Source: an uncultured Gammaproteobacteria bacterium (GTDB lineage: Bacteria > Pseudomonadota > Gammaproteobacteria > Poriferisulfidales > GCA-002705445). From it: DNA of 33,620 nucleotides. Where the stretch lies: assembly GCA_913050095.1 (NCBI GenBank), contig CAJXAV010000012.1, forward strand, positions 1-33,620. Direction: 5' to 3'. Shown here piece after piece: positions 1 to 33,620 of the stretch. Numbering within the stretch: the stretch's first letter is position 1; the number at the start of each line of letters is the position of its first letter. The notes beneath the pieces are model-generated. The model was not told the origin of the DNA. It made no database searches and was given only the letters and a program-made list of their open reading frames with translations. Both the position numbers and the translations under genes were made by a program.

Positions 1-26
1 TAGCCAAATTACAAATGATATTATAC

Positions 27-1112
27 TTAAACGTTGTACCTAAATACAACAATATCTCCTTCTGCCACTTGATATTCTTTACCTTCTAGCCGCATTTTAC
101 CTTCATTTTTTGCGTTTACTGATCCTTTAAGATTTATATAATCTTCAAATGCTATAACTTCTGCCCTAATAAAACCTTTTTGAAAATCTGTATGAATTTT
201 ACCTGCTGCCTCTGGAGCTAAAGAATTTTTTTTAATAGTCCACGCTCTTGTTTCTGTTGGTCCAGAAGTAAAAAATGTGCCGAGATTAAGAATATCATAA
301 CCATGTTTTGCAACTCTATCTATTCCTGACTCTTCAAGATTGTATAACTCAAAATACTCTTTCTTTTCTTCATCACTCATCATTGATAAATCATATTCAA
401 TATTTGCTGAAATTATTATATTTGAAATATTTTTTTCTTTGCAATATTTCTTAACTTCTTCTGTATATTGATTTCCTTGTATTTCATCATCTCCAACATT
501 TAAGATAAGAAAAAATGGTTTTGCTGTTAAAAAGTTATATTGCTTTAGAAGGTCTTTATTATCTTTATATATTTGTTGAAGAAAATTACCGTCATTCAAT
601 TCTTTCTCAATTTCTTCCATAACTTTTAATTCTGGAATTATTGCTTTATTTCCTGTCTTAGAAAGTTTTTTAAGGCGCGCTAAGCTTTTTTCTACAACAG
701 ACATATCAGATAGTAACAACTCCGTATTTATTGTTTGAATATCTGAGATTGGATCTATTTTTCCTGAAACATGAGTTATATCGTCATTTTCAAAACATCT
801 AATTACATGAGCTATCGCATCAGTTTCTCTAATATTTGCTAAGAATTTATTTCCAAGACCTTCACCCTCTGATGCACCTGCTACCAGGCCAGCAATATCA
901 ACAAATTCTATAACTGCAGGAATAATTTTTTTTGGATTATCAATTTTGGAGAGATCTTTTAATCTTTTATCGTTAACTTCTACAATCCCAACGTTTGGAT
1001 CAATTGTGCAAAAAGGGTAATTTTCTGCAGCAACTTTATTTTTTGTTAAAGCATTAAATAAGGTAGATTTACCAACATTTGGCAAACCAACTATCCCGCA
1101 TTTAAATCCCAT
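27..1112 (-). CDS. ychF: YchF/OLA1-type ribosome-binding ATPase
   Basis: A cytosolic TRAFAC-class P-loop protein of the Obg family that in characterised bacteria prefers ATP and associates with ribosomes. The 361 aa length matches the usual ~363. Visible parts are the P-loop GLPNVGKST (residues 9-17), the DIAGL switch motif (72-76), a helical insert (about 120-190) and a C-terminal TGS domain (about 278-361) ending KEYQVAEGDIVVFRYNV. The family's NxxE base-specificity motif reads NVGD at about 205-208, so the acidic residue is Asp rather than Glu. It is the last gene of the minus-strand run and starts 3 bases after the pth stop, so it is probably co-transcribed and translationally coupled. 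The pth-ychF pairing is widely conserved. Nothing recognisable lies in the remaining bases 1-26. Confidence 0.97.
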   Translation of the reverse strand: MGFKCGIVGLPNVGKSTLFNALTKNKVAAENYPFCTIDPNVGIVEVNDKRLKDLSKIDNPKKIIPAVIEFVDIAGLVAGASEGEGLGNKFLANIRETDAIAHVIRCFENDDITHVSGKIDPISDIQTINTELLLSDMSVVEKSLARLKKLSKTGNKAIIPELKVMEEIEKELNDGNFLQQIYKDNKDLLKQYNFLTAKPFFLILNVGDDEIQGNQYTEEVKKYCKEKNISNIIISANIEYDLSMMSDEEKKEYFELYNLEESGIDRVAKHGYDILNLGTFFTSGPTETRAWTIKKNSLAPEAAGKIHTDFQKGFIRAEVIAFEDYINLKGSVNAKNEGKMRLEGKEYQVAEGDIVVFRYNV

Positions 1113-1115
1113 AAA

Positions 1116-1709
1116 TTACCTCGTGTGCAAAATTTTTGTATATCTTTCGAATTCGCCATCAAGCAAGATATTTATATTATCAAATGACTCATTTATAGAA
1201 ATATTAATTTCAAGTTCTTCGTGTTTTGATGGGTTACTTAGAACGTGTCCATGAACTAATTCTTTTCTTCCAGGGTGCCCAACACCAATTCTCAATCTCC
1301 AATAATCTTTTCCCATATGATTAATAATATCTCTCAATCCATTATGCCCGCCATGACCGCCACCGAATTTTAATCTTACATCTCCGACATCCAAATCTAT
1401 ATCATCATGAATAACTAAAATACTTTGTGAATTAATTTTATAATATTTACTGAAACTTGATAAAGATTTACCGCTATCATTTATAAAAAAACTTGGTTTT
1501 ACTAAAAAGATTTGATCGTCATTATAATCTACTTTGCAAAAATGACTGCTTAGTTTTTTATCCTCGGATAATTTTACGTTATATTTGTCAAGAAACTTAT
1601 CTAAATACCAGTAACCAACATTATGGCGTGTTTTAAGAAGACTTTTTTCAGGATTGCCCAAACCTACAATCAATTTTATTTTTGGCAAACCATTATCATT
1701 ATTTGACAT
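1116..1709 (-). CDS. pth: Peptidyl-tRNA hydrolase
   Basis: Cleaves the ester bond of peptidyl-tRNAs that drop off the ribosome, recycling tRNA. The family signature is complete: VGLGNP near the N-terminus, the catalytic His in TRHNVGYWYLDKF (His29), the Asn of KPSFFIND (Asn77), the Asp of VIHDD (Asp102) and Asn123 in GGGHGGHNGL. The length of 197 aa is normal. The chosen ATG gives a short Asn-rich N-terminal extension before the conserved IKLIVGLGNP. No strong Shine-Dalgarno is visible, which fits translation coupled to rplY, whose stop lies 18 bases upstream. Confidence 0.97.
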   Translation of the reverse strand: MSNNDNGLPKIKLIVGLGNPEKSLLKTRHNVGYWYLDKFLDKYNVKLSEDKKLSSHFCKVDYNDDQIFLVKPSFFINDSGKSLSSFSKYYKINSQSILVIHDDIDLDVGDVRLKFGGGHGGHNGLRDIINHMGKDYWRLRIGVGHPGRKELVHGHVLSNPSKHEELEINISINESFDNINILLDGEFERYTKILHTR

Positions 1710-1727
1710 AGGGCTTTGATTAGATTT

Positions 1728-2420
1728 TTATTCTTCAGATTCTTTATCTTTGTCAGAATCATTATTTTCATCATTCTTCTGATCAGATGCAACTTCTGTA
1801 GCCTCAGGAGCTTCTGTTGGCTCTTCTTCTTCAACAACAGCTTTAGCTTTATGAATAACCACAACTGCCATATCAGAGGATTCTATATCACCATGTTGAA
1901 GAAGAGTAAGTTCTACACCATCTGGTAATTTTAATTCTGTTAAATGAATTGATTTGTCGATTGGTAATTCTGCCAAGTCTATAGTTATATTTTCTGGGAT
2001 ATTAGCTGGCAGACATACGACTTCTAATTCGGTTATTAAATGACTGACTATACCACCATCAACTTTTACACCAGGGGCTATATCTTCATTTATAAATTTA
2101 ATAGGAATTGTTACATTAATTTTTTCATCAGCTTTAATTCTTTGGAAATCCATATGCAATATTTCTCTTTTTGCTGGATGTCTTTGAATATCTCTTAAAA
2201 CAACCTGTTGTTTTTTACCATCTAAAGATATATCGAGTACTTGACTATAAAACGCATCATTTTCAAGATTTTTTGCAATCTCATACTTGTTTAATGAAAT
2301 AGCCTCTTCAGCAACGTTTGCCCCATATATTATGCCTGGGACCAACCCTTCTCTTCTTATATTTCTAGAAGAAGATGTTCCTTTTCTCTCTCTTTTTTGT
2401 GCGTTTACTATAAATTCCAT
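1728..2420 (-). CDS. rplY: Ribosomal protein bL25, long CTC form
   Basis: A 5S rRNA-binding protein of the large subunit. The N-terminal L25 domain (about residues 1-95) contains the GIIYG segment and RDIQRHPAKREILHMDF. It is followed by the C-terminal beta domain of the CTC/TL5 family (about 100-185, with ITIDLAELPIDKSIHL), so this is the long form and not the ~94 aa E. coli form. The last ~40 residues are a low-complexity acidic tail rich in Glu, Asp and Asn. It sits between prs and pth, the standard gamma/beta order. A promoter-like sequence with a GC-rich discriminator lies just upstream. Confidence 0.96.
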   Translation of the reverse strand: MEFIVNAQKRERKGTSSSRNIRREGLVPGIIYGANVAEEAISLNKYEIAKNLENDAFYSQVLDISLDGKKQQVVLRDIQRHPAKREILHMDFQRIKADEKINVTIPIKFINEDIAPGVKVDGGIVSHLITELEVVCLPANIPENITIDLAELPIDKSIHLTELKLPDGVELTLLQHGDIESSDMAVVVIHKAKAVVEEEEPTEAPEATEVASDQKNDENNDSDKDKESEE

Positions 2421-2449
2421 ATCATTTTTTAAATAATTTAAGAGGGCGT

Positions 2450-2479
2450 ATTATCAATTAAATTTGCTTTGAGAACAAG
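2450..2479 (-). promoter_or_regulatory. Predicted sigma70-type promoter for rplY-pth-ychF
   Basis: On the minus strand TTGTTC (2474-2479) and GATAAT (2450-2455) are separated by 18 bases. They are followed by ACGCCCTC, a GC-rich discriminator that stands out in this AT-rich DNA. It lies in the 64-base gap between prs and rplY. GC-rich discriminators are typical of ribosome-related promoters repressed by ppGpp/DksA in gammaproteobacteria. Applying that rule here is an inference. Confidence 0.45.
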
Positions 2480-2484
2480 TTTTT

Positions 2485-3441
2485 TTACTCTGTAAAAAGG
2501 GAACTTAACGATTCTTCTGTATGAACTCTAATAATTGACTCAGCCAAAAGGTTTGATACAGATAATTGTCTAATTTTCTTACAAGCTTTTGCTTCAGAAG
2601 ATAAAGGGATTGTATCTGTAACAACTAACTCATCTATTTCGGAGTTATCAATATTTTTAATAGCATTTCCTGATAATACAGGGTGAGTAGCATAAGCCAT
2701 TACTGCTTTTGCACCCTGCTCTTTTAGTGCTACAGAAGCTTTTGCAAGTGTGCCTGCGGTATCAACCATATCATCTACGATTAAACATGTCTTTGAGCTA
2801 ACATCTCCGATAATATTCATTACTTCTGATTCATTTGCTTTTTCTCTTCTTTTATCGACAATAGCTAACTCATCGATACCAAGTTGCTTTGCAACTGCTC
2901 TTGCTCTAACAACACCGCCAGTATCTGGAGAAACAACAACTATATCTGGATATTTTTTTTTCCACATATCTGATATCAGAATGGGTGAGCCATAAATATT
3001 ATCTACAGGAATATCAAAAAAACCTTGCTCTTGGTCAGAATGTAAGTCGAGTGTAAGCAGTCTATTTGTACCAACAGTACTAATTAAATTAGCAACAACT
3101 TTTGCTGAAATCGGAACTCTCATAGATCTTGCTCTTCGGTCTTGTCTTGAATAACCAAAATAAGGTATAACTGAAGTTACTCGTGCCGCAGAAGATCTTT
3201 TGAGAGCATCTACTAAAATTAGCAACTCCATAAGGTTTTCATTTGTAGGATTGCAAGTTGACTGAATAACAAAAACATCTTTGCCCCTGACATCCTCATG
3301 AAGTTCTACTTGAACTTCTCCATCGCTAAATCTTCCTACTAATGCTTTTCCGATAGGAATTCCAATCTTTTTAGCAATTTTTTCAGATAAATCCTTGTTA
3401 GAATTTCCGGAAAATACTTTTAAAGTTTCGTAGTCAGCCAT
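2485..3441 (-). CDS. prs: Ribose-phosphate pyrophosphokinase (PRPP synthase)
   Basis: Makes PRPP from ribose 5-phosphate and ATP, feeding purine, pyrimidine, histidine, tryptophan and NAD synthesis in the cytosol. The length of 318 aa is typical of class I enzymes. Visible motifs are [12 protein letters not shown] near residue 37, FGYSRQDRR (ATP-binding flexible loop), [20 protein letters not shown], the catalytic-loop DKRREKANE, and the PRPP-binding loop [14 protein letters not shown] (about 218-231). The start [13 protein letters not shown] aligns with the E. coli N-terminus. It lies downstream of tRNA-Gln, with its own candidate promoter in between. Confidence 0.97.
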
Positions 3442-3476
3442 TAGATTTAATTCTAGTTATGTTTATGAGTGCAATG

Positions 3477-3505
3477 ATAATACAATTTGATTAAAAAAGA
3501 AGTAA
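3477..3505 (-). promoter_or_regulatory. Predicted promoter for prs
   Basis: On the minus strand TTACTT (3500-3505) and TATTAT (3477-3482) have a 17-base spacer, in the 71-base gap between the tRNA-Gln 3' end and prs. A run of eight T follows the encoded CCA directly. With the tRNA acceptor stem, this may limit read-through from upstream. Confidence 0.4.
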
Positions 3506-3512
3506 AAAAAAC

Positions 3513-3588
3513 TGGCTGGGCCGGTAGGATTCGAACCTACGTATGTCGGGATCAAAACCCGATGCCTTAACCGCTTGGCGACGGCCCA
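3513..3588 (-). tRNA. tRNA-Gln (anticodon UUG)
   Basis: The reverse complement folds as a complete 76-nt cloverleaf. The acceptor stem is TGGGCCG/CGGCCCA, with discriminator G and an encoded CCA. The anticodon loop is TTTTGAT on a GGG/CCC stem, giving anticodon TTG. The T-arm contains the canonical GGTTCGAATCC. Its position between ispE and prs is conserved in many gamma- and betaproteobacteria. With gatCAB also in the window, the charging route for this tRNA (direct GlnRS or Glu-tRNA-Gln amidation) cannot be decided here. Confidence 0.97.
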
Positions 3589-3608
3589 ATATTTAAATTA
3601 TATATAAA

Positions 3609-4424
3609 TTATATCCTATTTATACTGTGCACAATATAGGTTTGATATATCTTAGGAATAAACTCGCTAACTTGTTTAGCTTTTTCCTCATCATCAAAAA
3701 TTGAAAATACACAACTTCCTGACCCAGATACAAAACCATTATTATGTTCTCTTAACAAAGAAAGCAATTCCTTAATTTGTCTATATTCATAACACAATAG
3801 ATCTTCAAAACTATTAAAACCAATATTTTGATGCATATTATCTAAATTTATATGTTTAATACAATCTTTTATTTTATATTTGCTATACATTTCTTTTGAA
3901 GATACTTCTATTTTAGGGTAAATAATAAGAAAAAACTTTTTTTCAACTTCATGTTTGATTAAAGTCGTACCAGTATCTGTACCATAAGCTGATGAGCCTC
4001 CTATAAAAACAGGGACGTCTGACCCTAATGATTTGCCTAATCTGAAAAGTTCTTTTTCAGATAATTTGCATTTCCACAAATTATTTAATCCTAAAAGTAC
4101 AGAAGCAGCATTTGAACTCCCGCCTCCAAGACCTGCGCCAATAGGAATATTTTTATTTAATTTAATTGTGGCACCCGTATTGGTATTAAGATTTGCGTAA
4201 TCTTTCAATAATTTTGCTGCTCTAATACAAAGATTATCTGTTATTGATAAATTATCGTTATTAGAAAAGAATTTTATAGAAGAACCCGAATAATAATCCA
4301 AATGTATCTCGTCATATAGACTAATTAGCTGAAAATATGTTTCGATATCATGAAACCCATCCTTTCTTTTATTTACTATATTTAAGAATAAATTTATTTT
4401 TGCTGGGGATTTAATGGTTATCAT
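3609..4424 (-). CDS. ispE: 4-diphosphocytidyl-2-C-methyl-D-erythritol kinase
   Basis: ATP-dependent GHMP-family kinase of the MEP isoprenoid pathway, phosphorylating CDP-methylerythritol. Visible are the N-terminal SPAKINLFL with the catalytic Lys, the glycine-rich ATP loop PIGAGLGGGSSNAAS (about 94-108), the catalytic Asp in GSDVPVF, and the C-terminal GSGSCVFSIF. I start it at the ATG at 4424, which makes an ATGA overlap with the lolB stop and leaves MITIKSPAKINLFL, matching family N-termini. The track's start at 4439 adds five residues and has GGA directly against the ATG with no spacing. It shares the MEP pathway with dxs, also in this window. Confidence 0.94.
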   Translation of the reverse strand: MITIKSPAKINLFLNIVNKRKDGFHDIETYFQLISLYDEIHLDYYSGSSIKFFSNNDNLSITDNLCIRAAKLLKDYANLNTNTGATIKLNKNIPIGAGLGGGSSNAASVLLGLNNLWKCKLSEKELFRLGKSLGSDVPVFIGGSSAYGTDTGTTLIKHEVEKKFFLIIYPKIEVSSKEMYSKYKIKDCIKHINLDNMHQNIGFNSFEDLLCYEYRQIKELLSLLREHNNGFVSGSGSCVFSIFDDEEKAKQVSEFIPKIYQTYIVHSINRI

Positions 4425-4990
4425 TTTATCAATTTCCATTCCGCGATTTTAATCTCAAAAGAAATATTAAATAAGTCAATAATCATATTTGTTGGCATTA
4501 AATTATTATCATATTTTTTATAAAAAACTTCAAAATCAGGATTTCTCAAAATTTTATACAAACCGCTTTTATATCTTTCAGAATGTACGATATTACCAAT
4601 ATCGCCAGTTAAAATTCCAGATAAATTCAAAATAATTTTTTTAAAAGTATCTCTATTCATAATTTTTTCTAGTGCTTTCGCGTTCTTATCTTTTTTTACA
4701 TTTATTACATTAATTTCATTATTATTTATTTCTAAAGATATAATTTTACTATTAAACATGTTAAGAAAATTTAATTCTTTAGAATTTGCGTTATTATAAA
4801 AAATAAATCTTGATGCAATTTTTTTATCTTTGACTTCAAACTTTACCACACCTTTTGCAGAGTACTTTTCGTAGAATATACTATTTTTATTTTTTTCAAA
4901 AATTAAATTTTCTTTTTTTTTGAATATTTCTAAGCTTGAGCAACCTGATATTATAAAAAAGGAAAGAAGTATTATTATATTATATTTCAT
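4421..4990 (-). CDS. lolB: Outer-membrane lipoprotein receptor LolB-like
   Basis: LolB accepts lipoproteins from periplasmic LolA and inserts them into the inner leaflet of the outer membrane. The 189 aa protein has a lipoprotein signal peptide with lipobox ISGC (Cys at about residue 17). Its C-terminus, PTNMIIDLFNISFEIKIAEWKLIK, resembles the PxNM...K...W end of E. coli LolB. The middle is strongly diverged, so the name rests on lipobox, size, C-terminal match and synteny (TPR-lolB-ispE-prs). It overlaps the TPR gene by 11 bases upstream and ispE by 4 bases downstream. Confidence 0.85.
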   Translation of the reverse strand: MKYNIIILLSFFIISGCSSLEIFKKKENLIFEKNKNSIFYEKYSAKGVVKFEVKDKKIASRFIFYNNANSKELNFLNMFNSKIISLEINNNEINVINVKKDKNAKALEKIMNRDTFKKIILNLSGILTGDIGNIVHSERYKSGLYKILRNPDFEVFYKKYDNNLMPTNMIIDLFNISFEIKIAEWKLIK

Positions 4991-6737
4991 TTAATATTTT
5001 TTTTAGTTCAATTAATTTTTTATCTTTTGGATTTAATTTGATATGCTCTTTAAAAATTTTATTCGCTTCTTTATTTCTACCTAATTTTACCAGCAACTGT
5101 ATGACATGACTTACAATCTCTGGGTCATTATTTAATTCAAATGCTTTCATTAAATATTTTTCAGCTTCTTTATAATTTCCAAGTCTGTATAAAACCCACC
5201 CTTTACTGTCTAGAATTGCTGGATCATTTGGTTCTATTTTTAAAGCTTCATCTATATATAGATTTGCTTCATTCAAATTCATATTGTTATTAGCCCAGGT
5301 ATAACCAAGAGCATTCATTGCTTGAGCATTTTTTGGCTCCAGTTTTATTAATTTTTTAAGATCGCTTTCCATAAGATCAAAACGATCAATCTTTTCAGCG
5401 ACAAGTGCTCTAGTGTATAAAAAAGCCCCATTATCCTTATATTTTTTTATACCATAATTTATCCTTTCCATTGCATAGTCAAACTCATCTTGATTAAAGA
5501 ATATTTCCGTTTCAATTAAAATTAATCTGGACTCAATATTTTGGTTATTTTGAATTTTTTTATATTGATCTGAAAAAAATTTCTTTAAAGATGAAAAATT
5601 TCTGTCTTTTATTTTTATATCTGCAATCTCTTTTATAGAATTAATATAATTAATATTATCAACTTCAACATTTTTAAAATAATTTTCTGCAGAATTATTT
5701 TTATTCATTTTTACATTTAGTAATCCATATAAAAAATTATAGCTATTTATATCTTTTTCTTTTATAGAATTAATAAAAGTTTTTGCATCTGAAAATTTTT
5801 TTGCTTCAATATTCAGCAGAGCCATTTTCTTAGATGTGTCGCTATTGCTAAAACTAATTAACTTATTAGCAGACATAAATCTATAGTGCTCTATTGCTTC
5901 TGCATACTTTTTTTGAATAGTTAAAAGTCTTACATAATATTCATTTAAATTTAAATTTTTTGGCGAGTGATGCAAATAATCTTTTAATGTTTCTATAGAT
6001 AATTTTTCTTCTCCAAGTTCATAATAAGCATCTGCTAAAAAAATTCCCCATCTGCTTTCTTTTTTACTAAATTCTTTAAAGCTTTCTATGGTAGTTATAA
6101 TTTTTACTACTTCTTTATATTTTTTATTATCAAGAAGTATTTGGACATAATAAAAATTTGCAAGATATTCATCTTTATATTTTTCAAATACACTATCAAA
6201 TATTTGTTTTACTGCTTTGTCGTTAAAAACTTTTATTGTGTCATAAACTAATGCGAATTTATCTCTGTCTTTTGAAATTTTAATTGCTGATAATGTTTCC
6301 TGTGTTGCTTCCTTCACCATATTAAGAGCTAAATATATTGAGATTCTAATGTGTCTTACTTCTACTTTATCGCTTGCAATGTCCAGCCATCTTTCTGAAC
6401 TTTTTAACATTAATTTAAAGTCATTTGCATAACCAGCTAACTGAGTAGCTCTTTTAGCAACTTCGGGGTCATCAGATTTCTTAGAGATATTATGATATAT
6501 TTTTGCTGCTTCAAGATATTTTTGCTCTTTAAAAAGCAGCTCTGCTTCAAATGCCTTTTGCATTATTATGCTATCTGTATTCTCTTCATTAACTTTTAAA
6601 TATAATGATGATGCTTCGGACGTATTACTTAATGGATATGCAAGACTTATAAATAAAATATTTATAATGATGATATTTTTAAAAAACAGCCCTATTTTGA
6701 CAATATAGCTGCTATATAAACTTAAATATGTCTGCAT
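4980..6737 (-). CDS. TPR-repeat protein of the lolB locus
   Basis: A 585 aa protein with an N-terminal hydrophobic segment (about residues 12-36; signal peptide or anchor), then helix-turn-helix tetratricopeptide repeats over most of its length. The clearest are near the C-terminus, for example NAQAMNALGYTWANNN and PAILDSKGWVLYRLGNYKEAEKYL. It is probably periplasmic or membrane-tethered and acts as a protein-interaction scaffold. A TPR protein between hemA and lolB is conserved in Pseudomonas and betaproteobacteria, but I cannot assign a biochemical role. The ATG at 6737 has no evident Shine-Dalgarno and lies only about 11 bases from a candidate -10 box, so the mRNA may be nearly leaderless. 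Confidence 0.88.
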   Translation of the reverse strand: MQTYLSLYSSYIVKIGLFFKNIIIINILFISLAYPLSNTSEASSLYLKVNEENTDSIIMQKAFEAELLFKEQKYLEAAKIYHNISKKSDDPEVAKRATQLAGYANDFKLMLKSSERWLDIASDKVEVRHIRISIYLALNMVKEATQETLSAIKISKDRDKFALVYDTIKVFNDKAVKQIFDSVFEKYKDEYLANFYYVQILLDNKKYKEVVKIITTIESFKEFSKKESRWGIFLADAYYELGEEKLSIETLKDYLHHSPKNLNLNEYYVRLLTIQKKYAEAIEHYRFMSANKLISFSNSDTSKKMALLNIEAKKFSDAKTFINSIKEKDINSYNFLYGLLNVKMNKNNSAENYFKNVEVDNINYINSIKEIADIKIKDRNFSSLKKFFSDQYKKIQNNQNIESRLILIETEIFFNQDEFDYAMERINYGIKKYKDNGAFLYTRALVAEKIDRFDLMESDLKKLIKLEPKNAQAMNALGYTWANNNMNLNEANLYIDEALKIEPNDPAILDSKGWVLYRLGNYKEAEKYLMKAFELNNDPEIVSHVIQLLVKLGRNKEANKIFKEHIKLNPKDKKLIELKKILNEI

Positions 6738-6744
6738 AATTGGT

Positions 6745-6777
6745 TATAATATACTTTGAAGGTTAATCAATCTACAA
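6745..6777. promoter_or_regulatory. Overlapping divergent promoters, TPR-lolB and hemA
   Basis: The short gap between the TPR gene and hemA holds back-to-back signals. On the minus strand TTGTAG (6772-6777) and TATATT (6748-6753) have an 18-base spacer. On the plus strand a perfect TATAAT at 6745-6750 has only a weak -35 (TTAAAT, 17 bases upstream). The two -10 boxes overlap, so the operons probably compete for RNA polymerase. Predicted from sequence only. Confidence 0.4.
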
Positions 6778-6805
6778 AAATGAAAGAATTTAATTGGTAA
6801 AGATA

Positions 6806-8068
6806 ATGAGCTTAGTAACCATAGGAATGAATCATAAAACAGCTTCTCTAGATCTTAGAGAAAAACTTTCTGTGGATAAAGACGAATCAGCAAAGATACT
6901 TAAGAAGCTTCACAGCATGCCTTTAATTGATGAAGTATTTCTTCTATCTACTTGTAATAGAACTGAGCTTTATTTTGAGATTGATGATTTACAATATGTT
7001 AATAATATTTCCAATTGGCTATTAAGACAAAAAGGACTTCTTATAGAAGATTTCGAAGATAATATGTATAGCTATTCTGACAGCTCTGTTGTTAGACATG
7101 CTTTAAACGTTGCATGTGGCCTAGATTCAATGGTAATTGGCGAATCCCAAATACTTGGTCAATTTAAAGATGCTTTTAATGAAGCTAATGATGCAGGCAC
7201 TATCGGCAAAAATTTGAACAGATTATTTCAGTATGCTTTTTCAACCGCAAAAGAAGTAAGAACAGATACTAAAATTGGAGCAAATTCACTCTCAATTGCA
7301 AATGTTGCAGTCTCTTTAACAGATCAATTTTATGATGACCTTTCAGATAAAAACGCTTTACTAATTGGAGCTGGGGAAACTATTAGCATAGCAGCAAAAA
7401 ATCTTAGAAAAAAAAATATTAATAAATTATATATTGCCAATAGAACATTAGAAAATGCAAAAAGTATTGCTGAAGAAGTTTCTGGAAGAGCAATATCATT
7501 AAAAGACATACCAGAAAAACTTAAAAATTCAGATATTGTGATTAGTGCGATAACTGGGAATGTCCCATTAATAGGTAAAGGAGCTATTGAAACATGCCTT
7601 AAACATAGGAAGCATAAACCAATTTATATGGTTGATTTAGGCGTCCCAAGAAATATAGAGTCAGAGGTAAAAGAACTTCCAGATATATTTTTATATACTC
7701 TTGATAACATACAAGATCTTATCAAAAAAAATTATAAGACAAGAGAAGAAGCGGCGATTGATGCTCAACATATTGTTGATAACAAAGTTGAAGAATATAT
7801 GAATTGGAGAAAGTCCCAGTCTGCTTTTTCAATAATTAAATTATATAGAGAGGATTGTGAAAATATCAGAAAAACATGTCTAGATAAATCCTTAAGTCAG
7901 TTGAAATTAGGTAAAGATCCAAAAGATGTAATTGACCAATTAAGTATTAATCTAACTTCAAAATTATCTCATAAGCCTACTCTTGCGCTAAATAAAGCAG
8001 GTCAGACTAATAACAGGAAATTAATTAATTTAGTTTGTGATATTTTCTTGATAAACAAGAAAAAATGA
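6806..8068 (+). CDS. hemA: Glutamyl-tRNA reductase
   Basis: Reduces Glu-tRNA(Glu) to glutamate-1-semialdehyde with NADPH, the committed step of the C5 tetrapyrrole pathway. From the ATG at 6806 the protein is 420 aa and starts [20 protein letters not shown], matching family N-termini and placing the catalytic Cys in [12 protein letters not shown] exactly at residue 50. The track's TTG at 6794 would add four non-conserved residues. Also visible are [15 protein letters not shown], the nucleotide-binding [16 protein letters not shown], and a C-terminal dimerisation domain. It is followed by prfA with an ATGA overlap, as in most gammaproteobacteria. Confidence 0.97.
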
Positions 8069-9147
8069 AAACATCATTGAGAAAAAAACTTGATGAAATC
8101 CATAACAAACATCACGAAATAGAAGAACTTCTCTCTGATAAAGATATAATTAATGATATGGATAAATATAAAAATTTATCTGTTGAATACGCACGATTAG
8201 AAGTAATAATTAAAGATTATAAAAAGTATTTAAATAACGAAGAGTCTTTAAAAGAATCTGAAGAAATTTCTAAGAATGAAACAGGTGAATTAAAAAAATT
8301 AGCTGAAGAAGAAATTAAAACAACAAAAGAAGAAATTTTACATCTTGAAAAAAATTTAGAGATTTCATTATTACCTGAAGATCCAAACGACAAAAGCAAC
8401 GTGTTTCTTGAAATTAGAGCAGGTACCGGTGGTTTGGAAGCTGCGATTTTTGCTGGTAATTTGTACAAAATGTATTGTCGATTTGCAGAAAGGCAAAATT
8501 GGCAAGTAGAGCTTTTATCTGAAAACGAAGGAGATAAAGGTGGATTCAAACTTGTAATTATTAAAATCTCAGGTGACAGAGCTTTCTCCAAATTGAAATT
8601 TGAATCTGGTGCGCATAGGGTGCAAAGAGTGCCTGAAACAGAGTCTCAAGGAAGAGTTCATACATCCGCTGCAACAGTAGCTGTGATGCCTGAAGTTGAA
8701 GAAATTGAAAATTATGATATCAGTCCAGATGATTTAAGAATTGATACATTTAGAGCAAGTGGTGCCGGAGGACAACACGTAAATAAAACAGATTCGGCTA
8801 TTCGAATTACACATCTTCCAACAGGAGTCGTTGTGGAATGTCAGGATGGAAGATCACAACATAAGAATAAAGCAAAAGCAATGTCTTTACTTCAAGCAAA
8901 ACTTTTAGATTCAGAAAGATCAAAACAAATGGATGAGCAGTCGCAAATGAGAAAAAAACTTGTAGGAACTGGCGATAGATCAGACAGAATAAGAACATAT
9001 AATTTTCCACAAGGAAGAATAACAGATCATCGAATTAATTTAACAGTCTATAATTTAGAAGATTTTTTGGATGGAAACATACTGACAATTATTACTCCTT
9101 TGATAAACGAATACCAAGCAGATTTACTTGCAAACAATGAAATCTAA
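8065..9147 (+). CDS. prfA: Peptide chain release factor 1
   Basis: Recognises UAA and UAG and triggers peptide release. The length of 360 aa matches E. coli RF1. The codon-reading tripeptide PxT is PET (190-192, in [10 protein letters not shown]), which identifies RF1 rather than RF2. The peptidyl-transferase motif GGQ is at 235-237 in [18 protein letters not shown]. The N-terminal coiled-coil domain (about 1-100) is intact and lysine/glutamate rich. Its start overlaps hemA by 4 bases, and its end overlaps prmC, the expected methylase of its GGQ glutamine. Confidence 0.98.
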
Positions 9148-9757
9148 AATTATAGAATTTGAAAACTTTAATATAAAAACCGCAGATAAAGTTTTTTCTC
9201 CTCGCGAGGATGTTGAAATATTCCCGAAGGCAATAAAAGATATAATAAAAAATAAAAATCACATTATTGAATTAGGGACTGGAACAGGTGCAATAAGTAT
9301 TTCCATTGCAAAAAGTTTCAATAATGTAGAGATATTGGCAACAGATATAAACCCAAGTGCATTAGAAATTGCAACTTTAAACGCAAAACTTAATGATGTA
9401 AGTCACCTGATAAAATTTAAGAAATCAAATTGGTTTAAAGATATAAAAAATAAAAAATTTGATTTCATACTGAGCAATCCTCCTTATTTATCAAAATATA
9501 ATAGCTTTCATTATAAAGATTTATCGGATCCAAATAGTAGCTTATACTCTCAAGAAAACGGCTTATATGATATTTATAAAATCATAAAATCTGGCATAAA
9601 GTATTTAAATGATAATTCCTATATGGTAATTGAGCATTCTCATAATCAGACTCTATACTTGAAAGATTTCGCTAAAGCAAATGGTTTGCAATTTATTAAA
9701 TCAGAAAAAGATAATTTTGGCTTTAATAGGGTTTCGGTTTTTTCAAACAGAGTTTAA
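9137..9757 (+). CDS. prmC: PrmC-like release-factor glutamine methyltransferase lacking the N-terminal domain
   Basis: PrmC methylates the glutamine of the GGQ motif of release factors using SAM. The SAM-binding motif ELGTGTGA (45-52) and the catalytic NPPY (114-117) are intact, and the C-terminal beta strands run to the end. From the ATG at 9137 the protein is only 206 aa, against ~277 in E. coli. It begins at the segment corresponding to E. coli EFWSLPLFVSPATLIPRPDTE, so the ~75-residue N-terminal helical domain that contacts the release factor is absent. A frameshift cannot explain this, because the DNA upstream encodes the intact prfA C-terminus. It overlaps prfA by 11 bases and the opposing gatB by 15. 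Confidence 0.88.
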
Positions 9758-11179
9758 GGCCTTTATAATTTTATCTTTAACAATGCTAGGATTAACACCT
9801 TTTATATTCTTAAGAACCTGGCCAACAAAGAATCCTAAAATTTTTGTTTTGCCGCTTTTATATTCATCAACTTGTTTTTTATTATTTTCTATAATATCAC
9901 TAATAGTTTGATCAATTAAATCATCATCATGTTCTTCGCTTGAATATTTTTGTAGTATTTCACTAACTGAATCCTTATTTAAAAATATTTCATCAATAAT
10001 TTTTTTAAGAGAATGCTTTGGAATTAATCCATTTTCAATTGCGTCAATAGTTTCACAAAAACTCTTTGGAAGATATGGATTTTCATCTAAAGAAAAGTTA
10101 TCTTTATTTATCTTTGGATATAGCGAAGAAATAAAATAGTTTATAATTTTTATCGGGTCAATTTTAGATATATCTAAAATTTCATCTACAATTTTTATAA
10201 AACTTGGTTTATTTAAAATTATATTTAATTGCTCGTCGGTTAAATTATATTCTGTTCTATAATATTTTTCTTTTACATCTGGGAGATCCGGTAAATCACT
10301 TTTAATTTGCGTTATATAATCGCTATCTATTTCTATAGGCAGTAAATCAGGATCTGGGAAATACCTATAATCATTAGCTTCCTCTTTAGATCTCATAGAT
10401 TTTGTTATATCTTTTTCTTCGTCATATAACCTAGTCTCCTGAATAACTTTGCTGCCTTCTTCAACTATATCTATTTGTCGTCTAATTTCATAATTTATTG
10501 CTTTTTCAACGAACTTGAATGAATTAATATTTTTTAATTCTGTTCTGGTACCTAATTGCTTGTCGCCTTTTTTATTTATGGAAACATTTGCGTCACATCT
10601 AAACGAACCTTCTTGCATATTCCCATCACATATTTGAAGAAAAGTTACGATACTATGAATTTTTTTCATATATTGAACGGCTTCAAGTGCTGATGAAATC
10701 TCAGGTTCAGAAACTATCTCCAAAAGAGGTGTGCCAGCTCTGTTTAAATCAATATATGTGCAGTTATTTTGTTCGCTATGAATTGATTTACCTGCATCCT
10801 CTTCGAGATGAGCTCGCGTGATATTTATTTTTTTTAAAATTCCTTTGTCTCCCTCTATTGTTATAAAACCGCCCTCTACTATTGGTAAATCTAGTTGACT
10901 AATTTGATAATTTTTTGGTAAATCAGGATAAAAATAATTTTTTCTAGCAAATATTGATTTTTTTGATATTGATCCATTTATTGCCAAACCAAATTCTATA
11001 GCTTTTTTAATTACTGACTTATTTAATACTGGTAAAGTTCCTGGCATACCAACATCTACATAAGATGCTTGTCTATTTGGCTTGCTTCCATATGCTGTTG
11101 AAGAAGATGAAAAAATTTTACTATTTGTTAAAAGCTGAACATGTATTTCTAAGCCTATGGTAGTTTGCCAATCATTCAT
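9743..11179 (-). CDS. gatB: Asp/Glu-tRNA(Asn/Gln) amidotransferase subunit B
   Basis: The tRNA-binding and kinase-like subunit of GatCAB, which amidates misacylated Glu-tRNA(Gln) or Asp-tRNA(Asn). The start at the ATG at 11179 gives 478 aa beginning MNDWQTTIGLEIHVQLLT, a classic GatB N-terminus. The track's TTG two codons upstream is not needed. The cradle domain shows YFYPDLPKNYQISQ, EDAGKS and RCDANVS, and there is a conserved YRYFPDPDLLP. The C-terminal YqeY-like helical tail (about 330-478) ends in the tRNA-binding tail domain. It overlaps gatA by 8 bases, and its 3' end runs into prmC. Confidence 0.97.
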   Translation of the reverse strand: MNDWQTTIGLEIHVQLLTNSKIFSSSSTAYGSKPNRQASYVDVGMPGTLPVLNKSVIKKAIEFGLAINGSISKKSIFARKNYFYPDLPKNYQISQLDLPIVEGGFITIEGDKGILKKINITRAHLEEDAGKSIHSEQNNCTYIDLNRAGTPLLEIVSEPEISSALEAVQYMKKIHSIVTFLQICDGNMQEGSFRCDANVSINKKGDKQLGTRTELKNINSFKFVEKAINYEIRRQIDIVEEGSKVIQETRLYDEEKDITKSMRSKEEANDYRYFPDPDLLPIEIDSDYITQIKSDLPDLPDVKEKYYRTEYNLTDEQLNIILNKPSFIKIVDEILDISKIDPIKIINYFISSLYPKINKDNFSLDENPYLPKSFCETIDAIENGLIPKHSLKKIIDEIFLNKDSVSEILQKYSSEEHDDDLIDQTISDIIENNKKQVDEYKSGKTKILGFFVGQVLKNIKGVNPSIVKDKIIKALNSV

Positions 11180-12644
11180 TATCAAACTCCCCAGGTATTT
11201 TTTTATGCCAATCAGTTTCTTCTTGAAATGAATTTGCGATATTTAGAATAGTGTTTTCAGAAAAATAATTACCTATTATTTGCATTCCAACCGGAAGATC
11301 ATTAATCATACCAACAGGAATAGAAGCGGCTGGAAGTCCAGCTAAATTTATAGAAGTTGTATAAATATCCGATAAATACATCTCAACTGCATTTGATGTC
11401 TTTTCACCAATATTAAAAGCTGTTGAGGGAGAGGTTGGCGCAAATATGTAATCAACTTCGTTGAAAGCTGACATAAAACTATCTCTAATTATTCTTCTAA
11501 TTTTAAGAGCTCTAATATAGTACTCGTCATAGTAACCAGATGATAATGCATATGCGCCTATCATAATTCTTTTTTTAACTTCTTTGCCAAAACCTTCTTT
11601 CCTTGTTCTCATATATAAGTCTTCAAGATTTTTTGGATTTTTACATCTATATCCAAATTTTACTCCATCATATCTTGAAAGATTTGATGAAGCTTCTGCA
11701 GAAGCAATTATATAATAAGCTGGTATCGAAAGATTATTACTGGATAGACTTATATCTTTAAATTTAAACCCCATTTTTTTAAAAACTTTAATTGAGTCTT
11801 GTGCTTTGCTTAAAATATTTTCATCTAACTCTTCTGAAAAATATTCTTTTGGCAATCCTATCGTAATATTTTTTGCATACTCCTTATGTGATTTAAAATC
11901 TATACTTTTTAAAGAAGTTTTCTTATTGCTAGTAGGGTCATTTTTATCGAAGCCTTTAATAACATCATATATTTTTGCGCAATCCTTAGCGCTTTTACCA
12001 ATTGGTCCTCCTTGATCTAAACTCGACGCATAAGCTATCATTCCATATCTTGAAACTGAACCATAAGTTGGTTTTAATCCAGTTAAACCACAAAAAGAAG
12101 CAGGCTGCCTAATCGATCCTCCAGTATCAGACCCAGTTGCTATAGGTACTAATCTTGCTGCTACTGCTGCTGCCGATCCCCCAGAAGATCCTCCGGGTAC
12201 CTTTTCTAAATTCCATGGATTTTTTACATGGCCAAAAAAACTTGATTCATTTGAAGAGCCCATTGCAAACTCATCCATATTTGTTTTTCCTAAACTAACC
12301 ATTCCCTTTTTTTTTAATTTTTCTACGACTGTTGCATTAAATGGAGGAATATAATTTTCAAGCATTTTTGAGCCGCAGGTTGTCAATGTTCCTTTTGTTG
12401 AAAATAAATCTTTGTGCGCAATCGGGATACCTGTCAATAAACTGTGCTTTTTTTTGGAAATAATTTCATCAGCTTCTTTAGCTTCTTTCTCAGCAGATTC
12501 TTCGTCGATTGTAATAAAAGAATTTAATTTTGAATCATAAGAATTTATTCTATTAATAAAATATTTTGTCATCTCCACAGATGATATAGATTTTTTATCA
12601 AGTAAATTAGATAACTCAGATATAGATTTTTTATATATTTCCAT
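11172..12644 (-). CDS. gatA: Asp/Glu-tRNA(Asn/Gln) amidotransferase subunit A
   Basis: The glutaminase (amidase-signature) subunit of GatCAB, releasing ammonia from glutamine for GatB. With the ATG at 12644 the protein is 490 aa and starts MEIYKKSISELSNLL, as in the family. The Lys-cisSer-Ser triad falls at Lys78 (PIAHKD), Ser153 (GGSSGGS) and Ser177 (GSDTGGSIRQP), within one residue of S. aureus GatA numbering. A TTG at 12656, which has a better placed AAAGG, is a possible alternative start overlapping gatC. Confidence 0.97.
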   Translation of the reverse strand: MEIYKKSISELSNLLDKKSISSVEMTKYFINRINSYDSKLNSFITIDEESAEKEAKEADEIISKKKHSLLTGIPIAHKDLFSTKGTLTTCGSKMLENYIPPFNATVVEKLKKKGMVSLGKTNMDEFAMGSSNESSFFGHVKNPWNLEKVPGGSSGGSAAAVAARLVPIATGSDTGGSIRQPASFCGLTGLKPTYGSVSRYGMIAYASSLDQGGPIGKSAKDCAKIYDVIKGFDKNDPTSNKKTSLKSIDFKSHKEYAKNITIGLPKEYFSEELDENILSKAQDSIKVFKKMGFKFKDISLSSNNLSIPAYYIIASAEASSNLSRYDGVKFGYRCKNPKNLEDLYMRTRKEGFGKEVKKRIMIGAYALSSGYYDEYYIRALKIRRIIRDSFMSAFNEVDYIFAPTSPSTAFNIGEKTSNAVEMYLSDIYTTSINLAGLPAASIPVGMINDLPVGMQIIGNYFSENTILNIANSFQEETDWHKKIPGEFDNE

Positions 12645-12648
12645 AGTG

Positions 12649-12930
12649 TTAATCAATAACCTTTGGAACTATAAAATAATCTCCATTTTGATCAGGAGCT
12701 GAATTTATACCATCATTTTTTGGATTTTCATCAACTACATCTTCTCTTGCATTTAAAAAATTTTCTGGGGCATGGTACAAGGGACTTAAACTTGAAACAT
12801 CAATACTTTCACTTTGCTCTACTATTTTTAAAAAATTTAAAATTTCACTAGAATAGAGTTTTACATCTTCTTCATCTAGTTCAATCATAGCTAGCTTAGC
12901 AACATCTTTAACTTTATCATTATCAAACAT
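12649..12930 (-). CDS. gatC: Asp/Glu-tRNA(Asn/Gln) amidotransferase subunit C
   Basis: The small subunit that wraps around and stabilises the GatA-GatB interface. At 93 aa it has the usual size, with the family pattern DVAKLAMIELDEEDV near the N-terminus and a C-terminal stretch ending DYFIVPKVID (canonical FxVPxV). It is the first gene of gatCAB, divergent from mreB across a 138-base gap. That arrangement is common in Pseudomonas and betaproteobacteria. Confidence 0.95.
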   Translation of the reverse strand: MFDNDKVKDVAKLAMIELDEEDVKLYSSEILNFLKIVEQSESIDVSSLSPLYHAPENFLNAREDVVDENPKNDGINSAPDQNGDYFIVPKVID

Positions 12931-13009
12931 ATATTAATCACCGTTATTAAAACAATCAGGATTTAAATAGATATCCTTGTAGGAATGGTTGTCCTAAGTT
13001 AGAATCCTA

Positions 13010-13039
13010 TTGTTTACTATTTTAACCATAGTATATTAT
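13010..13039 (+). promoter_or_regulatory. Predicted mreBCD promoter
   Basis: TTGTTT (13010-13015) and TATTAT (13034-13039) are separated by 18 bases, about 30 bases upstream of the mreB ATG, in the gatC-mreB divergent gap. A Shine-Dalgarno-like GGGGG run lies just before the ATG. The rest of the gap holds a small inverted repeat (TAGGA...TCCTA) of unknown meaning. Confidence 0.45.
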
Positions 13040-13068
13040 AAAACATACTAGAAAACTTGGGGGTTTTG

Positions 13069-14094
13069 ATGATTTTAGATTTATTTTCCAGTGATTTATC
13101 CATAGATCTTGGAACCGCAAACACTATTGTGTTTGTAAAAAATAGAGGTCTAGTATTAGATGAGCCTTCTGTTGTTTCTATTGCTGACGAAAATGGCAAA
13201 AAAAAGGTCAGGGCTGTTGGTTTAGAAGCAAAAAGCATGCTAGGCAGAACCCCAACAAATATAGAAACTATTAGGCCGCTAAAAGATGGAGTTATAGCAG
13301 ATTTCACAACTACAGAAAAAATGCTTCAACACTTTATTAAAAAAGCTAGCAAAAAGAATTTTTTGCTTGGCCCAAGAGTATTGATATGTGTCCCATCAGG
13401 TGCGACACAAGTTGAAAGAAGAGCCATTAAAGAGTCTGCAGAAGGTGCTGGAGCAAGAAAAGTGTATTTAATAGAAGAACCTGTTGCAGCAGCACTAGGT
13501 GCAGGCCTTCCTATCACAGAAGCTGTAGGATCTATGGTCTTTGATATAGGTGGAGGAACAACGGAAATTGCAGTTTTATCTTTAGGAGGAATTGTTTATT
13601 CCGAATCAGTTAGAATTGGTGGGGACAAATTTAACGACGCCATACTTCAATATATAAGGTCAAATTATGGTATTTTGATTGGTGAGGCAACTGCTGAAAA
13701 AATCAAACATACAATTGCTACAGCTTACCCAGGAAAAGAATTACAAGAAATGGAAGTAAAAGGGAGAAATCTTTCTGAAGGAATTCCAAGAAGTTTCCGA
13801 ATTAACAGCAATGAAATATTAGAAGCATTACAAGAACCGTTAAAAGGTATAGTAAATGCTGCCAAGACTGCTCTTGAAGCTACACCACCTGAATTAAGTA
13901 CTGATATTGCTGAAAATGGGATTATTTTAACTGGCGGAGGAGCACTATTAACTGGTTTAAATAAACTTATTCAAGAAGAGACAGGTATTCCTGTAATAAT
14001 AGCTGACGATCCATTAACTTGCGTTGCTAGAGGTGGAGGATTGGTTTTGGAACTAATAGATAAAAAAGGTGCAAATTTTATAGCTCTAGAATAA
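13069..14094 (+). CDS. mreB: Rod-shape-determining actin homologue MreB
   Basis: Forms membrane-bound filaments that direct lateral wall synthesis with MreC, MreD and the Rod complex. From the ATG at 13069 it is 341 aa starting [19 protein letters not shown]. The GGGGG run a few bases upstream supports this start over the TTG at 13057. Actin-fold ATPase motifs are clear: phosphate-1 [22 protein letters not shown], phosphate-2 [11 protein letters not shown] and adenosine motif LTGGGALL. Conservation is high throughout. It heads mreBCD; no mrdA/rodA follows, rnd does. Confidence 0.98.
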
Positions 14095-14110
14095 TAATTT
14101 ACAAATAATT

Positions 14111-14935
14111 ATGCTAAATGATGACCTACATTTTAAAGAAAGCGCCCTCTCATTCTGGAAATTATTCTTTTTTTTATCTATCTCTATAATTTTTTTATTT
14201 TTTGACAAAGATTTAAGTCTAAGTCAAAAAATTAGAGAGCGCTCTAACCATCTTATACAACCAATATACAAAATAGCTGAGCTACCAAACATTTTTTTTA
14301 ATAATATTAATCAACACTTAAATACTAGAAATAAATTAATTGAAGAAAATAAAGCACTTAAAAAGAAAATTTTTATACAGTCAGGTATAATTCAAAAAAT
14401 CCCCCCGCTCAAAGAAGAAAATAAAAGACTAAAAAAACTTTTAGATTCTCAAGATGTGACAACTTCGTCTAGAATACAAATTGCAGAGTTAATAAATGTT
14501 AATTTAAGCCCATTTTCAAATAAAATTATTATAAATAAAGGCAAGGACATAAGTTTGTTTGAAGGGCAAACTGTTATTGATACATTTGGAATTTTAGGTC
14601 AAATATCTGAAGTAAATGAAAGTTTTTCTATTGTTACGCTAATAACTGACCCAGGGCACGCACTTCTAGCAGTTAATGCAAGAACAAACAAAAGAATTGT
14701 TATATCCGGCACAGGAGATAATAGATTTCTAAAAGCTAATTATGTATCTTTAAATCAAGATATACGCCAGGGTGATATTTTAATTACATCTGGATTAGAT
14801 AATATTTTTCCTGAGGGATATCTAATTGGAGAAATTTCAAAGATTGGTAATGATAAAGATGAAGATTTTTTAGACGTTAAAGTAACCCCAAGTTCTACTT
14901 TAACATCAAATAAAGAGGTTATGTTGTTATGGTAA
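14111..14935 (+). CDS. mreC: Rod-shape protein MreC
   Basis: A bitopic inner-membrane protein whose periplasmic beta domain activates PBP2/RodA. At 274 aa it has a transmembrane helix at about residues 16-34 (WKLFFFLSISIIFLFF), a coiled coil at about 70-115 (NKLIEENKALKKK, LKEENKRLKKLL), then the MreC beta domain with GILGQISEV, LITDPGHALLAVNARTN, QGDILITSGLDNIFPEGYLIGEI. The C-terminal tail past this domain is minimal. It overlaps mreD by 7 bases. Confidence 0.96.
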   Translation: MLNDDLHFKESALSFWKLFFFLSISIIFLFFDKDLSLSQKIRERSNHLIQPIYKIAELPNIFFNNINQHLNTRNKLIEENKALKKKIFIQSGIIQKIPPLKEENKRLKKLLDSQDVTTSSRIQIAELINVNLSPFSNKIIINKGKDISLFEGQTVIDTFGILGQISEVNESFSIVTLITDPGHALLAVNARTNKRIVISGTGDNRFLKANYVSLNQDIRQGDILITSGLDNIFPEGYLIGEISKIGNDKDEDFLDVKVTPSSTLTSNKEVMLLW

Positions 14936-15408
14936 TTTTAAATACGGTACATTTTAAAATTTCTTTATTTTTATTTTTTAGCATAATAATAAATTTATTA
15001 CCTCTTCCAGATATTATTAATTCCTGCAGGCCTCCAATTCTTTTATTAATTTTAATTTATTGGTCTTTAGCTTATCCAAATAAAATAAATTTAACATACG
15101 CGTTTATCACAGGAATCATAATGGATATTTTATTAGTAACCCCACTAGGTTTTTACGCGCTGACACACGTTATAACAATTTATTTAATTACAATTTATTA
15201 TCCGCAAATTAGATTGCAGTCAAACATTAATAAAATGTTTTCTTTGCTTATAATATTAATACCTTATATTTTTATGTCCACAGTTTTAAATGATATTTTA
15301 GAAATTCAATATAATATATTGAATATTATTTTTTCGGTAATTATTTCTGTTATTATTTGGCCAGTATTATTTCACTTTTTAAGAATATTCAGACAAAAAT
15401 ATGTGTAA
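14929..15408 (+). CDS. mreD: Rod-shape protein MreD
   Basis: An inner-membrane partner of MreC. At 159 aa with five to six predicted membrane segments, it carries the MreD hallmarks RPPILLLILIYWSLAYP and MDILLVTPLGFYALTH. Overlaps of 7 bases with mreC and 8 bases with rnd indicate translational coupling across the run. Confidence 0.93.
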   Translation: MVILNTVHFKISLFLFFSIIINLLPLPDIINSCRPPILLLILIYWSLAYPNKINLTYAFITGIIMDILLVTPLGFYALTHVITIYLITIYYPQIRLQSNINKMFSLLIILIPYIFMSTVLNDILEIQYNILNIIFSVIISVIIWPVLFHFLRIFRQKYV

Positions 15409-16534
15409 CGAAAATTTAGAGATACTTGAACTCCTCGACAATGAAAAAAAAATAAAAGAGTTTATTGCTAAAATAGAAAAATCTAACTTAATTTCAATTG
15501 ATATAGAGTTTATGAGAAGGAGTACATTTTTCCCTGAACCATGTGTTATACAGTTTTCAAATGGCACAACTCACGGATGCATTGATTTAACAATTAACAT
15601 TGATTATAAAACAATTTTTGAAAAAATTTTTAATAGAGATAAAACAATTATAATTCATTCATGTAGACAAGATCTAGAAATTCTTCACATGATTTTAGGA
15701 TATATTCCAAATAAAATATTTGATACTCAATTTGCAGCATCATTTCTAGGCTATAAATATCAAATTGGTTACGCAGAATTAATTAGCGACATATTTAACA
15801 TTACAGTTGATAAAAGTGAGAAAATGACAAATTGGAAAAAAAGACCGCTATCAAATGAGCAAATCAAGTATGCGCTAAATGATGTAATATATTTAAATAA
15901 GCTGCATACAAATTTACAAAATAAGTTAATTAACTCACAAAAAAGTATTTATTTTCAAGAGGAATTTAAAAACTACCTTAATGATATTGAATGGAATCCT
16001 AAAGTTGAGGATGCTTGGTCAAGAATAAAGTCAATGAATAATCTAAGTAAAAATGTAAAAAACGCTGTTAAAGCAATATCTATATGGAGAGAAAGAAAAG
16101 CAATAAATTTAAATTTACCAAGAAATTGGATATTGTCTGAAAAAGATATAATCGAAATTTCTAAAAACTTTTCAAAAGACAAAGAAATTTACTTGCCGCC
16201 AAAAAATAAAATACTAGATAAAAATAAAGACTCAGATGAAATTAAAAATGAAATTATTAATTTTTCAAACTCTAGCTCACAAATGCCAAAAAAAGAAAAA
16301 AAAATAAAATCAAATAGCAATCATAAAAAAACTGCTGACGATCTTTATGAATATTATAAATCTATATCGGTGCAAAACAAAATTTCATATCAAATAGTAT
16401 CACCTAAAAAAATGATTTTAAATTATCTGAAAAATAATGATAAAAATTCAAGATTAATTAACGGGTGGAGAAGAAATTTAATCGACATCAATGAAGTAAA
16501 AACCATCACTAATGATTATTTTAATGGAGATTAA
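15401..16534 (+). CDS. rnd: Ribonuclease D
   Basis: A 3'-5' exoribonuclease trimming tRNA and other stable RNA ends. The N-terminal DEDDy exonuclease domain shows SIDIEF (Asp34, Glu36), HSCRQD (Asp91) and YALND (Tyr157, Asp161). It is followed by an HRDC-like helical region (about 205-265). The C-terminal ~100 residues are Lys/Asn/Ser-rich and diverged, so the second HRDC domain is weak. The total of 377 aa is normal. The ATG is embedded in the mreD stop. The 3' end overlaps the opposing ETHE1-like gene by 4 bases. Confidence 0.94.
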   Translation: MCNENLEILELLDNEKKIKEFIAKIEKSNLISIDIEFMRRSTFFPEPCVIQFSNGTTHGCIDLTINIDYKTIFEKIFNRDKTIIIHSCRQDLEILHMILGYIPNKIFDTQFAASFLGYKYQIGYAELISDIFNITVDKSEKMTNWKKRPLSNEQIKYALNDVIYLNKLHTNLQNKLINSQKSIYFQEEFKNYLNDIEWNPKVEDAWSRIKSMNNLSKNVKNAVKAISIWRERKAINLNLPRNWILSEKDIIEISKNFSKDKEIYLPPKNKILDKNKDSDEIKNEIINFSNSSSQMPKKEKKIKSNSNHKKTADDLYEYYKSISVQNKISYQIVSPKKMILNYLKNNDKNSRLINGWRRNLIDINEVKTITNDYFNGD

Positions 16535-17229
16535 CCGCCGCAATCATTATTTTTTGGCACTGCAATATCTATTTTCTTGGGCTTATCCAATTTTAAATTA
16601 TCCATTGTTTCTATAAATTTCTCTAAACTTACACTATCATTTATAAGGCAGTTATTATTCTTCTGCTCTTTTATAGTTGAAAAATTATTTTTATTATAAT
16701 CATGCCCTGGATATATTTTTGTTTTATCTGGCATAGTATAAAATATATTTTTTATTGTGTTATAAAGCTCTTTTGATGATCCAGATTGGAAATCTGTTCT
16801 TCCACACGCATCTATTAATAACGCATCTCCGGAAAATAGAAAGTTATCATAATCTTTTTTTAATACATAAGAGAAATGAGTGTCCGTATGACCTGGTGTA
16901 TAAATAGCATCAAGTCTAATATTATTGCCTATAGTTATAAAATCTTTATCTTTTAAATTTATATCTCTGCAATTTAATTGGTCGCCTGCTGGTCCAACTA
17001 CTTTACATTTTGAAATTTCTCTTAAAGCAGACGCACTTGTTACATGGTCTGCATGAATATGAGTATCTATAGCATGAGTCAATTTTAAATTTAGTGAATC
17101 TAATATCTGAAGATCTCTTTGCAATGTCTCAATAACTGGATCAATAAGAATTGCCTCCTGTTTTTCTTGACAAGATATTAAATACGTATATGTTGATGTT
17201 TGACTTTCAAATAATTGTTTAAATATCAT
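16531..17229 (-). CDS. ETHE1-type persulfide dioxygenase (metallo-beta-lactamase fold)
   Basis: ETHE1 enzymes use a single Fe(II) to oxidise glutathione persulfide to sulfite. The 232 aa protein begins MIFKQLFESQTSTYTYL, near-identical in pattern to ETHE1. It carries DTHIHADHVT (His57, His59, Asp61, His62), TPGHT (His114), SGDALLIDACGRTDFQ (Asp135, with the ETHE1-specific GRTDFQ) and YPGHDY. The C-terminal KPKKIDIAVPKNNDCG tail is also diagnostic. These features separate it from glyoxalase II. Probably cytosolic. Its neighbours are a BolA-like gene and a cytochrome c4, and metY is near, hinting at sulfur or redox metabolism. Confidence 0.92.
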   Translation of the reverse strand: MIFKQLFESQTSTYTYLISCQEKQEAILIDPVIETLQRDLQILDSLNLKLTHAIDTHIHADHVTSASALREISKCKVVGPAGDQLNCRDINLKDKDFITIGNNIRLDAIYTPGHTDTHFSYVLKKDYDNFLFSGDALLIDACGRTDFQSGSSKELYNTIKNIFYTMPDKTKIYPGHDYNKNNFSTIKEQKNNNCLINDSVSLEKFIETMDNLKLDKPKKIDIAVPKNNDCGG

Positions 17230-17242
17230 AAAAAAATAATTT

Positions 17243-17273
17243 TTGAATTATATTAAAATAAAATTAGTATAAT
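17243..17273 (+). promoter_or_regulatory. Predicted promoter for the BolA/IbaG-like gene
   Basis: TTGAAT (17243-17248) and a perfect TATAAT (17268-17273) have a rather long 19-base spacer, in the divergent gap shared with the ETHE1-like gene. Transcription would start near 17280, giving a ~30-base leader with AAGG placed correctly for an ATA start at 17310. Confidence 0.4.
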
Positions 17274-17309
17274 ATAAATAATATACAATTTTTAGATCAA
17301 GGTATAAAG

Positions 17310-17549
17310 ATAAAAATAGATAAAAAAGAAATTAAAGAAATTATAGAAAAAGCTTTAGAAGGTTCTAGCGCTGACGTTGATGGCAGCGAAGGGAAGTTTA
17401 GCGCAAATATCGTTTTTGATGGTTTTAATGGTCTTAATACTATAAAAAGGCATAAAATGGTTTATAACTGCCTAGACTCATTTATTAAATCAGGTGAGCT
17501 TCATGCCATAAGTTTAAAAACTTTTACAAATGGCGAAAATAAATCTTAG
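17310..17549 (+). CDS. BolA/IbaG-family protein with apparent ATA start
   Basis: Absent from the ORF track because the frame has no ATG, GTG, TTG or CTG between the upstream TAG (17265) and the conserved region. The frame reads KIDKKEIKEIIEKALEG, then FSANIVFDGFNGL, KRHKMVYNCLDSFI and GELHAISLKTFT. That is the BolA/IbaG fold, with its conserved HxxVY and (I/L)HALxLKT elements. Members pair with monothiol glutaredoxins in Fe-S handling. AAGG sits 7 bases before the ATA at 17310, which is also where IbaG proteins normally begin, giving 79 aa. The family call is firm; the ATA start is inferred. It ends 3 bases from the opposing cytochrome gene. Confidence 0.82.
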   Translation: MKIDKKEIKEIIEKALEGSSADVDGSEGKFSANIVFDGFNGLNTIKRHKMVYNCLDSFIKSGELHAISLKTFTNGENKS

Positions 17550-17552
17550 ATC

Positions 17553-18152
17553 TTAATTTTTAGAAGCTACTCTTCCTTGATCAACATTATGAATACCTTC
17601 ATGCTTAGAAAAGTATTTGGCTAGCTTTTTCATTTGTTTTTCATTTAAAGTGCTTGCAATACCGCTCATAATTGCGTTATTTCGAGAACCATTTTTATAA
17701 GATTTTAGTGCATGATATAAGTAGTCTTGGTGCTGTCCACCAATTTTAGGGAATGTAGGCGCAATGCTATTGCCATCTGTACCATGACATCCAACACAAG
17801 AATTAGCTTCATCTATCATTTCTATATTGCTCGAGATTTTAGTCTCTGCTGGTTTAATGGAGGAGAAATATTGTGCAATTTTTTCAATATCAGAGTCACT
17901 AAGGTCTGCGGCGTGTGCTTTCATTGTAGGATGAGATCTCTCTCCAGATCTATATGCTTTTAAAGCTGCTACCAAATAATCTTTATGCTGATTTCCTAAT
18001 TTAGGAACTTTATACGTAGGATAAATATTATTATAACTTACGACTCCATGACAACCTAAGCATGTAGAAGAAAGTTCTTCAGGCGTCTTTTCTGCGAAAC
18101 TTGAGGATATACCAAAAAGAAAAATACAAGCTACATTAATAAGAAACTTCAT
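17553..18152 (-). CDS. Dihaem cytochrome c4-like protein
   Basis: A periplasmic electron carrier, typically feeding terminal oxidases. The 199 aa protein has a signal peptide (residues 1-20, cleavage after SSFA) and two homologous cytochrome c domains, each with a haem motif: CLGCH (31-35) and CVGCH (119-123). Candidate axial methionines lie in HPTMKAHA and NAIMSGIA. The internal repeat QHKDYLVAALKAYRSGER / QHQDYLYHALKSYKNGSR is the c4 signature. It needs Ccm-type maturation, not encoded in the window. Confidence 0.92.
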   Translation of the reverse strand: MKFLINVACIFLFGISSSFAEKTPEELSSTCLGCHGVVSYNNIYPTYKVPKLGNQHKDYLVAALKAYRSGERSHPTMKAHAADLSDSDIEKIAQYFSSIKPAETKISSNIEMIDEANSCVGCHGTDGNSIAPTFPKIGGQHQDYLYHALKSYKNGSRNNAIMSGIASTLNEKQMKKLAKYFSKHEGIHNVDQGRVASKN

Positions 18153-18260
18153 TGTTATTTATTACTCCACTTTAAATTTTAATTGAAAAAATTTCGGAAG
18201 TATTATAGCTGTTATTGCTAAAAATTACACATACATTTTAAAAAAAACATTACAATAGTT

Positions 18261-18327
18261 TCCTCTTATGAGATATTATTTGCTTAGATAAAGAGGATTT
18301 AACTAAAAATATACAACCTGAGGATTT
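18261..18327 (+). promoter_or_regulatory. metY leader with mutually exclusive pairings, candidate cis-regulatory RNA
   Basis: TCCTCTT (18261-18267) is perfectly complementary to AAGAGGA (18291-18297). The octamer GAGGATTT occurs twice, at 18293-18300 and again at 18320-18327, where it is the Shine-Dalgarno of metY. The TCCTC arm can therefore pair with either the decoy or the real ribosome site. A weak TACAAT -10-like box lies at 18251-18256. Known SAM riboswitches control metY homologues in other marine bacteria, but I could not match this leader to a described class. Confidence 0.35.
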
Positions 18328-18328
18328 T

Positions 18329-19594
18329 ATGAAAATTGAGACAATAGCTATACATGGTGGGTATGAACCTGAAGAAACAACAAAATCAGTTGCTGTTCCC
18401 ATTTACCAAACAGCATCTTATGCATTTGATGATACCCAACATGGTGCCGATCTTTTTGATTTAAAAGTAAAAGGCAATATATATACAAGAATAATGAACC
18501 CAACAACTGAAGTTCTAGAAAATAGAGTTTCTTCTATGGAAGGCGGGGTTGGCGGTTTAGCATTCGCATCTGGTATGGCGGCTATTTCGGCAGCAATTTT
18601 AAATATAACCTCCAATGGAGATAATATTGTATCTACAAGTTCTCTTTATGGCGGCACAGTTAGTCTTTTTAAAGATACATTTCCAAAAATGGGAATTGAG
18701 ACAAGATTTGGTGATGTAAAAAAATTAGAAGAATTAGAAAAAAAAATTGATTCAAAAACAAAATTGATATTTTGTGAATCAATTGGTAACCCAGCAGCTA
18801 ATGTTACAGATATAGGCAAGATATCTGAATTAGCACACAAACATAATATTCCTCTATTTATAGATAACACAGTTCCGAGTCCTTACGTTTGTCGCCCAAT
18901 TGAACACGGAGCAGATATAGTGATTCATTCTTTAACAAAATATTTGTGCGGACATGGCACAACTATAGGTGGAATAATTATTGATTCTGGAAAGTTTGAT
19001 TGGAAAGCAAATTCAGATAAATTTCCACTATTATCTTCACCAGATCCAGCTTACCATGGAATGGTTTTTACAGATGCCTGTGGACCTGCGGCATTTATTA
19101 CAAGAGCACGAGTAGTTCCTTTAAGAAATATGGGTGGAGCACTTTCACCAATGAATAGCTTTCAAATTCTTCAGGGTATAGAAAGTTTGGCCGTAAGAAT
19201 GGATAGACATTGCTCCAATGCACAAGCTGTTGCAGAATATCTTGAGCAACATGATGCAGTAAGCTGGGTAAATTATCCTGGACTTAAATCTCACCCTGAT
19301 AATCATTTAGTTGAAAAATATATGGACGGGAGAGCTTCTGCGGTAATGAGTTTTGGTATCAAAGGTGGTATTGAAGCTGGAGGTAATTTTATTGATAAAC
19401 TAAAACTAATTGTAAGGTTAGTAAACATAGGTGATGCAAAATCCTTAGCATGTCATCCAGCATCAACAACGCACAGGCAATTAAATAAAAAAGAGTTAGA
19501 GGCTGCTGGAGTGCCAGAGGATATGGTAAGACTCTCAATAGGTATTGAGCATATAGATGATATTATTGAGGATTTATCACAAGCTTTAGAATAG
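18329..19594 (+). CDS. metY: O-acetylhomoserine sulfhydrylase (PLP-dependent)
   Basis: Makes homocysteine from O-acetylhomoserine and sulfide, giving direct sulfhydrylation for methionine synthesis. The 421 aa length suits MetY; cystathionine gamma-synthase is ~385. Visible are IYTRIMNPTTEVLE, FASGMAAISAA, FIDNTVPSPYVCRPIEHGAD, the PLP lysine in HSLTKYLCGHG (Lys204) and MetY-type segments GPAAFITRARV and RHCSNAQAVAEYL. O-succinylhomoserine substrate use cannot be excluded. It starts after TGAGGA at good spacing and stands alone as a transcription unit, ending 5 bases from the opposing slt. Confidence 0.93.
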   Translation: MKIETIAIHGGYEPEETTKSVAVPIYQTASYAFDDTQHGADLFDLKVKGNIYTRIMNPTTEVLENRVSSMEGGVGGLAFASGMAAISAAILNITSNGDNIVSTSSLYGGTVSLFKDTFPKMGIETRFGDVKKLEELEKKIDSKTKLIFCESIGNPAANVTDIGKISELAHKHNIPLFIDNTVPSPYVCRPIEHGADIVIHSLTKYLCGHGTTIGGIIIDSGKFDWKANSDKFPLLSSPDPAYHGMVFTDACGPAAFITRARVVPLRNMGGALSPMNSFQILQGIESLAVRMDRHCSNAQAVAEYLEQHDAVSWVNYPGLKSHPDNHLVEKYMDGRASAVMSFGIKGGIEAGGNFIDKLKLIVRLVNIGDAKSLACHPASTTHRQLNKKELEAAGVPEDMVRLSIGIEHIDDIIEDLSQALE

Positions 19595-19599
19595 AACTT

Positions 19600-21495
19600 T
19601 TAATCTATATTTATTATTTGAGAAATTCTTATTGTATTTTTCTGATTTAATATCCAATCATAAACAAGAGAATATTCGATTACTAATTTTACATATTTTC
19701 TTGTTTCCTTGTATGGTATTGATTCAACCCAAGCGTCTTCGGGAGCGCTTACACGCTTTTTCCATTTTTTTACAATATTTGGTCCAGCATTATAAGATGC
19801 AATAGCCTCAACATAGCTTTTCTTTTTTGAAAGAAGGTATTTAAAATAATATGAACCGATAAAAATATTAGTATCTTTGTTATAAAGATATTTTCTTGAA
19901 ACTTTTTTCTTTTTTGCTTTTTTTAGAACCCAATATGCTGTCTGCGGAAGAACTTGCATAATACCTAAAGCTCCAGCTGAAGATTTTGCATATTGAATAA
20001 ATATACTTTCTTTTCTAGCGATACCAAGTAATAATGATTTTTCAATATTCGATTTTGAATATTTATCAAAATGTTCTTCATAAAGCACAGGAAATCTTGT
20101 ATGAATATCATCAAAATATTTTGTGTTTCCGTAACCTAATATAGCGCCGATTTTCCAGCCCCACTTATCAAATAAAACATTTAAGGCATTTAAGTTTTCA
20201 TAATTGGAATTTCTAAAAAAATACTGTAGCTCTTTTCTAGCTTCTCTTTTTTTCCCAAGAACATATAATTCATACATTCTCCTAACAACATCATTTTTAG
20301 AAAATTTATTTAAATCATCTTGTTCAGCATTGAAAGGAATATTTCGTATATTCGGCTGTTTACCAATAATTGTTGCCGCTAAAAAGCCATAATATGATCT
20401 ATTATTACTTATACTTTCTAAAAATTCTTTAGCGGAAACACTATCGCCAATTTTATTAAGTGCTTTCCCTTTCCAATAAATCCATTTTTCGTTTACCGAC
20501 AGAGAAGCAGGAAAATCGTTAATATGTTTTATTAGTTTTGACCATTGTGAGTTATATAATGCATAGTTAGCAGCAGCTACTGAAAATTCTATGTTCTTAT
20601 TTTTTATTAATAAAAAATCTTTATCAAAAAAGATATTTTTTTGATTTTTATTCATCGCAATAATGAAAATATCGGTTATTTTTTTTTGATAAAAGTTTTC
20701 TGTTAATCTATATAGTGGTTTTATTTTTAGTAATATTTTTTTTCCTTCTAAATAATTCTTTTTTGAAATTTTATCAATACCATAACTCAATATTGTATCT
20801 CTGTATCTGTTATCTTTAACAAAATCTTTGGAAACTAAATATTTTTTTGGATTTCTATGAACTTTTAATAATTTATTAGCCCAATATTTATTTTTATTTG
20901 ATAAAAACCTTATCAAATATCTTGAAAGGTAGTAATTGCCCGCTTCTAAAGATAATTTTATTCTTTGCCACACTAATTCGTCTGAAAGTTTTTTATTGTT
21001 ATAAAACCAACGAAAAACAAAATCACATGATTTTGGCTGAGACTTAGAACTTAGCCATATTGGTATTATCTCTTCATCAATTTTTTCATAAAATTTATTT
21101 TTAATCTTAGCTCTAATATATAAGCATTGTAAGTCTGTCGATCCTGTATTCTTGTAATTTTCAATAAGTTTTTTGTACTTACCTCTTTTTGACAATCTGT
21201 ATATCAAATTAATATATGCTTTTTCAGATATGTAACTATTATTATAAGTTTTTATAAATCTTATTACTTTTTCATCATTAATATTTCTTTTTCTGTGTAA
21301 ATCTTTATAAACAAGGTTAGAGTATAGTGGGTAGTTAGTTAATTCTTTTTTTATACTATTAAATTCTTTATAATTTTTATTTTTATAATATTTTAAAGCT
21401 TTTATATACTTACCTCTTTCCACATCATAGTTATTTGCCTCGCTTTGCGAAGTAAATACAAACAGTATTAAAATAAGTACAAATTTTATGTTCAT
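19600..21495 (-). CDS. slt: Soluble lytic murein transglycosylase (Slt70-like)
   Basis: A periplasmic enzyme that cleaves the glycan strand of peptidoglycan and leaves 1,6-anhydroMurNAc ends. The 631 aa protein has a signal peptide (1-20), a long alpha-helical U/L superhelical region (about 21-470) and a C-terminal SLT lysozyme-like domain. That domain has the catalytic Glu496 in GIARKESIF, then GALGIMQVLPQTA and AIASYNAGPNIVKKW. Domain order and length match E. coli Slt70. The helical region is very Lys/Asn rich, as expected from AT pressure. It is a monocistronic minus-strand gene. Confidence 0.93.
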   Translation of the reverse strand: MNIKFVLILILFVFTSQSEANNYDVERGKYIKALKYYKNKNYKEFNSIKKELTNYPLYSNLVYKDLHRKRNINDEKVIRFIKTYNNSYISEKAYINLIYRLSKRGKYKKLIENYKNTGSTDLQCLYIRAKIKNKFYEKIDEEIIPIWLSSKSQPKSCDFVFRWFYNNKKLSDELVWQRIKLSLEAGNYYLSRYLIRFLSNKNKYWANKLLKVHRNPKKYLVSKDFVKDNRYRDTILSYGIDKISKKNYLEGKKILLKIKPLYRLTENFYQKKITDIFIIAMNKNQKNIFFDKDFLLIKNKNIEFSVAAANYALYNSQWSKLIKHINDFPASLSVNEKWIYWKGKALNKIGDSVSAKEFLESISNNRSYYGFLAATIIGKQPNIRNIPFNAEQDDLNKFSKNDVVRRMYELYVLGKKREARKELQYFFRNSNYENLNALNVLFDKWGWKIGAILGYGNTKYFDDIHTRFPVLYEEHFDKYSKSNIEKSLLLGIARKESIFIQYAKSSAGALGIMQVLPQTAYWVLKKAKKKKVSRKYLYNKDTNIFIGSYYFKYLLSKKKSYVEAIASYNAGPNIVKKWKKRVSAPEDAWVESIPYKETRKYVKLVIEYSLVYDWILNQKNTIRISQIINID

Positions 21496-21614
21496 TATCT
21501 TTAAAAACTATGATTTTAGAATTATTACTATAATGTAAATATCTATCTCTTGCTAATTTTATAAAAATGCATATTTTAAAAAAAAATGTATAATATATTC
21601 ATGGAATTATCGCG

Positions 21615-21630
21615 TAAATACATGTATTTA
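21615..21630. promoter_or_regulatory. 16-bp perfect palindrome upstream of the ypjD-corB operon
   Basis: TAAATACATGTATTTA is perfectly palindromic. It lies 20 bases after a TATAAT (21589-21594) and 19 bases before the ATG at 21650, in the 154-base slt-ypjD divergent gap. The position fits an operator for a dimeric regulator controlling the seven-gene operon. AT-rich DNA yields palindromes by chance, so support is moderate to low. The rest of the gap is featureless AT-rich DNA. Confidence 0.35.
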
Positions 21631-21649
21631 AGTAAGAAAAATTATTCTA

Positions 21650-22438
21650 ATGGATAATACATTAAATAATTTAATTTTTTTATTTTATATCTTAACTGCC
21701 CTTTCAATATGGGGCACGATGACGTTGCGAAAAAAATATCTGGTTCTTAGTCTAACTACATGGTTATTCTGGATTATAGCAATAATTGGGCATTCTTACG
21801 CTCTAACTTTTATTTTAAATGACGAATTTAAAGTTAATTTATCAGTTAACTATGCATTAACTTTGGTTGCCTTTATAATATCTGCAACACTTTACATTTC
21901 ATCAGCTTTTAGTAACACAAAATTTTTAGGAATTATTGTTCTGCCTGTTATCTCGGCAGTATTTCTTTTTGACTTATCAAATAAAATGGTTAACGTATCT
22001 TTAGACAGCTTCTTATTTATTCATGTAATAATATCCTTAATTAGCTACAGCATATTGTGTCTTTCGGCAGCACAATCAATAATATTAAAAGTTCAAGAAA
22101 GAAAACTTCAGGCAAACCAGCCCACAGATTTCATAACATCACTTCCTTCACTTGATTCAATGGATAAATTATTATTTAAAATACTTACTCTTGGAGTATT
22201 ATTTTTATCTGTAAGCTTAATAACTGGATTTATTTTTCTTGAGGATATATTTGCTCAACATTTAGCTCATAAAACAATATTATCAATACTTGCCTGGATT
22301 ATTTTTATATCCTTAATATACGGCAGACAAAAGTATGGATGGAGAGGTAGTAATGCTGCCAATATAACTCTTGTAGGTTTTTTTATTTTATTTTTATCAT
22401 ATTTTGGTACAAAAGTTGTTTTGGAAATCATTATATAA
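21650..22438 (+). CDS. ypjD: CcsA/HemX-family membrane protein (YpjD-like)
   Basis: A 262 aa polytopic inner-membrane protein with about eight hydrophobic segments, matching the cytochrome c assembly (CcsA/CcmC/HemX) superfamily. Conserved His residues are in GHSYAL (about 48), FIHVIISLISYS (about 125) and the C-terminal HLAHKTILSILAWIIF. The C-terminal GRQKYGWRGSNAANITLVGF is typical of YpjD. It precedes a corB-like gene as in E. coli, where ffh is the other neighbour; no ffh is seen here. Haem-related function is plausible from the family but unproven for YpjD. Confidence 0.85.
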   Translation: MDNTLNNLIFLFYILTALSIWGTMTLRKKYLVLSLTTWLFWIIAIIGHSYALTFILNDEFKVNLSVNYALTLVAFIISATLYISSAFSNTKFLGIIVLPVISAVFLFDLSNKMVNVSLDSFLFIHVIISLISYSILCLSAAQSIILKVQERKLQANQPTDFITSLPSLDSMDKLLFKILTLGVLFLSVSLITGFIFLEDIFAQHLAHKTILSILAWIIFISLIYGRQKYGWRGSNAANITLVGFFILFLSYFGTKVVLEIII

Positions 22439-22464
22439 TTTAACTATTCAAATGGAACCTTAAA

Positions 22465-23721
22465 TTGAACAATATATCGACTGAAATTTTAATATTAATT
22501 TTAATTATTTTGTTTCTGCTTTCTGCTTTCTTTTCTGGATCAGAAACAGCATTGATGTCTATTAATAAATATAAAATGAGACATCAAGCAAAATTGAATA
22601 ATAAAGGCGCTAAAGCCGCAAAAAAACTACTTGAAAATCCAGACAAGATAATTGGTGTTATTCTATTAGGTAATAATCTTACAAATATTTTAATTACACA
22701 GATAGCAACTTTAATTTCTTTGAGACTTTACGGTGATATTGGTTTGGCTATTGCTACTGGTCTACTAACTATATTCATATTAATTTTTGCTGAACTAACT
22801 CCAAAAACTATTGGTGAAATGCATTCAGAAAAAATTGCATATTCCTCATCGCTACTATATAGGCCTATGCTAATAATTTTGTACCCTTTAGTATTTCTTA
22901 TTAATGTTATAGCAAATAGTATAATAAAAATGATGGGGCTAAAAGAGAATAAGTCAAGAGGCTCACTAACATCTGAAGAATTAAAAACTGTTTTAAACGA
23001 ATCTTCAATTAAATTTTCGAAACCACATTTAAAAATGCTTGAAAGCATAATTGATTTAGAAAAAGCTACAGTTGAAGATATTATGATTCCAAGAAGTGAT
23101 ATTTATGGAATAGATCTAGGGGAAGATATTGCAAGTGTAATAAATAATTTTAAAAAAACGCCTTATACAAGAATACCTGTTTATGAAGATAACATTGAAA
23201 ATTTACTTGGACTAATACATATAAAAAATATTACTCCAATGTTGGCAAGCAAAAGTATAAATGAAAACGAAATTAAAAAAATTATCAAGAAGCCTTATTA
23301 TATTGTTTCGGGTACTTCTTTGTATAGGCAATTGATAAATTTTCAAAATGAAAAAAGAAGAATAGGGTTCATTATTGACGAATATGGTGATATTCAAGGT
23401 CTAGTTACACTTGAGGACATACTTGAAGAAATTGTTGGCGATTTTACAAGTGACCCAGCCTCAAATGAAGAGATAATTTCTACAGATGATAAAAATATAT
23501 TTATCATAGATGGTGGAGTTCATATAAGGGAAATTAATCAAATATTAGATATTAATTTAATTTCTAAAGAAGCTAAAACTGTGAATGGTTTCATATTAGA
23601 ACATACAGAAAATTTACCACAAATCAATGATATAATAAAAATTCAAAGCCATACATTCAAGATAATAGAGAATCTTGATAATGCAGTAAAAACTGTGCAT
23701 TTAGAAATTAATAATGAATAA
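22465..23721 (+). CDS. corB: CNNM/CorB-type magnesium transporter (HlyC/CorC family)
   Basis: A membrane protein of the CNNM/CorB family linked to Mg2+ export or homeostasis. The 418 aa protein has a DUF21 transmembrane domain (about 1-170; SAFFSGSETALMSINKYKM, GNNLTNIL), a CBS pair (about 195-330; DIMIPRSDIYGIDL, IGFIIDEYGDIQGLVTLEDILEEIVGDF) and a C-terminal CorC_HlyC domain (about 345-418; REINQILDINL, TVNGFILE). I accept the TTG at 22465, because it gives MNNISTEILI, like E. coli YfjD MEHISTTTLI, and the nearest ATG (22452) hits a stop after three codons. It overlaps fdhD by 8 bases. Confidence 0.93.
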   Translation: MNNISTEILILILIILFLLSAFFSGSETALMSINKYKMRHQAKLNNKGAKAAKKLLENPDKIIGVILLGNNLTNILITQIATLISLRLYGDIGLAIATGLLTIFILIFAELTPKTIGEMHSEKIAYSSSLLYRPMLIILYPLVFLINVIANSIIKMMGLKENKSRGSLTSEELKTVLNESSIKFSKPHLKMLESIIDLEKATVEDIMIPRSDIYGIDLGEDIASVINNFKKTPYTRIPVYEDNIENLLGLIHIKNITPMLASKSINENEIKKIIKKPYYIVSGTSLYRQLINFQNEKRRIGFIIDEYGDIQGLVTLEDILEEIVGDFTSDPASNEEIISTDDKNIFIIDGGVHIREINQILDINLISKEAKTVNGFILEHTENLPQINDIIKIQSHTFKIIENLDNAVKTVHLEINNE

Positions 23722-24541
23722 AAAAGACTATAAAAATAAAACAATAAAAATATCAAATAATGGATTGTCGCCAACCAATAATATTTCAGTATTCAATCAC
23801 TCTAATGAAGAAATAGAATCTAAAGTTGCCGGTGAAATGCCACTTACGATAAAAATAAATGGAACTGAAATAATTACCCTAATGACTCTAGGCACAAAAC
23901 CTGAAGAACTTACTTTAGGATATTTAAGAAACCAAGCAATTATCGACAATATTAAGGATATTCTTAGTATTGAGGTAAATTGGTCTACAGGCGTAGCTAA
24001 CGTTAAAACAACTCATAAAGATATATCCGAAATCACAGATAAACTTAAAGATAAAACTGTAACTACAGGTTGTGGACAAGGCACAATATTTAGTTGTACT
24101 CTTGATAAATTATATGATGATTTATTACCTGATGTAAAAATAAAAAGATCTGAGATATTTGATTTATTAGCAAAAATAACAAAATTCAATGACATATATA
24201 AAGAGGCTGGTGCCGTCCATGGTTGCGCATTATGCAGTAAGAATAAAGTTATTGAATTCGTTGAAGATGTTGGTAGACATAATGCAGCTGATACGTTGTC
24301 TGGAATAATGTGGTTAAATGAATTGAATGGAAATGATATCATTTTTTATACAACGGGTAGATTGACATCTGAAATAATAATGAAAGCTAAGCATATGGGT
24401 ATACCAATTATAATTTCTAGATCAGGGGTAACTAATATGGGCGTTGAGCTAGCTAAAGATTTAAATATAACTATGATAGCAAGATCAAAACAACGATCTT
24501 TTTTAATATATAATAATAAAAAAAATATAATTTTTGATTAA
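23714..24541 (+). CDS. fdhD: FdhD-family sulfur carrier for formate dehydrogenase
   Basis: FdhD passes sulfur from IscS to the molybdenum cofactor of formate dehydrogenase. Family motifs are strong: VAGEMPLTIKING, EELTLGYLRNQ, GAVHGCALC, EDVGRHNAADTLSG and TTGRLTSEIIMKAKHMGIPIIISRSG. The length of 275 aa is normal. In the CxxC loop (Cys121/Cys124 in E. coli) only the first Cys is present: TTGCGQG (Cys120). The closest other cysteine is Cys128. No formate dehydrogenase gene is in the window. It overlaps corB and precedes xseB by 6 bases. Confidence 0.92.
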   Translation: MNKKDYKNKTIKISNNGLSPTNNISVFNHSNEEIESKVAGEMPLTIKINGTEIITLMTLGTKPEELTLGYLRNQAIIDNIKDILSIEVNWSTGVANVKTTHKDISEITDKLKDKTVTTGCGQGTIFSCTLDKLYDDLLPDVKIKRSEIFDLLAKITKFNDIYKEAGAVHGCALCSKNKVIEFVEDVGRHNAADTLSGIMWLNELNGNDIIFYTTGRLTSEIIMKAKHMGIPIIISRSGVTNMGVELAKDLNITMIARSKQRSFLIYNNKKNIIFD

Positions 24542-24547
24542 GCACTT

Positions 24548-24931
24548 ATGAAAAAAGAAAAAAAAAGAACATACAATGATATAATTAATGATCTCGAAAA
24601 CATTATTAAAAAATTAAGCGCTAAAAATATTCCGCTAGAGAATTCTATTAAACTTTATGAAGAAGGTATCAAAATTTCTAATGAAGCTGAGAAAGAATTA
24701 CTTCAAATTGAAAAAAACATCCATAAAACGAAAAAACCAAAAAAAAACTCTTTAAAAAAAATAAATATTGAAAAATCATTTGATGAAATTGAAAGTATTA
24801 TAGAAATGCTAGAAGATGAAGATATTGATATTGAAAAAGCAGCTAAATATCATGCAGAAGCATTAGATATAATTTTTGAAGTCGAGTCTTATTTAATAAA
24901 AGCTAAATCTATAATTAAAAAATATGAGTAA
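24548..24931 (+). CDS. xseB: Exodeoxyribonuclease VII small subunit, tandem-duplicated
   Basis: XseB is the small helical-hairpin subunit of exonuclease VII, normally ~60-80 aa and present in several copies around XseA. This 127 aa protein contains two XseB-like units. Unit 1 (about 9-60) has INDLENIIKKLSAKNIPLENSIKLYEEG. Unit 2 (about 74-124) has FDEIESIIEMLEDEDIDIEKAAKYH. A Lys-rich linker joins them. The units align without gaps over 47 residues with about 14 identities, counted by hand. Unit 1 is closer to the family. The position xseB-ispA-dxs is the canonical order, supporting the name. No internal stop separates the units. Confidence 0.88.
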   Translation: MKKEKKRTYNDIINDLENIIKKLSAKNIPLENSIKLYEEGIKISNEAEKELLQIEKNIHKTKKPKKNSLKKINIEKSFDEIESIIEMLEDEDIDIEKAAKYHAEALDIIFEVESYLIKAKSIIKKYE

Positions 24932-25826
24932 TGCAAATAAGGATTTTGTGGAATTTAAAAATAAATTCACACTGAGAATTCAAAATAATCTAGAGCAAAT
25001 TTTTGAACAATATGGTGAAAAGTCGTGTGGTTTAATTGAGCCTATGAAATATTCATCTCTAAATGGTAGCAAATACATAAGGTCCTTATTGATCTTTGCA
25101 ACAGGCCAAGCGTTAGATATAAATTCAAAATTATTAGATCAACCTGCTACTGCTATTGAATTAATTCATTCCTACACATTAATACATGACGACCTTCCTT
25201 GCATGGATGATGATGAAATTAGGCGTGGCGTGCCATCATGTCATATAGCATTTGGCGAATCCTCTGCCATATTAGCAGGCGATGCTCTTCAATCTTTAGC
25301 TTTTGAAATTTTAAGCAGCAAAAATCATGAAGAAATATCTGATGAAACCAGACTTAATTGGGTTAATTACCTTTCAGCATCTATTGGTGTTAATGGGGTT
25401 GCAGGTGGACAATACTTAGACCTGTCCATTAATAGCAAAAATGTTGAGTTAGACGAATTAAAAAAAATATATTATCTAAAAACAGCAAATTTAATAGCGC
25501 CATGCATAATGTTGCCTTATATGTTAGATAAAAAATACCCACTAAATTTTGATAAATTTTTACAATTTGGGTTAACATTAGGCTTATCTTTTCAAATCAA
25601 AGATGATTTATTAGGTTATACTAGTACATCTGATGTTTTGGGAAAAACAAAGAATAAAGATGAATTAAGGAATCAACCCAATTATGTAAATATACTTGGT
25701 GTTGAAAATACAACTGAACTATTAAAAAATAACCAAAGAGAAATGAGAGAAATTTTAGAAGAGATTGGTTTTAAAAATACAATATTATCAGAAATTGTTA
25801 GTTATATTTTTGATAGAAATTTTTGA
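24924..25826 (+). CDS. ispA: Farnesyl diphosphate synthase (short-chain polyprenyl synthase)
   Basis: Condenses IPP with DMAPP and GPP to make FPP for undecaprenyl and quinone side chains. At 300 aa it shows the first aspartate-rich motif in LIHDDLPCMDDDEIRRG, the GSKYIRSLL substrate loop, and GGQYLDLS. The second motif is FQIKDDLLG where the family has DDxxD (E. coli DDILD), so the last Asp is Gly; the following GKTKNKDE lysine/aspartate pattern is kept. It overlaps xseB by 8 bases and lies 10 bases before dxs, an MEP pathway cluster. Confidence 0.94.
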   Translation: MSNANKDFVEFKNKFTLRIQNNLEQIFEQYGEKSCGLIEPMKYSSLNGSKYIRSLLIFATGQALDINSKLLDQPATAIELIHSYTLIHDDLPCMDDDEIRRGVPSCHIAFGESSAILAGDALQSLAFEILSSKNHEEISDETRLNWVNYLSASIGVNGVAGGQYLDLSINSKNVELDELKKIYYLKTANLIAPCIMLPYMLDKKYPLNFDKFLQFGLTLGLSFQIKDDLLGYTSTSDVLGKTKNKDELRNQPNYVNILGVENTTELLKNNQREMREILEEIGFKNTILSEIVSYIFDRNF

Positions 25827-25836
25827 CAATTAAATT

Positions 25837-27729
25837 ATGAAATACGAGTTTTTAGATAAAATAAACGACCCATCTGACCTAAGAATATTATCTGTTAATG
25901 ATTTAAATATAGTTTCTGAAGAACTAAGACATTTTTTAATTGAAACTGTTTCTCAATGCGGCGGGCATTTTGGGGCAAGCTTAGGGGCTGTAGAATTAAC
26001 AGTTGCTCTTCATTATTCTTTTAATACGCCAGATGACAAATTAATATGGGATGTTGGGCATCAATGTTACGGGCATAAAGTTCTTACTGGTAGAAGAGAA
26101 GAACTTCATACGATAAGAAAAAAAAATGGGTTACATCCTTTCCCATCAAAAGACGAGAGTATTTATGATACTTTTGGTGTTGGACATTCAAGTACTTCTA
26201 TAAGTGCAGCTATTGGTATGGCTATTGCTTCTTCACACAAAAATGAAAATAAAAAAGTTGTAGCAATAATTGGTGATGGAGGACTAAGTGCAGGCATGGC
26301 CTTTGAAGCACTAAATCATATGGGCACTCTAAAAAATGATATTCTAGTTGTATTAAATGATAATGAAATGTCAATTTCTCCAAATGTTGGTGCAATGACT
26401 AATTACTTAACAAAAATATTATCAAGTAAAGCATATTCAACAGTTAAGGAGGGTAGTAAAAATATCTTAAAAAAAGTACCCCCCTCAAATTTGTTTCTCA
26501 CGAAAACAGAAAAACATATTAAAGGCTTATTGGCCCCTGGTATGCTATTTGAAGAAATGGGTATTAATTATTATGGACCAATTGATGGACACGATACTCA
26601 TTTTTTAATAAAAACTTTAAAAAACTTAAAAAAAATACCAGGGCCAAAACTTCTACATGTTATTACAAAAAAAGGTAAAGGATATTTGCCTGCAGAAACA
26701 GACCCAGTTAAATATCATGCTGTTCCAACTTTTGACACAGAGAAAGGGGTTGAGAGTAGTTCAAACAATAAAATCACATATACAAAGGTTTTTGATAATT
26801 GGATATGCGATTTGGCAGAAAAGGATCCGAGAATTTTTGCTATAACACCAGCAATGAAAGAAGGATCAGGACTAGTAAACTTTTCTAAAAAATTTCCAGA
26901 GAGATATATTGACGTTGGTATTGCAGAACAACATTCTGTCACCCTTGCCGCAGGCCTTGCTTGTGAAGGACAAAAACCTATAGTTTGTATATATTCTACC
27001 TTTTTACAAAGAGCATATGATCAATTGATCCATGATGTAGCATTACAAAATCTTGATGTTTTATTTGCAGTAGATAGAGCTGGATTTGTGGGAGCTGATG
27101 GGGGAACACATAGTGGCGTTTTTGATTTATCTTATCTAAGGTGTATTCCAAATATTTTAATTATGGCTCCAAGCAACGAAGAAGAATGTAAAAATATGTT
27201 GTATACAGGTTATCTCCATAATGGTCCTGCAGTTGTAAGATACCCAAGAGGCTCAGGTTTAGGTGTAACTGTAAGCAAAAATTCTCAGAACTATGAGATA
27301 GGAATATCAAATAAAATCAGAAAAGGCAAAAATATCATGATACTTTGCTTTGGATCGTTATTAGACATTTGTCTTGATGTTTCAAAAGAGCTTGATTGTT
27401 CGCTCGTAGATATGAGATTTATAAAACCAATAGACCAAGATATTATCTTACAATCAGCTGAAAAATATTCTTTAATTCTGACAGTGGAAGATAACACTGT
27501 TATGGGCGGGGCAGGAAGTGCAGTTAACGAGATTCTACTGAAAAACAATACTAATACAAAAGTTATAAATATTGGTGTTCCTGATAAGTTTTACAACCAT
27601 GCAACGAGAGAAGAGCAATTAGAGGCAAGTGATATATCAAAAGAAAGTATTATTTCTAAAATTAAAAAATGTTTAGAAAATAATGACTTGTATGATCCAA
27701 ATCAGTTTAGTAACATAAATAATACATAA
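25837..27729 (+). CDS. dxs: 1-deoxy-D-xylulose-5-phosphate synthase
   Basis: The TPP-dependent first step of the MEP isoprenoid pathway (pyruvate + glyceraldehyde 3-phosphate), also a precursor route for thiamine and pyridoxal phosphate. The 630 aa protein aligns across its length with E. coli Dxs. It has HFGASLGAVELTVALH (catalytic His), WDVGHQCYGHK, the TPP motif GDGGLSAGMAFEALNHMG...NDNEMS, the glutamate in VGIAEQHSVT, RAGFVGADGGTHSGVFDLSYLR and RYPRGSGLG. Joined to ispA upstream (10 bases) and folE2 downstream (19 bases). Confidence 0.97.
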   Translation: MKYEFLDKINDPSDLRILSVNDLNIVSEELRHFLIETVSQCGGHFGASLGAVELTVALHYSFNTPDDKLIWDVGHQCYGHKVLTGRREELHTIRKKNGLHPFPSKDESIYDTFGVGHSSTSISAAIGMAIASSHKNENKKVVAIIGDGGLSAGMAFEALNHMGTLKNDILVVLNDNEMSISPNVGAMTNYLTKILSSKAYSTVKEGSKNILKKVPPSNLFLTKTEKHIKGLLAPGMLFEEMGINYYGPIDGHDTHFLIKTLKNLKKIPGPKLLHVITKKGKGYLPAETDPVKYHAVPTFDTEKGVESSSNNKITYTKVFDNWICDLAEKDPRIFAITPAMKEGSGLVNFSKKFPERYIDVGIAEQHSVTLAAGLACEGQKPIVCIYSTFLQRAYDQLIHDVALQNLDVLFAVDRAGFVGADGGTHSGVFDLSYLRCIPNILIMAPSNEEECKNMLYTGYLHNGPAVVRYPRGSGLGVTVSKNSQNYEIGISNKIRKGKNIMILCFGSLLDICLDVSKELDCSLVDMRFIKPIDQDIILQSAEKYSLILTVEDNTVMGGAGSAVNEILLKNNTNTKVINIGVPDKFYNHATREEQLEASDISKESIISKIKKCLENNDLYDPNQFSNINNT

Positions 27730-27748
27730 TTATTAATAATTTTCGCAT

Positions 27749-28645
27749 ATGGACATTAAAGAAGAAGATAAAGTAAAAAAAGATGATTCTAAGGAATTAC
27801 AAGATACTCAAAATAAAGTTGATGTTAGAAATATTCCCATAAGCAGAGTTGGTATAAAGGATATCAAGTATCCTTTCAAAATATCTGACAGGGATGGGGA
27901 CATACAATCTACTATCGGTAATTTTACGATGTCAGTTGGTTTGCAGCATGATGTTAAGGGAACACATATGTCGCGTTTCGTTAAAATACTTGAAGATCAT
28001 AATGAAGCAATAAGTATAGAAAATTTTGATGCCCTAGTAAAAAATACAACAAATATATTAGACTCGAACTCTGCTTACATATCTGTAGATTTTACATATT
28101 TCAAAAAAAAGCTTGCCCCAGTGACCAAAGTAGAAAGCCTGTTAGATTATTCTATTAATTACACGTGTGAAATTAAAAACAATATAGTCAACAAATATCT
28201 TAAAGTTATTGTGCCTGTGACAAGTTTATGCCCATGTTCAAAAAATATATCTGATTATGGTGCACATAACCAAAGATCTCACATAACAGCACATATTAGA
28301 ACTGAAGAAACAGTTTGGATAGATGATGTTATTGAGATGCTCGAAGATCAGGCTTCGTGTCAAATTTATGGTTTACTTAAAAGGCCTGACGAAAAGTATG
28401 TTACAGAAAAAGCATATGAAAATCCAAAGTTTACCGAAGACATAATTAGAGATGTTGCCGTTACACTTAACAAAGATAACAGAATTACAGCTTATAAAAT
28501 TGAGTCTGAAAACTTCGAGTCTATACACAACCATTCTGCGTATGCTTATATAGAAAAAGATAAAAAAAGAGATTTTCATAACAATAAGAATAGTAAGATA
28601 TCTTATTTAAAATTCTCACAACTACTTTCAAATTTTCCTGGATAA
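27749..28645 (+). CDS. folE2: GTP cyclohydrolase FolE2 (type IB)
   Basis: Converts GTP to 7,8-dihydroneopterin triphosphate for folate. FolE2 is the zinc-independent isozyme and uses other metals. At 298 aa it carries a charged, probably disordered N-terminal extension (about 1-25, Lys/Asp/Glu-rich), then VGIKDIKYPF, SVGLQHDVKGTHMSRF and the catalytic-Cys segment PVTSLCPCSKNISDYGAHNQRS, ending HNHSAYAYIE. The dxs-folE2 adjacency is known from betaproteobacteria. The last gene of the plus-strand operon, it ends 1 base before the opposing bamC stop. Confidence 0.94.
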   Translation: MDIKEEDKVKKDDSKELQDTQNKVDVRNIPISRVGIKDIKYPFKISDRDGDIQSTIGNFTMSVGLQHDVKGTHMSRFVKILEDHNEAISIENFDALVKNTTNILDSNSAYISVDFTYFKKKLAPVTKVESLLDYSINYTCEIKNNIVNKYLKVIVPVTSLCPCSKNISDYGAHNQRSHITAHIRTEETVWIDDVIEMLEDQASCQIYGLLKRPDEKYVTEKAYENPKFTEDIIRDVAVTLNKDNRITAYKIESENFESIHNHSAYAYIEKDKKRDFHNNKNSKISYLKFSQLLSNFPG

Positions 28646-28646
28646 T

Positions 28647-29714
28647 TTATTTTGCAGCTACAGTTGTAGTGTAAGCAGACAATATATGCTTTAAAAGATT
28701 ACGAGCATTTTCGTAAGGAATTTTTGTATTTTTTTTACTATGTGCAGTAACTATATACCCAGCTTCTCTTTTTGTAAGCTTAATTTCATATGAGGTATTA
28801 TCATAATCAATAGTGTAGATTTTCTTAATTCTATTTTGGTCAGTGATTAGCAACCCACTTCTATCCAGAGACAAACCAACTTCTCTCCAAATTTTACTAA
28901 AAGAATCTTTTATCATGATTGCTGGCACTCCAAAAAAATCTATCATATCAATAAATATATTTTCTTCGTTTTTAATACTATTATTCAACGAATTTACTGC
29001 GTCTTTTCTATTTGTTCCTAAATATTCCATTATCCTAACAAGAAACTCTGCTTCTCTTGATACATCTGAATTTTTTTTCTTCCATATTATTTTTCCATTA
29101 TCTACAACATCATCTGCTTCAAGATTATGGTTTGTTACATAAATATTTGTACTTCCACCAGGTTGTCTTTCTATTCTTAATCTAAACTTTTCTCTTGAAA
29201 CATTAAAATTAAAATCTTTGTTATTTATTAAATTTCCTTTAGTGTCAAAATTAATTTCTTTTTCCTTCCATTGAGTTTCCAGAATTCCATTTATTGGTTC
29301 ATTGATGTTTATCTCAAAACCTTGAGATATCCAGAATTGTCTTAAATATGGCCACAGTGAAACTGGATCTGATTGAATTTCGAGCCACCTTGCTATACCT
29401 TGTGTTCTTACAGTCATATCTATATACGAAGGTAAAACTGTTGCGTCAGAAAAATCAGATATTACTCCTTGTGTATCAATAGACTTTGGAACTCTCAAAG
29501 AATCATCATAATTTGGGTTGCTTAATGATGGTGGAACCTCTAAAAGAGCTATGCTTTTACTTGCCCCATAATCTTTGGAATCATCTTTACCAAAAATGTT
29601 TGCTGCATCGCTTCCTATACTTTTTATATCATCTAGGGTAATAGGTTTATCAGAACAACCGATGCTCAATAAAATTAAAAGATAAGATAAAATAGAAACT
29701 ACTTTGTTAAACAT
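28647..29714 (-). CDS. bamC: Outer-membrane assembly lipoprotein BamC (NlpB)
   Basis: An accessory lipoprotein of the BAM outer-membrane protein insertion complex. The 355 aa protein has a lipoprotein signal with lipobox SIGC (Cys20). Next comes the unstructured N-terminal stretch containing EVPPSLSNPNYDDSLRVP, the region that clamps BamD in E. coli. Two helix-grip domains follow (about 100-220 and 250-350). Its ATG shares one base with the dapA stop (TAATG), so translation is coupled. The dapA-bamC order is conserved in gammaproteobacteria. Confidence 0.92.
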   Translation of the reverse strand: MFNKVVSILSYLLILLSIGCSDKPITLDDIKSIGSDAANIFGKDDSKDYGASKSIALLEVPPSLSNPNYDDSLRVPKSIDTQGVISDFSDATVLPSYIDMTVRTQGIARWLEIQSDPVSLWPYLRQFWISQGFEININEPINGILETQWKEKEINFDTKGNLINNKDFNFNVSREKFRLRIERQPGGSTNIYVTNHNLEADDVVDNGKIIWKKKNSDVSREAEFLVRIMEYLGTNRKDAVNSLNNSIKNEENIFIDMIDFFGVPAIMIKDSFSKIWREVGLSLDRSGLLITDQNRIKKIYTIDYDNTSYEIKLTKREAGYIVTAHSKKNTKIPYENARNLLKHILSAYTTTVAAK

Positions 29715-30586
29715 TAAACCTCTGCAGCTCTCATTGAGTTCAATAGTTGTTCGTGATGTTCTTCTGAAAAATTTGTTAAAGGAAGACGAATTCCTTCTTT
29801 TATAAGACCCATTTTATATAAAGCCCATTTTGTTGGTATTGGGTTAGATTCTAAAAACAAATCTTTATGCAAGCCGACAATTTTTTTGTCATATTCTTCT
29901 GCTAATTTTCTGTCTCCTTCTATAGCAGCTTTACACATTAAGTGCATATATTTTGGTGCAATATTACCTGTAACTGTAATGACACCTTTTCCACCAAGAA
30001 GAAGTGCTTCCATTGCAGTTAGGTCGTCACCACTTAATATATTTATCTTGTCACCGCAAATATCTACCAACTCTTTAATTCTTTCTAACTTACCAATCGC
30101 TTCTTTTACTGCAACAATATTTGTTATTTTTAAAAAACGTTCGACTGTTTTTGGAAGCATATCACATGAGGTTCTTCCCGGAACATTATATGGAATTAGT
30201 GGAACCGGAACAGCTTCGGCTATTGATTTGTAATGAAGATATAATCCTTCTTGTGTTGGTTTATTATAGTAAGGAGTTACCGATAAACAACCATCAACAC
30301 CGGCTTCATAGGCATACTTTGTAAGCTCTATAGCTTCTGATGTTGAGTTTGCTCCAGTTCCTGCAATAACTGGAATTCTTTTGGCTACTTTCTCGACGAC
30401 AAAAGAAACTACTTTACAGTGTTCGTTATGATTAAGTGTTGCAGACTCCCCTGTTGTTCCAACAGGCACAAGAGCATCTGTATTATTCTGAATATGAAAC
30501 TCGATAAGATTTTCATAACTTTCAAAATCAACTGTACCATCTTTGTGCATAGGTGTTGCTACTGCGACCATACTTCCCTTAAACAT
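29714..30586 (-). CDS. dapA: 4-hydroxy-tetrahydrodipicolinate synthase
   Basis: Condenses pyruvate with aspartate semialdehyde, opening the lysine/diaminopimelate branch needed for peptidoglycan. The 290 aa protein keeps every key residue at E. coli numbering: Thr44/Thr45 (VGTTGES), Tyr107 (TPYYNKP), Tyr133 (IPYN), Arg138 (GRTS) and the Schiff-base Lys161 (AVKEAIG). A Shine-Dalgarno-like AGGG precedes the ATG. It is first in the dapA-bamC unit, divergent from bcp across 84 bases. Confidence 0.97.
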   Translation of the reverse strand: MFKGSMVAVATPMHKDGTVDFESYENLIEFHIQNNTDALVPVGTTGESATLNHNEHCKVVSFVVEKVAKRIPVIAGTGANSTSEAIELTKYAYEAGVDGCLSVTPYYNKPTQEGLYLHYKSIAEAVPVPLIPYNVPGRTSCDMLPKTVERFLKITNIVAVKEAIGKLERIKELVDICGDKINILSGDDLTAMEALLLGGKGVITVTGNIAPKYMHLMCKAAIEGDRKLAEEYDKKIVGLHKDLFLESNPIPTKWALYKMGLIKEGIRLPLTNFSEEHHEQLLNSMRAAEV

Positions 30587-30670
30587 AATATTTACCCTAA
30601 ATATTTTTTTATTATTTCTGTATAGTATGATTCTAACTGATTTAGAAAAGAACTTGTAGGGGCATATATT

Positions 30671-31138
30671 ATGAAAAAGATAGAAATTGGCAAGAAAGTG
30701 AAAAATTTCAAGGCAGAATCCACTAAAAACGAAGAATTTATTTTAAATGATTATTTTGGCAGTTTTATAGTACTATTTTTTTATCCGAAAGATAATACAC
30801 CTGGTTGCACTCAAGAAGGCATAGATTTTTCGGACAATTATAATAAATTTAAAAAATTAGGTTCAAATATATTTGGGATATCAAGAGACAGTATAAAATC
30901 ACATCAAAATTTTATTAATAAGTATAAATATAAGTTTGATTTAATTAGTGATCATGATGAAAAAATATGTAATTTATTTGATGTAATTAAAGAAAAAAAT
31001 ATGTATGGTAAAAAATATATGGGAATTGAAAGAAGCACATTTATTATTGATAAAAAAGGTACCCTAATAAAAGAATGGCGCAAAGTTAAAGTAAAAGGAC
31101 ATGCGATAGAAGTTTTAGAATTTATAAAGAAATTATAA
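30671..31138 (+). CDS. bcp: Bcp/PrxQ-type peroxiredoxin without the usual resolving cysteine
   Basis: A thiol peroxidase reducing H2O2 and organic hydroperoxides, probably cytosolic. The 155 aa protein has FFYPKDNTPGCTQEG with peroxidatic Cys46. The PrxQ partner normally five residues later (Cys50 in E. coli) is Ile51 here. The other alternative position, in the helix SIKSHQNFINKY, also lacks Cys. Cys100 (EKICNLFDVI) is the only other cysteine and matches a conserved non-resolving Cys of E. coli Bcp. It may work as a 1-Cys enzyme. AGGGG sits 8 bases before the ATG. Confidence 0.93.
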   Translation: MKKIEIGKKVKNFKAESTKNEEFILNDYFGSFIVLFFYPKDNTPGCTQEGIDFSDNYNKFKKLGSNIFGISRDSIKSHQNFINKYKYKFDLISDHDEKICNLFDVIKEKNMYGKKYMGIERSTFIIDKKGTLIKEWRKVKVKGHAIEVLEFIKKL

Positions 31139-31145
31139 ATTTAAA

Positions 31146-32033
31146 TCAATTACAACTTTTAGCATAGTTAATTAATTCATCTGTAACTTTTAATCTAAAT
31201 TTATGTCGTTTTTTTACAAAATAAAAATTTCTCGTTAACTTAGGACTTAATGGAACATAAGATAATCTTTTTAATTCTATTTCCTTTTCTATAGTCGTCT
31301 TTGATAGTATTGAAACGCCTATACCAGTTTCAACCGCCCCTTTTACCGACTCTGAATTACCCAGCTCCATACAAACATTTATCTTATTTTTATCTATGCT
31401 ATGTTTTGCAAAATAATCAAAAATAACCGATTTCGTTCCAGAACCTTCTTCTCTTGTGATAAAAGGTAATTTCAAAATATCTGACGCTTTGACATTTTCT
31501 TTTTTTGCGAGACTATGTTCTGGGTGTGTTATCAAAACCAATTCGTCTGAACGAAATATGTCTACATCTAAATCCTGATTTAATACTGGTGCCTCAACTA
31601 TACCTAAATCGATCATAGAGCTTTCAACTTTTGCAACTATACCATCAGTATTTGCCTCACAAATTCTTATACTTAAATCTGGGTATTTTTCCCGAAACCC
31701 CTTCAATAGTGATGGCAGTGTATATTGAGCAATTGTTGTACTGCCTCCAATAGAGAGTGTTCCAGATGTATCTTCTGACAAAGCTCGTAAAGAATGCTCC
31801 ATTTCTGTATTTAACTCAAAAATTTTTTCAGCATAATAAAAAACTTTTTGACCAGCGTCCGTCAAAAGTATTTTATTATGAGTTCTATCAAATAATCTTG
31901 TATTAAAGTGATCCTCTAGCTGTCTAACTTGAAAAGTCACCGCAGGCTGAGTCATATGTAGTGTTTCTGCCGCTTTTGTAAAACTCAAAAGCTTAGCAAC
32001 AGTATAAAATACTTGTAATCTCCTATCTGACAT
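31146..32033 (-). CDS. LysR-family transcriptional regulator
   Basis: A 295 aa protein with an N-terminal winged helix-turn-helix (about 1-60; FTKAAETLHMTQPAVTFQVRQLEDHFNTRLFDRT), a linker helix and a periplasmic-binding-like effector domain (about 90-290, starting TLSIGGSTTIAQYTLPSLL). The N-terminal pattern resembles regulators of the CysL/CbbR-like branch rather than CysB, but the effector cannot be read from sequence. AGGAAAA precedes the ATG. It is divergent from proS, with a candidate operator in the gap, and convergent with bcp (7-base gap). Confidence 0.9.
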   Translation of the reverse strand: MSDRRLQVFYTVAKLLSFTKAAETLHMTQPAVTFQVRQLEDHFNTRLFDRTHNKILLTDAGQKVFYYAEKIFELNTEMEHSLRALSEDTSGTLSIGGSTTIAQYTLPSLLKGFREKYPDLSIRICEANTDGIVAKVESSMIDLGIVEAPVLNQDLDVDIFRSDELVLITHPEHSLAKKENVKASDILKLPFITREEGSGTKSVIFDYFAKHSIDKNKINVCMELGNSESVKGAVETGIGVSILSKTTIEKEIELKRLSYVPLSPKLTRNFYFVKKRHKFRLKVTDELINYAKSCN

Positions 32034-32050
32034 TTTTCCTCACTATTTCT

Positions 32051-32064
32051 AGGAGTATTCTCCT
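32051..32064. promoter_or_regulatory. Imperfect palindrome in the lysR-proS divergent gap
   Basis: AGGAGTATTCTCCT has perfect 5-base arms around TATT and ends three bases before a TATAAT on the plus strand (32067-32072). LysR proteins often repress their own gene from such divergent gaps, so this is a candidate autoregulatory or proS operator. The rest of the 97-base gap is AT-rich with no other clear signal. Confidence 0.3.
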
Positions 32065-32130
32065 CTTATAATATTTAGTTATATCATATATTATAGAAAC
32101 TTTATAACTTAAATTCGTAAGCAAACAAAT

Positions 32131-33423
32131 ATGAAATATTCAAGGTCTGGCATTGCAACAACAAAAAGCATTCCCAAAGATGCAGAAGTTATAAGTCATA
32201 AATTGATGTTAAAGTCTGGCATGATAAAAAAACTAGCATCAGGTTTGTATACTTGGATGCCATTAGGCTTAAGAGTTTTAAAAAAAATTGAAAATATTAT
32301 AAGAGACGAAATGAATGAAGCCGGCGCTCTAGAAATCCTAATGCCTGCAGTTCAACCATCTGAACTGTGGAAGGAATCTGGAAGATGGGATAAATATGGT
32401 CCTGAGCTTCTTCGAATTATTGATAGACATGATAGAGAATTTTGCTTTGGTCCTACGCATGAAGAAATAATAACTGATATCGCCAGAAAAGATCTAAAAA
32501 GTTATAAACAGTTACCAATTATATACTACCAAATACAAACAAAATTTAGAGACGAAATAAGACCGAGGTTTGGAGTTATGAGAGCAAGAGAGTTTTTAAT
32601 GAAAGATGCATACTCGTTCCATGAAAATGAAGAATGTCTAAATGATACATACCAAAAGATGTTTCAAGCTTATAAAAATTGTTTTGATAAGATAGGCTTT
32701 GAATACAAAGTTGTAAATGCTGATAATGGTCAAATTGGCGGTAATGAATCTCATGAGTTCCATGTAATTGCAGATAATGGTGAGGATGAATTAATTTTTT
32801 CAGATTCTTCTGACTATGCAATTAACGCAGAACTATTTTCTGAACCACCGAAAGAAGGTGATAAATCTCCAGATGGTACTGGAAAAGTTAAGATTAAAAG
32901 AGGTATCGAAGTTGGGCATATATTCAAGCTTGGAGAAAGCTATTCAAAATCAATGGACGCCTCTATATCAAATAAAATTAATAAAAACACTACCATGATA
33001 ATGGGTTGTTATGGAATTGGTGTTTCAAGAATTGCAGCTGCCGCTATAGAACAATCAAATGATGAAAAAGGAATAATATGGCCAAAAGCAATATCCCCTT
33101 TTGAATTAACTATAGTGCCGATAGGATATAAAAAAAATGTGGCAATCTCTGAGTATACGGATAGCTTATATAAAGTTTTAAAACAAAAAGATATTGAAGT
33201 TTTGTTAGATGACAGAGATATCAGTCCAGGAAACATGTTCTCTGATTCTGATTTAATTGGAGTACCCTTCAAAATAATAATTGGCAAGAAATTTATCGAA
33301 AATGGCAGTATTGAATTTAAATGCAGGAATTTAGATAAAACTTATGCAATTGATGAAAATAAAAACTCTAAAACACCTACAGACAAGGTGCTTGAAGAAG
33401 TTATAAAGCTTATTAACATTTAA
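32131..33423 (+). CDS. proS: Prolyl-tRNA synthetase, E. coli-like but lacking the INS editing domain
   Basis: Charges tRNA-Pro. The protein follows the E. coli bacterial-type enzyme closely at both ends. It has DAEVISHKLMLKSGMIKKLA, motif 1 region YTWMPLGLRVLKK, motif 2 FRDEIRPRFGVMRAREFLMKDAYSF (about 139-163), GNESHEFHV, motif 3 GCYGIGVSRIAAAAIEQ (about 292-308) and a C-terminal anticodon-binding domain. It is 430 aa, against 572 in E. coli. The ~180-residue INS domain that hydrolyses Ala-tRNA-Pro is missing: DYAINAELFSEPPK joins directly to GDKSPDGTGKVKIKRGIEVGHIF, where E. coli has INS between the matching segments. The frame is uninterrupted, so this is a clean deletion, not a pseudogene. 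Confidence 0.97.
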   Translation: MKYSRSGIATTKSIPKDAEVISHKLMLKSGMIKKLASGLYTWMPLGLRVLKKIENIIRDEMNEAGALEILMPAVQPSELWKESGRWDKYGPELLRIIDRHDREFCFGPTHEEIITDIARKDLKSYKQLPIIYYQIQTKFRDEIRPRFGVMRAREFLMKDAYSFHENEECLNDTYQKMFQAYKNCFDKIGFEYKVVNADNGQIGGNESHEFHVIADNGEDELIFSDSSDYAINAELFSEPPKEGDKSPDGTGKVKIKRGIEVGHIFKLGESYSKSMDASISNKINKNTTMIMGCYGIGVSRIAAAAIEQSNDEKGIIWPKAISPFELTIVPIGYKKNVAISEYTDSLYKVLKQKDIEVLLDDRDISPGNMFSDSDLIGVPFKIIIGKKFIENGSIEFKCRNLDKTYAIDENKNSKTPTDKVLEEVIKLINI

Positions 33424-33426
33424 TAA

Positions 33427-33620
33427 TCAATAACTAATATAAACATCATTTCTTGTTAATATCATAATATAATCAGATACTTAAATATACATAAACACTT
33501 GACGGGTTCTGTATTTCTAGTAAATTAGATAGTCCGCCTATAGGTTATTTTTATAACTTTTTGGTGGCTCAGGTAATCAGGAGGATCAGAGAAATACTGC
33601 GTTTTGAAATAGGCCTGAGT
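33427..33620 (+). promoter_or_regulatory. Promoter and structured leader at the right edge
   Basis: TTGACG (33499-33504) and TAAATT (33521-33526), with a 16-base spacer and an AT-rich upstream stretch, look like a strong sigma70 promoter with start near 33533 and a GC-rich AGTCCGCC discriminator. Downstream are a hairpin GTTAT-TTTT-ATAAC followed by TTTTT, flanking GTCCGCC/GGTGGCT complementarity, and CTCAGG/CCTGAG arms (33568-33573 and 33614-33619). AGGAGGA at 33579-33585 is a near-perfect ribosome site, after which only the frame ATA CTG CGT TTT GAA stays open to the edge. This suggests a new gene beginning, but its identity cannot be read. Confidence 0.4.

Follow-up and report, generated by a model that had tools for sequence, protein, structure and literature searches.

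With both halves of its product scoring as exonuclease VII small subunits, the open reading frame at 24548-24931 of the window (the whole stretch of DNA that was analyzed, 33,620 nucleotides in length) was confirmed as a single gene encoding two XseB (Exonuc_VII_S) units in one chain. The reading that we favor, and consider fairly likely, is that the fused XseB is the small subunit of exonuclease VII and forms a covalent pair on the XseA rod, with two or three such chains per XseA. That both copies have been kept intact suggests an enzyme built from ready-made pairs. The tandem XseB is new as a form of a known subunit, and does not amount to a new system; it is apparently undescribed in the literature searched. 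The gene, its parts and its neighbors are listed in Table 1.

Table 1. Positions in the window of the tandem xseB gene, of the parts of its product and of adjacent genes
Feature	Position	Strand	Remarks
fdhD-like gene	23714..24541	+	directly upstream of xseB; named by resemblance
tandem xseB	24548..24931	+	ATG start, 127 aa plus stop; the genome's sole xseB
N-terminal XseB unit	24572..24727	+	residues 9-60; PF02609 positions 1-52; canonical LYEEG segment retained
Lys-rich linker	24728..24766	+	residues 61-73; predicted disordered; relaxed constraint
C-terminal XseB unit	24767..24928	+	residues 74-127; PF02609 match 24770-24919
ispA (polyprenyl synthase)	24924..25826	+	usual xseB neighbor; named by resemblance
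dxs (1-deoxyxylulose-5-phosphate synthase)	25837..27729	+	named by resemblance

When the whole genome was searched with PF02609 (Exonuc_VII_S; Pfam gathering cut-off 24 bits), two matches were returned, both inside this reading frame and both above the curated cut-off, namely one covering the N unit with 49.9 bits (E 3.9e-13) and one within the C unit with 26.3 bits (E 9e-6). Scored as separate proteins, the whole product, the N half and the C half reached 67.3, 50.9 and 27.0 bits, respectively, and all three pass. The stricter TIGR01280, the NCBIfam xseB equivalog model with a cut-off of 35 bits, accepted the whole protein (69.3 bits) and the N half (53.0 bits), and the C half alone, at 26.7 bits, fails it. 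A first-pass annotation, made from the letters of the sequence alone, had described two XseB-like units in one gene with a Lys-rich linker between them, and these searches bear it out on both units, the second of which does score as XseB when taken by itself; the Lys-rich stretch likewise lies where two such units would be joined.

The same annotation had counted, by hand, about 14 ungapped identities over 47 positions between the two units. The similarity that it saw is real, exceeding that of shuffled units; the register given by the profile yields 13 identities over 50 positions. Shuffled units share 5.5 +/- 2.1 identities, with 13 being reached by 0.2% of them, and the BLOSUM score of the N unit against the C unit was attained by 0 of 20,000 shuffles. 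Profile-profile comparison matched the C halves to ordinary single XseB with 95.7% probability (E 1e-8), the N halves to the same with 97.8%, and the N-half profile to the C-half profile with 92%, while the best of 30 column-shuffled C-half controls reached 0.48% against ordinary XseB. A frameshift, a misassembly or a pair of adjacent genes was ruled out as the source of the tandem, because the frame is single, open and uninterrupted in 12 independently assembled genomes.

The predicted structure is of the XseB type in both halves. AlphaFold2 modeled the whole protein with a mean pLDDT of 82 and with helices at residues 9-23, 30-60, 74-88 and 95-126, which make two short-long hairpins of the XseB type, one per half, while linker residues 62-68 fell below pLDDT 50. 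The pTM of this model is low (0.43), and the relative placement of the two hairpins is therefore not given by it. Modeled alone, the C half reached pLDDT 92.7. The best PDB matches of the tandem model were the XseB chains of E. coli ExoVII (8txr) and Bordetella XseB (1vp7), and for the C half alone the top twelve PDB matches were all XseB chains, led by E. coli 8txr, with TM scores of 0.75-0.82 against the full-length 8txr chains (query-normalized, about 53 residues aligned). XseB chains took the top 12-13 ranks in Foldseek, with weak E-values from 0.03 upward; such modest values are expected because the hairpins are only 60 residues long, and it is the ranking that serves as evidence. The first-pass annotation had allowed that the second half might prove to be an unrelated coiled coil, whereas its predicted fold lies nearest to that of E. 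coli XseB.

The tandem xseB occupies the usual position of xseB, before ispA and dxs, and the start of ispA overlaps its stop by 8 bases. In the host family the gene order is hemX-like, corC-like, fdhD-like, xseB, ispA and dxs (named by resemblance); one contig (G010) is too short to include the hemX-like gene, and the remaining order is kept in all family members. No new partner gene was seen beside the tandem xseB among the neighboring genes.

The first-pass annotation had looked to relatives for the same duplication, and it is present in all 12 host-family genomes, 11 of them in the host genus and one (G011) in a second genus. The other eight genomes of the order, belonging to two other families, have a single XseB of about 90-100 aa, and no second in-frame XseB domain was found in the other genomes compared, down to the listed limit of E ~0.014. 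Among 369 gammaproteobacterial and 399 proteobacterial genomes, the tandem profile was matched over its full length by the host family only. A scan of genome_contigs, which rests on short peptide patterns and complements a systematic sampling of Pseudomonadota only, recovered the same family again, as 'Gammaproteobacteria bacterium' MAGs and 'uncultured Thiothrix sp.' genomes, the remaining matches being single XseB only. Two long matches from that scan (L122 and L138) were rejected as tandems, each being a single XseB gene. No tandem XseB was found in viral contigs. A partial XseB-like match of 23.9 bits, covering profile positions 1-21, lies at a contig edge in another genome (G101:C40:54-116), 2.4 kb upstream of a full xseB, and may be chance or a second copy.

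In a tree of the halves together with single XseB, the N halves formed one clade (92% of bootstraps) and the C halves another (100%), each containing both genera, with the qualifications that the alignment is short and that G011 sits on a long branch. Since the N halves and the C halves each form one clade, the simplest reading of the sequences would be one fusion that predates the split of the two genera. The host family consists of small-genome bacteria that are probably marine, judging by sample names. Genome shrinkage is unsupported as the cause of the fusion, as other genomes of the class of 0.9-1.3 Mb (G050, G191, G194 and G300) have a single XseB. In the second genus the tandem xseB (L046) encodes 125 aa and its halves are strongly diverged, with 27.2 and 19.8 bits to PF02609; XseA is retained in this genome despite the diverged, long-branched XseB halves.

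Within the host genus, the N halves are 63% identical, the C halves 66% and the linkers 43%, and pN/pS is 0.32 for the N half, 0.38 for the C half and 0.67 for the linker, values that are rough in themselves, synonymous sites being near saturation in many pairs, and of which the contrast between halves and linker is what counts. Both halves are under similar purifying selection, with the linker held more loosely. The C half is thus maintained, because its identity and pN/pS resemble those of the N half and not those of the linker. Counting only the strongly conserved columns of the XseB alignment, whose numbering is used here, both halves keep E17, E19 and L53; the N half alone keeps L18, E33, S35, E40, G42, L45 and E57; and the C half alone keeps E12, E26 and A56. 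The near-universal Glu-x-Gly of helix 2 is absent from the C half. The end of the C half, IESYLKKAKSxIKKYEQ, hardly varies between the window and its relatives and is better conserved than the corresponding part of the N half. This split of conserved features resembles a division of labor and may be taken as a lead. There was no excess of reciprocal loss between the halves, with three columns kept by both against about two expected under independence, and subfunctionalization as a statistical excess is unsupported, the reciprocal loss matching independent loss.

The partner subunit is also present. A single intact xseA is found on a different contig (L033, 454 aa, PF02601 283.8 bits); its product has the OB and catalytic parts as well as the rod and the C-terminal part, and it keeps the equivalents of E. 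coli XseA D155, R205, H238 and D241, which we take to be the residues needed for catalysis. XseB is bound by the coiled coil of XseA (PMC5684230), and each XseA carries four to six copies of it (PMC11077951). The XseA rod is 154 residues long in the host family against 153 in E. coli, and a shortening of XseA to offset the subunit fusion was rejected, the rod length being unchanged. A lag scan of the rod, used instead of a repeat model that would be circular for the copies on which it was trained (R2 and R3), gave a single sharp repeat of 45 residues, about 4 SD above other lags; the copies R2 and R3 are clear and the first is weak. The periodicity was found in the host family and, separately, in outgroups. 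The XseA binding platform therefore looks modular, and looks unchanged in the host family, because the rod has not been shortened and its periodicity is shared with outgroups. Cryo-EM work on the E. coli enzyme reportedly arrived at XseA4-XseB24, i.e., six XseB per XseA; the PDB entry for E. coli ExoVII lists 16 XseB chains.

Rods of other lengths were seen in other lineages. A rod of 194 residues, about 41 longer than 153, occurs in three XseA proteins of one family of the same class (L067, L170 and L172, in G021, G380 and G178), and one of 106 residues, about 47 shorter, occurs in L171 (G049). These lengths differ by approximately one 45-residue repeat more or less, and another XseA rod, of 128 residues, fits no whole repeat steps.

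On the reading that we favor, an internal duplication would have turned the host xseB into a gene for two XseB hairpins that a flexible, Lys-rich linker of 13 residues connects, and the tandem protein would serve exonuclease VII as its small subunit. The two hairpins would occupy the helical XseA rod in the manner of two unlinked XseB molecules, and one polypeptide would be a pre-made XseB pair sheathing that rod. Single-stranded DNA would still be cut by XseA, and the linked halves would be free to diverge. We infer that both units bind XseA, that there is one tandem per XseA repeat, and hence the count in the holoenzyme: if XseB binds in pairs, one per 45-residue repeat, each tandem would supply one such pair, and an XseA that ordinarily carries four to six single XseB would carry two or three tandem chains in their place. 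The change in XseB number that the first-pass annotation had anticipated from a covalent dimer is of the same kind, and it would fit the unchanged XseA rod. Binding by the C half is uncertain because of its weaker XseB score (26.7 against 35 bits) and its loss of Glu-x-Gly. A more specific version, which we hold to be possible although doubtful, is that the halves are non-equivalent and take fixed places, one tandem per 45-residue repeat, in an ordered sheath of paired, specialized subunits among which features are divided (Glu12, Glu26 and Ala56 on the C half only; Ser35, Glu40 and Gly42 on the N half only).

The lost Glu-x-Gly might instead mean that the N half alone is the working XseB and that the C half has been recruited elsewhere, off the XseA rod, to another protein, to DNA or to a regulator. 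A flexible linker would allow it to act separately, and it has gained a near-invariant end of its own. The C half nevertheless continues to score as XseB, its predicted fold is that of XseB, it retains two invariant Glu and an invariant Ala that are missing from the N half, and no new partner gene adjoins it, so that we regard such recruitment as rather unlikely. The other suggestion of the first-pass annotation, that the second unit does something else, is the less likely one, because the halves are equally constrained and the fold is retained.

Purifying selection similar to that on the N half, together with the occurrence of the C half, free of stops and frameshifts, in every one of the 12 small genomes, argues against its being neutral baggage, i.e., a tolerated, decaying and unneeded extra copy. 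Its greater divergence from ordinary XseB and the poor conservation of both halves in the second genus point the other way, but we find this account very improbable. The tandem might also alter quaternary structure by bridging XseA rods, within a dimer or between holoenzymes, instead of occupying neighboring sites on a single rod. XseA reportedly pairs through its rods in the E. coli cryo-EM work, and a flexible linker and a model that leaves the hairpin arrangement unfixed would accommodate bridging; yet 13 residues is a short reach, and the length of the XseA rod gives no sign of a changed assembly, which makes bridging improbable in our estimation.

The tandem protein resembles ordinary XseB in its Exonuc_VII_S scores, its hairpin of a short and a long helix, its gene position before ispA and dxs, and the presence of XseA in the genome. 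It differs in that an ordinary XseB is one unit of about 60-100 aa, whereas the host-family protein has two units in 127 aa, with halves that are about 21% identical to each other and have lost different conserved residues. E. coli ExoVII supplies the nearest folds and an XseA rod of matching length, but its XseB chains are separate and identical, whereas a tandem chain would fill two sites. In V-type ATPases, the c subunit is doubled, with a fused repeat in a once-homomeric ring; it likewise arose by internal duplication and needs half as many chains for equal sites, although it is a different protein in a different assembly and offers a precedent for the evolutionary step only.

A natural covalent XseB pair would provide a handle on the role of the many XseB copies on XseA. 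Together with the 45-residue repeats, the tandem predicts that XseB sites are paired and that the rod is modular, and the rods of about 106, 153 and 194 residues predict different XseB counts per XseA. The tandem xseB would further illustrate cleanly how a repeated subunit, once fused, becomes free to specialize.

Elsewhere in the window, an open reading frame at 32131-33423 resembles prolyl-tRNA synthetase at only 430 aa and, by eye, apparently is without the insertion (editing) domain found between motifs 2 and 3 of E. coli ProRS.
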